This document shows positions 1-64,000 of a DNA stretch of 64,000 bases, piece by piece. The DNA is from Borrelia sp. P9F1 (lineage in GTDB: Bacteria; Spirochaetota; Spirochaetia; Borreliales; Borreliaceae), in the NCBI RefSeq assembly GCF_030436115.1, contig NZ_CP129407.1, positions 275,265-339,264 of the forward strand, read 5' to 3'. Under the pieces are notes generated by a model, which searched no databases, had not been told where the DNA came from, and saw only the letters and a list, made by a program, of their open reading frames with translations. The stretch's first letter is position 1. Each line of letters starts with the position of its first letter. The translations under genes were made by a program, and so were the position numbers.

Positions 1-1234
1 AAGCCAGTCTGGATAAAACAACACCACTAAGTATATCCCTGCCATTATGATAGAGCGCGTACAGATTATCATAATCCTCAAGTTGAATAGCTTCTAAAAC
101 ATATCCATCCAATACCTTAATAAATGAAGGATTGCTACCGTCTGTATATGTATAAAATCTGGATAGGTTTTGAGAAAAATAGTCTCTTGTATTTTTCGTA
201 AATATTAAATTACTAAACACCTCATTAAGCATCTCCAGCCTATGAAACTCATTTTCTAAAGAATTAGAACCCAAATATTTAATCACAGTAGACAAACCCG
301 ACTCTGTCTTTAGTCTCAAGCCTATAAGCCCCAAATAATAATCTTTATAAACACTATCTAAATTACTAAAGAAAGAAAATGCCTTACTTATACGCCCTGA
401 GGCAAGAAAAGCCTTATAAACATCATTTAAAAATATAAAATTGTTATAATACTCCTTTAAATTATTACCTAATATGCTTATTGCGCCCCCTAGATTCCCA
501 TTGGCCAGCAACGCCTTAAACCTAACAAGATTTAAAAGGCCTGTACTTAAACGAACTAACCGATCATCTAAAATGAGATAATCATGCGCCCTCACATGTA
601 GATAGCCTGCTGGTAAATCCTCAAACAACTTCCTAAAATAAACTAATGACTCATCAATATCCGAAATATTGAAATAAAGAACAGCTTTAAACAAAATATT
701 TTCATTCACTTGAGTCTCTAAAAGATTCATTTTATCTAGTTTATTTAAAACTAAAAGAGCTTCATCATTCTTCCTTTGCCAATAAAGACTTTTAAAATAC
801 CCCAATAAGATATATTTATTATCTTCATATTTTTTGTAGAGTTTCCTCCCAACAAGTTCAGCTTCAAAATACTCTCTCCTTGCATTATGATATTCCAGGA
901 GTTTGACAGCAGCAAATTGCTCAACAATATCGTTACCACTATCCACGGCCTTAAACATATATTCCCTAAATTTTTCTTCATATCCTATTTTCCTAAAAAG
1001 ATAGGCAACATACACATACGAGTTTGGATCTATACCAAAATACCCATCAAAATCTTGTCCCTCATAATCAAAATTCCATAACCAGTTCAAATGATTCAAA
1101 TCAAAATCATCTGCATTCCTCTGAAACACACCAACACCTAAAGATTTCTTTTCGAAAGAACAAGACAATAAACTCAGTAGTAATAAAAAAGAAAAGACAG
1201 TCTGGCCAAATAAAAAAAATACCTTCTTAAACAT
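1..1234 (-). CDS. Lytic transglycosylase lipoprotein, N-terminal part (cut by left edge)
   Basis: An open frame of 411 codons runs from an ATG at 1234 to the left edge without a stop, so the C-terminal catalytic part lies outside the window. The first 25 residues are a lipoprotein signal: basic MFKK, a hydrophobic stretch and the lipobox LLSC. The visible remainder is helical, with TPR-like pairs rich in Tyr, Leu and Phe, as in the superhelical ring domain of Slt-type soluble lytic transglycosylases. Position next to the acidic membrane protein matches BB0259 of B. burgdorferi, known as a peptidoglycan-lytic enzyme needed for periplasmic flagella. The start overlaps the end of the upstream gene by 8 bases, so the two are probably translationally coupled. 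The transglycosylase identity rests on gene order and N-terminal architecture, because the SLT domain is not visible. Confidence 0.75.
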   Translation of the reverse strand, partial: MFKKVFFLFGQTVFSFLLLLSLLSCSFEKKSLGVGVFQRNADDFDLNHLNWLWNFDYEGQDFDGYFGIDPNSYVYVAYLFRKIGYEEKFREYMFKAVDSGNDIVEQFAAVKLLEYHNARREYFEAELVGRKLYKKYEDNKYILLGYFKSLYWQRKNDEALLVLNKLDKMNLLETQVNENILFKAVLYFNISDIDESLVYFRKLFEDLPAGYLHVRAHDYLILDDRLVRLSTGLLNLVRFKALLANGNLGGAISILGNNLKEYYNNFIFLNDVYKAFLASGRISKAFSFFSNLDSVYKDYYLGLIGLRLKTESGLSTVIKYLGSNSLENEFHRLEMLNEVFSNLIFTKNTRDYFSQNLSRFYTYTDGSNPSFIKVLDGYVLEAIQLEDYDNLYALYHNGRDILSGVVLSRLA

Positions 1235-2369
1235 GAGAACTTCTTTCATACTTTTCAATCTTTTCTTCCTCAAATACACAATGATGAGAAACCCTCAAAT
1301 TTCTAGGGTTTAAAACTTTAGAAAAAATCAAAAATAATGAAAAAAACATCAATAAAAACAAAGAAATAAGACTTAAATAGAGCATAAAAGTTTTCGTAAA
1401 ATCTTCTTTTGAATCCGTATTTAACTGCTCATTTCCATTACCCACACCAAAGCCCCTGCTATCATCCCCAAAAACAGCATCAACCACGCTCTCTCCCAAA
1501 TCCTTATCAATATCTGCAATAATATCATCAACACTCAAATCATCAGAATAAGAAGCTCCATAACCTGAAATATTAACACTACTAAAATCAATATCCTCAT
1601 TCTCAACGAACTCCACAGCATCATTATTAGAATCAAAACTAATATCGTTACCATCAGAGGAAAAGCCATCTAGACCAGCCATACCTATTCCCAAATCACC
1701 CACGTCATGGGAAGACCCATCAGAATCAAAAATATCTCCCCTAAGATTAACGTCCGCCTCTTCTAAATCAAGACCAGAATCGAGATCCAGAGCATTAGAT
1801 GAATCATCACCTGTGTTTAGTGAGCCAGCCAACCCTTCCTCTAAACTGTCTTCATTAACTAAACTAAATTCACCCAAAGATCCTGTACTAGTCAAGCTAT
1901 CAACATCATCTAAAGTGTTTAAAGAAGAATTATCTTTATCCTGTTCAAAACCAACTTCTAAATTTTCAGCAAAATCTAAATCATCAGAATCGGAGAAATG
2001 CCCACCCTCAAGTTGTTCTCCATCAAATTCCCCTGAACTCACGCCAAGATCCACCAAGCTCAAATCAAATTTAGCTTTACTCTCAACTCCACCACACTCA
2101 CCATAAACATAAAGTATCTCGGACTCCACTTTAAAATAAACATCTATATCAGAACTATCCTTTGTAACATTATTCAAGAAAAAAGACCCGAGAAGAACAG
2201 GATTAGGAAAATTTTCAAACTCGCTAACATAAAAATCTAACTTCACATTAGTTTCATCTAAAAGCTTACCCAATACCACCTTTTTTACAGAAACATCCTC
2301 CAAGTCCAAAACCTGAAAATAATCCTCACCAGAAAGCCTTATTGCTAAAAACCCTTTCAAGAATGCCAA
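1227..2369 (-). CDS. Acidic single-pass membrane protein of unknown function (BB0260-like)
   Basis: A 380-residue protein I cannot assign to a family. Residues 1-115 look like a compact beta-rich domain. Residues 115-320 are very acidic and low in complexity (Asp, Ser, Glu, Leu, Gly). Residues about 325-350 form one strong transmembrane helix, followed by a short basic tail, so the acidic part should lie on one side of the inner membrane. The first possible start is a TTG at 2369, but AAAAGG lies directly against it. The TTG at 2360 has that Shine-Dalgarno at about 9 bases and is the better start. It is the first gene of a minus-strand pair with the lytic transglycosylase, which suggests an envelope role (inference). 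Confidence 0.75.
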   Translation of the reverse strand: MAFLKGFLAIRLSGEDYFQVLDLEDVSVKKVVLGKLLDETNVKLDFYVSEFENFPNPVLLGSFFLNNVTKDSSDIDVYFKVESEILYVYGECGGVESKAKFDLSLVDLGVSSGEFDGEQLEGGHFSDSDDLDFAENLEVGFEQDKDNSSLNTLDDVDSLTSTGSLGEFSLVNEDSLEEGLAGSLNTGDDSSNALDLDSGLDLEEADVNLRGDIFDSDGSSHDVGDLGIGMAGLDGFSSDGNDISFDSNNDAVEFVENEDIDFSSVNISGYGASYSDDLSVDDIIADIDKDLGESVVDAVFGDDSRGFGVGNGNEQLNTDSKEDFTKTFMLYLSLISLFLLMFFSLFLIFSKVLNPRNLRVSHHCVFEEEKIEKYERSSHV

Positions 2370-2411
2370 CCTTTTCGTTTTCTTGCAAAAACAAATTTAT
2401 TCATAATAGTT

Positions 2412-2441
2412 ATAATATAATATAAGTAATGTTATATTCAA
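2412..2441 (-). promoter_or_regulatory. Sigma-70-like promoter for the acidic protein/transglycosylase pair
   Basis: On the minus strand TTGAAT (2441-2436) is followed after 18 bases by TATTAT (2417-2412), about 50 bases upstream of the first start codon. The segment lies in the only divergent gap of this part of the window (2370-2536). Assigned by eye. Confidence 0.5.
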
Positions 2442-2536
2442 CTTATAGCTAGTTTTTATTCAAAATAAGAACGCTTTGAATGTTATTTACGTTTTTCACA
2501 TTAATATTACTGAATATAGAGTTAGGAGAAGTTTAG

Positions 2537-3904
2537 GTGTATTCATTTTTCATAATAGTTTCCTCGTTGATGGTATCCATTTTACTGGCTTCGTTTTTCG
2601 TACTTACAACAAGAGCCACAAAAACAAGAGACAGAGAATCAGAAAGAACCAAAAAATTAATAGAAAAAGCTCTGAACATGCTCAAAACAAATCCAAATGA
2701 AATAAGAGCTCTTCAAACTTTGAACAATTACTATTATGACAACAAGGACCATGAAAATGGTATTAAATATGCAAAAAAGTTATGCCAACTTATATCAGAG
2801 AATCCTATAGGCCAAGACATAGACTCCCTTAAAGCTTTTTTAAGTTATGGGTTTTATAATCTTGAAAGAAATTTTAACAGAGAAGCATTGGAATTCCTTA
2901 AAAAGGCATATGCAATAAAAAAGAACGATACGGAAGTTAACTTCTACCTTGGAATAGCCTTCCTAAAAAATGGCTATTACAGGGAAGCTCTCCACTATCT
3001 TACAAAGATATACAAATTTGATAAAGAAAATCATCAAGCTCTAAAATACATAGGGATAGCTCTTTTCCATATGGAAAATTATCATAAGGCAGCTGGAATA
3101 TTTAATAACATAAAAAAATACATACAGAACGACGTAAATGCTCTTTTAATTTATGCTAAATGCTTATTTAAACTCAATAAAGACTTCCTTGCTCTTGAGA
3201 TTGCAGACAACCTAAGAGACAGAGACGGAATGCTATACGAATCTCTTTTAATTGAGTCTGAAATTCATGCTAAAAATAATAACTTAGAAAAGTTGGAAAA
3301 AAATGTTAAAGAAATCATCAAATTAAAACCTGATTTGCCTAAAAAGATATTTCTTGAACTGTTTTATAAACTGGGAGAGCTTTACATGGAATGTGAAAAC
3401 TATCAAAAAGCGACAGAAGTCTTTATTCAAGTTGAAAGATCTGACGCACACTATAAAAAAATCGGCGAAAAACTGGAATTTAGTAGAAAGCTAAGCGAAA
3501 ATTTATCTCTCAGAACATATCTTAAATGTTCAAAGGAAAAGTTTGAAAAATTGGCCAGTGAAATTGTCGTTAAAATATACGAAAATAAATTTCAAGTAAG
3601 AGAAGCTAAGACAAATGAAGTCACTTCTCAATTTATAGACATGAATTTCCAACTTGCAAATAACCAATGGGAGGAAAATTTAATAGCGCGGTTTGTAAGA
3701 ACGGAACAGGAGATCGTGGGCGAATTATTCTTAAGAGATCTTATTTCAAAGACTAAAGAAAACAAATTAAAAGGCCTCTGCATAGCGCCAGCCTTATTTT
3801 CTTCTAAATCCAAACAAATGGTTGAAGGCAGGCTAATTGATCTGATAGAAGGAAAAAAATTAATACAAATCCTTAAAAAAGTAAACATATCAAAATACCA
3901 CTAA
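2537..3904 (+). CDS. Membrane-anchored TPR protein (BB0261-like)
   Basis: This 455-residue protein has an N-terminal transmembrane anchor (about residues 2-24) followed by a basic stretch and then helical pairs typical of tetratricopeptide repeats to about residue 270 (recurring patterns such as LGIAFLKNGYYREALHY and YIGIALFHMENYHKAAGIF). The C-terminal 180 residues are not TPR and I do not recognise them. The start is GTG at 2537 with AGGAGA seven bases upstream. It is divergent from the acidic protein gene and ends one base from the stop of the convergent M23 peptidase gene. The TPR region implies a protein-protein scaffold at the membrane. The partner is unknown. Confidence 0.8.
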   Translation: MYSFFIIVSSLMVSILLASFFVLTTRATKTRDRESERTKKLIEKALNMLKTNPNEIRALQTLNNYYYDNKDHENGIKYAKKLCQLISENPIGQDIDSLKAFLSYGFYNLERNFNREALEFLKKAYAIKKNDTEVNFYLGIAFLKNGYYREALHYLTKIYKFDKENHQALKYIGIALFHMENYHKAAGIFNNIKKYIQNDVNALLIYAKCLFKLNKDFLALEIADNLRDRDGMLYESLLIESEIHAKNNNLEKLEKNVKEIIKLKPDLPKKIFLELFYKLGELYMECENYQKATEVFIQVERSDAHYKKIGEKLEFSRKLSENLSLRTYLKCSKEKFEKLASEIVVKIYENKFQVREAKTNEVTSQFIDMNFQLANNQWEENLIARFVRTEQEIVGELFLRDLISKTKENKLKGLCIAPALFSSKSKQMVEGRLIDLIEGKKLIQILKKVNISKYH

Positions 3905-3905
3905 T

Positions 3906-5156
3906 TTATCTAAGATATTTCATAGGATTCTCTGTTTTTCCATCCTTAAAAATAGTGAAGTGCAAGTGATTTCCTGTACTATACCCTGTACTCCCCATGT
4001 GCCCTATCACCTGTCCTCTTGAAACCCTTTGACCTACTTTAACTGCAAAAGAACCTAGATGAGCATAAAGAGTCTGAAAACCACTGTTATGCGAGATAAC
4101 AATATATTTCCCATATCCTCCCGCATTAAATCCAACCGTTACTACGATACCTTCTTTCGCTGCCTTAATAGGTGTATTGGCCGCATTTGCAATATCAATC
4201 CCATTATGAAAACTAATAACCCTCGTGAAAGGATCCGGACGATATCCATAACCAGAGGTAATAATTCCTTGTGTTGGAAAGAGAAAAATTTCACCCAAAG
4301 CATCCCTTAGTGCTTCCCTAGCCATTCTTCCACCTGGAATAAAGAGATTTTGACCCAAAGATAGTACTTCATTATCAAGGTTATTAGCATCAAGAATATC
4401 TACCTTGGTAATGTTATATTTTTTTGCAATTGAAGACAAAGAATCATTCTTCTCAACAATATGAAGAACCCCTTTCATATTAGGCACATTAATCACCAAA
4501 TTGGGCCTAATATTTCTCACATCTTTAATGCGATTATAAGAGATTAAAGTTTCACTTGTTATGTTATATCTGGAAGCAACATGAGAAAGCGTCTCTCCCG
4601 GCTTAATTTTATGCTTAACAACTTTTAAAATTAAAGGCTTTTTTAAGCCCTCATAATTATTTCCGTTTGCAGAAAATAGATCATTATTAATCTGACTCAA
4701 ATCTTGATCGCTATAGTATAAAAAAGTATCAATAAAATAATCTTTGGGAAAGCTCAGTCTATTGAGAAACATATAAGAACCGTAATAGGAAAAAATATTT
4801 AAATAAAAGACCAGTATCAAAACAAAAATTACGGCATTCAATCTAAAAATAAAACCATAACTTAGATTAACATTGAAAGCACTCCCAAGCTTAACTGCAG
4901 GATGCTTATAGAAATACTGATACTTATAGCTCTTGATACCCATTGTTCTAGGGCTAACTAAAGCTAAAAACAAATTAATCACATAAAAAGGTTTTCTGAA
5001 AAAATTCACAAATCTAAAGGACTTACTTCTCCTTTTTCTGGTGGGGTCGACAACATTACCAAAATCTTTTAATGCAAAATCACCTCTAGTGGTTTTATTA
5101 AACAAAAAATTTCTATTTCTTTTACCTACGCTCTGTCCTTTTTTTGGTATAATCAT
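3906..5156 (-). CDS. LysM / M23-family peptidoglycan endopeptidase (BB0262-like)
   Basis: A 416-residue membrane-anchored peptidase. It has a basic cytoplasmic N-terminus, a transmembrane helix near residues 105-123, two LysM peptidoglycan-binding domains (about 180-225, starting near HKIKPGETLSHVA, and about 230-275, near HIVEKNDSLSSIA), and a C-terminal M23 domain (about 290-410) with the zinc ligands in FHNGIDIA and HLHF plus YAHLG. All metal-binding residues I look for are present, so it should be an active glycyl- or D,D-endopeptidase acting on the periplasmic wall. A longer frame reaches 5288, but ATG 5156 has AAGG eight bases upstream and avoids overlap with the divergent lepB gene. 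The starts of the two genes are only 28 bases apart, so their control regions overlap. Confidence 0.88.
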   Translation of the reverse strand: MIIPKKGQSVGKRNRNFLFNKTTRGDFALKDFGNVVDPTRKRRSKSFRFVNFFRKPFYVINLFLALVSPRTMGIKSYKYQYFYKHPAVKLGSAFNVNLSYGFIFRLNAVIFVLILVFYLNIFSYYGSYMFLNRLSFPKDYFIDTFLYYSDQDLSQINNDLFSANGNNYEGLKKPLILKVVKHKIKPGETLSHVASRYNITSETLISYNRIKDVRNIRPNLVINVPNMKGVLHIVEKNDSLSSIAKKYNITKVDILDANNLDNEVLSLGQNLFIPGGRMAREALRDALGEIFLFPTQGIITSGYGYRPDPFTRVISFHNGIDIANAANTPIKAAKEGIVVTVGFNAGGYGKYIVISHNSGFQTLYAHLGSFAVKVGQRVSRGQVIGHMGSTGYSTGNHLHFTIFKDGKTENPMKYLR

Positions 5157-5184
5157 ATTATGCCTTATTATACAATAGGGATGC

Positions 5185-5730
5185 GTGTTTATTAAAAAGC
5201 ATTCAATGAAAATTCTTAAGACAATCATAAAACTATATAAGGACCATCTAGCCTCTGTTGCATTGGCTTTAATGCTGATGTTAGTCATGATTAAGCTATC
5301 ATTGTCTTTTTACCTAGTTAAAGGTTCTTCAATGTTGCCTACGCTTATAGAAAAAAATTGGATCATAAGCAACAATTTAGCCTATGGTATAAGATTGGAT
5401 AAGAGGGGAAAATACATGTTGCTGTGGAATGCACCCAAAAAAAACGATATTGTGATTATTAAAGATCCCATAACGCAAAAGGCATCGGTCAAGAAAATCT
5501 TCGCTACTCCAGGAGCAGGCTTTATAAAGGTACAAAAAAACGTAATAAAAATAGACAACTTAAACTTCAATATAAGTGATAAACAGCTAGAAACATTAAA
5601 GAACAAATCCATCCCAAAAAACTACTACCTGGTAATAGGAGAAAACAAGCAAGCCTCTCTCGATTCCAGAGAGTATGGATTTATAGACATAAACAGCATA
5701 ATTGGCAAAATAATATACAGTCTACAATAA
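5185..5730 (+). CDS. lepB: Signal peptidase I (S26)
   Basis: A 181-residue type I signal peptidase that removes signal peptides from exported proteins at the outer face of the inner membrane. It has one N-terminal membrane segment (about residues 22-46), the nucleophile motif GSSMLP with Ser49, a catalytic Lys in SVKKIFATPG (Lys103) and the late box GENKQASLDSREYG. Start chosen as GTG 5185 (AGGG six bases upstream); ATG 5206 is an alternative with a weaker site. Lyme Borrelia have several S26 paralogues, and this corresponds to BB0263. It ends 42 bases before the stop of the convergent Hsp70 gene, with only a weak inverted repeat between them. Confidence 0.9.
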   Translation: MFIKKHSMKILKTIIKLYKDHLASVALALMLMLVMIKLSLSFYLVKGSSMLPTLIEKNWIISNNLAYGIRLDKRGKYMLLWNAPKKNDIVIIKDPITQKASVKKIFATPGAGFIKVQKNVIKIDNLNFNISDKQLETLKNKSIPKNYYLVIGENKQASLDSREYGFIDINSIIGKIIYSLQ

Positions 5731-5772
5731 GCCACAAGATTAATCATCTAATGTCTAATCAGAATCAACCTA

Positions 5773-7251
5773 TCAAGAATCACTCTCCCCAAAATCAATA
5801 ATATCTTCATACACGCTCCCAATGCTACTACTATCGCAGGAACTAGTTATTCTTATTTCAACGGATTTAGAGATATTAGTATCTAAATCCCTCGCAGCGA
5901 CATTTAAAATACCACTTTCATTTAAACTAAAAAGTATCTCTATCTTTGGAACACCCTTTAAAGCTCTTTGTATATTACTGAAGCAAAATCTACCTATGGA
6001 ATAATTTAAAGAAGACTTCTTATGTTCACCCTGAAGCACATGTATTTCAATCTCTTCTTGATAATCGTTCATTGTTGTAAAAATTTTTCTCTCACATACT
6101 GGCAACGGAGTATTTCTCTTAATTAAAGTAAAAAATCCATCATTTCGAGTCTCAATCCCAAGGGAATAAGGTGTTATATCTTTAAAATTAATGAGAGTGT
6201 TATTATTTAACAAACTAAAGGCCTGAATACTCGCTCCCATTGAAACAACCTCGTCCTGGTTTAAAGAGTCTAAAACCTCAATTGAAGGAAAAGCCTTACC
6301 CAATCTCTGCTTAATCAGGGGAATCCTGGTTGAACCTCCCGAAAGCACTATTTTTGAAATATTCCCAGAGTCCATTCCTGAATCAGAAATACAGTCATTT
6401 GTAAGAATAATAGTCCTATCTACTAACTGGCTAATCATTGCCTCAAAATCGTCTCTTGTAAGTTTATACTCCAAATGTTTACCATCAAGAAAAGGCAACA
6501 CAATACTATCTTCATCCATAACAGATAAATTCTTTTTAGCTTCCTCAATTTTATCCCTTATTTGTCCAAGAAGAACAAAATCATCCAAATCAATACTAGG
6601 GTATTTTTCTCTAAAATTACTTAACACATCCTTTTCTATCTTCTCATTAAAACTATTACCTCCAAGTCTATTCTCACCCTTAGTCGCAAGGACAGTATAA
6701 GCATCCCCTCGCTTTTCCAAAAGAGTAACATCAAAAGTACCACCGCCAAGATCATAAACAAGAAAAAATCCCTCTACTTGCTTTTCAAAAGCGTAAGATA
6801 TAGCTGCCGCTGTTGGCTCATTAAGAATTGCTCTACAGTGCAATCCTGCAAGACTTGCAGCTTCAACCATCCCTCTTCTTTGTACCTCAGAGAAATAAGC
6901 AGGAACCGTTATTACAGCATCACTGATTTCTTCTTCTAAAAATTTCTCAGCGTTCTTCTTAACATGCAAGAGTAAATAAGAAGCAATATCCTCAGCTCTA
7001 TATAAACCCTCTCCTACCCTATAAGAAACCCCAGCACCTATATTAACTTTAAAATTGTAAAAAGTTTTATCCGGATTTACTAAGATCTGACATTTAGCAC
7101 AACTACCTACAACAACACCAGAATCTGTAAAAGAGACAACAGAAGGTGTAATCCTTTCACCCCTATCATTTAATATCACTCTAGAACTACCGTCAAAATA
7201 GGACACCACAGTATTTGTAGTCCCAAAATCTATTCCTATCCATCTTTTCAT
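5773..7251 (-). CDS. Short Hsp70-family chaperone (DnaK-like, no lid)
   Basis: A 492-residue Hsp70 homologue. The actin-like ATPase domain is complete: GIDFGTTNT at residues 6-14, NEPTAAA near 144, DLGGGTFD near 167 and SGGSTRIP near 305. A beta-type substrate-binding domain occupies about 365-480. The protein then stops, so the helical lid of full DnaK (about 640 residues) is missing, along with the EEVD-like tail. It corresponds to BB0264, separate from the housekeeping DnaK. It is the last gene of the large minus-strand unit and overlaps the stop of the preceding gene by one base (TAATG), so it is likely co-translated with it. Lacking a lid, it probably binds a dedicated client with fast exchange (inference). 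The position behind flagellar genes makes a flagellar client plausible. Confidence 0.88.
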   Translation of the reverse strand: MKRWIGIDFGTTNTVVSYFDGSSRVILNDRGERITPSVVSFTDSGVVVGSCAKCQILVNPDKTFYNFKVNIGAGVSYRVGEGLYRAEDIASYLLLHVKKNAEKFLEEEISDAVITVPAYFSEVQRRGMVEAASLAGLHCRAILNEPTAAAISYAFEKQVEGFFLVYDLGGGTFDVTLLEKRGDAYTVLATKGENRLGGNSFNEKIEKDVLSNFREKYPSIDLDDFVLLGQIRDKIEEAKKNLSVMDEDSIVLPFLDGKHLEYKLTRDDFEAMISQLVDRTIILTNDCISDSGMDSGNISKIVLSGGSTRIPLIKQRLGKAFPSIEVLDSLNQDEVVSMGASIQAFSLLNNNTLINFKDITPYSLGIETRNDGFFTLIKRNTPLPVCERKIFTTMNDYQEEIEIHVLQGEHKKSSLNYSIGRFCFSNIQRALKGVPKIEILFSLNESGILNVAARDLDTNISKSVEIRITSSCDSSSIGSVYEDIIDFGESDS

Positions 7252-7748
7252 TAACTACCCCTATGAATTGAAATAATCAACTCAATTTCACCCAAATCTA
7301 ACTTCAACTTCTTAGAAATAATTTCCAAAGACATCCCTTGTTCATAGAGTGAAATCACTTGCTGGCGTATATCATACCCTTCCCTTATTATATTTTTCTC
7401 AATAGTAGGTATTGAATAATTCAAATTATTCTTATAAAAACTAGAATCACTTTTAATCCCAAAATCATTACCTCCCATTGAAATTGAATTAGAATTAAAC
7501 CCAGATAACCTGTGGTCAAGTATTTCTATCCTTTCATCCACTTCTTTAATTATTCTATTTAAACTCTCAATTTTTATTTCAATGATATTTATATTACGAT
7601 CCGTAGCCTGGTTGATCTCAATAATAGTCTTATCCACTTCACTCCTAAATTTCCTGAGTATGCTATTAGACTTTATCTTCAAGCCAATATAAACATGAAA
7701 ATATATGAAAACGAATACAATTAAAACAAAACAAAACAAAACAAACAT
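7251..7748 (-). CDS. Small membrane-anchored coiled-coil protein with C-terminal HTH-like segment
   Basis: A 165-residue protein with a Phe/Val-rich transmembrane helix (residues 1-22), a coiled coil (about 30-85), a linker, and a C-terminal segment (about 130-163: IRQQVISLYEQGMSLEIISK and following) that reads like a degenerate helix-turn-helix. This resembles SwrB/DUF6115-like proteins that sit behind flagellar operons in Gram-positive bacteria, but the match is by architecture only. It corresponds to BB0265. Its start lies on a pentanucleotide repeat tract. It is followed with a one-base overlap by the Hsp70 gene. Confidence 0.7.
   Translation of the reverse strand: MFVLFCFVLIVFVFIYFHVYIGLKIKSNSILRKFRSEVDKTIIEINQATDRNINIIEIKIESLNRIIKEVDERIEILDHRLSGFNSNSISMGGNDFGIKSDSSFYKNNLNYSIPTIEKNIIREGYDIRQQVISLYEQGMSLEIISKKLKLDLGEIELIISIHRGS
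7723..7746. repeat. Pentanucleotide tandem repeat at the start of the 7251-7748 gene
   Basis: Four perfect copies of AAAAC (plus strand, 7723-7742) followed by AAAC, read as TTTTG repeats in the gene immediately after its ATG (7748-7746). A gain or loss of one 5-base unit would shift the frame a few codons into the gene. Four copies is short for a slippage switch. Confidence 0.85.
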
Positions 7749-7763
7749 GTAAAATGCCCCAGA

Positions 7764-8075
7764 CTACCTCTCAATATCAACATTCCTTCCTATTTTTGGA
7801 TCGTTAAATCCAATACCACACGCACTCTCTTTATCCCTTTCACTAACCCTAGTCCTTACTAATACCGTAAAATTTACATTCTCACCCCTTATGCCACTAG
7901 CAGGGTATATGCTGTTGATCTCAGAATCCACATGATAACCCTTACTTGGATTTAAACTTAACCTCTTATCGTCCTTAATCTTTTTGTTTCTCAAATCTTC
8001 ATTTGAAATTTCACTAACCTTAAAAGCACTCTGTGTAATTGCCTTTATACCCTCAGGTACACTATTAATATCCAT
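7764..8075 (-). CDS. Small hypothetical protein (BB0266-like)
   Basis: A 103-residue hydrophilic protein without signal peptide or membrane segment. I do not recognise a family. It is charged in the N-terminal half and has a single Cys near residue 87. Start at ATG 8075 with an upstream GGAGG (plus-strand cctcc at 8086-8090) at a usable distance. It lies between the FapA-like gene and the coiled-coil gene in the same direction with gaps of 27 and 15 bases, so it belongs to the operon. Conservation of order with B. burgdorferi is the main reason to believe it is real. Confidence 0.6.
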   Translation of the reverse strand: MDINSVPEGIKAITQSAFKVSEISNEDLRNKKIKDDKRLSLNPSKGYHVDSEINSIYPASGIRGENVNFTVLVRTRVSERDKESACGIGFNDPKIGRNVDIER

Positions 8076-8102
8076 AAAGTACCTCCTACAGCCTATAACC
8101 CA

Positions 8103-9998
8103 CTATGATTTAAAAGGAATATAAGCTACCGTCTTAATAATCCCGTCATCTTCCACGAAAGTCACATTATTATAATCTCTTGAAAGTTCATAATAAACAC
8201 CCCTAATATGAATCTTAACTCCAGCATAAGCAATATTTTCAACAAAAATCTTACCGTCTACCATGCTATTTTCAAGTTCACCCTGTAAGCTCTCTTGCTT
8301 GTTTTTTACCATCTCTATTTCTGAAGCCAGAACTCCTTTCTCATTAAGAAGCTCATTGCAGCTGTCAATTTTTAAAGACTTCTCCGCCTTATCAGTAGCA
8401 ACTGAAGCACTCTTCCTTAAAACAGAAATATCCTTCGTCACGACCTCCAATCTCCTCTCAATTTTTACAAGATACTTAGTAAACCTAGATAACAAATCTT
8501 TTATCTCAGGATCATACCCAACCTCAAGGGAAGTCTCGGCATTACCTTCAGATCCAATAGAATATGCCCGAATTTCCTCCCTCGCATGTACACTAGAACC
8601 AACGATCTTAGATTTTTTCCCTACACACAATACCCTCTTCTTACAAGATACCACAGAATTAACAATACCCCTTACAACCTCAATATCCCCATGACACTTT
8701 ATGCTAACATTTTCCAAAAATTTGGCCTTAACCCCCGTCTTTGAATAAATCTCTGAACCTCCTTTCCCGTTAGCACCACTGCTTAAAATAAGGGGCCCAT
8801 CAGTCCTTAAATTACACCTACCAACAAGCCCACTTACTTCTATTCCACCCTTAGCTATAATGTTATATCCATCCAAAACACTCCCTTTAACAAGAACCAT
8901 ACCATTATTGACTATATTCCCAGTACCAGGTCCAACATCGCCTTCAACAACATAAACATCATGAACAGCAATCACCCCACTCACAACAGTCACATATCCA
9001 CCACATTTTGCAATAATTTTATTTCCTTCTAGTGCAGTATTCTCCCCCAGAGTAACTTCCAACTCACTACCATCTTCTGCTTCTAGTACTTTCCCAAAAA
9101 CAGTATATCCATCAATACCCTCTGAAAAGGGAACAATCTCTGCCAATTCTTCCCCTTCATTAACATTCCTAAATTCAACACCCAAAGTATCAGATTCACC
9201 AAGACTTTTATTATCAAAAATAAAATTAACATAAGAATCCCTTCCCCTAACAGGAGCTACCCCCCTTGCCATCTCGACTGGCTCACCGTAGATAGGAAAA
9301 TCCACAAAATCTTCTATCTTATCCCTAAGGAATGCCCTCTCTGATATTCCATATTTTTTAAGAATATTAAAAATATCTTTATCTAATATTTCGTAACCAT
9401 TATCCCCAGGGCTAGTAAATTCAATAGTCACTGACATTGAATTCTCTGATATCTGAACCATCATAGTCACACTTTCAGAAGGATCAGCCTCAAAATTACC
9501 TATTCTCTCATAATTCCCATTAGCATTCTCAACTAGGGACCGAACAAAATCCTTATTCAAATCTCCAATGTTACCCTCCAAGTGTAGCCTGTTAATCACA
9601 TCCTCAAAATCAACAGCACTTCCCTGTCCCTTAGGTGCCACAACTTTTAAAAATATACCCCTAGCAGCTTTCCTGATAAAAAACACACCATCCTTCGACA
9701 GAATTTTTTCATCTCCCTCATCAGAACCTAAAACATCAGAAACATCAAACTTTGTATAAGAATTTTTATAAGCGACTATTCTCCATTTTTTCCTACCGTA
9801 TCCAAATATCCCATTATTTCCTCGTGCCAAAATTTCATAATCTAAATCTTTATAAGGAACTGAGAGTTCCAAAGAAGCATCATTTAAAGCCTCCTCAAGA
9901 GTGTCTGACTCCACCTCTATTAAGTTTACATTGTTCTCTCTCTCCAAATAATCCTTCATCTTGCTGCAAAAATCAGAAAAATTAACACTACTAGGCAT
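8103..9998 (-). CDS. FapA/DUF342-family cytoplasmic protein (BB0267-like)
   Basis: A 631-residue protein of the FapA (DUF342) family. The first ~60 residues resemble the Jag-N-like region (LEEALNDASLEL and GIFGYGRKKW). The middle (about 270-480) is a right-handed beta-helix rich in Gly, Val and Ile turns (for example GDVGPGTGNIVNNGMVLVKG). A coiled coil follows at about 495-570, then a short C-terminal beta region. FapA proteins act in the cytoplasm and have been linked to membrane-associated kinase control and, in spirochaetes, to flagella. The exact role here is not known to me. It follows the 10002-10499 gene by three bases and is transcribed with flhF/flhG. Confidence 0.8.
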   Translation of the reverse strand: MPSSVNFSDFCSKMKDYLERENNVNLIEVESDTLEEALNDASLELSVPYKDLDYEILARGNNGIFGYGRKKWRIVAYKNSYTKFDVSDVLGSDEGDEKILSKDGVFFIRKAARGIFLKVVAPKGQGSAVDFEDVINRLHLEGNIGDLNKDFVRSLVENANGNYERIGNFEADPSESVTMMVQISENSMSVTIEFTSPGDNGYEILDKDIFNILKKYGISERAFLRDKIEDFVDFPIYGEPVEMARGVAPVRGRDSYVNFIFDNKSLGESDTLGVEFRNVNEGEELAEIVPFSEGIDGYTVFGKVLEAEDGSELEVTLGENTALEGNKIIAKCGGYVTVVSGVIAVHDVYVVEGDVGPGTGNIVNNGMVLVKGSVLDGYNIIAKGGIEVSGLVGRCNLRTDGPLILSSGANGKGGSEIYSKTGVKAKFLENVSIKCHGDIEVVRGIVNSVVSCKKRVLCVGKKSKIVGSSVHAREEIRAYSIGSEGNAETSLEVGYDPEIKDLLSRFTKYLVKIERRLEVVTKDISVLRKSASVATDKAEKSLKIDSCNELLNEKGVLASEIEMVKNKQESLQGELENSMVDGKIFVENIAYAGVKIHIRGVYYELSRDYNNVTFVEDDGIIKTVAYIPFKS

Positions 9999-10001
9999 AA
10001 C

Positions 10002-10499
10002 CTACTCCTTCCTGTTAATCAAGGTTTTAATAGCTTTAGCAACAATTTTTGGATCATTGGCTTCAAGATATGAAAGTTGACTCGGTAGCTTATCACTAAA
10101 CTGAGCATTACTACTGGATCCGTTATTACTATGCGCTACACTATATTTCTCAACCTCTTCCACAAACTGAAAGTCACTACCGCCCTCCCCGCTTTCATCA
10201 ACAGGGACACTTTTGGGAAAAGAGCTCATATCAACTACACCAGTTTCATATTTTGCTCCATTACTATGATCATCATTTCTCTTGCTACTAAATAGTGCAT
10301 CTTTAAAAAGATCATATAAATACTTTTTGTATATGAACTCTATCAAAATCCCAATAAAGAAAAAAAATACAAACTGAACGAATGCCCTAAACAGTATTGT
10401 AAAAAAATATACGCGGGCAAGCAGGCCAAAGATAACAGAAATAACAAACGCAAACGCACTGAATAATAAGACATATCTAATTTCTCTGCCAAATAACAT
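10002..10499 (-). CDS. Small inner-membrane protein behind flhG (BB0268-like)
   Basis: A 165-residue protein with two hydrophobic helices (about residues 8-30 and 33-55) and a hydrophilic, Ser/Asp-rich tail of about 100 residues that should be cytoplasmic and ends in a short helix (KIVAKAIKTLINRK). A longer frame starts at 10517 inside flhG. I prefer ATG 10499, two bases after the flhG stop, because GGAAAGG sits four bases upstream. No family recognised. Its place between flhG and the FapA-like gene suggests a role in flagellar placement or export (inference). Confidence 0.7.
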   Translation of the reverse strand: MLFGREIRYVLLFSAFAFVISVIFGLLARVYFFTILFRAFVQFVFFFFIGILIEFIYKKYLYDLFKDALFSSKRNDDHSNGAKYETGVVDMSSFPKSVPVDESGEGGSDFQFVEEVEKYSVAHSNNGSSSNAQFSDKLPSQLSYLEANDPKIVAKAIKTLINRKE

Positions 10500-10500
10500 A

Positions 10501-11391
10501 TTACCTTTCCATACCAAAAAACTTAGATATAAACCCTATGACCCCCCTTCTCTTCTTACTGTCTAGAGAAACCTCCTCAAGGGCAGCCACAATAGAATCA
10601 AGACAATAACTAGCCCTACTGTTAGGAGTTAACAAAATAAAAGGCCTCTGCTTGAAAACAGAATTTCTAATGTTCTGGTCTTCGTAAACATATCCCAAAT
10701 AATCAATATTTAAATTTAAAAACTGACTTGATATATCAATAACCTTCTTAGCAACTACCTTCCCCTCACTTACATTAGCAACTCTGTTAACAACAAGCCT
10801 TAAATTTTTCAAATTTTCCATCCTGTGAGCTAAAACCTTGATGATACCATAAGCATCTGTTATAGAAGTGGGCTCTGGAGTTGTAACAATAACTACATCA
10901 TCACTAGAAAACAAAAATGAAATTACCTGTCTTGAAATCCCTGCACTAGTATCTATGATAACTATATCATACTCATAAACTTTTAATAACTCTTTTATAA
11001 ACTGACTCATCTCAGCATCTGAAAGATCTAAAAGTTCCGTTGTTCCAGAAGCACCAGCCAAAAGATCAATATTATATTCTGTCTTTGTTATTACTTCTTT
11101 AATATCCCTACCATGCATAATCATGTGATAAATATTGTACTTTGGTATAACTCCAAGTAAAATATTGACATTAGCCATCCCAATGTCGGCATCAAAGATT
11201 AAAACCTTTTTTCCAAGGTTTGAATATTTAAGAGCAAGCCCCACAGCAATATTGCTCTTACCAACTCCACCCTTGCCGCTAGTAATAGCAATAAATCGGG
11301 TTCTACTGTTTTGAATTTTATCATCAACAACAAAATTAGCCTTACTACTCAATCTCATAATATCTCTTAAACTTTGAGCCTGATCTTCCAT
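10501..11391 (-). CDS. flhG: FlhG/YlxH MinD-type ATPase, flagellar number regulator
   Basis: A 296-residue MinD/ParA-family ATPase. It has the deviant Walker A SGKGGVGKSNIA (residues 38-49), DADIGMANVNILLG and the switch motif IIDTSAGISRQ. The C-terminal segment is short and basic and could include a membrane-targeting helix. FlhG works with FlhF to set flagellar number and position at the poles, which in Borrelia means the periplasmic flagellar clusters. It follows flhF by 12 bases. It corresponds to BB0269 (ylxH). Confidence 0.93.
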   Translation of the reverse strand: MEDQAQSLRDIMRLSSKANFVVDDKIQNSRTRFIAITSGKGGVGKSNIAVGLALKYSNLGKKVLIFDADIGMANVNILLGVIPKYNIYHMIMHGRDIKEVITKTEYNIDLLAGASGTTELLDLSDAEMSQFIKELLKVYEYDIVIIDTSAGISRQVISFLFSSDDVVIVTTPEPTSITDAYGIIKVLAHRMENLKNLRLVVNRVANVSEGKVVAKKVIDISSQFLNLNIDYLGYVYEDQNIRNSVFKQRPFILLTPNSRASYCLDSIVAALEEVSLDSKKRRGVIGFISKFFGMER

Positions 11392-11403
11392 TTTGTATTA
11401 TCC

Positions 11404-12570
11404 TCAATAATAAGATTTACTTTTAATCCTTCGAATGAATTCAACATCATCACTTATTCTGTATCCATTTATCTTCTTTATGAAAGTGAGTGGATCTGCC
11501 ACACTAATGTTATGAGGAACTACTTGTCCATCTGTGATATAAGAAACTTCCTTTTTCATTTCATGAATTAAACTTATTAAATTTCCGACGCATGCTGTCT
11601 CATCTAATTTCGTAAAAATTATAGTCTTATAATTAAATGGAGAAAATTGATGAAATATCTCCTTAATGTCTGATGTTTTTGTAGTAGAACTTACGGCTAA
11701 ATGAAACTCAGCATCATCTCCACAAGCATTCAAAAGTTCTTTCATCTCAGCAAGTTTCATGAAGTCCTTAGGGCTCTTGCCAATAGTATCAATAAGAACA
11801 AGATCAAAATCCTTTGACTGCGTTATCTCCTCCTTTAAATCCTTAAAAGACTCAATTGCCTTAACTGGTATTCCCATAATATCACCATAAGTCTGAATTT
11901 GTTTCTTAGCCCCTATACGATAGTTATCAATAGTAATAATCTTAATATCTAAATTCTTATTATCTCCATTGATCCCATAAATTGCTGCAAGCTTTGCAAT
12001 TGTGGTTGTCTTCCCGACTCCTGTTGGTCCTACCAAAATAAAAATCCTCTTCTTAAGATTATCAATAAGAGACCCCGAGCACTTAATAGTACCAGCAATA
12101 TGTACCACCACACTATCTCTCACCCTGTCATAATCATCAAGACCTGATAAACTAAACTCTTTCTTAATAAAATCATTGACATCTTTAATGTAATTTTCAG
12201 AAAAATCATTATCACGCAAGGTATCTTCTATTTTCAAGATTGTCGGATGGTTAATTTCTTCCTTCTTATGAGCAAGCTCACTCTTGAGAGATTTAACCTC
12301 TTTAAGCACATCTTCAATTGAAGACCCTTCTTCTTTTTTGATGCTTTGCAGAATCTTACGCTTTTCTTCCTCCACATTTATCTGTTGTTGCCCAATGTCA
12401 TATCTAACATAACCTGATACCTCAATCCAATCCTTACTAAATAAGCCAAAAATTCCCCCATAGGGTATGGTCTTATAAGTCATAACCCTAGCATTCTTTC
12501 CATACTTTTTCTTAATCGTTTCTATTACCTCATTATAGGTTGGGCCTCTTTCCGTAAAATATTGAACCAT
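11404..12570 (-). CDS. flhF: FlhF, SRP-type GTPase for flagellar placement
   Basis: A 388-residue SRP-family GTPase. The N-terminal ~100 residues are the divergent basic region (FTERGPTYNEVIETIKKKYG), followed by a helical N domain. The G domain holds the P-loop GPTGVGKTTTIAK (about 178-190), the DxxR-type TIDNYRIGA, DTIGKSP in place of the usual DTAG, and the TKLDET guanine-specificity motif. FlhF marks the cell pole for basal-body assembly, and the B. burgdorferi orthologue controls flagellar number and position. Its ATG overlaps the flhA stop by one base (TAATG). Confidence 0.95.
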   Translation of the reverse strand: MVQYFTERGPTYNEVIETIKKKYGKNARVMTYKTIPYGGIFGLFSKDWIEVSGYVRYDIGQQQINVEEEKRKILQSIKKEEGSSIEDVLKEVKSLKSELAHKKEEINHPTILKIEDTLRDNDFSENYIKDVNDFIKKEFSLSGLDDYDRVRDSVVVHIAGTIKCSGSLIDNLKKRIFILVGPTGVGKTTTIAKLAAIYGINGDNKNLDIKIITIDNYRIGAKKQIQTYGDIMGIPVKAIESFKDLKEEITQSKDFDLVLIDTIGKSPKDFMKLAEMKELLNACGDDAEFHLAVSSTTKTSDIKEIFHQFSPFNYKTIIFTKLDETACVGNLISLIHEMKKEVSYITDGQVVPHNISVADPLTFIKKINGYRISDDVEFIRRIKSKSYY

Positions 12571-14663
12571 TATTCTTCAACCTCTACTGTCTTAAGCACA
12601 TTAACCTTAACATTTTTGGGAACCTCTAACACAGAAATAACAACAACATCTGAAAGATCTCTACTCACTAAAACCCTTATCACAGGTCGTGCAGACTCAC
12701 TTGAGAGCAAAACGGGATAATACCCTTGTGATTGAACCTCACTTATAAGTTTAAAAAGCTCATAAACAAACTTAGTCTTCAAATTAGGATCAAGAGAGCT
12801 TATAAGGTCATTATTAGATTCAAACCTTGATTCAATTATTTTTTGTTCAAATTCTGGGTTTATTGTTATTACATTTAGCTCTAAATTAGAATCCAAATAT
12901 CCACTAACTATTTGCCTTCCAATTGCCTGTCTACATTTTTCAATTAAAAAGAACGTATCTTTGGTAACGCTTGTAAAGTCTGCTATTGTTTCAAAAATTG
13001 TAACTAAATTACGAATTGAAACTTGTTCCTTTAAAAGACCTTGCAGCACTCTTTGAATCTCTCCGACTGAAAAATCCTTTAAAACTTCCTCAACAATCGC
13101 TCCATAATCCTTCTTAAATACATCAAGAATATTCTGTACATCCTGACGAGTTAAGATTTCAAAAGCATGCCTCTTAATAAGCTCCGTCATATGAGTAGCA
13201 ATAATAGAAGGTGGATCAACCACAGTATACCCCAACTTCTCAGCTACCTCTCTTCCATCATCATTCACCCAAAGAGACGGCAGCCCAAACGAAGGATCTT
13301 TTGTAAGCTCCCCCTCTATACCAGAATCAGATTCCACATTGATAACCAAAAATTTACCAAGCTTAATCTCTCCATGCCCAACTTCCACTCCTCTAAGTTT
13401 AAATGAATACTCATTGGACCTAAGGCGCATATTATCAACTATTCTAATCTTGGGGACAACTATTCCAAATTCAAGTGCAATCTCACGTCGTATCTTTACG
13501 ATACGATCAAGAAGTTCTGATGTTTTTGTATCATCCACTATCGGAACAAGATTATATCCTATCTCCAAAGACAACGGATCCAACGGAACAACAGGAGCAA
13601 CTTCTCTTTCAGCATAACTTGATATCTTATCTTCTTCCGCTTTTTGCCTCTCATAAAATTCTTTATCCTTAGCTAGATTAGAAAGTGAATAAGCTAAAAA
13701 TGCTATCACTAAACTTAACAAAATTAGTATTAATGTGGGAAACCCTGGAAGAAACGCCAAAAATAATAAAAATCCAGATACAATCCAATAAATTCCGGAA
13801 TAAGAAGTAAACTGCCCAATAACTTCTCCCCCGAAACTATCTTTAGCTATTGATCTTGTCACAATAAGCCCTGTTGCTGTTGAAATTAATAGTGCTGGTA
13901 GCTGCGACACAAGCCCATCTCCAACAGTTAAAGACACGTAATTGTTAATCGCATCACTGAAATCAAGACCTTGCAGAGTAACGCCTATTAAGAGTCCTCC
14001 AAAAATATTTATAAGAGTTATTAAAAATCCAACCTTTACATTTCCTGAAACAAACTTAGATGCACCATCCATAGCTCCATAAAAATTTACCTCTGCCTGC
14101 AAGTCATTTTTCTGCCTTGTAGCTTCCTCTTCTGTTAAATTTCCAGAACTGTAGGCAGAATCAATAGCCATCTGCTTCCCAGGAAGAGCATCAAGCGCAA
14201 AACGAGCAGCGACCTCAGCTACTCTCGTAGCACCCTTAGTGATAACAATAAATTGAACTGCAATTATGATAAGAAATATTATAAATCCAACAACAAGCCC
14301 CTGAGTCCCAGTACTCCCAATAACAAATGTTCCAAAAGCTCTTATCATCTGCCCATTAAAACCCACACCCCTCGTTAAAATCAATCTAGTAGAAGAAATA
14401 TTTAAAACAAGGCCAAAAATAGTCATAACAAGCAAAAGTGTTGGAAAAACTGAAAAATCAAGCGAGCGCTTAGAATAAAGAACGATAAGAATAATTAGAA
14501 GACTTACTACCAAATTGACCGCAATCAAAGCGTCCAAAACAAACGCAGGAAGTGGCAAAATAAACCCGGCAACAATAAGTATTAAACCAACTGAAACTAT
14601 TAAGTCCGACTTATTAGCCAAACCCAAATACCCCAACACAGTATTTCTCTTAGCATTCAACAA
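12570..14663 (-). CDS. flhA: FlhA, flagellar type III export gate
   Basis: A 697-residue export gate component of usual length. The N-terminal 330 residues carry about eight membrane helices with the conserved FHIPEP-type loop (RVAEVAARFALDALPGKQMA). The C-terminal ~350 residues are the cytoplasmic ring domain that docks chaperone-substrate complexes (LEIGYNLVPIVDD; RLRSNEYSFKLRG). It forms the nonameric ring under the FliPQR channel. The gene is followed by flhF with a one-base overlap and starts one base after the flhB stop. Confidence 0.97.
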   Translation of the reverse strand: MLNAKRNTVLGYLGLANKSDLIVSVGLILIVAGFILPLPAFVLDALIAVNLVVSLLIILIVLYSKRSLDFSVFPTLLLVMTIFGLVLNISSTRLILTRGVGFNGQMIRAFGTFVIGSTGTQGLVVGFIIFLIIIAVQFIVITKGATRVAEVAARFALDALPGKQMAIDSAYSSGNLTEEEATRQKNDLQAEVNFYGAMDGASKFVSGNVKVGFLITLINIFGGLLIGVTLQGLDFSDAINNYVSLTVGDGLVSQLPALLISTATGLIVTRSIAKDSFGGEVIGQFTSYSGIYWIVSGFLLFLAFLPGFPTLILILLSLVIAFLAYSLSNLAKDKEFYERQKAEEDKISSYAEREVAPVVPLDPLSLEIGYNLVPIVDDTKTSELLDRIVKIRREIALEFGIVVPKIRIVDNMRLRSNEYSFKLRGVEVGHGEIKLGKFLVINVESDSGIEGELTKDPSFGLPSLWVNDDGREVAEKLGYTVVDPPSIIATHMTELIKRHAFEILTRQDVQNILDVFKKDYGAIVEEVLKDFSVGEIQRVLQGLLKEQVSIRNLVTIFETIADFTSVTKDTFFLIEKCRQAIGRQIVSGYLDSNLELNVITINPEFEQKIIESRFESNNDLISSLDPNLKTKFVYELFKLISEVQSQGYYPVLLSSESARPVIRVLVSRDLSDVVVISVLEVPKNVKVNVLKTVEVEE

Positions 14664-14664
14664 T

Positions 14665-15792
14665 TCAACCTCTACTTAAATTTTTAGTAATAGAATATAC
14701 CTTCACAAGTATTTTTGAAACAATTTCCCAATATTCTCTTGGAATCTCTTCATTAACCTTAACCTTAATATAAAGAGCTCTCGCAAGTGTTTTATTTTCC
14801 ATCACGGGGACACCACTATCTCTAGCAATTTTTTTAATTGTAAATGCAACCTCATCCTGCCCCTTTGCAAGTATTCTTGGTGCTTGCATAGTCTTACTAT
14901 CCCACCTAATAGCAACAGCAAAATGCTCCGGATTAACAATCACTACATCTGCCTGGGGAACTGTCACCTTTAAATTAGAATTTAAAATCTCTCTCATTCT
15001 CTCTCTCATTCTAGAGCGAAGTAGAGGATCTCCTTCCATCTCCTTTTTCTCCTGCTTCACCTCTTCCTTAGTCATTTTCAAACTTTCAACGTAACGAGTC
15101 CTTTGAAAAGCATAATCTAATACACTAACGACCATTAATACCATCATTGAAAAAAAGCATACCTTATAAGCAAGACTTAAAACAACGGAAACACCACTTT
15201 CAAGACTATACTCAGGTATCCTTGCAATCTTACCTATATTGCTTCTCAGAATAACGTAATATATGAGGGATATTATAACAACTTTTGATAAACTTTTAAA
15301 CAAATTAAAAAAAGCATCAAATGACCCAAATGAATTCTTTATCCACTTTGAAAAATTCGGATTCACTCTATCCCATTTAGGAACTATGGGTTTAAAAGTA
15401 ATTAAAAATCCAACTTGAACAACATTAACAAAAAAATTCACTACAAATGCTATTAAAAGGAATACCATTGTATATCCAAACATTGCTCTAAAATATGCAA
15501 AATTTATTGAATAAATACTCACAGACATTATCTCTGGAAGTTTACTGGCTTGCCATCTGAATACGCTTATTAAGTCTTGAGCAACATAGGACAGCATAAA
15601 AAAGAATGCTGTTAACAATATAAAAAGGCTAATTACTGAGTTAATTTCATTTGATTTTAGTACTTGTCCTTCTTCTCTTGCTTTCTGCTTTTTCTGGTCA
15701 GTAGGTAATTCTGTTCTGCCCTCATCTTCTGAAGCAAAAAAATTAAGAGGAATATACCAACTTTTACCTAATAATCTTTCTCTGGAACTCAT
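14665..15792 (-). CDS. flhB: FlhB, export switch protein (NPEH variant)
   Basis: A 375-residue FlhB with the amphipathic N-terminus (EGRTELPTDQKKQKAREEGQ), four membrane helices (about 50-70, 103-130, 168-185, 205-228) and the cytoplasmic autocleaving domain. The cleavage site normally reads NPTH; here it is NPEH at residues 287-290, with the cleaving Asn and Pro and the His retained. FlhB switches export from rod/hook to filament substrates. Its start overlaps the end of fliR by four bases. Confidence 0.96.
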   Translation of the reverse strand: MSSRERLLGKSWYIPLNFFASEDEGRTELPTDQKKQKAREEGQVLKSNEINSVISLFILLTAFFFMLSYVAQDLISVFRWQASKLPEIMSVSIYSINFAYFRAMFGYTMVFLLIAFVVNFFVNVVQVGFLITFKPIVPKWDRVNPNFSKWIKNSFGSFDAFFNLFKSLSKVVIISLIYYVILRSNIGKIARIPEYSLESGVSVVLSLAYKVCFFSMMVLMVVSVLDYAFQRTRYVESLKMTKEEVKQEKKEMEGDPLLRSRMRERMREILNSNLKVTVPQADVVIVNPEHFAVAIRWDSKTMQAPRILAKGQDEVAFTIKKIARDSGVPVMENKTLARALYIKVKVNEEIPREYWEIVSKILVKVYSITKNLSRG

Positions 15793-16577
15793 TTTAAAAC
15801 CCCAGAAAATAGATTTAAAGCATCCCTCATGGATTCTATAGCAAGTTCAATGACTCTCCTAACAGATATTGTCAAACTTGGGAAACTGACGTACAAAATG
15901 AGAAGCCCTAGGCACAAAGAAATTGAAAAACTAAGCATTAGTAAATTCATCTGAGGAGAAGTTTTTGAAAGTATCCCCAAAATCAAATAAAGCAATAAAA
16001 GCACTCCTAATATCGGCAAAGAAATTACTAAAGCTTTTTCAAAAAGAATAGAGAAAGAAGAAAAAAGCAATGTAATAAACTCATAATTGTTCACATTAAC
16101 TAGATTTTCAATTCTAACATTTAAAACAGAATCATGAACTCCAACAAAAAAGAAACGCATCAAAACATCATTCGATAAAAATAAGAGTAGAAAAAAGTAT
16201 GTAAATATCTGGGATATTACTAAACTATCCTCTTCTGCAAATACATCAAAAATATTTGCATAAGCAAGTCCCATTTGATTTGAGAAAAAAAAGCCTAGCA
16301 AATGGAAAACATTAAAAATTATACTTACAAAAAAAGCCTGAATAAGGCCTAGAATAGCCTCTCCTAACAAAATCAAAACAAATGAAAACAAATTATCTAA
16401 AGGATAAGCAACATTAATCTTGTCTACAAGAATAATAGAGAGAATTAAGGAAAAGAAAAAGTTTAGATAGCCTACTCTTATGGTTGAAAAAAGAGGAGAA
16501 AATCTTAAAAAAAGAAAAATCCTAACAAATACGGGTAAAACAACAAAGGACTTCAAGATTAGGAAATTTATATCCAT
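15789..16577 (-). CDS. fliR: FliR, flagellar export channel protein
   Basis: A 262-residue membrane protein with six predicted hydrophobic helices and the FliR-type segment (VGVHDSVLN; LSKTSPQMNLLMLSFSIS). FliR forms the export channel together with FliP and FliQ and contacts FlhB. It lies in the conserved order fliP-fliQ-fliR-flhB and overlaps flhB by four bases. Confidence 0.95.
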   Translation of the reverse strand: MDINFLILKSFVVLPVFVRIFLFLRFSPLFSTIRVGYLNFFFSLILSIILVDKINVAYPLDNLFSFVLILLGEAILGLIQAFFVSIIFNVFHLLGFFFSNQMGLAYANIFDVFAEEDSLVISQIFTYFFLLLFLSNDVLMRFFFVGVHDSVLNVRIENLVNVNNYEFITLLFSSFSILFEKALVISLPILGVLLLLYLILGILSKTSPQMNLLMLSFSISLCLGLLILYVSFPSLTISVRRVIELAIESMRDALNLFSGVLK

Positions 16578-16593
16578 ATTCTAACTTCACAAA

Positions 16594-16857
16594 TCATATA
16601 TGTGGTATTTGATTAAATACCACAAAAGTAAACTGCATAAGTTTTTTTAAAATCCAAGGGCCAAATATAACAAGAGTTAACAGTATTATGATGATTTTAG
16701 GTATAAAACTCAGAGTTTGATCTTGAATTGATGTGACTGCCTGAAAAATCGAAACAAGAAACCCAACTACAAGCGCCGTAATCAGCATCGGAGCTGATAG
16801 AATAATGATATTCTCAATAGAGATTCTAATCAGATAAATAATTTGACCAGTTGTCAT
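16594..16857 (-). CDS. fliQ: FliQ, flagellar export channel protein
   Basis: An 87-residue protein with two membrane hairpin helices, the standard length and pattern for FliQ (MTTGQIIYLIRISIENI; SIFQAVTSIQDQTLSFIPKI). Four copies surround the FliP/FliR core of the export channel. It starts seven bases after the fliP stop. Confidence 0.95.
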   Translation of the reverse strand: MTTGQIIYLIRISIENIIILSAPMLITALVVGFLVSIFQAVTSIQDQTLSFIPKIIIILLTLVIFGPWILKKLMQFTFVVFNQIPHI

Positions 16858-16864
16858 TCAACCC

Positions 16865-17635
16865 TCACATGAAGCTCTTAATAAGCCCCCCCGTAATTAA
16901 AGTCCACCCATCTACCATTACAAAAAGAATAAGCTTAAACGGTAAAGAGATCATCACAGGTGGTAGCATTATCATCCCCATTGCCATCAAGACCGAAGCC
17001 ACAATAATATCTATCACTATGAATGGCAAAAATATTAAAATCCCCATTTTAAAAGCAACCCTCAATTCATGTAAAACAAAAGATGCAATCAAAACATGCG
17101 TTGGAACCTCACTAAAATTTTTAGGCTTTGGATAATTACTCATACCCATAAATAATCTAATCTCTTCATGCTTACCACCAGACATCTGCTTATACATAAA
17201 ACTTCTAAGTGGAACAATTCCTTTATCATAAAACTCATGGAAAGTTATTTTTGAATCCTTAAGGGGTAGGTACGCATTCTCGTATATCATATTAAAAGTT
17301 GGCCACATGATAAAAAGAGTTAAAAACAAAGCCAATCCCATTATTACCTGATTTGGAGGAGACTGCTGAAGCGAAAGAGCTCTTCTGACAAAATCTAATA
17401 CTATTGCTATTCTTAAAAAAGAAGTCATTAAGACTAAGAAAGCTGGAGAAAGAGTTATTATAGCTAATATCAATAAAAGCTGCAAAGGGAAAACTATGCC
17501 CTCGCCTGTAGAACTTCCAAAATCGACAAACGGAAAATTTAAACCAGTAGTAGTCTGCAAAGATTTAGTCTGAGCAAACGAAAAACCCACAACTCCAAAA
17601 AACAGTAAAAGAATTATTCTATTTCTCAAAAACAA
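16865..17635 (-). CDS. fliP: FliP, flagellar export channel protein
   Basis: A 256-residue FliP. It has an N-terminal cleavable signal peptide ending near FAQ (residue 22), as known for FliP, then membrane helices with the conserved segments TSFLRIAIVLDFVRRALSLQ and PPNQVIMGLALFLT and the C-terminal MGMIMLPPVMISLPFKLILF. Five copies build the channel core. It starts three bases after fliO. Confidence 0.96.
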   Translation of the reverse strand: MFLRNRIILLLFFGVVGFSFAQTKSLQTTTGLNFPFVDFGSSTGEGIVFPLQLLLILAIITLSPAFLVLMTSFLRIAIVLDFVRRALSLQQSPPNQVIMGLALFLTLFIMWPTFNMIYENAYLPLKDSKITFHEFYDKGIVPLRSFMYKQMSGGKHEEIRLFMGMSNYPKPKNFSEVPTHVLIASFVLHELRVAFKMGILIFLPFIVIDIIVASVLMAMGMIMLPPVMISLPFKLILFVMVDGWTLITGGLIKSFM

Positions 17636-17638
17636 CCT

Positions 17639-18280
17639 CTAAAACTTTTTCAGTCTGTCTTGTTTTCTTTTCAAAGAAGTCTCAATATCTTTTTCCAACT
17701 CCGTATACTCAGCCTTATCAAGCAATTCTTTATCATCTTTTCTAACCTTTAATATCTTATCAAACACTGTTTTGAAAGAACTTTCATCCCTAAGACCTTC
17801 ATTCTTGCCAAGTTCAGGCTCCAAATTGCCCATCTCCTCTCCCTGCCTTATCTCCCTTAGCAAAACAGAAGAACTACCAGAAACTAGGAATACATAAACG
17901 TTGCCCAGTACACTAATAACCCTTATAGAACTTTTAGTGTCTATTTCATAAGAAGCAATCTCCTTTATGAAGTCTGATTTTCTATCACTCACCTTTCTCT
18001 TACTACTAAAAATCACCCTCTTAAGCATAAAGACGAAAAAAACAAAGAAAGATAGAAAAAATAATATCTTAACCAAATCCGTAATGTTGAAAAGAGATAT
18101 ATCCTGTATGCTCTCCCCACTAAATTTAGTCTCATCATCTCCAAATATAGGCAATTCAGCCTCATTCTCTAAGCCAGAAAAAATAACATCCGAATCACCG
18201 TCCCCTTCATCCCGTGCAAATAAATCCCCAGAAAACAAAAAAAAGATTAAAATCAAAAACTCAAATAAAGACTTAATCAT
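17639..18280 (-). CDS. fliO: FliO/FliZ, export apparatus assembly protein
   Basis: A 213-residue protein with an N-terminal signal peptide ([22 protein letters not shown]), an acidic periplasmic segment, one membrane helix (about 68-88) and a basic cytoplasmic part with the FliO-type sequence [19 protein letters not shown]. FliO is a scaffold for FliP ring assembly. Borrelia annotations call it fliZ. The start overlaps the fliN end by eight bases. Confidence 0.88.
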
Positions 18281-18617
18281 TTTTAATTTTGATTATCTCA
18301 GTAATTCTAACCCCAAAATTCTCATCAATTACAACCACCTCCCCTTTAGCTATCACCTTTCCATTTACCAAAATATCAACGGGCTCTCCCGCAAGCTTAT
18401 CAAGAGTAATAATAGTACCCTCAGACATGCCAAGTATGTCCTTAATCTTCCGCTCAGTCCTACCAAGCTCAACAGTAACCTGCATGGAAACATCCATCAA
18501 AAGCCCCAAATTACTAGGATCAACTCCTTCTGGCAAAGTATCAATCAAATCAGGAAGCTTAACCCCCTTTATCTCAGGCTTTTCCTCTTCCCTAAAATCA
18601 TTTTCACCTACACCCAT
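18273..18617 (-). CDS. fliN: FliN, flagellar C-ring/switch protein
   Basis: A 114-residue FliN. The acidic N-terminus is followed by the SpoA domain (about 38-112: [46 protein letters not shown]). It forms the lower C-ring with FliM and binds FliH during export. It starts 43 bases after the fliM stop. That gap is the longest of the flagellar operon and contains the small palindrome ATTAAGCTTAAT (18631-18642) in front of a GAAGGGG ribosome binding site. Confidence 0.96.
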
Positions 18618-18660
18618 AAATTACCCCTTCATTAAGCTTAATAACACCACTTATTTAAAA

Positions 18661-19719
18661 TTATTCAATTTCCTCTGTAAGCTCTTTTAACAAATCAAAA
18701 TCCTTAACTTCACCAACTTTCTCTGTAATCTGAACAGAAATCTTATTTCCAACAAGACCCATTCTACACCTGAATTTCTGTTTGGTTCCCACCTTTAAAC
18801 TTAAATCCTTGTTTATCAAAGAATTTTCAAGATTAATAACATCCCCTTTCTGCAAAGACAGTATCTCCCTCACCTTAAGCCTAACCTCTCCCATCTCCGC
18901 TATTAAAGGCATACCCGTATTCTCAAGCTTTTTTCTTAATGCATCAAGATTTTCACTAGTAGTACCCACCCCAATTAAAGAATGCCAATATCTTGTAGAA
19001 AGTTTAGAAACAATAGGCTCTATGGTAATGTAAGGCAAACAGAAGTTCATAAGCCCCTCAACCTTACCTATTTTAACCTCGAGGGTTACCAAAATAATCA
19101 TCTCTGTTGGAGGCACTATTTGAGCAAATTGAGGATTAACTTCTATATGCCCAAAACGGGGTCTGAGATCAACTACCTGAGACCAAGCCTCCCGCATATT
19201 GGCAAGTATACGAATAATAACACTTTCCATAACAGACTGTTCTATCTCAGTCAAATCCCTGCTCTTATCCTTAATAGTATCTCCATCTCCACCAAAAAGT
19301 CTATCAACTATTGCAAATGCAATAGTCGGATCAACCTCAAATATGGCAGAGCCCTTCAAAGGATCCATATTAATTATTGCCAAAGTAGTAGGATTCGGAA
19401 TAGACCTAATAAACTCCTCATAGGTCAACTGATCAACGGAGGCCACATGTACATGCACCATCTTCCTTAAAAGAGCCGACAAGGAGGTAGTAGTATACCT
19501 TGCAAACGCCTCATGAAAACTCGACACTGTTCTTACCTGTTCCTTAGAAAACTTATCCGGCCTCTTAAAATCATAAATCTTAACCTTCTGTTTCTTGCCC
19601 ATAGGACTAGATATAACATTAGAAAGCGCATCGTCTGATGACAAACTGTCAGCCGAATTAATAGATTCTAAGAGACTATCTATATCATCTTGAGACAACG
19701 CCCCTGGATTACCCGCCAT
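18661..19719 (-). CDS. fliM: FliM, flagellar motor switch protein
   Basis: A 352-residue FliM. The N-terminal CheY-P-binding motif reads LSQDDIDSLL (residues 8-17). The middle domain (about 55-245) contains the conserved GG-type segment FGGDGDTI, and a C-terminal SpoA domain (about 265-340) pairs with FliN. It couples chemotaxis signalling to rotational direction of the periplasmic flagella. Transcribed after fliL with a 17-base gap. Confidence 0.96.
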   Translation of the reverse strand: MAGNPGALSQDDIDSLLESINSADSLSSDDALSNVISSPMGKKQKVKIYDFKRPDKFSKEQVRTVSSFHEAFARYTTTSLSALLRKMVHVHVASVDQLTYEEFIRSIPNPTTLAIINMDPLKGSAIFEVDPTIAFAIVDRLFGGDGDTIKDKSRDLTEIEQSVMESVIIRILANMREAWSQVVDLRPRFGHIEVNPQFAQIVPPTEMIILVTLEVKIGKVEGLMNFCLPYITIEPIVSKLSTRYWHSLIGVGTTSENLDALRKKLENTGMPLIAEMGEVRLKVREILSLQKGDVINLENSLINKDLSLKVGTKQKFRCRMGLVGNKISVQITEKVGEVKDFDLLKELTEEIE

Positions 19720-19736
19720 TTAAATCCCTCTTTAAA

Positions 19737-20267
19737 TTACATATCAAATATATCGATTTGTGTTAATGCAATTTCTTTTATTTCACCATTCCTTAATACA
19801 CTATTAATCCTAGCTTTGATTTCAGCTTTAATCTGACTCTCATTCTTTATCTCTTGTGCCGTTCTTTGACTAAAATATTCCCTAATAATATCCTTTAACC
19901 TTACCTTCTGTCTTCCAAGTTCATTTAAAATATTCACATTATTCTCAGCATATCCCAAGGCAAGCTTTATCACAAAGGTCTTAGGAGGAGTATCCAGAGT
20001 AGTCCCTCTAATTTCATCTATACTTTCATACCATATAAGCATAGGAGGCTTACCTAAATATTCATTAGAAAAAATTGGGAAATCATTAGGCGTTCCACTT
20101 TGACTCAATACCATCTTAGACACAAAATAAGAAACTATGATCATAATCACAACAGTCAATAAGCCTATCGCTATTATCTGCAAAATCTTTATTATAATAT
20201 TCGGAACCAAGGCACCCCTCCCACCGTCATTCCCAATATCCATACGATCATCTTCCTTCTCAGGCAT
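19737..20267 (-). CDS. fliL: FliL, stator-associated basal-body protein
   Basis: A 176-residue FliL with a short cytoplasmic tail, one membrane helix (about 28-52) and a periplasmic domain ending in the FliL-type NSVLRNGEIKEIALTQIDIFD. FliL rings surround and activate stator units, and the B. burgdorferi orthologue affects periplasmic flagellar orientation. The open frame extends to 20291, but ATG 20267 has AGGAGGG five bases upstream and is clearly the start. Confidence 0.94.
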   Translation of the reverse strand: MPEKEDDRMDIGNDGGRGALVPNIIIKILQIIAIGLLTVVIMIIVSYFVSKMVLSQSGTPNDFPIFSNEYLGKPPMLIWYESIDEIRGTTLDTPPKTFVIKLALGYAENNVNILNELGRQKVRLKDIIREYFSQRTAQEIKNESQIKAEIKARINSVLRNGEIKEIALTQIDIFDM

Positions 20268-20304
20268 ATTCCCTCCTATAAATTTCTTCACTCACTCTAA
20301 TCTA

Positions 20305-21090
20305 TCACAAATTAATACCTTTAGTAGTACTTAAAGAAGAATCACTCGTAATTAAAATATCTATTCTTCTATTGTACGCCCTACCCTCAGGAGTATCATC
20401 TGTAGCAACTGGCCTACTACCCGCCAGCCCAGACACTTCGAATTTACTCTCAATACTTTTCATCCTAGACTGATCAGTGTAATTCAAAATCTGCTCTAAC
20501 ATATTAATAGCCCTTGCTGCTGAGAGTTCCCAATTGCTTTTCCAAATTTCATTTACACCAGTATCAATGTTGTCCGTATGCCCTTCTATTTTAAAATTGT
20601 ATCCTTGCCCTTCTAAATACCCAATAAAAGATGATATTTTTTGTATAGTTTCTCTATTTTCATCAAGCTTAACCTCAGCACTGGCTGTATCAAAAAAAGA
20701 ATCTGCTAAAAGAGACACAACAACTCCCCGCTCAAGTCGCCTAACAATAATACTCTTGGATTGAATTTTTTCAATAAATTCAATCATAGATTTGTTTTTA
20801 GCCGTCTGAGAGGCTTGCTTATTCTTAGCAGTAGAAGGCAAAGACATAAAACTGTTACTCAAGTAAGAAAGCTTATCAACATCCAAGGTCTTACCACCTT
20901 TAAAAACCCCAGAACCCGTAAAAGAGGCCGACATTATCTTCACTATGTTTTCTTTAAATACAACATCGCTTAACGAAAACATAGTAACAAAAAAAACAAG
21001 AAGCAAGGTAACCATATCTCCATAAGTCAACATATAATCAGGAGCACCCTCTTCACATTTCGAACGCTTTTTAGCCCGCAACGCCATCAT
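20305..21090 (-). CDS. motB: MotB, flagellar stator protein
   Basis: A 261-residue MotB. It has one membrane helix (about 23-43) with the proton-binding Asp in YGDMVTLLLVFFV, a plug region, and a C-terminal OmpA-like peptidoglycan-binding domain (about 140-255: FKIEGHTDNIDTG; SAARAINMLEQIL; GRAYNRRIDILI). It anchors MotA to the cell wall. ATGs at 21090 and 21087 are both possible. The first overlaps the motA stop (ATGA), indicating coupled translation of the stator pair. Confidence 0.96.
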   Translation of the reverse strand: MMALRAKKRSKCEEGAPDYMLTYGDMVTLLLVFFVTMFSLSDVVFKENIVKIMSASFTGSGVFKGGKTLDVDKLSYLSNSFMSLPSTAKNKQASQTAKNKSMIEFIEKIQSKSIIVRRLERGVVVSLLADSFFDTASAEVKLDENRETIQKISSFIGYLEGQGYNFKIEGHTDNIDTGVNEIWKSNWELSAARAINMLEQILNYTDQSRMKSIESKFEVSGLAGSRPVATDDTPEGRAYNRRIDILITSDSSLSTTKGINL

Positions 21091-21869
21091 TCACCCCCAA
21101 GAACATTTCCAACCTGATTTCTATCCTTAGGAGTCAAAAATGTCACCAATTTTTGTTCCAAAATCCTAGGATTATCCCCTGCCTGGATCGACAAAATACC
21201 CTCGACTATCATTGTCTTAACTGCCGCCTCTTCAGAATCTATGGATTCCAACTTAATTTGAACAGGAATAAACATTAAATTTGCCATTATCGTACCATAA
21301 AGAGTCGTAATAAGAGCAACGGCCATAGAAGAACCGAGCGCAGATTTATCCTCTAAATTCCCAAGAAGAGCTATAAGCCCAATAAGAGTACCTGTCATTC
21401 CAAAAGCAGGAGCAAGCTTTGCCCAAGTTCCAAAAAGATTAGAACCCATCTTGTGTCTTTCCTGCATTTGGTCTAACTCAAGATAGAGCATTGTTCTAAT
21501 TATCTCAGGATCAGCACCATCAACAACAAGCCTCATCCCAGACTTAAAAAATGGATCACTAATCTGTTCAAGTTCATCATCAAGGGATAAAAGCCCCTCC
21601 TTTCTAGCCTTTTCCGAAAGCTCCACCAAAGTCTTTATACTAGAAGCCTTAGCAAAGGAACTTTTTTTGAAGAAAAAACCCAAATAAGTGGGGATTTTCT
21701 TCACAGCAACAACTTCCGAAGAAGCCATAAGAGCAGAAAAGGACCCAACGACTGTAATAAACACAGAACTTAAATCCCAAAAAACACCCAACCCCGTTGG
21801 AGTAAATGCCATAGAAATCAGAATAGCCCCAAATCCAACTCCCCAACCAAGTATACTAGCCAAATTCAC
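21087..21869 (-). CDS. motA: MotA, flagellar stator channel protein
   Basis: A 260-residue MotA with four membrane helices, a cytoplasmic loop between helices 2 and 3, and the conserved Pro-containing segment WAKLAPAFGMTGTLIGLIALL. It forms the ion channel with MotB and pushes on FliG. Ends overlapping motB; starts overlapping flbD by four bases. Confidence 0.96.
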   Translation of the reverse strand: MNLASILGWGVGFGAILISMAFTPTGLGVFWDLSSVFITVVGSFSALMASSEVVAVKKIPTYLGFFFKKSSFAKASSIKTLVELSEKARKEGLLSLDDELEQISDPFFKSGMRLVVDGADPEIIRTMLYLELDQMQERHKMGSNLFGTWAKLAPAFGMTGTLIGLIALLGNLEDKSALGSSMAVALITTLYGTIMANLMFIPVQIKLESIDSEEAAVKTMIVEGILSIQAGDNPRILEQKLVTFLTPKDRNQVGNVLGGE

Positions 21870-22087
21870 AACCCAACTCCCTCATTTCCTTGCGTAACTT
21901 TACCCAAAAAGGCAACTTCTTTCCTGTATACCCTAATTCTATCCACCACCTCTTCTACGCTTTCCTTTACAACCAACTTCTTACCATTCATCAGCAAGAT
22001 CGTAGTATCGGGATTAGACTCAATACTCTCAATATGACAAGGATTTAAGTAATAACCTTCTCCGTTTAACTTAGTTACATAAATCAT
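21866..22087 (-). CDS. flbD: FlbD family small flagellar protein
   Basis: A 73-residue FlbD-family protein (MIYVTKLNGEGYYLNP, then PDTTILLMNGKKLVVKESVEEV). The family is regularly found between flgE and motA in spirochaetes, clostridia and bacilli. Its function is not settled. A GTG at 22099 is in frame, overlaps the flgE stop and has AAGG six bases upstream. ATG 22087 fits the usual family N-terminus better. I chose the ATG, but the longer form with four extra residues is possible. Confidence 0.88.
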   Translation of the reverse strand: MIYVTKLNGEGYYLNPCHIESIESNPDTTILLMNGKKLVVKESVEEVVDRIRVYRKEVAFLGKVTQGNEGVGL

Positions 22088-22098
22088 AAAACAAACCA

Positions 22099-23427
22099 CT
22101 ACGCCTTAAGTCTTACAAGTTCCTGAAGCAACTGATCTGAGGTAGTAATAGTCTTAGCATTAGCCTGAAAACCTCTTTGAGTGACTATCATATCCGTGAA
22201 TTGCTCAGCAAGATCAACATTAGCCATCTCCAAGACCCCTGCCCTTATAACTCCCAAGCCTGCAAAACCAGTTTCACCCACCCTAGCCTGTCCCGAATTA
22301 CTTGTCTCAACAAAATTGGTATCACCAGCTTTAGCAAGCCCTCCAGGATTAATAAACGAAGCAAGAGCAATTTTTCCAACATCTTTCCTAATACCATTTG
22401 AATAAACTCCCGTTATTACTCCATTTTGATCTATCTCGTAGTTCTCCATATACCCCATACCATACCCGTCCTGAACAATAGCCTTTGTCGTGCTTGCATC
22501 AGCAAACTGAGTAACTGAATTAGTATAACTACCTACATTACCAAGTCTAAGATTAACAGTCTGCTCACCTCCGATCTCCCCGACATTAGCTCCAGGCACA
22601 CCAAAAGTTATAGGAAATTCAAGCAAATCCTCCGCCTGTCCTGCTTGTCCGTTTAAAGAAAGCAAAGCACCCTCATTATCAAAACCTAGTGAAAAGCTAG
22701 AGTTTTCCTCTCCATTCACTAAAACTGTAGCATTCCATGCATTAGAAACAGCTGGATCCCTTACAACCCTAAGCTCCACAACACTAGTATTACCAAAACT
22801 GTCGTAAACCGTCTTATTAACAACCCACGTTCCTTGGGCAACATCCAACTCACTAGCATCTTCTCCAATTACAGGCAACCTCTTGTCAAGATTGCAGGCA
22901 AAAGTAATATACTCAGTAGCTTTAGCGCCTTCCTTATCTCCAATAGGGATAATCAAATCCTCAACATCAGAAGATGTATTAATAACCTGCTGCCCACCAA
23001 GCGTCCTTGCCATCCAGCCCTGAATCCTCATCCCATTTGCAGGATTTACGAGATTACGACCAGAATCAATATCAAACGCACCAGCTCTCGTATAAAAAGA
23101 ATTATTGCCTTCTCTTAAAATAAAAAACCCATTACCACTAACCCCAAGATCAGAAGCTTTCTGTGTACTTTGAAAAGATCCCTGGGTATGAATAGTATCT
23201 ACCGTGGCAACACTCATACCAAGCCCAACCTGCTTCGGGTTAGTTCCTCCCCGCACATCAGTAGGGCGAGATGCCCCAGAAATGCTTTGGGATATCATAT
23301 CCTGAAAATTAACTCTTCCCTTTTTAAAGCCAACCGTATTTACGTTTGCGATATTATTACCAACAACATCCATCCTAGTCTGATGGTTCTGTAGCCCAGA
23401 AACACCAGAATACAAAGATCTCATCAT
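22099..23427 (-). CDS. flgE: FlgE, flagellar hook protein with lysinoalanine cross-link residues
   Basis: A 442-residue hook protein. It has the N-terminal rod/hook motif (MMRSLYSGVSGLQNHQTRMD; NNIANVNTVGFKKGR), FlgE D1/D2 domains and the C-terminal FlgEFG motif (VDLAEQFTDMIVTQRGFQAN). Lys165 (in GDKEG) and Cys178 (in TFACNLDKR) match in spacing and numbering the pair that forms the self-catalysed lysinoalanine cross-link in spirochaete hooks. Start at ATGATG 23427 with GGAGGA nine bases upstream. Ends overlapping flbD's possible GTG start. Confidence 0.97.
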   Translation of the reverse strand: MMRSLYSGVSGLQNHQTRMDVVGNNIANVNTVGFKKGRVNFQDMISQSISGASRPTDVRGGTNPKQVGLGMSVATVDTIHTQGSFQSTQKASDLGVSGNGFFILREGNNSFYTRAGAFDIDSGRNLVNPANGMRIQGWMARTLGGQQVINTSSDVEDLIIPIGDKEGAKATEYITFACNLDKRLPVIGEDASELDVAQGTWVVNKTVYDSFGNTSVVELRVVRDPAVSNAWNATVLVNGEENSSFSLGFDNEGALLSLNGQAGQAEDLLEFPITFGVPGANVGEIGGEQTVNLRLGNVGSYTNSVTQFADASTTKAIVQDGYGMGYMENYEIDQNGVITGVYSNGIRKDVGKIALASFINPGGLAKAGDTNFVETSNSGQARVGETGFAGLGVIRAGVLEMANVDLAEQFTDMIVTQRGFQANAKTITTSDQLLQELVRLKA

Positions 23428-23431
23428 ACAA

Positions 23432-23866
23432 TTATTCCTCCAACCCTATTGATAAAATACTTTCATAAGTGTAATACTTACCACCTACCATAATCCCCGG
23501 ATTTACTCCTGTTTTAATATTAGTAACCTTACCCTTAATAACTTCTCCATCAGCATGCTCAAATTCAACTACTTTGCCCAATAAATCCAAATCTTTATTC
23601 ACATTAAGTGCAGAGGAAAGCTTTTCAAAAGATTTACTCATATTCGTCATCTGCTCAAGCGCAGAAAACTGGGCCATTTGAGCTATAAATTCCTTATCTT
23701 TCATTGGATCAGTGGGATCCTGATATCTAAGCTGCGTAATAAGAAGCTTCAAGAAATCATCCCTCCCAAGATTAACACCCCCGGATCCTCTTTCCACACC
23801 AGAGCTAGACACCCCCCTAACCCTGTTTGTGTTAACCAAACCAGAAACACTATCAATTGTACTCAC
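23432..23866 (-). CDS. flgD: FlgD, hook cap protein
   Basis: A 144-residue FlgD with the conserved N-terminal motif DDFLKLLITQLRYQDPTDPM followed by KEFIAQMAQFSALEQM, and a short C-terminal beta part. It caps the growing hook and directs FlgE polymerisation. At 144 residues it lacks the large Ig/FlgD domain of enterobacterial FlgD (about 230 residues), as is usual in spirochaetes. Four bases before flgE. Confidence 0.94.
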   Translation of the reverse strand: MSTIDSVSGLVNTNRVRGVSSSGVERGSGGVNLGRDDFLKLLITQLRYQDPTDPMKDKEFIAQMAQFSALEQMTNMSKSFEKLSSALNVNKDLDLLGKVVEFEHADGEVIKGKVTNIKTGVNPGIMVGGKYYTYESILSIGLEE

Positions 23867-23874
23867 TCATCCCC

Positions 23875-25041
23875 CTAAACAACAAAATTAATATTCTTTT
23901 CTAATTCATCAGAAATCTCAATGTCATCTTCAAGCCTAAATACTTCACCTTCACCAAAAGAGAGTCCTCGACCCGAATCCTCATCCTTAAACCCCGAAAA
24001 ACTTCCAGAATCACCTGCAAGAGAAAGACTTAAACTGGTATTAAACCCATTATCATCCAACATCTTACTGATCGAATACATATTTTGTTCAAAAAGAGCC
24101 CTCACATTTTGATTATCAACTACTATCCTGCCCAACAAATTATTACCAGAGTCAAGATTTAAATTAATTCGTATGCTACCGAGCTCCCTAGGCTTTATAA
24201 TCAATTTAATCTCCCCTGTATCGTTCGATTTTAACACAATTTTAGCCTTATTCACAATATTGTGATTCACCTTTAAATCCCACTCCGACATCAAATCGCC
24301 ACCAACGTTGCCACTTAAAGGCTCTTTAACATATTTTGACGTACCAGAACCGCAAAGATCGCCAACGAAGTCCCCCATCCCACTAAATGTTTCTTTGAAA
24401 CTATACTTGCCAACAGAATGCTCACCATCGACAACCCGAAATTTGGACTCCATATTAGGCAATTCTTTAAAACCACTACTCTTCTTAAAATTCTTAACAT
24501 CAACGTCAATAACATTTCCTTTCTCACCTCTTCCTTCAAGACCAAAATCCCTTTGATTAGAACTAAGAGCTACACCAAGCACATCAAAACCCAAAAAAGA
24601 CCCAACATCCCTAAAAACACCAACATCAAACAAAATATCCTCAATATTCTTTATTATTTCTTTCGGATCAGCAAACCCACCACCAGACAAATTTTCACTC
24701 AAAACTCTAAAATTTTCAAAATCAGACAAATGACTCATCTTCTTTATTAAAGATTTCAAATCAAACACAAAACCATCATCACCAAGTTTTTCAAAAGCAA
24801 AAACCCTATCCAAAGACATCCTTTTAAATTGTTTATCTATAAGGCCATTATCCTTTAAAAACCTAAAAAAATCTAAAACAGAACCTCTTGTCTTAGAAGC
24901 ACCCTCCATTTCTGAAAAAATAAGATCTAAAAACTTAACTCTACTACCTTTCCCCAAAGAAGCACCTAAGCTTCCCGGACTTAACCCCTTGCTCAACAAA
25001 TCGGGGCTGCTTAAGACAACTTTACCCAAAACACAACTCAC
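23875..25041 (-). CDS. fliK: FliK-type hook-length protein (FlbC)
   Basis: A 388-residue protein. Its long N-terminal 270 residues are low in conservation, rich in Phe, Asp, Gly and Ser. The C-terminal ~100 residues match the FliK C-terminal domain (GEIKLIIKPRELGSIRINLN; VDNQNVRALFEQNMYSISKM). FliK measures hook length and contacts FlhB to switch export specificity. Borrelia annotations use flbC. It lies between flbB and flgD in the usual order. Confidence 0.87.
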   Translation of the reverse strand: MSCVLGKVVLSSPDLLSKGLSPGSLGASLGKGSRVKFLDLIFSEMEGASKTRGSVLDFFRFLKDNGLIDKQFKRMSLDRVFAFEKLGDDGFVFDLKSLIKKMSHLSDFENFRVLSENLSGGGFADPKEIIKNIEDILFDVGVFRDVGSFLGFDVLGVALSSNQRDFGLEGRGEKGNVIDVDVKNFKKSSGFKELPNMESKFRVVDGEHSVGKYSFKETFSGMGDFVGDLCGSGTSKYVKEPLSGNVGGDLMSEWDLKVNHNIVNKAKIVLKSNDTGEIKLIIKPRELGSIRINLNLDSGNNLLGRIVVDNQNVRALFEQNMYSISKMLDDNGFNTSLSLSLAGDSGSFSGFKDEDSGRGLSFGEGEVFRLEDDIEISDELEKNINFVV

Positions 25042-25044
25042 AAA

Positions 25045-25659
25045 TCACTCCAATGCACTCACAGACATCTTCCTCATCAACACAGCCGCCCTTTTAGCAT
25101 CCATAAGGGATAACCAATAAGGAACAATAGATACCCTTCCATCTTTCTTAGCGATATCCTCCACCTTGCGAATATAAGATATCGCAACCTCATCACCAAG
25201 TTCTTCAAGCCTCTTTACCGCATCTTCCGGTGGCATGTTTACCAAGTATAGAGCAGCCTGTACAAAATTCGCGTCCTCATCTTTATACTTATCAACAATG
25301 TCATCAATAACCTTCTGCTTTAAATCCAAATCTCTTTGCTTTTGGTTAAGCTCTGCCTCAAGTTTATTCAAACTATCCTCTCTTATCCTCAATTCTTCTC
25401 TTAATTTTTCAACTTGTTGACTCTTAATATCAATCGCTTCCCTTTCCTTTATCATCCTAATCTCATCAAGACTAATGTTTGTATCTTCAAAAGACTGCAT
25501 ACTTTCCCCAAAAAGCAAACTCTTTACATACATCGGGAAATAATCCCTAGTCTTATACAACCCAAACACATCAATCAAAAAAACCGAAAATCCCATTAGA
25601 ACGACGATCAAAAGAAGCCAAAAAAACATCCTAGATAAGAACAACAAAACATTACTCAT
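25045..25659 (-). CDS. flbB: FlbB, periplasmic-flagellum collar protein (MotE-like)
   Basis: A 204-residue protein with an N-terminal membrane helix (about 5-32), a long coiled coil (about 62-125, IREDSLNKLEAELNQKQRDL and following) and a C-terminal MgtE_N/MotE-like helical domain (FVQAALYLVNMPPEDAVKRL; YWLSLMDAKRAAVLMRKMS). In B. burgdorferi FlbB (BB0286) is a base protein of the flagellar collar and needed for stator assembly. It overlaps the end of fliJ by eight bases. Confidence 0.9.
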   Translation of the reverse strand: MSNVLLFLSRMFFWLLLIVVLMGFSVFLIDVFGLYKTRDYFPMYVKSLLFGESMQSFEDTNISLDEIRMIKEREAIDIKSQQVEKLREELRIREDSLNKLEAELNQKQRDLDLKQKVIDDIVDKYKDEDANFVQAALYLVNMPPEDAVKRLEELGDEVAISYIRKVEDIAKKDGRVSIVPYWLSLMDAKRAAVLMRKMSVSALE

Positions 25660-26083
25660 TACTATTCTCTAATCTCCTACAAACCTCATACCCGACATAC
25701 TCATCCAAAAACAAACTCTCTCTCTTTTCCTTCTTTTTAATTATAGTATCATTTAAAACTTTTATTAATATTTTAACCTTCTTTTCTTCTCCATACTTTT
25801 CCAAATAAGTATCATAATATTTGTCATATTCATGCTTAACTTTTACAAGTTTTTTTAATTCTTTTTCCTTTTTCTTGTTTAAATAATCCAAAAAACTACC
25901 CTTATAAAGCACATCCTCATCGCTTAACGCCTTCACATAATCAGGAATTGCATCTAAAAATTTTTCTACTTTAGCAACATTACCATTTGCATTTATTAAA
26001 TCAAACTCACTACGCTTCTTATCGTAAGCTCTAACAACCAATATTTTTTCAAATTTTTCCTTCTTAAAGATCAAATCATTCAA
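25652..26083 (-). CDS. fliJ: FliJ-type export chaperone escort (FlbA)
   Basis: A 143-residue, highly charged, almost entirely helical protein with Lys/Glu-rich coiled coils, the size and composition of FliJ. It lies directly behind the fliI ATPase with a four-base overlap. FliJ forms the central stalk of the FliI hexamer and escorts export chaperones. Sequence identity of FliJ is low between phyla, so gene order carries much of the call. Named flbA in Borrelia. Confidence 0.85.
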   Translation of the reverse strand: MNDLIFKKEKFEKILVVRAYDKKRSEFDLINANGNVAKVEKFLDAIPDYVKALSDEDVLYKGSFLDYLNKKKEKELKKLVKVKHEYDKYYDTYLEKYGEEKKVKILIKVLNDTIIKKKEKRESLFLDEYVGYEVCRRLENSNE

Positions 26084-27387
26084 GCTAATATTTCTCTTAT
26101 TTCATTATCTAAATTTTCAAAATCAAATTCTTCTTGCATACCCTGAGAAACAAAATCAATAATCTCTGGGTATTTTGAAATTGCCAAATCAACTTCCTTG
26201 TTGGACCCCTTAAGATAAATTCCTGTCTTAATCAAATCTTCATAATTCTTATAAATTGATAATAAATTCCTAATTTTAAGTAATAACTTCTGTTTCTCAA
26301 AACTCACTATTCTATGAAGAGATCTCGAAGTAGAACTTAAAATATTAACGGAAGGATAAACTCCTTTATCAGACAACTCCCTATCCAAAATGATATGCCC
26401 ATCTAAAATAGCCTTCACACTGTCAGCTATTGGTTCCGTAAAGTCATCACCCTCAACAAGAACAGTATAAAACCCCGTAATACTCCCCTTACCGTTAAGC
26501 CCTGAACGCTCAAGCAAAATAGGAATTTCCACAAAAACAGAAGGAGGATACCCTTTAGCAGCAGGGGGCTCTCCCATAGAAAGGCCTATCTCTCTTCTTG
26601 CATTTGCAAACCTTGTAATTGAATCAAACAGCAAAATAACATCCAAACCCCTATCTCTGAAATGCTCAGCAACCAGTGTTGCAGTGTAGGCTCCCTTATA
26701 CCTTGAAATAGGAGATTCATCGGATGTTGAGACAACTAAAACACTTTTTCCCAATCGTTCCTCTCCCAGCTCATACCTAATAAACTCATTAAGCTCTCGC
26801 CCCCTCTCTCCAATAAAAGCAATAACATTAACATCTGCCTCTGAATTCTTGGCAATCATGCCAAGCAATGTAGATTTACCTACACCAGCACCAGAGAAAA
26901 TACCCACACGCTGCCCTTTAGCAATTGGTAAAAATCCATCAAGAACCCTAACTCCAGTAATTATTTGTTCAGCAAAAATGCCCCTACTTAAGGGATTAAT
27001 ACTCCTAAAACCTAATTCCTTATAGTGCTTGCCACGAATTTGTCCCTTATTATCAATAGGCCTCCCAAGCGAATCAATAACTCTTCCAAGCAAATCATCA
27101 CCAAGATTAATCTGAAGTCTCTTATTTAAAGAATAAACCCTGTCTCCAACCTCAACCCCATCAAAGCCCTCATAAGCCATAAGGCTAACTAAAGACCCAT
27201 TAAAGCCCAACACCTCAGCATATATCTCCCTGCCATTTCTCTGCACAATCAGACACAAATCCCCTATTCCACACTTTGGACCCGAGCTTTCAACCAAAAG
27301 ACCTTTAATCTTTTTTATCTTCCCAACAAGAGAGATAGACTCCACACCGTCTAATATTCTTGAATAATTTTTAAAGAGGCTGTCCAC
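26080..27387 (-). CDS. fliI: FliI, flagellar export ATPase
   Basis: A 435-residue F1-beta-like ATPase. It has Walker A GIFSGAGVGKSTLL (about 165-178), the GERGREL motif, Walker B VILLFDSITRFANARREIG and the export-ATPase PPAAKGYPPSVF segment. It powers the entry of export substrates with FliH and FliJ. The open frame begins at 27402 (TTG), but the GGGGGG Shine-Dalgarno is best spaced for GTG 27387 (seven bases); TTG 27390 is also possible. A perfect inverted repeat lies immediately upstream of this ribosome binding site. Confidence 0.95.
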   Translation of the reverse strand: MDSLFKNYSRILDGVESISLVGKIKKIKGLLVESSGPKCGIGDLCLIVQRNGREIYAEVLGFNGSLVSLMAYEGFDGVEVGDRVYSLNKRLQINLGDDLLGRVIDSLGRPIDNKGQIRGKHYKELGFRSINPLSRGIFAEQIITGVRVLDGFLPIAKGQRVGIFSGAGVGKSTLLGMIAKNSEADVNVIAFIGERGRELNEFIRYELGEERLGKSVLVVSTSDESPISRYKGAYTATLVAEHFRDRGLDVILLFDSITRFANARREIGLSMGEPPAAKGYPPSVFVEIPILLERSGLNGKGSITGFYTVLVEGDDFTEPIADSVKAILDGHIILDRELSDKGVYPSVNILSSTSRSLHRIVSFEKQKLLLKIRNLLSIYKNYEDLIKTGIYLKGSNKEVDLAISKYPEIIDFVSQGMQEEFDFENLDNEIREILA

Positions 27388-27401
27388 CAATATACCCCCC
27401 A

Positions 27402-27440
27402 AGAAGAGAGACTTAAGAATAATTCTTAAGTCTCTCTTCT
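27402..27440. promoter_or_regulatory. Perfect 19-bp inverted repeat at the fliH-fliI junction
   Basis: 27402-27420 is the exact reverse complement of 27422-27440, with a single central base. In the transcript it covers the last six fliH codons, the fliH stop (27413-27415) and the next bases, ending a few bases before the GGGGGG ribosome binding site of fliI. No U-run follows, so it does not look like an intrinsic terminator. A role in RNA processing, translation control or 3'-end protection is possible. Confidence 0.9.
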
Positions 27441-28324
27441 ATCCTGTCAAGTTGAGATGAAATACGTGCATCAATTTCTCCAAAATCCGTCTCAATTACG
27501 CACCCACCCTTGCCTATATTCGTATCCTCCACAACCTCTAAATGTTCTATAAAATCAAATTTGGAAATAAATTCAGTCTTTTCATGACTAACAATATCTA
27601 CATCATCGAGGTTAACCCTAATAACAATGTTAGTTTTATTTTTTACCTTCTTTAAAGCCTCATTCACATTTTCTATAACCACACTCTTTTGCGTGTCCAC
27701 AATTTTCTTAACCACTTTAATTGCAATCTGCATAACAAGCTTCATTATTTGATCCCCTGAGGATTCAAAAATTTCTTTTCTCTTTGCTGCCAAAGTAGCT
27801 ATCATATTGTTTAATTTTCCTACTAATTTATCAAAATCCTCACAACCCTTACTAAATCCCACTTCATACCCTTCCTTATTGCCCTTAGCAGTTGCGGCCT
27901 CAAGCTCACCTTTCAATTTATCCTCATACTCTTTAACTATTTTTTCAATCTCGGAATTAACCTCTTTCTCAATTTTCTCTTTCCTACCCTCAGCCTCTCT
28001 TTGCAAAGCCTCGGCTCTCTCATTTGCTAAGTCCACTATTTTGTTAGCCTGCTCATTAGCTTCTTTAAGAATCCTAGAAGATTCCTCCTCCATTTCTCTC
28101 CTAGCAAGCTCACGACCGTTATTAATTTCTTCCTGAAGTTTTACTTTCTTATCCATTAAAACCTCAAGCTCACTTCTAAGACTGGCAACTTGATTATCAA
28201 TATTAAAAACTTCATTTTCTTTTTTTCTAACTTCCAAAGACTCAAAGACAGGATTTGCAATCTCAACAAATTCTAACTTCACCACATTCGCAATCTCTTT
28301 TGATTTGTATAAAATCTTAGGCAA
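27413..28324 (-). CDS. fliH: FliH, regulator of the flagellar export ATPase
   Basis: A 303-residue protein with a long central coiled coil (about 40-165, very rich in Glu and Lys, with the Gly-spaced segment GNKEGYEVGFSKGCED) and a C-terminal FliH/V-ATPase-E-like domain (about 185-295: MKLVMQIAIKVVKKIV; VEDTNIGKGGCVIETDFGEIDARI). FliH dimers bind FliI and link it to the FliN ring. Longer than enterobacterial FliH (about 235), as expected for the enlarged spirochaete export complex. The last codons form one arm of the inverted repeat. Confidence 0.93.
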   Translation of the reverse strand: MPKILYKSKEIANVVKLEFVEIANPVFESLEVRKKENEVFNIDNQVASLRSELEVLMDKKVKLQEEINNGRELARREMEEESSRILKEANEQANKIVDLANERAEALQREAEGRKEKIEKEVNSEIEKIVKEYEDKLKGELEAATAKGNKEGYEVGFSKGCEDFDKLVGKLNNMIATLAAKRKEIFESSGDQIMKLVMQIAIKVVKKIVDTQKSVVIENVNEALKKVKNKTNIVIRVNLDDVDIVSHEKTEFISKFDFIEHLEVVEDTNIGKGGCVIETDFGEIDARISSQLDRIEERLKNYS

Positions 28325-28338
28325 ACAAAACTCCTTTA

Positions 28339-29373
28339 CTAAACAAGCACATCTTCTTCACCCCCTCTAGAAATTACTATCTCACCCTGTTCTTCCAATT
28401 TTCTAATCAAAGAAACAATCTTCTGTTGGGATTCTTCCACATCCTTACGCCTAGTAGGCCCCAAAAATTCCATATCCTCCTTAAGCATTCCAGCAGCTCT
28501 TTTGGACATATTTTTAAAAATCTTCTCCTGCACAGGCACATCAACAGACTTTAAGGCCTTTGCCAACTCCTGTCCATCTATTTCCCTTAAAACCCTCTGT
28601 ATTGACCTATCATCAAGAAGAACAATATCTTCAAATACAAACATCTTCTTCTTTATCTCCTCAGCAAGCTCAGGATCCTCCTCCTCAAGAGATTCAATAA
28701 TAAACTTCTCTGTCTTTCTATCCGCCATATTAATTATCTCAACAACATTATCAACCCCACCAGCTGAAGTATAATCCTCTGAGGATAAAGAAGCCAACTT
28801 TTTCTCAAGCACCCTCTCAACCTCTCTGACCACCTCAGGAGAAGTTCTATCCATCAATGCAATTCTTCTTGCAACATTAGTCTGAATTTCAGTAGGAAGA
28901 CTTGACAAAATAAACGAAGCCTTTTGGGGATCAAGATACGAAAGTATTAAAGCAATCGTTTGTGGGTGCTCCTGTTGTATAAAATTTAAAATATTAGCAG
29001 GATCAGCTCGCCTAATAAACTCAAAAGGTCTTGACTGCAAAGCAGAACCCAAATTGTTAATAATATCTACAGCCTTTTGAGTACCAAGAGATTTCTCAAG
29101 AAGCTCCCTAGCATAATCTATTCCACCCTTTTGAATAAACTCCTGAGCCATCATCAATTCTTTAAATTCCAAAAGAACACTATCCTTAAGCTCAGAGGTA
29201 ATAGTATCAAGTTTTGCTATCTCAAAAGTCAAAGATTCTATCTCTTCCTGAGAGAGATATTTAAACACCTTAGATGAAATTTCAGAACCCACTGAAACCA
29301 ACAAAATAGCAGCTTTCTGCTTCCCCGTTAAAGTAGATATATCAAGTTCTTCTTTTTCATTTCTCTCTTCCAT
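28339..29373 (-). CDS. fliG: FliG, motor switch/torque protein
   Basis: A 344-residue FliG with N-terminal FliF-binding domain (LTGKQKAAILLVSVGSE), middle domain with the EHPQT motif (FIQQEHPQTIALILSYL) and C-terminal torque helix with charged residues (FVFEDIVLLDDRSIQRVLREIDGQELAKALK). It couples stator movement to C-ring rotation and corresponds to FliG2 of Borrelia, the one in the main flagellar operon. The frame begins at ATG 29382, but AAAGGG lies only two bases before it. ATG 29373 fits spacing and the usual protein start. Confidence 0.96.
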   Translation of the reverse strand: MEERNEKEELDISTLTGKQKAAILLVSVGSEISSKVFKYLSQEEIESLTFEIAKLDTITSELKDSVLLEFKELMMAQEFIQKGGIDYARELLEKSLGTQKAVDIINNLGSALQSRPFEFIRRADPANILNFIQQEHPQTIALILSYLDPQKASFILSSLPTEIQTNVARRIALMDRTSPEVVREVERVLEKKLASLSSEDYTSAGGVDNVVEIINMADRKTEKFIIESLEEEDPELAEEIKKKMFVFEDIVLLDDRSIQRVLREIDGQELAKALKSVDVPVQEKIFKNMSKRAAGMLKEDMEFLGPTRRKDVEESQQKIVSLIRKLEEQGEIVISRGGEEDVLV

Positions 29374-29388
29374 AAACTTCATTACCCT

Positions 29389-31095
29389 TTATACATTCTT
29401 AAAAATCCACGTTCTAATCAGTTTAGCAACATCCTCTGGTTTCTCTCGCGCCAAAAGCTCAGCACTATTTTGTAGCTCATCACCCTCTCTAAGTCCGCCA
29501 ACCACATCATCAACTCCAAGATCATCTCCATCCATTAAAGCCTGTTGTCGCCTTAAATGAGCCTGTTTTGCAAATTCTTCTTCTCGAAGACGTCTTCTCC
29601 TCTCAAGTTCCCTAGAAACAACAAAGAAGATTGTCAAGACTACTATCAATAGTGCAATTATTACACTTAGTATATACAAAAAATACTTAAAATTTTCGTT
29701 AGCAAAGTAGTCCTCGTCTATCTTCCTAAACTCACTTAATCTATCAAATGCAATATTCCTAACCGTAATAGAATCGCCCCTCTCCGGTTTATATTCAAAA
29801 GAACTCTGCAAGACATCTGCAATATTTTTCAAAGATTCATCGGAAATAGGCTTATATTCTCTTTTACGAATGCCATTCTCTATTACAAAATTCCCAGATT
29901 CATCATAAACAAAATCCCAAATTCCATCCACAAAAATACCGAGAGAAATTCCCGCAACCCTGGCAGGCTCTTTCTCATTTAAAGACTTCTTTTCATTAAG
30001 AGCAACATTCTTTGTTTCTTTAAACTCATTCGACTTGCCAATAATATCACTTAAATCCTGATATTCGGGCGGAGTGTTACCCTCCTGACCAGGAGGACCC
30101 CATGGACTATAACCCTGCCCCTGATACTCTCTTTTATGCACCTGAGAAGAGATCACAGTAGAATCGCTAATTTTTCTTGTATTATAAGAAACTTTTGGAT
30201 CCTGAGGCTGAAGCTCAATAGGAGAATATTCTTTAGACTCCGTAGTTTGACGAGAAGTGTCCAGTTTCACATTAATCCTTGCAATCATAAACCTATCAAC
30301 AGATAAAACCTTACTTAATGCAAAATCGATCTCATCCCTTAACATAGATTCATACTTTAATTTAAGTTTCCTTTCTTTCTCTGCCAAATCAATTCTATCA
30401 ACCCCATCTAAATTGGAAAAATCATTTAATATATTCCCCTTATTGTCAACAACAGCAATATTATCTGATTCAAGCCCCTCAACAGCATACTGAATCAATT
30501 TAACAAGCCCCTCTACCTTCTTACGATTAGTAACAATATCTGAACCAGGCTTAGGAGTAATTCTAACAGAGGCCTTAACCGCTTCCTGTGCTTCCTTAAA
30601 AAGAGCTTTTTCCGGCATTACAAGACTAATACTAACAGCATCAACATCATCAAGAGCAACAATATGTTGCTCTACAGCCCTTGTAATTGACCTCCTAAGA
30701 TTAATATTTCTTTCAAAATCCGTAATGGTCCATCTGTCGATATCGAAAAGAGACCAAGGGTCCATATGAACAGGTACAAGCTCCTCCCTAACAAGAATTG
30801 CCCTCATTCTCTTAGACATATTCTCATCTGTTAGATATATCTTTCCATCAGCAGTAATCGTATATGAAACACTTTCCCTATCAAGTCTTTGAACTATTCT
30901 ATCTAATAAATATTGATCTTTAATCCCAACACCAAAAAGAGCAACACTCTGCGCCTTAGTAGAAAAACTCACCAAAAAAACGAGCGCGAGAATTACAAAT
31001 AGAGCAATGACTCCAAAAGCTATCCTTTGAATTACACTAGCCTTTCTAAAAACCGTTCCTACTGATGCAAAAAAATTAGTAACAAAATTGCCCAA
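29389..31095 (-). CDS. fliF: FliF, MS-ring protein
   Basis: A 568-residue FliF with two membrane helices (about 24-45 and 455-478), ring-building motifs between them (KGNILNDFSN; RINVKLDTS; AGISLGIFVDGIW) and a C-terminal FliG-binding segment (ENSAEL-like region, PEDVAKLIRTWI). It forms the MS/S ring that houses the export gate. Starts 13 bases after the fliE stop. Confidence 0.96.
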   Translation of the reverse strand: MGNFVTNFFASVGTVFRKASVIQRIAFGVIALFVILALVFLVSFSTKAQSVALFGVGIKDQYLLDRIVQRLDRESVSYTITADGKIYLTDENMSKRMRAILVREELVPVHMDPWSLFDIDRWTITDFERNINLRRSITRAVEQHIVALDDVDAVSISLVMPEKALFKEAQEAVKASVRITPKPGSDIVTNRKKVEGLVKLIQYAVEGLESDNIAVVDNKGNILNDFSNLDGVDRIDLAEKERKLKLKYESMLRDEIDFALSKVLSVDRFMIARINVKLDTSRQTTESKEYSPIELQPQDPKVSYNTRKISDSTVISSQVHKREYQGQGYSPWGPPGQEGNTPPEYQDLSDIIGKSNEFKETKNVALNEKKSLNEKEPARVAGISLGIFVDGIWDFVYDESGNFVIENGIRKREYKPISDESLKNIADVLQSSFEYKPERGDSITVRNIAFDRLSEFRKIDEDYFANENFKYFLYILSVIIALLIVVLTIFFVVSRELERRRRLREEEFAKQAHLRRQQALMDGDDLGVDDVVGGLREGDELQNSAELLAREKPEDVAKLIRTWIFKNV

Positions 31096-31108
31096 ATTGT
31101 GTAGCTCC

Positions 31109-31441
31109 TTAGCGAATATTAATTATATCTTGGTAAGCCCTAACACCTTTTTCAACAACAGCCTTTGTAACACTCAAATTCATATTAGCTTTAGCCATTG
31201 CAATAACAACATCATGCACATCAATTTTGTCCGGCTCCACAATAGCCCTCTCCGTCATCCTAGATACATCCAACTGGCTATCGTTCACCCTAGATATCGC
31301 ATCAAAAAATACATCCTTAAAAGTCCTAGGTAATCCACGCTCTTTAATTTCAAAGTCAGTAGAACCTAATTTAAAGTGCAAAGGATCCTTGCGCTCCAAG
31401 TAAACCCCATTATCGTCCATAAAAAAAGAATCAACTCTCAT
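31109..31441 (-). CDS. fliE: FliE, MS-ring/rod junction protein
   Basis: A 110-residue FliE. The C-terminal half has the family pattern FKDVFFDAISRVNDSQLDVS and VIAMAKANMNLSVTKAVVEKGVRAYQDIINI. It joins FliF to the proximal rod and is an early export substrate. Located between flgC and fliF as in most bacteria. Confidence 0.95.
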   Translation of the reverse strand: MRVDSFFMDDNGVYLERKDPLHFKLGSTDFEIKERGLPRTFKDVFFDAISRVNDSQLDVSRMTERAIVEPDKIDVHDVVIAMAKANMNLSVTKAVVEKGVRAYQDIINIR

Positions 31442-31453
31442 CCCTTAACCCCC

Positions 31454-31912
31454 CTAATTTTGCAGTATTGATAGTGCATTCCTAAACATTGATTTACTGC
31501 TATTAATAACGGTAGAATTCGCCTCATAAGCACGAGAAGCAGAAATCATATCCACCATCTCTTCGACTACATTAACATTAGGAAGCTCCACATACCCCTT
31601 ATGATCACCAAAACTTATCGCATCAGGATGCGTTGGATCATACTTTAATTTCAAAGGAGCCTTATCCTTCTCGATACCAGCAACCCTTACGCCCTGTCCA
31701 ATTCCATTATCAAGATATTCAGGCACAAAGGGACCCTTCCAATATGGATTCCTAACCCTTGGAGAAAAAATTACCCTCTGCCTTCTGTAAGCTCCCCCCT
31801 CAGAGGTTCTAGTAGTACCCACATTTGCAATATTATTTGAAATAACATCTATTCTCAATCTCTGCGCCGTTAATCCTGTTGAAGCAGTATTAATACTTGA
31901 AAACAACCCCAT
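31454..31912 (-). CDS. flgC: FlgC, proximal rod protein
   Basis: A 152-residue rod protein with N-terminal motif INTASTGLTAQRLRIDVISN (NNIANVGTTRTSEGGAYRR) and C-terminal PNVNVVEEMVDMISASRAYEAN, both standard for FlgC. Secreted through the export gate and assembled into the proximal rod with FlgB and FlgF. Confidence 0.96.
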   Translation of the reverse strand: MGLFSSINTASTGLTAQRLRIDVISNNIANVGTTRTSEGGAYRRQRVIFSPRVRNPYWKGPFVPEYLDNGIGQGVRVAGIEKDKAPLKLKYDPTHPDAISFGDHKGYVELPNVNVVEEMVDMISASRAYEANSTVINSSKSMFRNALSILQN

Positions 31913-31937
31913 AAATTACATTCCTCAAGATAATAGC

Positions 31938-32345
31938 CTATTTTATTACAATATTCACACTTTTAAAATAATGAGTCTGAATATTCGTAAACAAGTTATA
32001 CATCATCTGATTCTGAACAAGGCTTTTAATCTCAGAATCAATATTGACATTATTGCCGTTATTATTAAAAGTAGAAACATAGTCAAGCATTCTATGTGGC
32101 TTAACATCTAAATACCCCAACTCCCTAGCCCCATCTAAGTGTTTTTCACTGCTCTTTGTTAAGGACAAAACGGGTGCACTTTCATCTAAAAGTGCCTGCC
32201 TAAGCTCAGCTTCAAAAGTAATTCCACTTCTCTTAAAATTTGGAGTATCCACATTTGCAATGTTATCAGAAACTACAGCCTGCCTTAAACTGAGAACATC
32301 CAAATATTTATGCGTCAAATCAATCGACTTTTCAAAATTAACCAA
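31938..32345 (-). CDS. flgB: FlgB, proximal rod protein
   Basis: A 135-residue FlgB (LRQAVVSDNIANVDTPNFKR; C-terminal NNVNIDSEIKSLVQNQMMYN). It is the first gene of the 26-gene flagellar operon. The start codon is TTG at 32345, with AGAGGG seven bases upstream. No ATG fits. The known flgB promoter of B. burgdorferi lies in this same gap after hslU. Confidence 0.95.
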   Translation of the reverse strand: MVNFEKSIDLTHKYLDVLSLRQAVVSDNIANVDTPNFKRSGITFEAELRQALLDESAPVLSLTKSSEKHLDGARELGYLDVKPHRMLDYVSTFNNNGNNVNIDSEIKSLVQNQMMYNLFTNIQTHYFKSVNIVIK

Positions 32346-32376
32346 ACCAATACCCTCTATTTAAAACAACCTTTAC

Positions 32377-33717
32377 CTATATTATATAATAATTTAAGTC
32401 TTTTTTTTCTTTAATCTCTATTTTTTCATTAACATAGTCCAAGTCTATTTCAATTTTTTTCAACTTGCTACCGGGAGCCTCAAAAAAAAGATCAGCAAGA
32501 ACTTTTTCCATAACTCCATGCAATCTTCTTGCCCCGAGATTTTCACCCTCAAGATTCATATTGAAAGTAAGCTCAGCTATTCTATCAATTGCCTCTTCGC
32601 TAAACTTCAAAGTTAAGTTATATATCTTAAACATCTCAATGTACTGTCTTATTAAAGAATTCTTGGTTTCTTTTAAAATATTTTTAAAATCATCAACACT
32701 TAAGCTCTTAAGCTCAACTTTGATTGGGAACCTACCCTGAAGTTCTGGTATTAAATCAGAAGGCTTTGATAAATTAAAAGCCCCTGCTGCAATAAACAAA
32801 ATATGAGAAGTGTCTACTATTCCATATCTAGTATTGACTTTAGAGCCCTCGACAATTGGCAATATATCTCTTTGAACCCCCTCTCTGGAAACATCATTTC
32901 CACTTCTATTTTTAGTAGCTATTTTATCAATCTCATCGATAAAAATAATTCCCATGTTCTCTACCCTAGATTTTGCAATCTCCACAATATTCTCATTATC
33001 AACCAATTTTTCAAGTTCTTCGGACAAAACAATTTCCCTAGCTTTTTTTACTTTTACCTCTCTTTTCTTTTTTCTATCAAATATATTATTAATTAAACCT
33101 CCAAGACTCATGTCAATCTCTTCAAAATTACCACCAGAAAATATTTCTATCGTGGAGACTGGCATTTTACCTGAGACATAAATGTCAATAAGATCCTCGT
33201 CAAGAGATCCGCTCCTCAACTGTTTCCTAAATTTATCTCTAACTTTTTCGCCAATTTTCTTCTCTTCTTCATCTTCAGTGTCCTCAGGCACCTTAAAAAG
33301 TTTGTCGATTATTCTCTCCTCTGCACGCTTACTGGCCTCTGCGCGGACAGAATCATACATCTCCTCCTTTACCATATTAACAGCGATACTCATTAAATCT
33401 CGAACCATAGATTCAACATCACGCCCCACATAACCCACCTCAGTATACTTAGTAGCCTCAACTTTAATAAAAGGAGCCTTAATAAGCTTTGAAAGCCTCC
33501 TTGCAATTTCAGTCTTGCCAATTCCAGTCGAACCAATCATAATAATGTTTTTAGGCATAACATCATCTCTTATCTCCTTAGGAAGCTTAGATCTTATATA
33601 CCTATTGACAAGAGCGATTGAAACTAATTTTTTAGCCTCAGACTGTCCTATTATGTATTTATCCAATTCTGCAACAATCTCTTTAGGAATTATATTATGC
33701 TTTTCAGATTTATCCAT
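32377..33717 (-). CDS. hslU: HslU, ATPase of the HslUV protease
   Basis: A 446-residue AAA+ unfoldase. It has Walker A MIGSTGIGKTEIARRL (about 48-63), the pore motif YVGRD (about 88), an I domain, Walker B GIIFIDEIDKIA, sensor 1 and the C-terminal GARRLHGVMEKVLADLFFEAP. Length is close to E. coli HslU (443). The hexamer feeds substrates to HslV. The ATG overlaps the hslV stop by one base (TAATG). Confidence 0.97.
   Translation of the reverse strand: MDKSEKHNIIPKEIVAELDKYIIGQSEAKKLVSIALVNRYIRSKLPKEIRDDVMPKNIIMIGSTGIGKTEIARRLSKLIKAPFIKVEATKYTEVGYVGRDVESMVRDLMSIAVNMVKEEMYDSVRAEASKRAEERIIDKLFKVPEDTEDEEEKKIGEKVRDKFRKQLRSGSLDEDLIDIYVSGKMPVSTIEIFSGGNFEEIDMSLGGLINNIFDRKKKREVKVKKAREIVLSEELEKLVDNENIVEIAKSRVENMGIIFIDEIDKIATKNRSGNDVSREGVQRDILPIVEGSKVNTRYGIVDTSHILFIAAGAFNLSKPSDLIPELQGRFPIKVELKSLSVDDFKNILKETKNSLIRQYIEMFKIYNLTLKFSEEAIDRIAELTFNMNLEGENLGARRLHGVMEKVLADLFFEAPGSKLKKIEIDLDYVNEKIEIKEKKDLNYYII
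32381..32386 (-). promoter_or_regulatory. flgB: Candidate -10 box of the flgB operon promoter
   Basis: TATAAT on the minus strand (32386-32381) overlaps the last codons of hslU and would start RNA near 32374, about 30 bases before flgB. I see no good TTGACA-like -35 at 16-18 bases; that region is an A-run. In B. burgdorferi the flagellar operon is driven by a sigma-70 promoter here rather than by a flagellar sigma factor. Position is inferred from that and from the perfect hexamer. Confidence 0.5.
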
Positions 33718-34259
33718 TAACCAATCTCCTCAAGAACAATATTTGAATTTGTGTATATACACACCCTCGCTGCTACCTTTAAAGACTTAAAAGCAATTTC
33801 AACAGCGCTTAATTTTTTATCTTCCATATAAGCAAGCGCCGCCGAGTATGCATAATTGCCCCCACTGCCTATCGAGATGACATCCTCCTCAGGCTCAACA
33901 ACATCACCAGTACCTGAAATCAATAAAATATTATCAGAGTCCGCTACAAGCATCATTGCTTCAAGCTTGTGTAATATTCTGTCAGACCTCCAATCTTTTG
34001 CAAGATCTACAGCAGCTCTTTTGATATCAATAATCCCATCTTCTCTAGCTTTAATCTTTTCTTCAAATTTCTCAAAAAGAGTAATAGCGTCAGAAGTTGA
34101 ACCTGCAAATCCTGCCAAAATCTTACCACTAAGTAATTTTCTTATTTTTATAGCATTGGACTTTAAAACGGTATGCCCAAAAGTCACCTGCCCATCTGCG
34201 GCCACCACTGTCTTCCCCTTTCTTCTTATTGCAATTACTGTAGTCCCATTAAAATTCAT
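33717..34259 (-). CDS. hslV: HslV, proteolytic subunit of HslUV
   Basis: A 180-residue threonine peptidase. The catalytic Thr is the first T of GTTVIAIRR, preceded by the five-residue propeptide MNFNG. Also visible are DGQVTFG, VLKSNAIKIRKL and GFAGSTSDAITLFEKFE. The frame extends to 34286, but ATG 34259 has AGGGGG upstream and gives the usual propeptide length. It forms double rings capped by HslU. Confidence 0.96.
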   Translation of the reverse strand: MNFNGTTVIAIRRKGKTVVAADGQVTFGHTVLKSNAIKIRKLLSGKILAGFAGSTSDAITLFEKFEEKIKAREDGIIDIKRAAVDLAKDWRSDRILHKLEAMMLVADSDNILLISGTGDVVEPEEDVISIGSGGNYAYSAALAYMEDKKLSAVEIAFKSLKVAARVCIYTNSNIVLEEIG

Positions 34260-34269
34260 ACTAAACCCC

Positions 34270-35217
34270 CTATTTAGATATTTCATTCAATAAATTTTTA
34301 ACAAGCACACTAGATATATTCCTACACTCAAAATGATCCCCAGGGCCATCGTCACTAATTTCAGGCTCATTATATTGAACATTAAGTATCTTATAAAGAT
34401 CTGGTATTCCCTTGATCTCCTGAGCTCCACTTTCATATAAAGCCTTAGAGCCCTCTCCAGAATAATCAATATCGTATACATAAACATCAAGGCCTAAATC
34501 AAGTCCAATATCAGCAGTAATTAAGGCACCAGATTTCATCGGAGCATATGTCACAAAAACGGAATCTGAGAGACCCGATATTATCCTATTCCGCTTCGCA
34601 AAAAAATAATTTTGTATTTTTTCGTAGGGTAAAGTTTCAGTAATTATTCCTCCTCCATTTTCTAAAAGCTCGGAGACATATTTTCTATTTTGCCTCGGAT
34701 AAATATTATCAATATCAGTTGCAATAACAGCGTACGTTCTTTTCCTATTCTTTATTGCTCCAAGATGCGCTTCAATATCAGCACCTATCGCAAATCCAGA
34801 TACTACTTCAATATTATTTCTAGCAAGATGAGATACCAACTCTCCAATTCGACTTGCTAAAGTCCTTCCAATTCGCCTTGAACCCACAACAGCCCAAGAC
34901 ACAGCCACAGAATTTGGAAGATTTCCTTTATAATAAATAGCAAACGGTGGATCGTAAATCCTTTTAAGCTTTAGAGGGTAGTCCCTGTCTCCCAAAAAAG
35001 AAACCTTTGCACCTGTCCTATTAATAACCTTCTGTTGAAGCTCGATCAACTTCAAGTCTGGAAGTCTATGCACTTTTTTGAAATCTCTAGATAAATAGGA
35101 AGAAATATCACTCAGGGTTAATCGAAAGACATCATCCAGACCAAAATCATTAAAAATCTTAAGTTTTTCTTTGCTCTTTAAAAATTTCAAACTATCTATG
35201 TAGAGTAATTTAATCAT
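34270..35217 (-). CDS. dprA: DprA/Smf family DNA-processing protein
   Basis: A 315-residue DprA. It has a helical N-terminal part and a Rossmann-fold core with VVGSRRIGRTLASR (about 110), SGFAIGADIEAHLGAI (about 140), ENGGGIITETLPYE and FFAKRNRIISGLSDSVFVTYA (about 205-225). It lacks an obvious C-terminal winged helix. DprA loads RecA on single-stranded DNA in competent bacteria. In Borrelia, not known to be naturally competent, its role is open. It lies between a TPR lipoprotein and hslV with gaps of 3 and 10 bases. Confidence 0.9.
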   Translation of the reverse strand: MIKLLYIDSLKFLKSKEKLKIFNDFGLDDVFRLTLSDISSYLSRDFKKVHRLPDLKLIELQQKVINRTGAKVSFLGDRDYPLKLKRIYDPPFAIYYKGNLPNSVAVSWAVVGSRRIGRTLASRIGELVSHLARNNIEVVSGFAIGADIEAHLGAIKNRKRTYAVIATDIDNIYPRQNRKYVSELLENGGGIITETLPYEKIQNYFFAKRNRIISGLSDSVFVTYAPMKSGALITADIGLDLGLDVYVYDIDYSGEGSKALYESGAQEIKGIPDLYKILNVQYNEPEISDDGPGDHFECRNISSVLVKNLLNEISK

Positions 35218-35220
35218 AAA

Positions 35221-35910
35221 CTATTTGAAATTACTCATCACTCTATTAACTCCCTCTATTTGCTCCTCAGTCAAAGCCTTGTTTTTTGCTTTTTCATAAA
35301 ACAATAAGGCATTACTAAAATCACCAAGAGAATAGTAATTTGAGCCTCTTAACATAAAAAATTCAAAGTAACTCTCTCCCATAGCTTCAAGTTTACTTAG
35401 ATATTCCTTGGCATCCACTTGCCTATTAAGATCATAAACATACATAGTGGAGATAGAAAAAAGAGCTTCTTTAAAATCATTTTTAATAGAAATTGATTTT
35501 AAAAAAGAATCTTCTGCAAGACTTAAGTATTCTTCAATCTTTTCTCTACTCTTTATCTCCTTAGCTAAGTTATAAGAAGATACTCCTATATAAAAATGAG
35601 ATAAATAATTGCTCGAACTATATTCCAAATTTTTATTAAAATACTCAATGGCAGGGCCGTATTGACCCAGCTTAATAAGCTCAAGCCCAATTAGACTAAA
35701 AAATCTAGATTTTTTATCAATAGAATTTAATATGTTTAAAACATTTTTTTCTTCCCTACCAATAAATTCCTTATAAACCTCAATCTTCTCTAAAGGACCC
35801 CCTCCTGCTATCTCTATCTCTCTTATTCTAAGACCAAGATTTGTCTTCTCCTTGGATCCACTCCCACAAGAAATAACCCCAAATAACAAGAATGACATCA
35901 ACTTTTTCAT
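35221..35910 (-). CDS. TPR lipoprotein (BB0298-like)
   Basis: A 229-residue protein with lipoprotein signal MKKLMSFLLFGVISC (lipobox VISC, Cys15) and TPR-type helical pairs from about residue 50 (YGPAIEYFNKNLEY; SHFYIGVSSYNLAKE; GSNYYSLGDFSNALLFYEKA). The ATG follows the ftsZ stop TGA directly, so it is read from the same message as ftsZ. It is probably a scaffold at the membrane, perhaps for division or wall growth (inference from position). Confidence 0.82.
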   Translation of the reverse strand: MKKLMSFLLFGVISCGSGSKEKTNLGLRIREIEIAGGGPLEKIEVYKEFIGREEKNVLNILNSIDKKSRFFSLIGLELIKLGQYGPAIEYFNKNLEYSSSNYLSHFYIGVSSYNLAKEIKSREKIEEYLSLAEDSFLKSISIKNDFKEALFSISTMYVYDLNRQVDAKEYLSKLEAMGESYFEFFMLRGSNYYSLGDFSNALLFYEKAKNKALTEEQIEGVNRVMSNFK

Positions 35911-37107
35911 TCAATCATCACTACTTTTTTTATTTAAATTTCTTAAAAATGTTGGGACATCAATATCATCTTCAAAATAATTAACATTTTTGGATTTTGC
36001 TATAAAGTTGTCGCTCATTCCATAAGAACTTCCAGTATTGTCCTGATTTCCTGACATCAAACTATCAAATTCTTTTGAACTTAAAGTATTACTCTCATTA
36101 GTACCAGACAAGTCTTTTTGCTTTTTAGAGGAAAATCCAGTGGCAACAACAGTAACATAAATTTCATCATCAAGGTTAGAGTTAATAGCATGCCCATAAA
36201 TAACAGTAGCCTCATCATCAACACTAGCAGTAATTATTCCCATAATCTCCTCAAGCTCAAGCAATGAGAAATCCTCCCCTCCCGTTACATTAACAAGAAG
36301 CCCCTTAGACCCTTCAATCCTAACTTCTTCAAGCAAGGGATTACTGATGGCAGAAGTAGCTGCATCAACTGCCCTATTCTCTCCCTTACCGTAACCAATA
36401 CCCATTAAAGCATCACCCTGACCCTGCATAATACTCTTAACATCAGCAAAGTCAATATTAACCTCTCCATGCTCAATGATGAGACCAGCAATTCCCTGAA
36501 CACCCATCCTCAAAACATCATCTGCTCTTTTAAAAGCATCCTTAATAGTGGTCCGCTTATCGACAACAGTTAAAAGCTTCTGATTTGGAATAATTATTAA
36601 GGTATCGACAGATTTTCGCAAATTATTTATTCCCTGCTCAGCGAGTCGCATTTTTTTAGGTCCCTCAAATTTAAAAGGCTTAGTAACAACTCCAACAGTT
36701 AAAATCCCAAGTTCTTTTGCTACCTGCGCAATCACAGGGGCTGCACCCGTTCCAGTTCCTCCCCCCATTCCAGCAGTAATGAATACCATGTCAGCGCCGG
36801 CTAAATGATTTTTAATAATATCGATATCTTCCTCGGCCGCAGCCTGTCCAATTTCAGGTTTCCCACCAGCCCCAAGCCCTGCAGTAACCTTGGCACCAAG
36901 AGCAATTTTTATCGGAGCAATAGAGGTCTGGAGCGCTTGAAGATCAGTATTTGCCACAATAAATTCAACATCCCTTACTCCATATTCAATCATACGATTA
37001 ACAGCATTACTACCGCCCCCACCTGCACCAATTACTTTAAGAACCGTAGGATTTGCAGCAGAATCAAACCTCCTTGAATGACTGTCAATAATATTATAAT
37101 CTTTCAT
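35911..37107 (-). CDS. ftsZ: FtsZ, cell-division tubulin
   Basis: A 398-residue FtsZ. It has [13 protein letters not shown] (about 27-39), the tubulin signature [12 protein letters not shown] (about 110-121), the T7 loop region [15 protein letters not shown] and the C-terminal membrane-tether-binding peptide [12 protein letters not shown]. An upstream in-frame start exists at 37152, but ATG 37107 has GGAGGA and lies 20 bases after the ftsA stop. It assembles the Z ring, which in Borrelia also marks zones of wall growth. Confidence 0.97.
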
Positions 37108-37127
37108 TAAATTTCCTCCATGGCCGG

Positions 37128-38369
37128 TCAAAACCACTCTTTCAAAAACCAACCTTTCAACTTTGAAGATATTTTACTTTGATTCTTGGATTTACTACTT
37201 CCCTTCTTTAATTTATTGAATTTTTGTTGTTCGTGTTTATAAAGAACAAGCCCAAGGGCTGAAGAAAATTTAGGATCAACATACTCCTCACTTACCCCGT
37301 TAATATTCATTGGAAACCCTATTCTTGACGGATATTTAAATACTTCTTCCATTAAATTAGAAATACCAGGGAATAATGCACCTCCACCCGTTAACACAAT
37401 TCCTCCATTGATCTTATTGTAAAGCCCCCTCTTCATTACCTCGACTTTAATCATTTCAAAAATCTCACTCAACCTTGAATTAATAATAATAGCCAATTCT
37501 TTCCTACTTTTCTCCTGAGGGGGTCTAGTTCCAAGATTAGGAATAACAACGCTCTCCATCTGGCTTTCAAGTACAGAAATATGAGCAACCCCTGCTGTTA
37601 CTTTAATATTCTCAGCAACATCCTCGGGAACCTTCCAAACCTGAGCAATGTCGAGGGTTACTCTATTTGCACCAATAGGAACCACTCCCGTATAATAAGG
37701 AGAACCATCAACATAAAGAATTACATCTGTAGTCCCCTTGCCCATATCAATAAATAAAACTCCCATTTCTCTCTCTTCCTTAGATAAAGTTGCATATGAG
37801 GAGGCTAAGCTTCCAAGAACAATCTCGTCAACAGAAAATCCAGCACGATTTACACATCTAACTAAATTTTGACTTGAAGAGCTAGAACCTGTAATAATAT
37901 GTACCTCCCCCTCGAGCCTAATTCCCATCATATCTATCGGATTCTTTATATGAGGAATCCCATCAACAATAAACTCCTGAGGAACAACATGTAAAATCTC
38001 TCTATCCATAGGAATTACAATAGCCTTAGCCGCCTCAATAACACGATCAACATCCTCTTCATTAATCTCTCTGGTTTTTGAATTTATTGCAACAACTCCA
38101 CGAGAATTAGCGCCCTCAATGCTACTACCTGACATAGAAACAGAAAGGTCAGAAATATCACACCCAGAAATAAGTTCTGCAGCTTCAATAGAATTAGAAA
38201 TCGAATCAAGCGCCGCCTCAATATTTATAAGAACCCCCTTCCTAACACCCCTTGATACACTAGTGCCTATTCCCACTATTTCCAATTGGTTATTCAAATT
38301 TATCTCAGCAACAACAGTGCAAATCTTTGAAGTTCCAACATCCAACCCTACTATCAAATTCCTAGACAC
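37128..38369 (-). CDS. ftsA: FtsA, actin-like division protein
   Basis: A 413-residue FtsA with the actin-fold motifs [15 protein letters not shown] (about 8-22), [13 protein letters not shown] (about 205) and [15 protein letters not shown] (about 335), and the C-terminal amphipathic membrane helix [10 protein letters not shown]. It tethers FtsZ to the inner membrane. The start is GTG at 38369, overlapping the ftsQ stop by one base, with AGGAGA six bases upstream. Confidence 0.95.
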
Positions 38370-39118
38370 TAATTTTCTCCTAACAAAATGATATCACCAC
38401 TTCTTAAATCAACAGTATCGGAGCTTCCTTTAAGCAAATCAGCTATCATTAATACCCTATGCACTGAACTCATTAAGTTCATATCAGACGTTATCAATAT
38501 CCTATTATATATATTTTTCATATACAAAGTTATCTTGTAATCATAGAAATTCAATTTTAAAAAATTGATCTCTGATACCAAATTATACAAAGTATTATGA
38601 TTTATTTTAATATAGTTAAGCTGCTTTATAACAGCAACCATTCTATCTTCTAAAAAATCACCCACCTCATTTTCACTCAGACGCAATCCACTAATTATAG
38701 GCAAATCATAAATTAAATCTTTACCCTTTTCTAAAATTACACCATCTGAGTCGATGAAATAATAAATGAAGCCACCATTAATATTTTCATAAGTAACAAC
38801 AACAGGCATTCTCTTTTCGATATTAATACTAATTTTATTAGGAAATATGAGCTCCACCCTTACATTTTTTACTCTTAAATGCTTCTTAATATTTGCCTCA
38901 TAAACAGCAGTATCAACTTCATAATAATAAGTATTAGGCTTAATACCTGAAATCTTTATTATATCTTCTTGAGAAATATGAATACCATCATTAAAGCTGA
39001 TATACCTAATTAAAAAATAAGGCGAAATAAAAATAATAAAAACAACCTCAAGCAATATAAGAGAAACTATTACGTATATGTATCTTAACAAAAATCTTTT
39101 ATAAACCATCATATTCAA
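38369..39118 (-). CDS. ftsQ: FtsQ/DivIB division protein
   Basis: A 249-residue single-pass membrane protein with a helix at about 12-35 and a POTRA-like periplasmic domain (ISFNDGIHISQEDIIKISGI, then LRVKNVRVELIFPNKISINI) plus a beta domain. It bridges FtsL/FtsB and late division proteins. Starts TTG 39118, ATG 39112 and ATG 39109 are all possible; no strong ribosome site decides. Located between ftsW and ftsA as in other dcw clusters. Confidence 0.86.
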   Translation of the reverse strand: MNMMVYKRFLLRYIYVIVSLILLEVVFIIFISPYFLIRYISFNDGIHISQEDIIKISGIKPNTYYYEVDTAVYEANIKKHLRVKNVRVELIFPNKISINIEKRMPVVVTYENINGGFIYYFIDSDGVILEKGKDLIYDLPIISGLRLSENEVGDFLEDRMVAVIKQLNYIKINHNTLYNLVSEINFLKLNFYDYKITLYMKNIYNRILITSDMNLMSSVHRVLMIADLLKGSSDTVDLRSGDIILLGEN

Positions 39119-39151
39119 GATTGAATCAATTCTTCTATACCCCCCTAAAAC

Positions 39152-40249
39152 TTACCCACTCTCAACATCTCTAGCAACATTTGCAATCAACCCAGCAAGT
39201 GCCATTGTAATAACAATAGAAGAGCCGCCTGAAGAAAAAAACGGCAAATTTATTCCTGTAGGGGGCAGGAGCCCCACTGCAATTAAAATATTCATAATAC
39301 TTTGAAGAAAGATTACAAGACTTGATATGAAGGCAATAAAGAACCTAAACTTAGTCTTAGCATAAATAGCAACAAAATACCCAAGATAGAAAAATAGAAA
39401 AAACAGCACAATTGCAACACAAACCCCTAAAAACCCTAGCTCCTCTCCAAGAACTGAGAAAATAAAATCTGAGTTAGCCTCTGGTAGTTTTCCAAGTTTT
39501 ATCTCTCCCATGCCAAGACCCTTACCCCAAATGCCTCCACTTTTTAAAGCATTAAAAGACGCAATTATCTGGTATCCCTTTCCCGAAGGATCTTCATGAG
39601 GATTTAGAAAAGCAAAAATCCTAGCAACTCTATAGGGCTCAAACACCAAAAAAAGAACAGAAATCGGCAAAAACGTGAACAAGATAGAAAACATATACCC
39701 AATTGCCATTTCAGAAATAAACAAGATAATAAAAAAAAGAATAGCAAAATAAATAGCTGTTGAATAATCATTTTGCAAAATTATAAGCAACCAAAAACTA
39801 GAAAAAACCATCATAGGCTTAATCCAATAAGACATATTGTTGTCTGATTTTAATCTAAACTTACTCAAATAACTTGAGAGATAGATCGTAAAAGACAATT
39901 TAAAAATCTCTGAAGGCTGTATACTAACTCCCCCTAAAAATATCCATCTTTTTGCACCAGAAATACTAGGAGACAAAAAAGTTGCCAAAACCAAAGTAAA
40001 GGTTATAAGTAGTACAATAGACACTATTTTTCTTAAAAAATCTAGAGAAACTCTTTCAAAAACAAAAAATGTAATAAAACTCAAAAAAAGGTACCTAAGA
40101 CGCATTAAAAACAAAAAATTAGGATCTCCCGTAAGTTCTAGACTTAAAAAGAACGAAGACGTATAAAATACAATAAGTCCGTAAGAAACAAGAGACCACA
40201 AAACAAGCAAATAATACTTTCTAAGCAAACTTTTATCTACAAACAACAT
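39152..40249 (-). CDS. ftsW: FtsW/RodA-type SEDS glycosyltransferase
   Basis: A 365-residue SEDS protein with ten hydrophobic helices. Motifs include GAKRWIFLGGVSIQPSEIFK, NPHEDPSGKGYQI, EANSDFIFSVLGEELGFLG and the C-terminal PFFSSGGSSIVITMALAGLI. SEDS proteins polymerise glycan strands from lipid II. I call it FtsW from its place in the division cluster. No partner class B PBP gene (ftsI) is present here. Confidence 0.92.
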   Translation of the reverse strand: MLFVDKSLLRKYYLLVLWSLVSYGLIVFYTSSFFLSLELTGDPNFLFLMRLRYLFLSFITFFVFERVSLDFLRKIVSIVLLITFTLVLATFLSPSISGAKRWIFLGGVSIQPSEIFKLSFTIYLSSYLSKFRLKSDNNMSYWIKPMMVFSSFWLLIILQNDYSTAIYFAILFFIILFISEMAIGYMFSILFTFLPISVLFLVFEPYRVARIFAFLNPHEDPSGKGYQIIASFNALKSGGIWGKGLGMGEIKLGKLPEANSDFIFSVLGEELGFLGVCVAIVLFFLFFYLGYFVAIYAKTKFRFFIAFISSLVIFLQSIMNILIAVGLLPPTGINLPFFSSGGSSIVITMALAGLIANVARDVESG

Positions 40250-40265
40250 ATCAGCAAATTTTAAC

Positions 40266-41321
40266 TCATCTAATCTTAAGAGTACTTAAAGCAAGTATAG
40301 CGAATATTAAACCTATTATCCAAAACCTAATAACGACCTGCATTTCAGACCACCCAAGCTCTTCAAAATGGTGATGTAGCGGTGCCATCTTAAATATCCT
40401 TTTTCCAGTTCTCTTATACACAACCACCTGAATAATTACAGACAAGGTCTCAACCACAAAAACCCCTGCAAGAATTGCAAAAAGAATCTCACTTTTCAAA
40501 ATTAAAGCAACCATTCCAAGGATTGCTCCAATTGACAAACTGCCAGTATCTCCCATCATTATTTTAGCAGGATAAGCATTAAACCATAAAAACCCAAAAC
40601 TACCCCCAAGCAAAGCTCCAAGAAATATTACAAGTTCTTCAGTTCCTTTAATATTTGGAATATTTAAATAAGATGCAAAATCTGCTCTACTTGTAAGATA
40701 AGCAATTATTATTAAAGCTCCTGTTATAACTGTGCTAAGTCCAATGGCAAGCCCATCAAGGCCATCTGTTAAATTAAAAGAATTAGATGCAGATATTAAA
40801 ACAAACATTCCAAACGGAATATACAAAAAGCCTAAATCTAAATTGAAAGACTTAATAAACGGAAAATAAATTATACTGACATGTCCACTTCCAAAATAGT
40901 AAAGAATACTAACTGACACAAAAGAAAACAAAATCTGTCCATAAATTTTAAACCTAGCATTAAGTCCATCTGTATTTTGTCTCTTTATCTTTAAAAGATC
41001 ATCCACAAATCCCAAACATGCAAAGCTAAGCATTACAAAAAGAATAATTAAAAAGTAAATATTGAAAGGATTGGCCCAAAACAACAAAGAAATTAATACG
41101 CAAGAAAAAATGAGAATGCCACCCATGGTAGGTATCCCTACCTTTTCATTCAAATGGCGCTTAGGGCCTTCTTCTCTTAAGATTTGATCCAGCTTCAATT
41201 TCTTAAGTTTCAAGATAATAAAAGGACCAACAAATAAAGCAAGTAAAAATGCAAAAACGGTGGCATAAGCTGCCCTGAAAGTAATATATTTGAGTAATCT
41301 TAATCCTAGAAGATAAAACAT
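40266..41321 (-). CDS. mraY: MraY, phospho-MurNAc-pentapeptide transferase
   Basis: A 351-residue integral membrane enzyme that makes lipid I from UDP-MurNAc-pentapeptide and undecaprenyl phosphate. It has the conserved EEGPKRHLNEKVGIPTMGGI, FVDDLLK, NLTDGLDGLA, NAYPAKIMMGDTGSL and the MraY-specific HHHFE. Length and all catalytic Asp motifs are normal. Confidence 0.97.
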   Translation of the reverse strand: MFYLLGLRLLKYITFRAAYATVFAFLLALFVGPFIILKLKKLKLDQILREEGPKRHLNEKVGIPTMGGILIFSCVLISLLFWANPFNIYFLIILFVMLSFACLGFVDDLLKIKRQNTDGLNARFKIYGQILFSFVSVSILYYFGSGHVSIIYFPFIKSFNLDLGFLYIPFGMFVLISASNSFNLTDGLDGLAIGLSTVITGALIIIAYLTSRADFASYLNIPNIKGTEELVIFLGALLGGSFGFLWFNAYPAKIMMGDTGSLSIGAILGMVALILKSEILFAILAGVFVVETLSVIIQVVVYKRTGKRIFKMAPLHHHFEELGWSEMQVVIRFWIIGLIFAILALSTLKIR

Positions 41322-41337
41322 AAAACCTCATCAATCC

Positions 41338-42729
41338 CTAAATGTAGTCAAGAATCCTTTCAAGCCTGTTTGCCCTTGATCCTTTAATAACAATAAAGCA
41401 ATGAGCCTCTAAATTCTTAACAAAATAATTAATAAAATTTTCAAAACTATTAAAGTAATACAAATTACTCAATTCAAAATTCTTACTCCTCTTTATTTCT
41501 TGATATTCTTCTCCAATTAAAAAAACTTTATCAAAATTCATTGGAATAATCTCTTGTACTACTGTTTTGTGTGCTTCATACGAAAATTTTCCAAGCTCTT
41601 TAAAAGCCCCAAGAACAATAATTTTTTTATCCTCAATATCAAGATCTATGATCATCTTCTTTAAAGCCATAAAGGAACCTAAATTACCATTATAAGAATC
41701 ATTTAACACTAGATAGTCCTTCACCTTCATAAGCTCTGCTCTACCTCTTTGGAAGTCAGTATGCATAAGTCCCCTTCTAATTTCATCCTCTCTAAGCCCA
41801 AGTAACAAGGCTAGATTGATGCAAGATATTGCATTAAAAATATTATGCCTACCTGGTAATAAAATAGAGTAATTAAAACCTTTATAATTAAAATCACGAG
41901 ACAATTTCTTATTCAACATTGACAATGATCCTATCTGTAGCCTATCAAATTCAAAGTAGAAAATTTTACTCCCTGGGCTTCTAGAATTGGCTATTTTTTT
42001 CAAATCATGATGATAAGGACAGTTCTCATTAAGCATAACTATCCGAGTGCTCTTAGTAATAATTCTGGCCTTCTCAGAAGCAACAATATCTAGGTTTTCA
42101 AAAGCTTGCATATGTGCATAACTTATGTTTGTAATAATAACAATTTCAGGATTTAATATCTCAGATAGGAGATTCATTTCCCCAATGTAGCTAATCCCAA
42201 CTTCAAAAACAGCATATTCTTCATCTCCCCTAGTTCTTAAGATACTAAGGGGGAGTCCAATGTCTGAATTTAAATTCCCCCAAGTCTTACAAGTTTTATA
42301 CCTTTCAGATAATACGCTGTAAAGCATTTCCTTTGTTGTAGTCTTTCCATTGCTACCAGTAACAGCTATCCTTTTGAAATTTGTTTTCTTAATAAAATGC
42401 GATGCCATTTTCTGCAAGAAAGCAATTACATCACTAGTTAGCAAAAATCCTAAATCATTTCTCTTTTTGAAATACTCAATACAGGAAAGTTCATAATCCC
42501 TAGAACACACAAAATATTTAACACCAATACCAATCAAATAATCAACGAAAGAAAATCCATCTACTCTATCTCCCTTATATGCAAAATAAAGACTGTCATT
42601 GCTGTTCTTTGTATTTATCTCACGGCTATCAATCGAATAAAAGGACAAAACCTTTTGCATGCTTTCTGAATGTCCGATAAATTTAACATCATCTGAAGAA
42701 TTTAGAATATCTTCAACTTTTATATGCAC
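41338..42729 (-). CDS. murF: MurF, D-Ala-D-Ala-adding ligase
   Basis: A 463-residue Mur ligase. The N-terminal UDP-binding domain ends near residue 110; the ATPase domain carries VTGSNGKTTTKEML (about 124) and the GNLNSDIGLPLS loop; the middle has FNAISCINLALLLG; the C-terminal domain starts near NDSYNGNLGS. It adds D-Ala-D-Ala to the UDP-MurNAc-tripeptide. In Borrelia position three is ornithine, so the substrate is probably that tripeptide (known biology). Confidence 0.94.
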   Translation of the reverse strand: MHIKVEDILNSSDDVKFIGHSESMQKVLSFYSIDSREINTKNSNDSLYFAYKGDRVDGFSFVDYLIGIGVKYFVCSRDYELSCIEYFKKRNDLGFLLTSDVIAFLQKMASHFIKKTNFKRIAVTGSNGKTTTKEMLYSVLSERYKTCKTWGNLNSDIGLPLSILRTRGDEEYAVFEVGISYIGEMNLLSEILNPEIVIITNISYAHMQAFENLDIVASEKARIITKSTRIVMLNENCPYHHDLKKIANSRSPGSKIFYFEFDRLQIGSLSMLNKKLSRDFNYKGFNYSILLPGRHNIFNAISCINLALLLGLREDEIRRGLMHTDFQRGRAELMKVKDYLVLNDSYNGNLGSFMALKKMIIDLDIEDKKIIVLGAFKELGKFSYEAHKTVVQEIIPMNFDKVFLIGEEYQEIKRSKNFELSNLYYFNSFENFINYFVKNLEAHCFIVIKGSRANRLERILDYI

Positions 42730-42754
42730 TAAACACCCTCATTTAAGGAACCTG

Positions 42755-43009
42755 TTACTCAATAACATTTATGTCACTATTCTCCTGTTTCTCTAAATCT
42801 AAATAATCTTTGCTAAGCTCTTCTATCCTCTCAATATTTTCTAGTTCATATATCACAGTTAGCAATCTAAGGTTTTCATCAACAATGTTACTTTGTTCCT
42901 GATTTAAATCCTCAAACTCTCGCAATTTCACAACATATCTAAAATTAAGATAAATGTTAAGACATGCAACTACTGTTAATATCAAAATCAATAAATAATA
43001 TAGTTTCAA
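42755..43009 (-). CDS. ftsL: FtsL-like small division protein
   Basis: An 84-residue protein with an N-terminal membrane helix (about 3-25) and a leucine-zipper-like coiled coil (about 28-75). The size, topology and place directly behind rsmH match FtsL, which recruits FtsQ and activates the septal synthase. Sequence identity in FtsL is low, so the call rests on topology and order. Confidence 0.75.
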   Translation of the reverse strand: MKLYYLLILILTVVACLNIYLNFRYVVKLREFEDLNQEQSNIVDENLRLLTVIYELENIERIEELSKDYLDLEKQENSDINVIE

Positions 43010-43020
43010 TTTTCCCCATT

Positions 43021-43905
43021 CTACCTATCTATTCTTTTTACGGCTCTAAGCTTAGCGCTTCGGGATGCACTATTACATTTCTTCTCTTTCAAACTCGGAA
43101 TTATAGGTTTTTTAGTCAATACAGAATACAAATTTCTATCTAAATTTTTAAAAGATTCCTTTACAATTTTATCCTCTAATGAATGAAATGTAATAATGGC
43201 CAAAATTCCATCCTTTGCTAATTTTTCTAACCATAATGGTAAACTTCTCTTTAATCTGAAAAGCTCATCGTTAACATAAATTCTTAACGCTTGGAATGTC
43301 TTAGTTGCTGGATTTATTTTAAAATTGATCCTAGGATAGTCTCTCTCAATGATATTCTGTAGTTCTAAGGCAGTCTTTATTTTTTTCACTTTCCTACTTT
43401 CTAGAATAGATTTTACAATTCTTCTAGAATAATGCTCACCGCCAAGTTCATAGATTAAATTTTCAAGTTTTTCCTTACTAAAAGTGTTTACAATATCATA
43501 CGCACTAAGACTTGAAGAACTAGGATCAAGTCTCATGTCCAATATTTCGTCCTTTAAAAAAGAAAACCCCTTGCCGCTTTCCCTGTAATGAAACATAGAA
43601 ACGCCAAGATCAACCAAAATAAAATTAGCCCTATTCTTTAAGGGGTATTCACAAAAAAAATCATCAAACCAAATATTAAAATATGAAATTCTATCTTTAA
43701 ATTCCTCAAGAAAATTTTTCGCCTTGTTTAAAATAGCAACATCTCTCTCAATACCAATTACACTTATGTTTTCATATTTTCTTAATACCGCACATGAATG
43801 CCCGCCTTCTCCTAGGGTACAATCAACGAAAATACATCCATCACCTACACAAACAGAATCTAAAAGATCAACCACCTCGTCAAGAAGTACAGAGGTATGA
43901 AGCAT
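43021..43905 (-). CDS. rsmH: RsmH, 16S rRNA C1402 N4-methyltransferase
   Basis: A 294-residue methyltransferase of the MraW family with VDCTLGEGGHSCAVL (SAM motif), NFILVDLGVSMFH, KGFSFLKDEILDMRLD and the C-terminal ITFHSLEDKIVK plus SRSAKLRAVKR. It methylates the ribosomal decoding site. The frame reaches 43926, but ATG 43905 follows GGGTGAT at proper spacing and starts four bases after the previous stop. Confidence 0.95.
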   Translation of the reverse strand: MLHTSVLLDEVVDLLDSVCVGDGCIFVDCTLGEGGHSCAVLRKYENISVIGIERDVAILNKAKNFLEEFKDRISYFNIWFDDFFCEYPLKNRANFILVDLGVSMFHYRESGKGFSFLKDEILDMRLDPSSSSLSAYDIVNTFSKEKLENLIYELGGEHYSRRIVKSILESRKVKKIKTALELQNIIERDYPRINFKINPATKTFQALRIYVNDELFRLKRSLPLWLEKLAKDGILAIITFHSLEDKIVKESFKNLDRNLYSVLTKKPIIPSLKEKKCNSASRSAKLRAVKRIDR

Positions 43906-43909
43906 AACA

Positions 43910-44746
43910 TCACCCATTAATAACAAACCTGTAGGTTAACTTAATCTCAGTCTCATAAACATCTCCATACCTAATTGTAATTTCGTTCTTTCCCTTAGCA
44001 AATTCAAGATTATTTATTTCAATAATTCCATTATCCTTCTTAAAGTTAAAAAGCGATAAATCATGGTTCTTGTTTCCAGAAACAACATACAGATTATTGT
44101 TCAAAAATATACTTTGAAATTTAACACGAAAAATACTTTTATTATTTAACAACACTTCAAAGTAATAAATACCCTTAAGTGTATTTAAGGCATTAGCATT
44201 GCCTTTAGAAAAATTCAAAACAAGGCCATAATTTCCAAACCCCATATCCAAATTTGTATTTCGTTGCAATTCAAGCATCGTATCGTCTTTACCCTTTAAA
44301 AGGACACTACCCAAAGAAAAGGAAGGACCTACAGTTAAATTACCTCTATTCTTGATTACAAATAATGGGTTGATTATATACCCTCTATGTTGATCAATAA
44401 CTACAACATCAAAGACTTTGTTACCGTCTGCGAAAAAAATTCTCTCGTTTTTATACACAAAATCACCAAAAAATTCCAGATTAAGGGCTGAATCTTTATC
44501 AAAAATAATTAAAACGCTTCTCTCGTATTCATGTTCCTTATTTTTAGAATATAAAATTTTGTAATTGTTTGAAAAAACAGAGATATTCGTATCCACAGCT
44601 TGAAGCTTTATGCCAATACCTATATCATTATCTCCATTTAAGGGTTCTCCAAAATCCCTAACCAAACCAAATTTTTCACCTCTCCCGAACTCCAAAAACG
44701 AATACAGATTAACAAAACTAAAAAGAAAAAGAAATACAATCTTCAT
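43910..44746 (-). CDS. Exported protein of unknown function (BB0307-like)
   Basis: A 278-residue protein with a signal peptide (about 1-16, MKIVFLFLFSFVNLYS) and an all-beta sequence of alternating hydrophobic and polar residues, ending in an aromatic-containing strand (IKLTYRFVING). Such a pattern and terminal strand would fit a periplasmic beta-sandwich or a small outer-membrane beta protein. I cannot choose. No family recognised. It is read with the two neighbours between recN and rsmH. Confidence 0.65.
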   Translation of the reverse strand: MKIVFLFLFSFVNLYSFLEFGRGEKFGLVRDFGEPLNGDNDIGIGIKLQAVDTNISVFSNNYKILYSKNKEHEYERSVLIIFDKDSALNLEFFGDFVYKNERIFFADGNKVFDVVVIDQHRGYIINPLFVIKNRGNLTVGPSFSLGSVLLKGKDDTMLELQRNTNLDMGFGNYGLVLNFSKGNANALNTLKGIYYFEVLLNNKSIFRVKFQSIFLNNNLYVVSGNKNHDLSLFNFKKDNGIIEINNLEFAKGKNEITIRYGDVYETEIKLTYRFVING

Positions 44747-44751
44747 GGCAA

Positions 44752-45822
44752 TTACAGTCCCAAATACCTTAAACCACCATCATCGCTAAAGTACAAAACT
44801 CCTCCATTAAATTCAACGTACGAAACCATCCCATCGCTAAAAAACACGTTATCAAACAACTTAAAAGAATTTTCAGAATAAGTTCTTATATTTACTATCT
44901 TAGCATCTGAATCATAAAAATATATTCTATAAATTTCACAAAAAGAATCATATGAGGCTTTTAAAACATAATTTTTATTATCAACTTTAAAAAGTTTACC
45001 GTTTTCAATACTAATTATTAAAAATGAATCTTTGGTTTCAATAAATAAATTATAAAAATCATCGAATCTTAAAAAAGGATTCAAATTTTTAATTTTTAAA
45101 TTACTTAAATGCATTACCTGATCGCGCTTATTATCTAGATTAATTATCTCTAAAGAGTCCCCTTCGTGTTCTCTTATCACACACAAATATTTATTATCTA
45201 AGCTTAACTTGACACATAAAACCGGAAATCTAATCTCTGGAACATCACTACTATAAATCAAATTACCCCGCTTGTATGTGCATACTCTACCATCAGATAG
45301 CCCTAGCGATAAGACATCATCGTTATAATCAATGCTTAATATGGACGCTATGAACTTCAAAGATAAAATTTTATCTCCACTAGACCCATAAACCTCTAAA
45401 TCTTTATATAAATCATTTAGAGCAAAAATAGCATTACCTTTCGAAAAAACAAAACCTTTAAATTTAAACGAAAATAAAAATTTATTAGTTTCCCTGAGGA
45501 ATACGGAATAATGATCTTTAAAATTAGAAATCACATAGTAATAATCTGAAAAACTCACCAAATGATCGTTTAAAACGCTGTAATGACCCCTGTTAGAATC
45601 TAGTTTTATAACCTTTCCTCCAATAAAGACACTATTGCTTGGAGAAATATCAACAAAATCATGAGGACTCACCTCAAAACGCTTAAACTTATAAAACGTA
45701 GAAACAGTAGTGGTTGTTTTTAGCAAAAAACCGACCACTACTGTTAAGAGTAATAAAAAAATTAGTAATAAAAGAAATCTTATTTTTTTATACTTAACTA
45801 TGCCTTCTTCATCAAAATTCAA
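44752..45822 (-). CDS. Membrane-anchored beta-propeller-like protein (BB0308-like)
   Basis: A 356-residue protein with one N-terminal membrane helix (about 12-34) and an extracytoplasmic region made of repeated beta units with aromatic and Asp residues (GHYSVLNDHLVSFSDYYYV; DKILSLKFIASILSIDYNDD; PVLCVKLSLDNKYLCVI). The spacing suggests a beta-propeller fold like quinoprotein or WD40-type repeats, judged by eye. Function unknown. Position upstream of rsmH/ftsL/murF suggests an envelope role. Confidence 0.65.
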   Translation of the reverse strand: MNFDEEGIVKYKKIRFLLLLIFLLLLTVVVGFLLKTTTTVSTFYKFKRFEVSPHDFVDISPSNSVFIGGKVIKLDSNRGHYSVLNDHLVSFSDYYYVISNFKDHYSVFLRETNKFLFSFKFKGFVFSKGNAIFALNDLYKDLEVYGSSGDKILSLKFIASILSIDYNDDVLSLGLSDGRVCTYKRGNLIYSSDVPEIRFPVLCVKLSLDNKYLCVIREHEGDSLEIINLDNKRDQVMHLSNLKIKNLNPFLRFDDFYNLFIETKDSFLIISIENGKLFKVDNKNYVLKASYDSFCEIYRIYFYDSDAKIVNIRTYSENSFKLFDNVFFSDGMVSYVEFNGGVLYFSDDGGLRYLGL

Positions 45823-45843
45823 AACTATTAGTATCCTTCCTTA

Positions 45844-46602
45844 TTACTCTGATTTGTTCAAATCCGACTTAAACTTAGCAGACCAAACATCATAAAATTT
45901 TGAAAATTTCTCAGCTATCTCCTTTTGGGAAGTGACAACAGCTAAAATCTTTCCGGCTTGAATATAACTCAGGGCCTGTTTTGAAAATACGTAAGCTTTG
46001 TTTGTTTCATATCTGACTTTTAAAAGAAATGCCCCTTCCTCTAAAAGCTCTAAAGACTTAACAAGATGGGCTAATTGAACTTTATAAAAAGGACTATCAA
46101 TAAGCAGATTTTTTGCTAAATTCTTAAAATCAATAAAATTCTTCACAAAAACAATAAATCTAAGATATATATCTTCTAGGAAAAAAATTGATTTAGAATC
46201 ACCCTTATTAAAATATATTCCCAGGTCAATAAGATACCCTAATTTTCTAACAATCAAAAACCGCTCTTTGGGGTCTAGATCAATTACAGATCCTCTTTCA
46301 ATAAGCTCACTGGAAGGAGCAAGTAAAACAGGACTTACAAACAAAGAAGAATCGGTAATAAAGTTAAAAAGATTTTTCTTAAAATTATAATTAACCTTCA
46401 ATCTAGGTCTTGTATAAAAATAATTTAAAGAAACAATATAACTTAAAACATTCAAATTTAAATTGATAAAATTAATCGTTGCTTCAGAATCAAGTGATAA
46501 TTTTCCAGACTCTTTGATTTCCCTTATGTCATTGAAAGTTTGCAAAATAAGACCATCAATAAATAAAATCTTTTGATAATCTTTGCTATCAATTAAATCC
46601 AT
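45844..46602 (-). CDS. Helical cytoplasmic protein of unknown function (BB0309-like)
   Basis: A 252-residue, mostly helical protein with no signal peptide or membrane helix. It is rich in Leu, Lys, Phe and Ser, with motif-like runs such as RFLIVRKLGYLIDLGIYF and SKQALSYIQAGKILAVV near the C-terminus. No family recognised. It begins 10 bases after the recN stop. Confidence 0.65.
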   Translation of the reverse strand: MDLIDSKDYQKILFIDGLILQTFNDIREIKESGKLSLDSEATINFINLNLNVLSYIVSLNYFYTRPRLKVNYNFKKNLFNFITDSSLFVSPVLLAPSSELIERGSVIDLDPKERFLIVRKLGYLIDLGIYFNKGDSKSIFFLEDIYLRFIVFVKNFIDFKNLAKNLLIDSPFYKVQLAHLVKSLELLEEGAFLLKVRYETNKAYVFSKQALSYIQAGKILAVVTSQKEIAEKFSKFYDVWSAKFKSDLNKSE

Positions 46603-46612
46603 AAATAACCAT

Positions 46613-48283
46613 TCATACTTGACTACTATTTTTCAAAAGGACCTCTGCGTGTTTAATGCTACTGTCATTAATATCCCCGCTAAGCATCCTAGCGACCTCT
46701 AAAACTCGATCATTCCCCTTCAACATAGTAGCGTTAACGCAAGTAACACCTTTATTGAATTCCTTTTTTATTAAAACGTGATAATCTGCAAGACTTGCAA
46801 TATTGGCAAGATGAGTTACAACAAATATTTGAACATTCCCTGATAAATTTTTTAAATACCTACCCAAACTAACACCAGCCTCCCCCCCTATCCCAGAATC
46901 AATCTCATCAAATATTACAAGCCTATCTTCACTAATATTTTGTACACTCTTAATGGCCAACATTATCCTTGAAAGTTCTCCTCCAGAAGCAATTTTATAA
47001 ATTGGTTGCGCTTTTACCCCAAGATTACTAGAAATCGAAAATTCCAACTCATCAATACCCGTCAAGCCCATTTTCCTTTCTGATATTGAAGCAAAAAATT
47101 TTGCATTACCCATACTAAGCCTGTGTAATATTGCTGTTACTCCAGAAGAAAAGCTCAAAGCAGCCTTTTTCCTAGCTTCTGAAATATTACCTGCCAACTT
47201 CTCCGTTAGGACTAACAAGTCATTTAGTCTTTGCTCCCTATATAGCCTTTCAGTTTCGAAATTAAGCGACGAATTAACAACAGCACTACATCTCTCCCTC
47301 AATTCTATAATATCTTCAATATTTGGTCCATACTTTTTCTTGAAGCGAAAAATGTCATACAACCTACTCTCTATTTCCTCAACCTCTCGCTCATCATAGG
47401 CCATATCGAGCAGAAGCCGGCTATAAACTTGCCCAATATCCTCAAGTTCATAATAAGCGTTCTTAAGACGCTTTTCAAGCTCAAGATAAGAACTATTCAT
47501 CTCAGACAGATGCTCGGAATCACAAATTACCCTTTTTACCTCACTTAAAGCAGAGGCATCTTCGCTCAAAGTTAAGACATTCTTTAAGTTTAACAGCGTA
47601 CTGCATAAAGATTCATGATTGCGAAGCTCATCTAATCTGGACTTTAACCTCTCCTCCTCTCCTACTTCAGGATCTAAAGAATCTATATCCTTAAGTATCC
47701 TTTCACATTCTTCTTTACTTTCTTTATGTGATTTTTCTTCCGAAATAAAATTATCATAATCATTTGAAAACTTAACGTAATCCTCGTAAACTAATTTATA
47801 TTCTTCCAAAGAAACGTTCAAATTAGCATAATTATCTAAAATCTTTAAATTATTTGATGGATTTCTCAAAATTAAATATTGTTGATTTTGAGAATGGATC
47901 TCAATCAGCATATCAAAAACTGGTTTTAAGACTACACTAGAAATAGGCTCGTTGTTAATATAGTAATTACTCAAAAAGGTGTCTGAAGACTTAGCCATAA
48001 TTACCCTCTTTATGCTAATAAAATCGTCTACTAGTATGCCTTTAGAAGATAAATAATCCCTAGCTCCTCTATTTGCCATAAATTTAGCAAGCAAAACACA
48101 CTCTCTCTCTTTATCCATAATGACGTTATCTTTAAGCTTCCCACCAAACAAATAATAAATTGAAGACAACAGTAGGCTCTTCCCGCTACCAGATTCACCC
48201 GTAAATACTACCAATCCCTTTCTAAGACCAATAGACACTTCTTTAACTAAAACAAAATTTCTTATAAAAAGCTCAACCAACAT
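46613..48283 (-). CDS. recN: RecN, SMC-like DNA repair ATPase
   Basis: A 556-residue SMC-family protein. It has Walker A GESGSGKSLLLSSIYYL (about 31-47), two coiled-coil arms (about 155-370), ABC signature IASGGELSRIMLAIK (about 432) and Walker B VIFDEIDSGIGGEAG (about 457). RecN binds DNA ends and holds broken molecules together for RecA repair. A 35-base gap separates it from nadK. Confidence 0.94.
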   Translation of the reverse strand: MLVELFIRNFVLVKEVSIGLRKGLVVFTGESGSGKSLLLSSIYYLFGGKLKDNVIMDKERECVLLAKFMANRGARDYLSSKGILVDDFISIKRVIMAKSSDTFLSNYYINNEPISSVVLKPVFDMLIEIHSQNQQYLILRNPSNNLKILDNYANLNVSLEEYKLVYEDYVKFSNDYDNFISEEKSHKESKEECERILKDIDSLDPEVGEEERLKSRLDELRNHESLCSTLLNLKNVLTLSEDASALSEVKRVICDSEHLSEMNSSYLELEKRLKNAYYELEDIGQVYSRLLLDMAYDEREVEEIESRLYDIFRFKKKYGPNIEDIIELRERCSAVVNSSLNFETERLYREQRLNDLLVLTEKLAGNISEARKKAALSFSSGVTAILHRLSMGNAKFFASISERKMGLTGIDELEFSISSNLGVKAQPIYKIASGGELSRIMLAIKSVQNISEDRLVIFDEIDSGIGGEAGVSLGRYLKNLSGNVQIFVVTHLANIASLADYHVLIKKEFNKGVTCVNATMLKGNDRVLEVARMLSGDINDSSIKHAEVLLKNSSQV

Positions 48284-48318
48284 ACAAAACTCAAAAATAA
48301 ATATTAAAATGCTTTGCT

Positions 48319-49155
48319 TTATAATAACTTATTTTTAAGTCTTTTCACAAAAGTGTCCGTACAAAAAGACGCAAACCGCAGGCTTTTATTTGCAAGACTT
48401 ACTTCAAAAACAGTATCAACATCAAATTTTCCAAGATTAACCCCATCAACAAAAATTGATATTGGTTTTAGAGTACATTTTTTTTGAAATGAAAGCGTAA
48501 CTTGGCTCCCGATTGAAAAAACAAAGGAACGATTATAAACCGAATGTGGAGAAATGGGAGTTAAAATGAAGGCTTTAAGATCTGATTCTAAAACAGAGCC
48601 CCCTGCAGAGAAAGAATATCCGGTCGACCCCGTGGGGGTCGCAAATATTACCCCATCACTTCTATATGAAAGAAAATCTTCTGAATTAACCTTAAGATCT
48701 ACACAAATTAACTTATTAAGAATACTTGAACGAATAATTACATCATTTAAAGCATACTTAGTAAGTACAGCGCGCCCACCCCTATAAGCAGTCACACTAA
48801 GCAAATATTTTTCATGAATAACTAAAGAATGATCGAAAAATTTATCTACTACTTCCTTAAAGTCTTTGGGTTTTATGTCTGCTAAAAACCCTACCTTGCC
48901 CAGATTGATTGAAATTATTGGAACATCAATATCACTTTCTAACAATAAACTGCTGGCCAATAAAACCGTGCCATCCCCCCCTAGGGTTATTGCAAAAATC
49001 AAACCACCGCTTTCCGATAACTCCAAAGACTTACCAGCTCCCATCAACAAACCTAAAACACCGTACTTATCTTTTAAATATTTTTGTATTTCACAACCAA
49101 GAAACTCAGCATGCAAATTTGAGTAATTAATATAAATTAAAACCCTATCTTCCAT
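48319..49155 (-). CDS. nadK: NAD kinase
   Basis: A 278-residue NAD kinase with the catalytic GGDGT motif (ITLGGDGTVLLAS, about residues 53-65), a helix with INLGKVGFLAD, NDVIIRS and the DGVIFATPTGSTGYSFSAGG nucleotide loop. It makes NADP from NAD. The frame reaches 49215, but ATG 49155 has AAGGAAAG upstream. The start overlaps the cheW stop by 11 bases, indicating coupling. Confidence 0.94.
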   Translation of the reverse strand: MEDRVLIYINYSNLHAEFLGCEIQKYLKDKYGVLGLLMGAGKSLELSESGGLIFAITLGGDGTVLLASSLLLESDIDVPIISINLGKVGFLADIKPKDFKEVVDKFFDHSLVIHEKYLLSVTAYRGGRAVLTKYALNDVIIRSSILNKLICVDLKVNSEDFLSYRSDGVIFATPTGSTGYSFSAGGSVLESDLKAFILTPISPHSVYNRSFVFSIGSQVTLSFQKKCTLKPISIFVDGVNLGKFDVDTVFEVSLANKSLRFASFCTDTFVKRLKNKLL

Positions 49156-49681
49156 TACTTTCCTTGTATGGAATCCCCTCAAACTCAACCTTGTCAAATA
49201 TTTGCTCAATATCAATTAATACTAAATACTCACTTTCAAAATTTTCCTCACTATCGACTTTAACAACACCAGATATATACTTTCTATCCAAAGTCTGCAA
49301 AGTAGCAGGAGGTTCTTGCACTCTAGATGCATCAAAACTAATCACTTTTAATACCTTATCCACAAATATGCCTAAAAGCTTTCCCTTAATATTTACTATT
49401 AAGTAACCCGTTAAAATTTTATCTTCCTCTGTTTGACAAATAGAAGGAATGTTAAACCTAATATTTAAATTTATTAAAGGAATAATATCCCCTCTAAGAT
49501 TGTAAATACCTGTGATGTATTCAGGAACATTAGGTATCGCATATATGCTATCCAGAGGCACCTTAATCACTTCCCTAATATGATCTATTGTAATCCCATA
49601 GCTTTCTCTTCCTATCTTAAAACATGCAATCTGTAACTGAGATTTTCTCTCTCTAACCTTTTCTCTTCCAAACATACCCAC
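49145..49681 (-). CDS. cheW: CheW chemotaxis coupling protein
   Basis: A 178-residue CheW with the SH3-like double beta barrel: QIACFKIGRESYGITIDHIREVI (about 17-39), YITGIYNLRGDIIPLINLNI (about 58), KLLGIFVDKVLKVI (about 105) and a C-terminal LVLIDIEQIF. It connects receptors to CheA. It corresponds to BB0312, one of several Borrelia CheW proteins, here standing alone from other che genes. Confidence 0.93.
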   Translation of the reverse strand: MGMFGREKVRERKSQLQIACFKIGRESYGITIDHIREVIKVPLDSIYAIPNVPEYITGIYNLRGDIIPLINLNIRFNIPSICQTEEDKILTGYLIVNIKGKLLGIFVDKVLKVISFDASRVQEPPATLQTLDRKYISGVVKVDSEENFESEYLVLIDIEQIFDKVEFEGIPYKESNGR

Positions 49682-49709
49682 ACCCTTAACATTACCTAAC
49701 TACTCGCTT

Positions 49710-50288
49710 CTAACACATGAAGCCCTTAGATAAAAAATAAATTTCAAATGAATTTTTCCTCACAGCTTTAGGCCTAATCTTCCTAACAATTCTGAAATAT
49801 CTCTTAAGCACAAAAAAAATCTGATCCTCTTCTCCTCCCTGAAAAACCTTAATTAATAAACTCCCGCCCCTAGCTAAGATCTCAGAAGCTAGTTCTACCA
49901 CTCTACTATTCAGATTAAAAGAATTACTCGTGTCAACTAACCTGTTACCGGTGGTCCTAGGAGCTACATCACTCAAAACCAGACTGTAAGGAGCAAAAGA
50001 TTTAATTCTTTGCACAACACTACCAAGATACACATCACCCTTTATAAAACAAAAATTACTGCCAAAATTAAGACTCATTTCATCAAGATCAACAGCAACA
50101 AGCATCCCCTCTCTCAGCTTACCGTAGGCATACTGAGAAAAACTGCCAGGAGATGCCCCAATATCCAATATGTTACCAGAAGAAAACAAAGAAAACCTCT
50201 TGTCAATTTCTACCAACTTATAAACAGACCTAGCAAGGTACCCCTCTTTCCTAGCCCTCCTAGAATACTCATCATTAACATCATACAT
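49710..50288 (-). CDS. rlmE: RlmE/FtsJ-type 23S rRNA 2'-O-methyltransferase
   Basis: A 192-residue methyltransferase with the K-D-K-E catalytic set: Lys in [10 protein letters not shown] (about 24), SAM motif [18 protein letters not shown] (about 39), Asp in [12 protein letters not shown] (about 107), Lys in [10 protein letters not shown] (about 144) and Glu in [10 protein letters not shown] (about 182). It methylates U2552 in the A loop. It is the first gene of the long minus-strand series and shares an AT-rich 42-base divergent gap, with TATAAT readable on both strands, with the pseudogene at 50331. Confidence 0.93.
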
Positions 50289-50330
50289 ACAACTCTCATC
50301 TCAGCTATGCTTTTATTATAATTCTTATAT

Positions 50331-51149
50331 ATGAAAAATAAATTGTTTTTAGAAAATATTGAAAAGAACATTAATGTCGTACTTTCAAATGAATAATTTT
50401 CTAAATCTCTTTAAAGGCACGGGTTTAGCGCTAAAGCTTAATCATGGAGAGGATACAGTAAAAACACATTCAAGTGCAACCCGCTTGGATAATCAAACGA
50501 GGGATGAAGAAAATAAGGCAAATACTAATGGTTGTACTGGAGCATGCTTTAGGGCATAACGCTGGTAACTCTGAAAATTTATACAAGTTAAGCCTGCTAC
50601 TTGAATTACCTCATTCCGGAAGCTTAATTGTTTATGATATTAAAGACGGTACTTTACAAAGAAGAGGAGGATCTGACTATTCACTTAATTTATGGAATAG
50701 ACTCCAGTATTAATACTACAAATATAATTTATTTCCTGCCGGTGGGTTTAATAAGGAACTCCAATTCAAAAGAAAGTCAAAAATTATTAATTTGCGAAAA
50801 TTTTCTCACAACTCCTGCAGTTCTTCACCTGGAGCACGGAAGCGACATTGAACTTAACAAAGCAACACACATCCTGAGCATTAAGGAGCATATCCCTTTG
50901 TTGGGCCTTAAGACAAGCTCTCTTTTTGGAATGGCCGGATTTTTAACTGGAATACTTACAAATAACGAAAATAAATCTAAAAATCCTCACAATACCTTCT
51001 TAAGGTTTGGAACCTATCTTGAAATAATGAATGATATCCGAAATATCAAAAATGAAATTGAGGATAAAAATTCTGGGGACAATTTAATCAACGAATGCCA
51101 AGACATAATACTAGAAATTTTAAACAAAATAAAAGAGGAAAACCTATGA
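50331..51149 (+). pseudogene. Frameshifted gene of unknown function (BB0314 position), three single-base shifts
   Basis: No single frame spans this region, but one continuous protein of about 270 residues can be read by changing frame three times in the same direction. The pieces are: ATG 50331 to about 50393 (MKNKLFLENIEKNINVVL); about 50395-50511 (NFLNLFKGTGLALKLNHG); about 50513-50653 (IRQILMVVLEHALGHNAGNS); and about 50655 to the stop at 51147-51149 (YKEEEDLTIHLIYGIDSS). Each shift is repaired by removing one base, for example one A of the run 50510-50513 and one T of 50653-50655. The last piece still overlaps the next gene's ATG (CTATGA), so the reading end is conserved. No family recognised. 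Real decay seems likelier than sequencing error, because no other gene in the window shows such damage. Confidence 0.75.
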
Positions 51150-51841
51150 AAAAATTTAGAATAATTCTAATTTTAGCCTTTATAAATATCGTTATTCCCA
51201 TTTACGCAGAAATATCTGCAGAAGATATGGGAGGAGATAAAATTGATGAGCTTTACAAAGAATCAGTTTTATTAAAAAATTTAAAAAAATATGACAAATC
51301 TAAACTATTATTGATGGAAATTATAAACAAGGATCCTAAACAAGTTGATGCGTACTTATTACTCTCGGAACTAGAATATCTGATGGGAAATTGGCTAGAA
51401 GCAATTAAACAAACAAAAACTTATCTAGAGATAATTGATTTCGCGGATACATCAAATTATCTTGACATTTCATGGGCGTATTTTCTCATCGGAGAGTCTA
51501 GCAATTCAATGGCTTATATAACAGATTTTATGCAAAAAAACCAAAATTTACTAAACACTAACACATACATACTCATTGACGCCATATTAAAAAAAGGTCT
51601 TTATCATTTCATTGAAGATGAAGACTCAATATTTGATCTAATCATTAACACTATTTTTCAAATAGAAACACATGACGATATGTTATATACACTCTTTCTA
51701 CATAACCTAGATATTGTAAAGCAGTTACCCTTTTATCTCTTTAATAAAATCAAAATAAAAAGGTTAGAACTACAAATGAGAACCCTAAAGCAAATTAAAA
51801 ATTCAACAAATGGTATGACTAAAATTTCTTATTTTTCCTAA
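51146..51841 (+). CDS. Exported TPR protein (BB0315-like)
   Basis: A 231-residue protein with a signal peptide (MKKFRIILILAFINIVIPIYA, about 1-21) and two to three TPR-like helical pairs (ESVLLKNLKKYDKSKLLLME; VDAYLLLSELEYLMGNWLEA). ATG 51146 overlaps the pseudogene stop, and the longer frame from 51095 lies inside it. Its last 23 bases overlap the end of the convergent permease gene. The position suggests it once worked with the neighbouring pseudogene product. Function unknown. Confidence 0.75.
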   Translation: MKKFRIILILAFINIVIPIYAEISAEDMGGDKIDELYKESVLLKNLKKYDKSKLLLMEIINKDPKQVDAYLLLSELEYLMGNWLEAIKQTKTYLEIIDFADTSNYLDISWAYFLIGESSNSMAYITDFMQKNQNLLNTNTYILIDAILKKGLYHFIEDEDSIFDLIINTIFQIETHDDMLYTLFLHNLDIVKQLPFYLFNKIKIKRLELQMRTLKQIKNSTNGMTKISYFS

Positions 51842-52625
51842 AAGGAGAAATCAATATGTTAATTAATATGGCCATGTAAAATGGCAAAGCAAGAGCAAAA
51901 TAAGAATTTACATAATCCTGAAAATTAAAGAAATTATACTCAATAAACACCATAAAAAATGCAACTGGAAAAACAAGCCAAGGACTCGAAAACGAAATAT
52001 ATAATATACAAACGGAAAGCCAACCATTATTTAACCCTAAATTATGAGAATAAACATTAAGACTTATAGCAAGAAATGAGCCTGACACACTTGCTGAAAT
52101 CGCAGATATTAAGATAGCAAAAGACTTAAAGTAATTACTAGTTCGCTCACCTAATACATTCTCATAATCTCCTGAGCGTATAAACTCAAAAACTACCCTA
52201 ACTCTTGAACAATTTATTATATAAATGCTGAAGCCTAAAAAGACGAAAAAAAATAAAACAAAAATAGAAATAGCAAAATTATTTGATAGATCCAAACTAA
52301 ACCCTGGCATAAAATCAAAATTAAACCTCATCAAAAAACTGACTAAAAAATAACATAATATGTTCACTCCTATGCCTGATATGAAAATGTCGTAGCCCTT
52401 TACCGTAAGAAAGGACAAAAACCCACCAAAAATAAAACTAACGAGAAGCGACATAACAATTGAAATAAAAATTCCATACCCCAAATAAATAAGAAGAGAT
52501 GTTAAGAAAGCAGACAAAAAAGAAATTCCTTCAATAGATATATTTAAAAGACCTATTTTTTCCGTATAAAGCACCCCAAGTGCTAAATATGCGAATATTA
52601 GAGAATGTATAAAAATAACAAGCAT
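51819..52625 (-). CDS. ABC importer permease (BMP/RbsC-like), second subunit
   Basis: A 268-residue membrane protein with about eight helices and the BPD_transp_2-type motif LLNISIEGISFLSAFLTSLL near residue 27. It pairs with the upstream permease, joined by a one-base overlap. This class (with a duplicated ATPase and a BMP-like binding protein) imports nucleosides or simple sugars. The substrate here is not visible. Its 3' end overlaps the convergent TPR gene by 23 bases. Confidence 0.85.
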   Translation of the reverse strand: MLVIFIHSLIFAYLALGVLYTEKIGLLNISIEGISFLSAFLTSLLIYLGYGIFISIVMSLLVSFIFGGFLSFLTVKGYDIFISGIGVNILCYFLVSFLMRFNFDFMPGFSLDLSNNFAISIFVLFFFVFLGFSIYIINCSRVRVVFEFIRSGDYENVLGERTSNYFKSFAILISAISASVSGSFLAISLNVYSHNLGLNNGWLSVCILYISFSSPWLVFPVAFFMVFIEYNFFNFQDYVNSYFALALPFYMAILINILISPFRKNKKF

Positions 52626-53557
52626 TATTTTTTACCCGAATTAATTAAAAATAATGAGAAAAAAATAGATATAGCCTGATACAATCCAATAAAATCGTAC
52701 TTAAAAGAATAATGTATCTTAAGATAATTATTAAACTCATTCAGCATTGCAAAAAATAGGCTGAAGAACAGCACATAAATATAGTTAAACCCCGAAATTA
52801 CTGCCACAATAAATCCACTCCAACCGAGTCCCGCAGTTAACCCTAAAAATAAATAATTTTTAAAAAATATAACAAACATTGTACCTACAAGTCCATTAAG
52901 AAAAGCACTAGCAAATACCGTACAAAATTTATACTTAAACTCATTAACACTAAAAAACTTACCCAACATCTTCCTATCACTCAATATTTCAAGCTTTAAT
53001 CCTAAAATAGTTCGCTTGTGTATCAATACATAAAATCCCCAGACCGAAACCCCAAACAAAATTAAATATGGCAAAGAAGTATCGAGAGTAAATATTTGAT
53101 CGACACTCTTTGTATGATTTAAAAATTCATTTAGACCTAAAAGCTTTGATATAAATCCATCTACCAATCTTTGATTCCCATAAGACATCAGAAGACCCGT
53201 AAGCATCTCATTTACGCCGAAAAAGAATGTTAAAAAAAAAGGAATAATCCCTATAAGACCAACCAAAGACGAGCTTAATACCATTATTAACACAAAATTA
53301 AAATACGTAAGCCCAAACAATTCACAAAACACGTAAGATAAATAAGCACCCAAATAGACTTGCCCCTCATGTCCGAGATTCAAACTATTACTTCTAGCAC
53401 AAGTAGAAATCCCTGTTGCAATCAATAGAAGCAATATAAAATTCCAAAATATTGCCTTGATATAAGACAGACTAAAAAACCCATCAAAAAAATAACTAAT
53501 AATCAATGCACTAAATGAAAAAACCAAGAACACATATTCCTTCTTAAACGATCTCAT
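52625..53557 (-). CDS. ABC importer permease (BMP/RbsC-like), first subunit
   Basis: A 310-residue membrane protein with eight to nine helices and the family motif SNSLNLGHEGQVYLGAYLSY (about 51) and FFGVNEMLTGLLMSYGNQRL (about 113), characteristic of nucleoside-type ABC permeases. The start overlaps the ATPase gene end by four bases. Confidence 0.87.
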   Translation of the reverse strand: MRSFKKEYVFLVFSFSALIISYFFDGFFSLSYIKAIFWNFILLLLIATGISTCARSNSLNLGHEGQVYLGAYLSYVFCELFGLTYFNFVLIMVLSSSLVGLIGIIPFFLTFFFGVNEMLTGLLMSYGNQRLVDGFISKLLGLNEFLNHTKSVDQIFTLDTSLPYLILFGVSVWGFYVLIHKRTILGLKLEILSDRKMLGKFFSVNEFKYKFCTVFASAFLNGLVGTMFVIFFKNYLFLGLTAGLGWSGFIVAVISGFNYIYVLFFSLFFAMLNEFNNYLKIHYSFKYDFIGLYQAISIFFSLFLINSGKK

Positions 53558-55011
53558 ATGAATAGCAGCTCCTTTAAGTGTGCTTTATTAATACGATCCC
53601 TTGGCTTTCTCAATAAAACCTCTCCAGCCTTAATAGCTAAAACATCATCGGATAGAAGAAGTAACTCATCTAAATTAGGAGTAATTAATAGTACGGGTTT
53701 TCGCTTGGCAAAATTACGAATAAAAATAGTTACCTCATTATATGCCCTATAATCTAGGTTGCTAAGAGGTGAAAAACAAATCAAAACACTCTTTGTAATG
53801 TACTGTTCTCTAAAAAGGGCAAGTTTTTTCAAAGTCCCCCCAGAAAATGAAAAAGATTTGGAATAAAAGGTCTTAACTATCTTATCATCGCAATATTCCA
53901 TATCTTTCCTAAAAAATTCCTTAAGCTTTTTAATAGCGGCTTCCTTAACAAAGAGTTCATTATCAAAACTCATTATTTTGGCCAAGAACCCATCCAAAAT
54001 AGTACTATTATCAGAAAATAAATTAGCAATACCTAAAGGTAAAAATCCCGCCTTTAAGTCGTAAACATTAATATCTTCATACCTCTCACCGTTCATTTTT
54101 ACACATCCCACAAATGGAATTTCTCCTAAAAATAACTTCTCCCACGTTTTTATCGCTGCTTCTTCTGCAATAATTCCAAAAACTCCTCTTTTTTTTAAAG
54201 AAAAACTAACATCATACTTCCAAAAATCTTCAAAAAATAAATTAAATTTTATAAAATCTTCATCTGATCTATCACAATTAACCTTTGTAAAAACAAATTT
54301 ATCCACTACCATCTCAAGTTTGTTAAGTATCGTCTCCTTGTTTGTCGTCCTAAAGCATTTTCCATCTTTTAAAATAATAAATTCATCGCTAAAATCTACG
54401 GCACTCCCAATTTCTCTATGCGTGATAAAAAGAGAAGTGATGCCCGTCTTCTTAAGAAGGCCAAGGAGTTTAATAAACTCCTTGGCCTCTTTTTGAGAGA
54501 AATAAGCTACACTTTCATCAAAAATAATAACTTTTGCATTGCTCTTAAGAGAGGAAATGATAAGCAAAAGATATACCTCTTTGATATTTAAATCTCGTAT
54601 TCTCTTGTCCAGATCAAAATCAATATTATAAAACTGTCTAATCCACTTATAATATCTATAGGTCCTAGATTTATTCATTAAAATAAAAAATTTAGAATCA
54701 AACCAGTAAATGTTAAGATATTCCCATACTCTTAAATTCATATTAAGTTTAGGTATCTGAGACACAAGATAAACACCATTACGCTTTGCCTCATCCACAT
54801 TCCAATTCTTCTGTACTCTATTATCTACAAACACATCCCCACTATCAAAACGCACAACCCCAGCTATAATTTTAGACAAAGTGCTTTTCCCCTCTCCATT
54901 TCCACCAATAACAGTCAAAATTTTAGCTTCTTCAATCTTTAAATTAACACTATCTAGAATAGGCATCTCGATATCTGGGAATGACTTCACTATGTTTTTA
55001 AACTCTATCAT
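53554..55011 (-). CDS. Duplicated ABC ATPase (RbsA/MglA type) with complementary degenerate halves
   Basis: A 485-residue protein with two fused nucleotide-binding domains. The first half (1-240) has a good Walker A (GGNGEGKST, residues 36-44) and Walker B (VIIFDES), but its signature motif is lost (IKEVYLLLIISSL where LSGGQ-like is expected). The second half (about 255-485) has lost Walker A (FGIIAEEAAIKTWE), yet keeps an ABC signature (FSFSGGTLKKLALF). Since each ATP site uses Walker A of one half and the signature of the other, one complete site remains. It energises the two permeases next to it. Confidence 0.88.
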   Translation of the reverse strand: MIEFKNIVKSFPDIEMPILDSVNLKIEEAKILTVIGGNGEGKSTLSKIIAGVVRFDSGDVFVDNRVQKNWNVDEAKRNGVYLVSQIPKLNMNLRVWEYLNIYWFDSKFFILMNKSRTYRYYKWIRQFYNIDFDLDKRIRDLNIKEVYLLLIISSLKSNAKVIIFDESVAYFSQKEAKEFIKLLGLLKKTGITSLFITHREIGSAVDFSDEFIILKDGKCFRTTNKETILNKLEMVVDKFVFTKVNCDRSDEDFIKFNLFFEDFWKYDVSFSLKKRGVFGIIAEEAAIKTWEKLFLGEIPFVGCVKMNGERYEDINVYDLKAGFLPLGIANLFSDNSTILDGFLAKIMSFDNELFVKEAAIKKLKEFFRKDMEYCDDKIVKTFYSKSFSFSGGTLKKLALFREQYITKSVLICFSPLSNLDYRAYNEVTIFIRNFAKRKPVLLITPNLDELLLLSDDVLAIKAGEVLLRKPRDRINKAHLKELLFI

Positions 55012-55015
55012 AACA

Positions 55016-56056
55016 TCATTCTAAATCTATCTTTATCCCAACATCGCTCATCGCTTTTATTTTATCTTCAAGTTTTTTCTTAATCTCAAGACTAATACTT
55101 TCTAAATAAAATTTATTTAAAAAATTAAATGAAACTCCCATCTCCCTAAGTCCAAGTACCTCATAAATGCCGTATTTAATATCTCCTCTTAAAGCTTTAT
55201 CTAACACTTTTTCTATATAAAATCTATGATTTGTAATGCCTGATCCAATAACATTGTCTTTATTATTCAAATAATCTTCACTATCAAAGAGAACTGCAAA
55301 AACATTGTGCTCACGTACTGATGCAAGCACTCCACCAACAGCCATTCCCACAATAGGAAGGACTACAGAAACTTTTGAATTTAAGATTAAGGAATCTGAT
55401 AAGGCCTTTGCCTTATTACTGTCGTACCAGTTTCCTAAAGTTCTAAAGAAAACTTCTGAATCTAAAACTTCTTTAACTCCGTTTTTAAAATAAGGAAAAA
55501 TATAATCGTTCATAACAGGATATTCTTGCCCAGTAATCAAGGCTACATTTTTGCTAGACAAATCAAAATTTTTTAAAAATAGACCCACATAATAACCCAA
55601 AATATAAGCTTCCTCTGCGACATTATAAGACAAGGAATACACTTGAGGATTATTATTTTTCACCAAAGAATCGAAAATTAAGAATTTAGTACGAGGATGA
55701 TTTTTTGAAATCTTATCAACAATTCCCTGCATTGAATTATTCGCTGTTATTAAAAAATCATATTCTTGATGCTTTAATAGCTTTTCAAGCAATTCTGTCC
55801 ATTCACCCTGATTAAACCCAGCCTCAAATATCTTAACCTCAATGTCTTTTCTACTCTTTTGAAATTCAACCAAAAAATCATACATTTCTCTGTAGGAAGG
55901 AGCACCACCAATAACCCCCGGAACAAATAACGCAAGCCTTTTCCCTGTTGAAATTTTAAGCGCTCTAACTTTAAAAAAATTAATATATACAAACAGAAAC
56001 AAGCAAATTAAAGAAGTAAAAACCCAAAAAATTCTAAGCAATGGAAACCTATTCAC
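55016..56056 (-). CDS. BMP-family substrate-binding protein (BB0319-like), membrane-anchored
   Basis: A 346-residue protein of the BMP/Med periplasmic-binding fold (LALFVPGVIGGAPSYREMYDF; EAYILGYYVGLFLKN; NVALITGQEYPVMNDYIFPYF; VVLPIVGMAVGGVLASVRE). The N-terminal hydrophobic helix (about 9-29) contains a Cys (LIC), but no convincing lipobox, so it may stay as an uncleaved anchor. It starts four bases after the ligase-like gene overlap and precedes the ATPase by four bases. It is the likely receptor of this importer, with purine nucleosides as a reasonable guess from the family. Confidence 0.85.
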   Translation of the reverse strand: MNRFPLLRIFWVFTSLICLFLFVYINFFKVRALKISTGKRLALFVPGVIGGAPSYREMYDFLVEFQKSRKDIEVKIFEAGFNQGEWTELLEKLLKHQEYDFLITANNSMQGIVDKISKNHPRTKFLIFDSLVKNNNPQVYSLSYNVAEEAYILGYYVGLFLKNFDLSSKNVALITGQEYPVMNDYIFPYFKNGVKEVLDSEVFFRTLGNWYDSNKAKALSDSLILNSKVSVVLPIVGMAVGGVLASVREHNVFAVLFDSEDYLNNKDNVIGSGITNHRFYIEKVLDKALRGDIKYGIYEVLGLREMGVSFNFLNKFYLESISLEIKKKLEDKIKAMSDVGIKIDLE

Positions 56057-56621
56057 AAAAATGAAACACCCTTTCCTCGCAAATCACAGCGTCTAGCCTG
56101 ACATCATCAGCACAAAAAGGCACAAAATTAAAAATCTGAAAATCAAAGCAAACGCCAACTTTTAAAAAGAAGCCTCTTTTTAGAAAGATATCATAAAATC
56201 CTCCACCGCGTCCAACTCTATGTCCTGTTTTACTTGAAAATGCAAGGCCTGGAACTAATACAACAGAATACTTATTACTGTTAAACTCAATACAAGAAAT
56301 AGGCTCTAACAAATTAAACTTGCCTAGCTTAACGGAGGAGTCTCCAAAATATCTAAAAAACCCCATGGTATGCATACCTAAAATTTTTGGCAAAAAAACT
56401 TTAAAGTTTAAACTCAATAAAGAGTTTAACAATCCGTGTATTTGAACCTCAAACTGCATAGGATAGTAAGACAAAACCTGACAAATATTTACGCTTTTAA
56501 TAAATTCTAACAAATTTAGGGAAATATCCTCACTAAACTTGACTCTTGTGTCCGTTTCATAACTTTTTAACAAAGTTATCATTCTGTCTCTAATTTCTTG
56601 TTTTAACAAATCCTTATTCAT
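56049..56621 (-). CDS. 5-formyltetrahydrofolate cyclo-ligase family protein
   Basis: A 190-residue MTHFS-family protein. The N-terminal basic helix with KQEIRDRM, the central VLVPGLAFSSKTGHRVGRGGGFYDIFL (nucleotide/substrate loop) and the C-terminal DAVICEERVF fit 5-formyl-THF cyclo-ligase, which returns 5-formyl-THF to methenyl-THF. The usual RLGYGKGYYDR reads RVGRGGGFYDI here, so the lysine of the loop is replaced by Gly and activity needs testing. Its end overlaps the start of the binding-protein gene by eight bases. Confidence 0.82.
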   Translation of the reverse strand: MNKDLLKQEIRDRMITLLKSYETDTRVKFSEDISLNLLEFIKSVNICQVLSYYPMQFEVQIHGLLNSLLSLNFKVFLPKILGMHTMGFFRYFGDSSVKLGKFNLLEPISCIEFNSNKYSVVLVPGLAFSSKTGHRVGRGGGFYDIFLKRGFFLKVGVCFDFQIFNFVPFCADDVRLDAVICEERVFHFCE

Positions 56622-56626
56622 AAAAC

Positions 56627-57712
56627 CTAAAATTCTCTAGGCTTTAACAAGTAAAATTCATCGACTTTTAAATTACTAGGAATATCGCCATGAGTACGGG
56701 TTAAATACATTTTGAAAGAATGAATTGTTTTAAAAAATTTCTTCATTAAGGACTCTCTATTTTTTTTATAATCTTTAAAAAAATTTGAAATAGACCCATG
56801 AACATTTAATTTTTCAAAAACATCAGATGAATTTTTCACAATATCTTCTATGAAAAAAAACATATTTGCTAAATAAATAAAATTATTAAAAAGGATTCCT
56901 ATTCTACCTTTCAGATAGTTAATATCATTAACCATATCAACCCTATCTCCTAAAGTACGATTTTCGTCTTCTAAACTCCATTTTGAATATATGATATTAA
57001 ATCTGGAATCTTTTACTAGGTTTTCATACAAAAATTCAAACCTAAAACTACCCTCAATATACCTTGAAAATATACAGTTCGGGCTCCTATTACTCAAAGA
57101 AGTAAAATTTTTTCGAGACTTTTCTCTAAGAGATTGTATTATGTTTTTAGGTACAGGATCGCTATTTTTGCTCAAAAAAGAATTACCATCCCAAAGCAAG
57201 ACACTAGTACCTCCTGAAACTAAATATTCATCTTTATTGTAATGCCTAAGAATACCCTCAAAAACACTTACAAAATAGCTACTGTAGTAGTCACTGTTAA
57301 CATAAAATTTTGCTGGGACATCTGTGACAAAAAAATAATTATCAATACTGACAGAAAACGAAGACCCCTTGACAATTTCATAAACAACAACATCTAAACT
57401 TCCCCTAAACAAATATACCTTAGCTTCCTGAACGTCTTTAAGAGAGGAATAAAAAATAAGACCATTCGTATTAGAATAAAGGGTCAGATCCGATGAAACA
57501 CCATTTATTCCATACAAACTTATTTTAACTTTTGATTTGTCTCCAACTTCAATAAAATCATATTCAAAAATCTCATCTCCCAAGTCTAATTTGACGGGAA
57601 TAGTATTCCTTAAAACACTAACCTTACCCTCCATTTCCTTAATGAATGCCACCTGAGAGAACAACGCCATTTTGGATAATAACAAAAAAATAATAGCACA
57701 TAGCTTTAAAAT
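56627..57712 (-). CDS. Exported FecR-domain-like protein (BB0322-like), probable AUU start
   Basis: A protein of about 361 residues. After a signal peptide comes a FecR-like segment (FIKEMEGKVSVLRN; PVKLDLGDEIFEYDFIEVGD; SKVKISLYG; YLFRGSLDVVVYE), then a helical C-terminal part ending LKPREF. The only ATG/GTG/TTG starts in frame (TTG 57685, ATG 57670) would cut away or halve the signal peptide. An ATT at 57712, six bases after a perfect GAGGAG, restores it (ILKLCAIIFLLLSKMALFSQ). The alternative is a one-base loss: ATG 57726 (MRRILF, then stop) would join this frame if one T were added. It is divergent from the lipoprotein array. Confidence 0.75.
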   Translation of the reverse strand: MLKLCAIIFLLLSKMALFSQVAFIKEMEGKVSVLRNTIPVKLDLGDEIFEYDFIEVGDKSKVKISLYGINGVSSDLTLYSNTNGLIFYSSLKDVQEAKVYLFRGSLDVVVYEIVKGSSFSVSIDNYFFVTDVPAKFYVNSDYYSSYFVSVFEGILRHYNKDEYLVSGGTSVLLWDGNSFLSKNSDPVPKNIIQSLREKSRKNFTSLSNRSPNCIFSRYIEGSFRFEFLYENLVKDSRFNIIYSKWSLEDENRTLGDRVDMVNDINYLKGRIGILFNNFIYLANMFFFIEDIVKNSSDVFEKLNVHGSISNFFKDYKKNRESLMKKFFKTIHSFKMYLTRTHGDIPSNLKVDEFYLLKPREF

Positions 57713-57744
57713 AAAATTCTCCTCATTTTAATACTTATAAATTA

Positions 57745-57772
57745 ATTATATCCTTTTCCAAAAGATTTTTAA
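57745..57772 (-). promoter_or_regulatory. Sigma-70-like promoter of the FecR-like gene
   Basis: Minus-strand TTAAAA (57772-57767), 16 bases, TATAAT (57750-57745). RNA would begin near 57738, giving a leader that contains the GAGGAG site before the proposed ATT start. Confidence 0.5.
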
Positions 57773-57810
57773 CTTTAGAGAAAATGAAAATACGTTGTAG
57801 CTTTGCCTGA

Positions 57811-57838
57811 TTGCAAAAATGATATTTTGTGCTAAATT
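57811..57838 (+). promoter_or_regulatory. Possible promoter before the first array unit
   Basis: TTGCAA (57811-57816), 16 bases, TAAATT (57833-57838), in the AT-rich stretch that separates the array from the divergent FecR-like gene. A modest match found by eye. Confidence 0.35.
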
Positions 57839-57911
57839 TTTCCCATGAGGACTCATAGAGGGAACGAAGCTGTAGCTGGTGTGGTGGACGTTATGTAACG
57901 GGGGTGTGCTT

Positions 57912-57992
57912 ATGATAAAAGGCAAAAAATTATCATTTTTTACTTTATAGGTGCCTGTTCTTTACCTCTTGTCGTGCAGGTGTTGTCGCTGA
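57912..57992 (+). pseudogene. Array unit 1: broken lipoprotein signal peptide
   Basis: ATG 57912 begins MIKGKKLSFFTL and meets TAG at 57948-57950. Reading on in the same frame gives VPVLYLLSCRCCR and a stop, so a lipobox (LLSC) is still in frame behind the nonsense codon. The beginning resembles the final unit ([10 protein letters not shown]). Upstream GGGGGTGTGCTT replaces the AGGATGTGTTT site. Reads as a decayed copy. Confidence 0.7.
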
Positions 57993-58080
57993 CTAGGCTG
58001 ACTCCTCGGATGAATACGGGGGTTCAGGGCTCGGTGGGGGTAAGTGTTGGTGCTGAACTGACAAACAGTTGTGCATGTTG

Positions 58081-58153
58081 TGTACTGAGAGTACATATAG
58101 TAAGAATTAAGAGTGGGGTATTGGTTACTTAAGGGCTTATCTGTCTTAAGTAA
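58081..58153 (+). promoter_or_regulatory. Array unit 2: leader hairpins
   Basis: TTACTTAAG (58125-58133) pairs perfectly with CTTAAGTAA (58145-58153) across an 11-base loop, ending about 31 bases before the start codon of unit 2. A second small hairpin, TGTACT/AGTACA with a three-base loop, lies at 58081-58095. Confidence 0.75.
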
Positions 58154-58184
58154 GTGATGCCACCGGTAGTGAGGATGTATTATT

Positions 58185-58346
58185 ATGATGAAAAAAAACA
58201 ATTTATTAAAAAACAGTTTATCATTTTTGGTTTTGTCGGCGTTTATTTTGTCCCTGTCTTCATGCAAGACCCACAATGTTTATCATTGCAAACCTCCTCG
58301 AGGGGAAGGGGCTGGGGCTTCTAGTATTTCAAAGCCAGCTGTCTAG
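58185..58346 (+). CDS. Array unit 2: 53-residue mini-lipoprotein
   Basis: An intact small gene starting ATGATG after GAGGATGTATT. The product has a basic N-terminus (MMKKNNLLKN), a hydrophobic core, the lipobox SLSSC with Cys27 and a 26-residue tail (KTHNVYHCKPPRGEGAGASS and ISKPAV). A second Cys stands eight residues after the lipidated one. It should be a very short membrane-tethered lipopeptide. A run of eight A follows the start codon. I know no family. It is too similar to the start of the LysM lipoprotein to be chance. Confidence 0.7.
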   Translation: MMKKNNLLKNSLSFLVLSAFILSLSSCKTHNVYHCKPPRGEGAGASSISKPAV

Positions 58347-58479
58347 GTAAAGTAGGGGTATTGCTGTTAAGGTAGTGGCGCCTGCGTGTCACATAGAATA
58401 TTAAAACGAGAGCATCGGTGACGAGGCTAGGTTGGCTTTAGATAGCCGGTGTTGCTCGGTGATTGAAAAGGATCTATTT

Positions 58480-58629
58480 ATGATGAAAAAAAACAATTTA
58501 TTTCTTCTGATTTTGTCTTTACTTGCTCTTTCTATCCTGTCGTGTGAGACTGTCAATAATATCTATGACTGCGATCCAAATCAAGAAGACGGTGGGGCTG
58601 GAGCTCCTAAAATTTTAAAAAGAAGATAG
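58480..58629 (+). CDS. Array unit 3: 49-residue mini-lipoprotein
   Basis: ATGATG at 58480 after AAGGATCTATTT. The signal peptide MMKKNNLFLLILSLLALSIL ends in the lipobox ILSC (Cys23), followed by a 26-residue tail beginning ETVNNIYDCDPN and ending GAGAPKILKRR. The Cys nine residues on and the GAG motif are shared with unit 2; ILKRR aligns with VSKRS of the full-length protein. Also has a run of eight A after the start. In-frame GTG at 58432 lies in the leader and is unlikely. The leader hairpin is poor here (GGCTA/TAGCC only). Confidence 0.72.
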   Translation: MMKKNNLFLLILSLLALSILSCETVNNIYDCDPNQEDGGAGAPKILKRR

Positions 58630-58686
58630 GAGTATTGCTGTTAAGATAGTGGTTTTTGCGTGCCACAAGTACTATTGAGAATGGAA

Positions 58687-58730
58687 GTGCCGGTTACTTG
58701 AGGGATTAAGTTGTCTTAAGTAACCGGTGC
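58687..58730 (+). promoter_or_regulatory. Array unit 4: strong leader hairpin
   Basis: CCGGTTACTTGAG (58690-58702) pairs with CTTAAGTAACCGG (58715-58727): 13 pairs including one G-U, with a 12-base loop. Three more pairs (two wobble) can extend it to 58687/58730. It is the best-formed copy of the repeated leader structure, although the gene behind it is broken. Confidence 0.85.
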
Positions 58731-58752
58731 TGCGTGATAAGAGGACGTATTT

Positions 58753-58895
58753 ATGGGGAGTAGAAGAAAATATATTTTCGGGTTTTCCTGCGTTTGCTTT
58801 CCCTGTTTTGTAATATAAAGTCCGTAGTATGCACTTGCTAGGCACAATCTGGAGTAACGATGTTCGCAATTTCGAAGCCATTTTGGGAGAAAAGC
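58753..58895 (+). pseudogene. Array unit 4: degenerate copy
   Basis: GAGGACGTATTT and ATG 58753 are in the expected place, but the frame gives 21 residues without a lipobox (MGSRRKYIFGFSCVCFPCFV) and stops at 58816. Base by base the region still aligns with the hydrophobic core of unit 2, and ATTTCGAAGCC at 58869-58879 matches the ISKP codons of its tail. Small deletions have disrupted the frame. Confidence 0.65.
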
Positions 58896-58901
58896 AAGGG
58901 G

Positions 58902-58931
58902 TTGATGTTAGGTTAATGGCAGTTGTATAAT
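58902..58931 (+). promoter_or_regulatory. Array unit 5: sigma-70-like promoter
   Basis: TTGATG (58902-58907), 18 bases, TATAAT (58926-58931). The TTGATG belongs to the TTGxTG block present in the other spacers (TTGGTG before units 2 and 6, TTGCTG before 3 and 4), but only this copy has a perfect -10, which suggests that the others have weaker or altered promoters. Confidence 0.55.
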
Positions 58932-58965
58932 AGACCAAAAGTGTTGTATGAGATAAAGGTGTTGG

Positions 58966-58994
58966 TTGCCTAAAGGCTAATTTGTGTTAGGTAA
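58966..58994 (+). promoter_or_regulatory. Array unit 5: leader hairpin
   Basis: TTGCCTAA (58966-58973) pairs with TTAGGTAA (58987-58994) over eight positions with one G-U. Compared with the unit 2 and 4 stems, bases on both sides have changed while pairing is kept, which supports selection on the RNA structure. Confidence 0.65.
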
Positions 58995-59023
58995 TGGATG
59001 CGTGCGATGACGAGGATGTGCGT

Positions 59024-59155
59024 ATGATGAAAAAAAGCGATTTATTTTTGATTCTACTTGTGTTTATTTTTTCTCTCTTCTCCTGTGAGACTGCCCCAGA
59101 AGAAAGAAGATGCGAGGATTACAGAATTTTAAAGCCCTCTGGAAGCACAGAGTAA
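59024..59155 (+). CDS. Array unit 5: 43-residue mini-lipoprotein
   Basis: ATGATG at 59024 after GAGGATGTGCG. The signal peptide MMKKSDLFLILLVFIFSLFSC ends at Cys21. The tail begins ETAPEERRCEDYRILKPSG, with a second Cys nine residues after the first and a C-terminus aligning with the other units. A run of seven A follows the start codon. CET directly after the lipobox matches unit 3 and the full-length lipoprotein. Confidence 0.7.
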   Translation: MMKKSDLFLILLVFIFSLFSCETAPEERRCEDYRILKPSGSTE

Positions 59156-59222
59156 GGTATTGGTGCTTATGTTAGTGGGCAAGTTGTATTACATTTAGAT
59201 GTATCATTAAGAAACAAGGGTT

Positions 59223-59259
59223 CTGGTTACTTAAAGACTGAGCTATCTTGGGTAATCAG
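59223..59259 (+). promoter_or_regulatory. Array unit 6: leader hairpin of the LysM lipoprotein gene
   Basis: CTGGTTACTTAA (59223-59234) pairs with TTGGGTAATCAG (59248-59259), 12 pairs including three G-U, with one more G-C pair beyond a bulged A. The stem ends 26 bases before the start codon at 59286. Confidence 0.75.
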
Positions 59260-59285
59260 TGCTACACAATAACAAGGATGTGTTT

Positions 59286-60422
59286 ATGATGAGAAAAGGC
59301 AAACTGTTATCTTTGATTTTATCTGTGCTTACTTTATCTCTAGTCTCATGCGAGACTCCTCCAGAAGACGCTAAGAGTGAAAATGCCAGGGTTTCGAAAA
59401 GAAGTGGGACTGGGCAACCTGAAGATTTGCAGAGAGACGTTGAGGATGTTAAAAATGAAGTCTTAAGAGAGAGGGGAAATCTTTTTTATTCCAAAGAATT
59501 TAACGAGGCTGAGAAAGCTGAAAAAGAAATGAGGGAAAAATTTAAGAAAGGAAATACTCAAGAGGGAAATGAAGTTGCTATAAAAGCACTGGAGCGGTAC
59601 AGAAGCATTGCAAGGGATACAATAGAGAAAAAAGAGAAGATAAGCTACCTTAAGGAAAATATTGAAAAATATCTAAACGACGCTGAAGCGAACGAAGCAT
59701 ACATATGGATACCATTAGAAGTTGATGAGGTAAATAATCTATATTTCGAAGCTACTCGAAAATACAAGGTGTACGATATGGAAAATTCCCTTGGTATGTA
59801 TAGCAAAGCCTTCAATAAGGCTCAACAGACAGCTAAGAAAGCAAGGGAATCAAGGGCTCTTAAGGAAACAGACGAGAGGATGTATAAACAATTGAAAGCA
59901 CTTGAAGCAGCTTCTAATTTATCTGTTTACAGTAATAGCAAACTTATTAAGCCATCTCCGTGGAATGGAAGAGCGCTCATTAAAGACAAGGGAGCGTATA
60001 TGAATCTTTTGGACTTGGAAGGTGGTGCTTATTTACTAGGAAAAGTTGATTTTCCGTTGGTACTTGCCTACGAGGAAGAAGCTGAGGAAATAAAGAGATC
60101 GGATTCAAACAAATTTAAAACACTTCAGCTCATCGAGAAATCTAGGCAGTTATGGGAACAGGGCCTTGAAGCTAAAAGACTTAATAATCTTAGACTCGCA
60201 AATGAATTGTTTCTAGATTCTGCAAGATACTTGGAAGCTTACCAAAGCCATGCAAGTAAAGAGCTCTACATAGTGAAGATTGGGAACACCTTGTGGGGGA
60301 TTTCTAAGAAATTATACCAAGATCCTTATTTGTGGCCAAAAATTTGGTTTGCAAACAGACAAAAGATACAAAATCCGGATTTAATACATAAAGATTGGAA
60401 GATCATAATTCCTTCTAAGTAA
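59286..60422 (+). CDS. LysM-domain lipoprotein (BB0323-like)
   Basis: A 378-residue lipoprotein. The signal peptide [20 protein letters not shown] ends in lipobox LVSC. A long charged helical region follows, with TPR-like features (about 45-310), then a C-terminal LysM domain (about 333-378: [31 protein letters not shown]) that should bind peptidoglycan. The B. burgdorferi orthologue is required for cell separation and infection, and is processed into N- and C-terminal parts. The chosen ATG (59286) has AAGGATG upstream; the frame is open to 59259. It is the last and only full-length member of the tandem array, and a terminator follows. Confidence 0.92.
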
Positions 60423-60425
60423 AAT

Positions 60426-60463
60426 AAAAGAAGAAAACAGGTTTTTACTTGTTTTCTTCTTTT
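60426..60463 (+). terminator. Terminator hairpin after the LysM lipoprotein gene
   Basis: AAAAGAAGAAAACAGG (60426-60441), six-base loop, CTTGTTTTCTTCTTTT (60448-60463): 16 pairs with one G-U, beginning four bases after the stop codon and ending in T. Low in G+C but long. Confidence 0.7.
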
Positions 60464-60510
60464 AAATCTAATAAAATCAATTTGGTAAGTTTCTAAGAAA
60501 GGGAATAAAG

Positions 60511-60864
60511 ATGAAAAAGTTGGTGTTGGCAGGGACTTTTCTCTTTTCTTGCTATACAGCAAGTTTAGAGGAGCTGACAAAAGAAACTCCTTATGGTATT
60601 TATTTAAGAGAAGCTCAAAAAGCAATGAATTCAAACGACTACCGATCCGCTTTGAATGTGTACGAAAAAATGATTGAAATTCACAAGGACAATGCTGGCA
60701 TAGTTGCCACCGGAAAATACGAAATCGCGTTTATAAACTACACCATAGGTAAAAAGGACACAGCAAAAACTTTGTTTGAAGAATTAATAAAGTCCGGCAT
60801 TAAAACACCCAAGTGGATTCTACCATTAGCCAAAAAGATGATGGAAAAGATAACTAAGACCTGA
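60511..60864 (+). CDS. Small TPR lipoprotein (BB0324-like, BamD-related)
   Basis: A 117-residue protein with a short lipoprotein signal (MKKLVLAGTFLFSC, Cys14) and two TPR-like helical pairs (LREAQKAMNSNDYRSALNVY; ATGKYEIAFINYTIGKKDTA). BB0324 of B. burgdorferi is a component of the outer-membrane beta-barrel assembly complex and related to the N-terminal part of BamD. GAAAGGG precedes the ATG. A terminator separates it from the LysM lipoprotein gene. It ends 13 bases from the convergent VWA gene. Confidence 0.88.
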   Translation: MKKLVLAGTFLFSCYTASLEELTKETPYGIYLREAQKAMNSNDYRSALNVYEKMIEIHKDNAGIVATGKYEIAFINYTIGKKDTAKTLFEELIKSGIKTPKWILPLAKKMMEKITKT

Positions 60865-60877
60865 TCTGCTAACACTT

Positions 60878-61996
60878 CTATTGCTGAAGCAATATCCCAT
60901 AAATCGTAATATCTTTTCTTTTAGCCGAGTTGATTACATCTTCATAAACTATAGGGCCTCTGGGATATTCGTGCGGCGGGGCATCTCCTAATACAATAAT
61001 GAGTCTGTTCTCCGCTCTCCAATCAAACTGAGTAACAGCAGCGTTAATTCCTTCAAACACCGCTTCAGGATAATCTCCTCCTCCCCCCACATTAACATAC
61101 TTAAGAATACTATTTAAATATTCCTTAGTATTAAAATCAAAAGATCTTGTTAAAAAATCTTCAAGATAATCCTTATAAAATACAATACCTACTCTGTAAG
61201 ACTTAAACTTCTCAAGTTGAGGTTCTACTATTTCAAAAAGATGCTCCTTTAAAATTTCAATATGACTCTTCATACTCTCAGTAGCGTCAATAACAAAAAC
61301 AAGATCTAATTCGGCAAGTGAGTCTTCTGACCTTTCTAAAATATCCTTTATCTTTTCAATGGTATCCATTCCCTTATCGGCAACTACAACATCATCAGAA
61401 AATCTCAAAAATGCCTCTCTTAAACCATCAAGCCCCGCCCTACCTTCTGTTTGAGTATCTTTAAAAAATAACTCATAAGCATTGTCTTTATACTGACCTA
61501 AATAATCGTTGTATTTTTTCTCGAAGGTTCTAATTGAAAACCAAAAAGGCTCTTTTTCCCTCTTAAGGGTTTCTAAATCAATATCACCACTTCTTGTTGA
61601 AAAATTAGGAAAACCGTATTTTAAGCGCTTAGGGATCAATATATGAAAAGCCTCTCCAAATTTTCTATTCGGAACAGGAGTAGAAGATGTTAGTGATAAA
61701 AGCTCTCTATTCTTAATGACTCTACCATTTAAAATTCTAATTTCATCCCCGTTAATCTTGTTATAGCTCAATGTTCTAAATGAATAAGTAGAAACATCTT
61801 TACTTTTACCTGGAATCTCAAAAGATTCCGTCAAAATGACAGACTTGACTTTTGGTTTTTTCCTAATAAAAAGATGAAACCCATCTTCACGAGCCTCCAC
61901 ATACACATCATCAATAGTAATATTCAAATAATCATCCACTGAAGAAAATAAATCAAAAACAATAAGTAAGAAAATAACAAAGTAAGTTTTTTTCAT
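60878..61996 (-). CDS. Exported von Willebrand factor A domain protein (BB0325-like)
   Basis: A 372-residue protein with signal peptide (MKKTYFVIFLLIVFDLFSS, about 1-19), a beta-rich N-terminal half and a C-terminal VWA domain (about 230-370) with the MIDAS start DATES in DLVFVIDATESMKSH, a Thr/Gly position near VGGGGDYPEA and Asp in VLGDAPPHEYP. VWA domains with an intact MIDAS bind a metal and protein ligands. The partner is unknown. Reads in series behind the large TPR gene with a 54-base gap. Confidence 0.82.
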   Translation of the reverse strand: MKKTYFVIFLLIVFDLFSSVDDYLNITIDDVYVEAREDGFHLFIRKKPKVKSVILTESFEIPGKSKDVSTYSFRTLSYNKINGDEIRILNGRVIKNRELLSLTSSTPVPNRKFGEAFHILIPKRLKYGFPNFSTRSGDIDLETLKREKEPFWFSIRTFEKKYNDYLGQYKDNAYELFFKDTQTEGRAGLDGLREAFLRFSDDVVVADKGMDTIEKIKDILERSEDSLAELDLVFVIDATESMKSHIEILKEHLFEIVEPQLEKFKSYRVGIVFYKDYLEDFLTRSFDFNTKEYLNSILKYVNVGGGGDYPEAVFEGINAAVTQFDWRAENRLIIVLGDAPPHEYPRGPIVYEDVINSAKRKDITIYGILLQQ

Positions 61997-62050
61997 GTAA
62001 ATTCCCTATAAATAAATTAGACAAAACTGTACCCAAAAGTCCAACCAAAC

Positions 62051-64000
62051 CTAAAGATTATCGGCCAAATTATCATAAAACAAGATGTTAGAACCAAAGA
62101 AATCATTTTTAAAAACACTCCTAAGATTCAAACTAGCAAGGTCTTTCCTAGCACTCTTAACCATATCAACATCTCGATTTAACAAGTCAAACATCCTAGA
62201 AGATTTAGTCAAATTGGCAATTCCTGAATCAAAAAGCTCATTATCTTTAACAATACCAACACCAATTCTATTACCAAGAGACGCTCTTATCTCAACAATC
62301 CCAAGGTTATTATAATTCTCAATTTCTTTTATCAATAAAGCCCTATGATAATTATTATCATTAGGTCTGAAACCCAAAATACTAGACTTCTCTACATCCA
62401 AATTTTCTAATATCCTTACATAGTAACTTCTAGAAGCCACAAAATCACCCATTTTATAAAGGACAGCCGCAATTAAACCTAAAACTTCGTTATTATTTGA
62501 AAATCCAGACATGTTCTCAATTTTAAACAAATAGTTTAATGCCTCTTTGTAATTATCCTCCTTATAACTAAGTAATGCCACCTTATAATAAACATCCGGA
62601 GAATTGACTCCCTCATTTATTGCCGCATTATAAGAAGAAATCGCGGCCTTAAATCCTTTCAAAGACCTAAGAATATCCCCCTGCTTTTCATATACCAAAG
62701 AAAGTTCTCTAGTTCCTCTAATAAGACCATTTCTTTTATAAAAATCATAATCGCTTAAAGCTAGGCCAATAATATTACTTGCCTTAAGAGAGTCGTCTTG
62801 TTTTTCATAAATATCTGCCAAAATTCTATAAGCTATTATTTTGTCAGCAGAATTTTCAATTAAATTTTCCCGCCTAAAGCCATTTAATGCTGTTAATAAA
62901 TATCCCTCTGCTTTTTTAAAATCACCTATGTAATAAGAATACCTGCCATTTTCAAAGAGAGCCTTATTATAATTAGGATTATTAGTTAAAATCCTTCTGA
63001 GAATATATTCAATCTCTGAATTCAGATTGACATCATTTAAAGCATCAAGAACAGTCTTTCCGTCTCCAGATTTAAAATTGGCAAATTCTTTATTCAATAA
63101 ATTCATTTGCGCACTGAAATACTTCAAATTCCTAGACAAGTTATTTATCCTCTTGTTATATACAGTAAAGTCAACGTATCTATCTATTAGTCTCTTAACA
63201 TACCTAGTATAAACTACCTCATCAATGTCTATGCCCTCATTTGCCTTAATAAAAGAATTCACATTCTCCATTTCCTTATCAGCACCCGCCTCAATGTAGG
63301 CATTGAAAAGCTTAAATAAGATTTCTTTTTCATGCCCATGCCTCGCTAGAAGAATAGTATAACTATTGATACTATCTCTATAATACCTAGGATCTGTTTG
63401 GGCCCATTTAAAATAATTATCACCTTTAGTCATTAACGCATCACGGTCATAAAGGTCATAAGATATGATCTCATCAAGAATCAAATTGGCTTCAGAATAC
63501 TCCCCAAGTCTCATTTTCATAGTAGCATAAGACACATACCCATTCTTATTAAATCTCTTTCGTCTTCTCTTAGGGGCGCCCTCAGAAAAAGGATCAACAG
63601 TAAATAACTCCTCGTATTTCTCCTCAGCACTATCAAAATCTCTCATATCTTCAAAAGCCTGTGCATAAGCCAAAAACCACTTATCACTAGGCCTCATGTA
63701 ATACGCATCCTTGAAAGCAGATTTAGCAAGATTCCCTTTATTTTCATAAATGTAAGACATGCCCTCCCTATACTTTATATCAGATGCAACATAAAAAAAC
63801 ATAACATCAACTAAAAGATAAAAAGCCACAAAAGTCATAGAAACAATCAGCAAAGACATCTTAAGTATCGGTACTAAAGCTTTTGAAATCCTATAACTCA
63901 GCTTCTGTTCAAGCCTACTAAATTCCTCTGCTTTATAATAAATAACAGGTAGCTTAACAGAACGCCCAACAATATCGCCAGCAAACTTGGCAATAAACTT
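62051..64000 (-). CDS. Large TPR protein, flagellar collar component (BB0326-like), cut by right edge
   Basis: An open frame of 649 codons reaches the right edge; the ATG at 63859 is internal, because the frame continues unbroken upstream (SRLEQKLSYRISKALVPILK just before it). Residues after a membrane helix (MSLLIVSMTFVAFYLLVDVMF) carry many TPR pairs (YENKGNLAKSAFKDAYYMRP; LLTALNGFRRENLIENSADK; YKVALLSYKEDNYKEALNYL). The B. burgdorferi orthologue builds the collar of the periplasmic flagellar motor and supports stator assembly. The N-terminal part is outside the window. Confidence 0.85.
   Translation of the reverse strand, partial: KFIAKFAGDIVGRSVKLPVIYYKAEEFSRLEQKLSYRISKALVPILKMSLLIVSMTFVAFYLLVDVMFFYVASDIKYREGMSYIYENKGNLAKSAFKDAYYMRPSDKWFLAYAQAFEDMRDFDSAEEKYEELFTVDPFSEGAPKRRRKRFNKNGYVSYATMKMRLGEYSEANLILDEIISYDLYDRDALMTKGDNYFKWAQTDPRYYRDSINSYTILLARHGHEKEILFKLFNAYIEAGADKEMENVNSFIKANEGIDIDEVVYTRYVKRLIDRYVDFTVYNKRINNLSRNLKYFSAQMNLLNKEFANFKSGDGKTVLDALNDVNLNSEIEYILRRILTNNPNYNKALFENGRYSYYIGDFKKAEGYLLTALNGFRRENLIENSADKIIAYRILADIYEKQDDSLKASNIIGLALSDYDFYKRNGLIRGTRELSLVYEKQGDILRSLKGFKAAISSYNAAINEGVNSPDVYYKVALLSYKEDNYKEALNYLFKIENMSGFSNNNEVLGLIAAVLYKMGDFVASRSYYVRILENLDVEKSSILGFRPNDNNYHRALLIKEIENYNNLGIVEIRASLGNRIGVGIVKDNELFDSGIANLTKSSRMFDLLNRDVDMVKSARKDLASLNLRSVFKNDFFGSNILFYDNLADNL

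Follow-up and report, generated by a model that had tools for sequence, protein, structure and literature searches.

A small two-cysteine lipoprotein gene beside BB0323 in Borrelia, probably derived from BB0323 and amplified in varanid species

In front of the BB0323-like gene of Borrelia sp. P9F1 lies a series of short units that we interpret as copies of a small two-cysteine lipoprotein gene (hereafter the mini gene), which would have arisen by partial duplication of BB0323, been amplified in varanid Borrelia, and served as an accessory of the cell envelope. We give this reading as a whole a probability of roughly 0.6; within it, the view that the mini is a gene is well supported, and a role in the envelope exercised through its second cysteine is probable. 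Comparison of the sequences points to a small gene that is real and conserved, and to an array confined to one lineage.

Organisation of the array in P9F1

The window analysed is a stretch of 64,000 nucleotides of P9F1 DNA, and all coordinates given here are positions in it. Five additional start units precede the gene for the BB0323-like LysM lipoprotein, with a BB0322-like gene, encoded on the minus strand, on their other side. The six start regions, at 57912, 58185, 58480, 58753, 59024 and 59286, are 262–295 bp apart. An initial annotation had described them as a tandem array of three intact units, two broken ones and the full-length gene, and this description held: the open reading frames were as claimed (43, 49 and 53 aa for the intact minis), and most pairs of units aligned better than shuffled sequences (for example units 2 and 5, z = 14.6; units 5 and 6, z = 23.4; units 3 and 4, z = 13.3), with unit 1 resembling the others weakly (z 2–7).

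All of the units are on the plus strand. Unit 1 (57912..57950), assigned from its sequence and from unit orthology, has a Shine–Dalgarno sequence and start followed by a broken mini reading frame with a stop after 12 codons. Unit 4 (58753..58818) is also broken, having a stop after 21 codons and no lipobox. The intact minis are unit 2 (58185..58346; 53 aa, SSC-KTHNVYHC), recognised as an open reading frame and by profile, unit 3 (58480..58629; 49 aa, LSC-ETVNNIYDC), recognised by profile, and unit 5 (59024..59155; 43 aa, FSC-ETAPEERRC; profile E = 3e-22), which of the whole array is nearest to the ancestral single mini. Unit 6 (59286..60422) is the full-length BB0323-like lipoprotein of 378 aa, with a C-terminal LysM domain and a single cysteine, that of the lipid anchor.

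That the units might share nothing beyond chance or the generic signals of lipoproteins, an alternative which the initial annotation had itself raised, is ruled out by the unit z-scores together with the matches to a locus-specific profile. The units are mostly 60–77% identical to one another and Tandem Repeats Finder reports no array at the P9F1 locus, from which we conclude that the array is old and diverged. The GC content of the array is 0.41, against 0.345 in the other noncoding stretches of the window; this was considered as a sign of an RNA gene and dismissed as unremarkable. GC skew is positive across 57840–60800, which takes in the array and BB0323, and is opposite to that of the flanks, in agreement with the reversed gene strand.

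Distribution in Borrelia and Borreliella

The search for the family covered two genera, Borrelia and Borreliella. At least one intact mini gene was found at the BB0323 locus in 18/18 Borrelia genomes searched, comprising relapsing-fever and reptile species, and in all 18 the minis lie between the BB0322-like and BB0323-like genes on the strand of BB0323. The mini profile matched this locus in every one of them, with best E values of 3e-26 to 3e-18, and had no comparable match in other parts of these 18 genomes; in P9F1 no match outside the locus was better than E = 0.017, and no plasmid homologs of the mini were found. Four genomes gave a weak profile match to a 32-aa frame near 566 kb; this was rejected as chance, the frame having neither lipobox nor cysteine in the two of them in which it was read. 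The same profile search detected no mini at the locus in 18 Borreliella genomes: in 17 the only match there was to the N-terminus of BB0323 itself (one of these had an extra weak signal-peptide match on another contig), and the remaining genome gave no match. The intergenic region between BB0322 and BB0323 measures 271–320 bp in ten Borreliella, with no mini; 501–568 bp in 15 Borrelia genomes, with one intact mini; and 952, 1602 and 1887 bp in AG58, P9F1 and RT5S respectively.

Extra units, three to six in each genome, are present in these last three, the varanid Borrelia. P9F1 is ‘Candidatus Borrelia rubricentralis’, from a tick on a monitor lizard; its assembly and that of ‘Ca. B. undatumii’ AG58 are short-read metagenomes, and that of B. 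salvatorii RT5S, the genome nearest to P9F1, is hybrid long-read (PMC10481545). Because RT5S was assembled with long reads, the array is not a short-read artefact. In the BB0323 tree the three varanid species group together (100/99), beside the single-unit B. turcica IST7 (genome G016) and genomes G011 and G015. The tree and the distribution together indicate that Borrelia ancestrally had a single unit and that the array is a later, varanid amplification; the comparison across Borrelia proposed in the initial annotation has thus shown that the gene is not peculiar to P9F1.

Units 1, 2, 3, 5 and 6 of P9F1 correspond to units 1, 2, 4, 6 and 7 of RT5S (z 22–40; unit 1 z = 22, unit 2 z = 40, unit 3 z = 34), and unit 5 matches both RT5S unit 6 (z = 26) and AG58 unit 3 (z = 20). 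Unit 4 pairs by position, and weakly (z = 9.5), with RT5S unit 5, their bodies being 51% identical with many gaps, and it scores higher against RT5S unit 4 (11.9). AG58 units 1, 3 and 4 correspond to P9F1 units 1, 5 and 6. AG58 has unit 1 intact where P9F1 and RT5S have it broken, and P9F1 unit 4 is broken like its positional counterpart, RT5S unit 5.

A separate tandem duplication of about 47 bp, covering the Shine–Dalgarno and start region of BB0323, was seen in Borreliella tanukii (locus L039:5940-6010) and B. yangtzensis (locus L040), which suggests that the start region of BB0323 is prone to duplication.

The predicted product and its second cysteine

In each of the 24 intact minis a signal peptide with its lipobox is followed by exactly one cysteine besides the lipidated one, mostly at +9 from it and otherwise at +8, +10, +11 or +15, within a mature length of 19–34 residues. 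The second cysteine is lacking in AG58 unit 2, which is degenerate in appearance. The N-terminus of BB0323 shares with the minis the leader position, signal peptide, lipobox and CETPPE tether, and the two are homologous; the minis differ in ending about 20–30 residues after the lipidated cysteine, in lacking the folded and LysM domains and in possessing the second cysteine. BB0323 has no cysteine after the lipidated one, and a mini-derived cysteine tail occurs in it in no species. The earlier description of the tails as plain copies of BB0323 consequently has to be given up, both for the second cysteine, which is absent from BB0323, and for the tails of units 2 and 3, which have diverged.

No family model matched the minis above its cut-off, and the weak matches obtained look like signal peptide. 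The Treponema clustered lipoprotein model (TIGR01781/PF09710) did not reach its cut-off, the best value being E = 1e-4 among 6 members; unit 5 scored 10.5 bits over model positions 1–37 of 412, against a cut-off of 294. The colicin lysis protein model (PF02402) likewise gave no significant match (E = 0.046, in 1/19 members). VirB7 of type IV secretion systems is a tiny lipoprotein whose second cysteine forms disulfides. It resembles the minis in being small and in carrying one further cysteine close behind that of the lipid, but the genes flanking the minis are BB0322- and BB0323-like, none at the locus belongs to a type IV secretion system, and the NCBIfam match is not significant (PRK13859, best E = 0.058, in 2/19 members). 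Borrelia is not known to make LPS, in contrast to the setting of LptM. LptM (YifL) is a small outer-membrane lipoprotein that acts by mimicry (PMC10567701); like the minis as proposed here, it is a short lipoprotein assisting a larger envelope machine, but there is no sequence match between them (NF047847, E = 0.14 in 1/19 members).

It had also been suggested that the short lipoproteins compete with the full-length protein. The N-terminal domain of BB0323 binds BB0238 (PMC5462797), and the crystal structures of BB0323 are built from residue 43 onward (PMC12758692). Since the minis match only the flexible, disordered tether before that residue, competition at the crystallised interface, for the known partner of BB0323, is unlikely.

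Selection and gene conversion

Pooling the three intact unit pairs of P9F1 and RT5S gave pN 0.18 and pS 0.44 (Nei–Gojobori). As such counts ignore transition bias, we used a neutral null matched to the transitions and transversions actually observed (2000 simulations); the intact array units lay below this null in all 2000, and the tail alone gave p = 0.017. The tails of single-unit species gave p = 0.044 and 0.0085 in two partly overlapping sets of pairs, and tails compared across the deepest split in Borrelia gave p = 0.0005–0.05 in four comparisons, which share branches and are not independent. Taken individually, with low power, the array tails gave p = 0.04, 0.09 and 0.35, the last being the unit 3 ortholog tail, which shows no constraint. 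The substitution pattern indicates that the intact orthologous units of P9F1 and RT5S are under purifying selection. The broken units provide an internal control: between P9F1 and RT5S the bodies of intact mini units are 73–87% identical, whereas those of broken units are 51–60% identical with many gaps.

Exchange between the mini and the full-length gene is evident in two species. Over the first 26 codons the mini of B. turcica differs from its own full-length gene at 3/78 bases, against at least 11 from the mini of any other species, and in genome G015 the corresponding values are 2/78 and at least 10; in genomes G007, G012, G003 and G002 and in B. persica, mini and full-length gene diverge separately. 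These near-identical tracts of about 70 bp in the signal region (loci L047 and L048) indicate recent gene conversion within the chromosome. The tract runs through the signal peptide to CCAGAAGA and ends before the tail. Because conversion can keep the signal region intact, selection is more fairly judged from the tail.

These observations bear on whether the units do anything at all. The amplification could be non-functional, the product of slippage and unequal recombination in a start region prone to repeats, with conversion from BB0323 keeping relics intact in appearance; the conversion tracts of B. turcica and G015, the two broken units in P9F1 and again in RT5S, and the small duplication described above for Borreliella tanukii and yangtzensis would all fit such a history. 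We consider it unlikely, as the mini-specific tail lies beyond the conversion tracts and is nonetheless conserved genus-wide, and broken units have diverged faster than intact ones. The phrase ‘decaying donor copies’ in the initial annotation suits units 1 and 4 only. The idea that the units are donors for gene conversion is in part upheld by the converted signal regions of the two species, but the tract stops before the mini-specific cysteine tail, so that the minis are not mere donors.

A more elaborate form of the donor idea, in which the units form a silent store for the antigenic variation of BB0323, comparable to the vls or vsp cassettes, seems to us very improbable. The likeness is that in the vls and vsp arrays of Borrelia, too, tandem partial copies adjoin an expressed full gene and undergo some gene conversion. 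Cassettes of that type, however, are highly alike, at about 90% (PMC11499132). The copies here are mostly 60–75% identical, cover signal and tether only, and form self-contained, chromosomal reading frames with their own leader, Shine–Dalgarno sequence, start and stop rather than lacking expression signals; their tails are themselves selected, and BB0323 is free of the mini-derived cysteine tail in every species.

Proposed origin and role

The duplication of a control region and signal peptide to give lipopeptides, as first proposed, agrees with the homology of the units, the comparison across Borrelia and the purifying selection on intact units. In the reading that we prefer, a partial tandem duplication of BB0323, taking in its leader, ribosome site and signal peptide and the first ~17 codons of the mature protein, would have founded the mini gene, of which most Borrelia kept one copy and varanid Borrelia, after amplification, several. 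Each intact unit would be transcribed with or beside BB0323, translated, exported and lipidated, yielding an anchored peptide of 23–28 residues in the envelope. The second cysteine would probably form a disulfide-linked dimer or join a partner, making the peptide an accessory to the outer-membrane and division machinery of BB0323. Extra copies may raise the dose and permit divergence of the tail, with units 1 and 4 as dying copies. A more specific version, that the two-cysteine lipopeptides dimerise by disulfides and tune the link which BB0323 makes between outer membrane and peptidoglycan, with the varanid set diversified as an adaptation to host or tick, is in our view improbable. Counting against the accessory-gene reading are the fact that Borreliella does without a mini gene and the consideration that the signal-peptide part could owe its intact state to conversion from BB0323, with no selection on the mini itself.

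No description of the mini gene was found in the open-licence literature searched, and it is absent from the section on chromosomal synapomorphies in the genome paper of 2023 on varanid Borrelia (PMC10481545). The BB0323 locus has been studied in B. burgdorferi for its part in infectivity and envelope function, and as the mini was not found in the B. burgdorferi group, a conserved neighbour gene in Borrelia would go unnoticed. If correctly read, the locus offers a clean case of a small-protein gene built out of a signal peptide and its tether, in which live copies, dying copies and single copies can be seen together.

Leader hairpins and promoters

The hairpins reported for most units were recovered by a covariance model (R1), all on the plus strand, ahead of unit 2 (58109..58164, 51.3 bits), unit 3 (58403..58456, 40.5 bits), unit 4 (58678..58734, 58.4 bits), unit 5 (58950..59005, 50.9 bits) and unit 6, the BB0323-like gene (59211..59266, 60.4 bits); that of unit 1 is not clear. 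A helix of 15 pairs is common to sixteen leaders (those of the varanid units, of B. turcica and of G011); 90% of its cells are paired, against 28–50% when the helix is slid. Double changes in the helix numbered 15, against 6.9 in shuffled alignments (1/500 shuffles as high), but the number of pairs with a double change was not unusual (173/500 as high). With that count ordinary and the units related, the covariation is good but not overwhelming. In the P9F1 genome the model found the five units (E ≤ 2e-5) and one weak match elsewhere (E = 0.026). The hairpin matched none of the Rfam leader and riboswitch families at the gathering score, and no intrinsic terminator was found in the array region. 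Single-unit species have weaker hairpins near the same position, and their mini leaders fold weakly in common; the BB0323 leaders of 12 aligned genomes of such species gave no consensus structure.

The TTGxTG block noted earlier sits after the mini stop codon, and upstream of unit 5 it could serve as the −35 element of a candidate sigma-70 promoter, TTGATG-18-TATAAT (58902..58931, plus strand), located by consensus scan ahead of the leader hairpin. This is one of two sites in the region matching the consensus at 10/12 positions, and TATAAT also precedes units 6 and 7 of RT5S and unit 3 of AG58. As the scan total was not above chance (7 sites against 4.4 expected, sd 2.2), the internal promoters are candidates only.

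The selected part could instead be the duplicated promoter and leader hairpin, with the mini frames as translated leaders whose product is irrelevant. Such a cis-regulatory array would account for the covarying hairpin, confined to the locus in P9F1 except for the one weak match, for the candidate promoter upstream of unit 5 and the decay of the distal −10 element in varanid species, and for the conservation of leader and spacer, mostly 80–92% against 71–79% at fourfold sites of BB0323 in most single-unit pairs. We regard it as possible but doubtful, since a pure leader needs no lipobox, no extra cysteine (24/24) and no amino-acid constraint in the tail. On the accessory-gene reading, decay of the distal −10 would leave internal promoters to drive transcription of the array.

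When 18 upstream regions were aligned, TGTAGC at 57796..57801 (plus strand) was recognised as the remnant of the ancestral distal −10. This element is TATAAT or TATACT in single-unit Borrelia and TATAAT in the aligned Borreliella; among the varanid species it reads TGTAGC in P9F1, is disrupted in RT5S and reads TATTAG in AG58. At this distal promoter (57767–57801 of the window; loci L045 and L046), growth of the array has gone along with loss of the −10 in P9F1 and RT5S and with its alteration in AG58.
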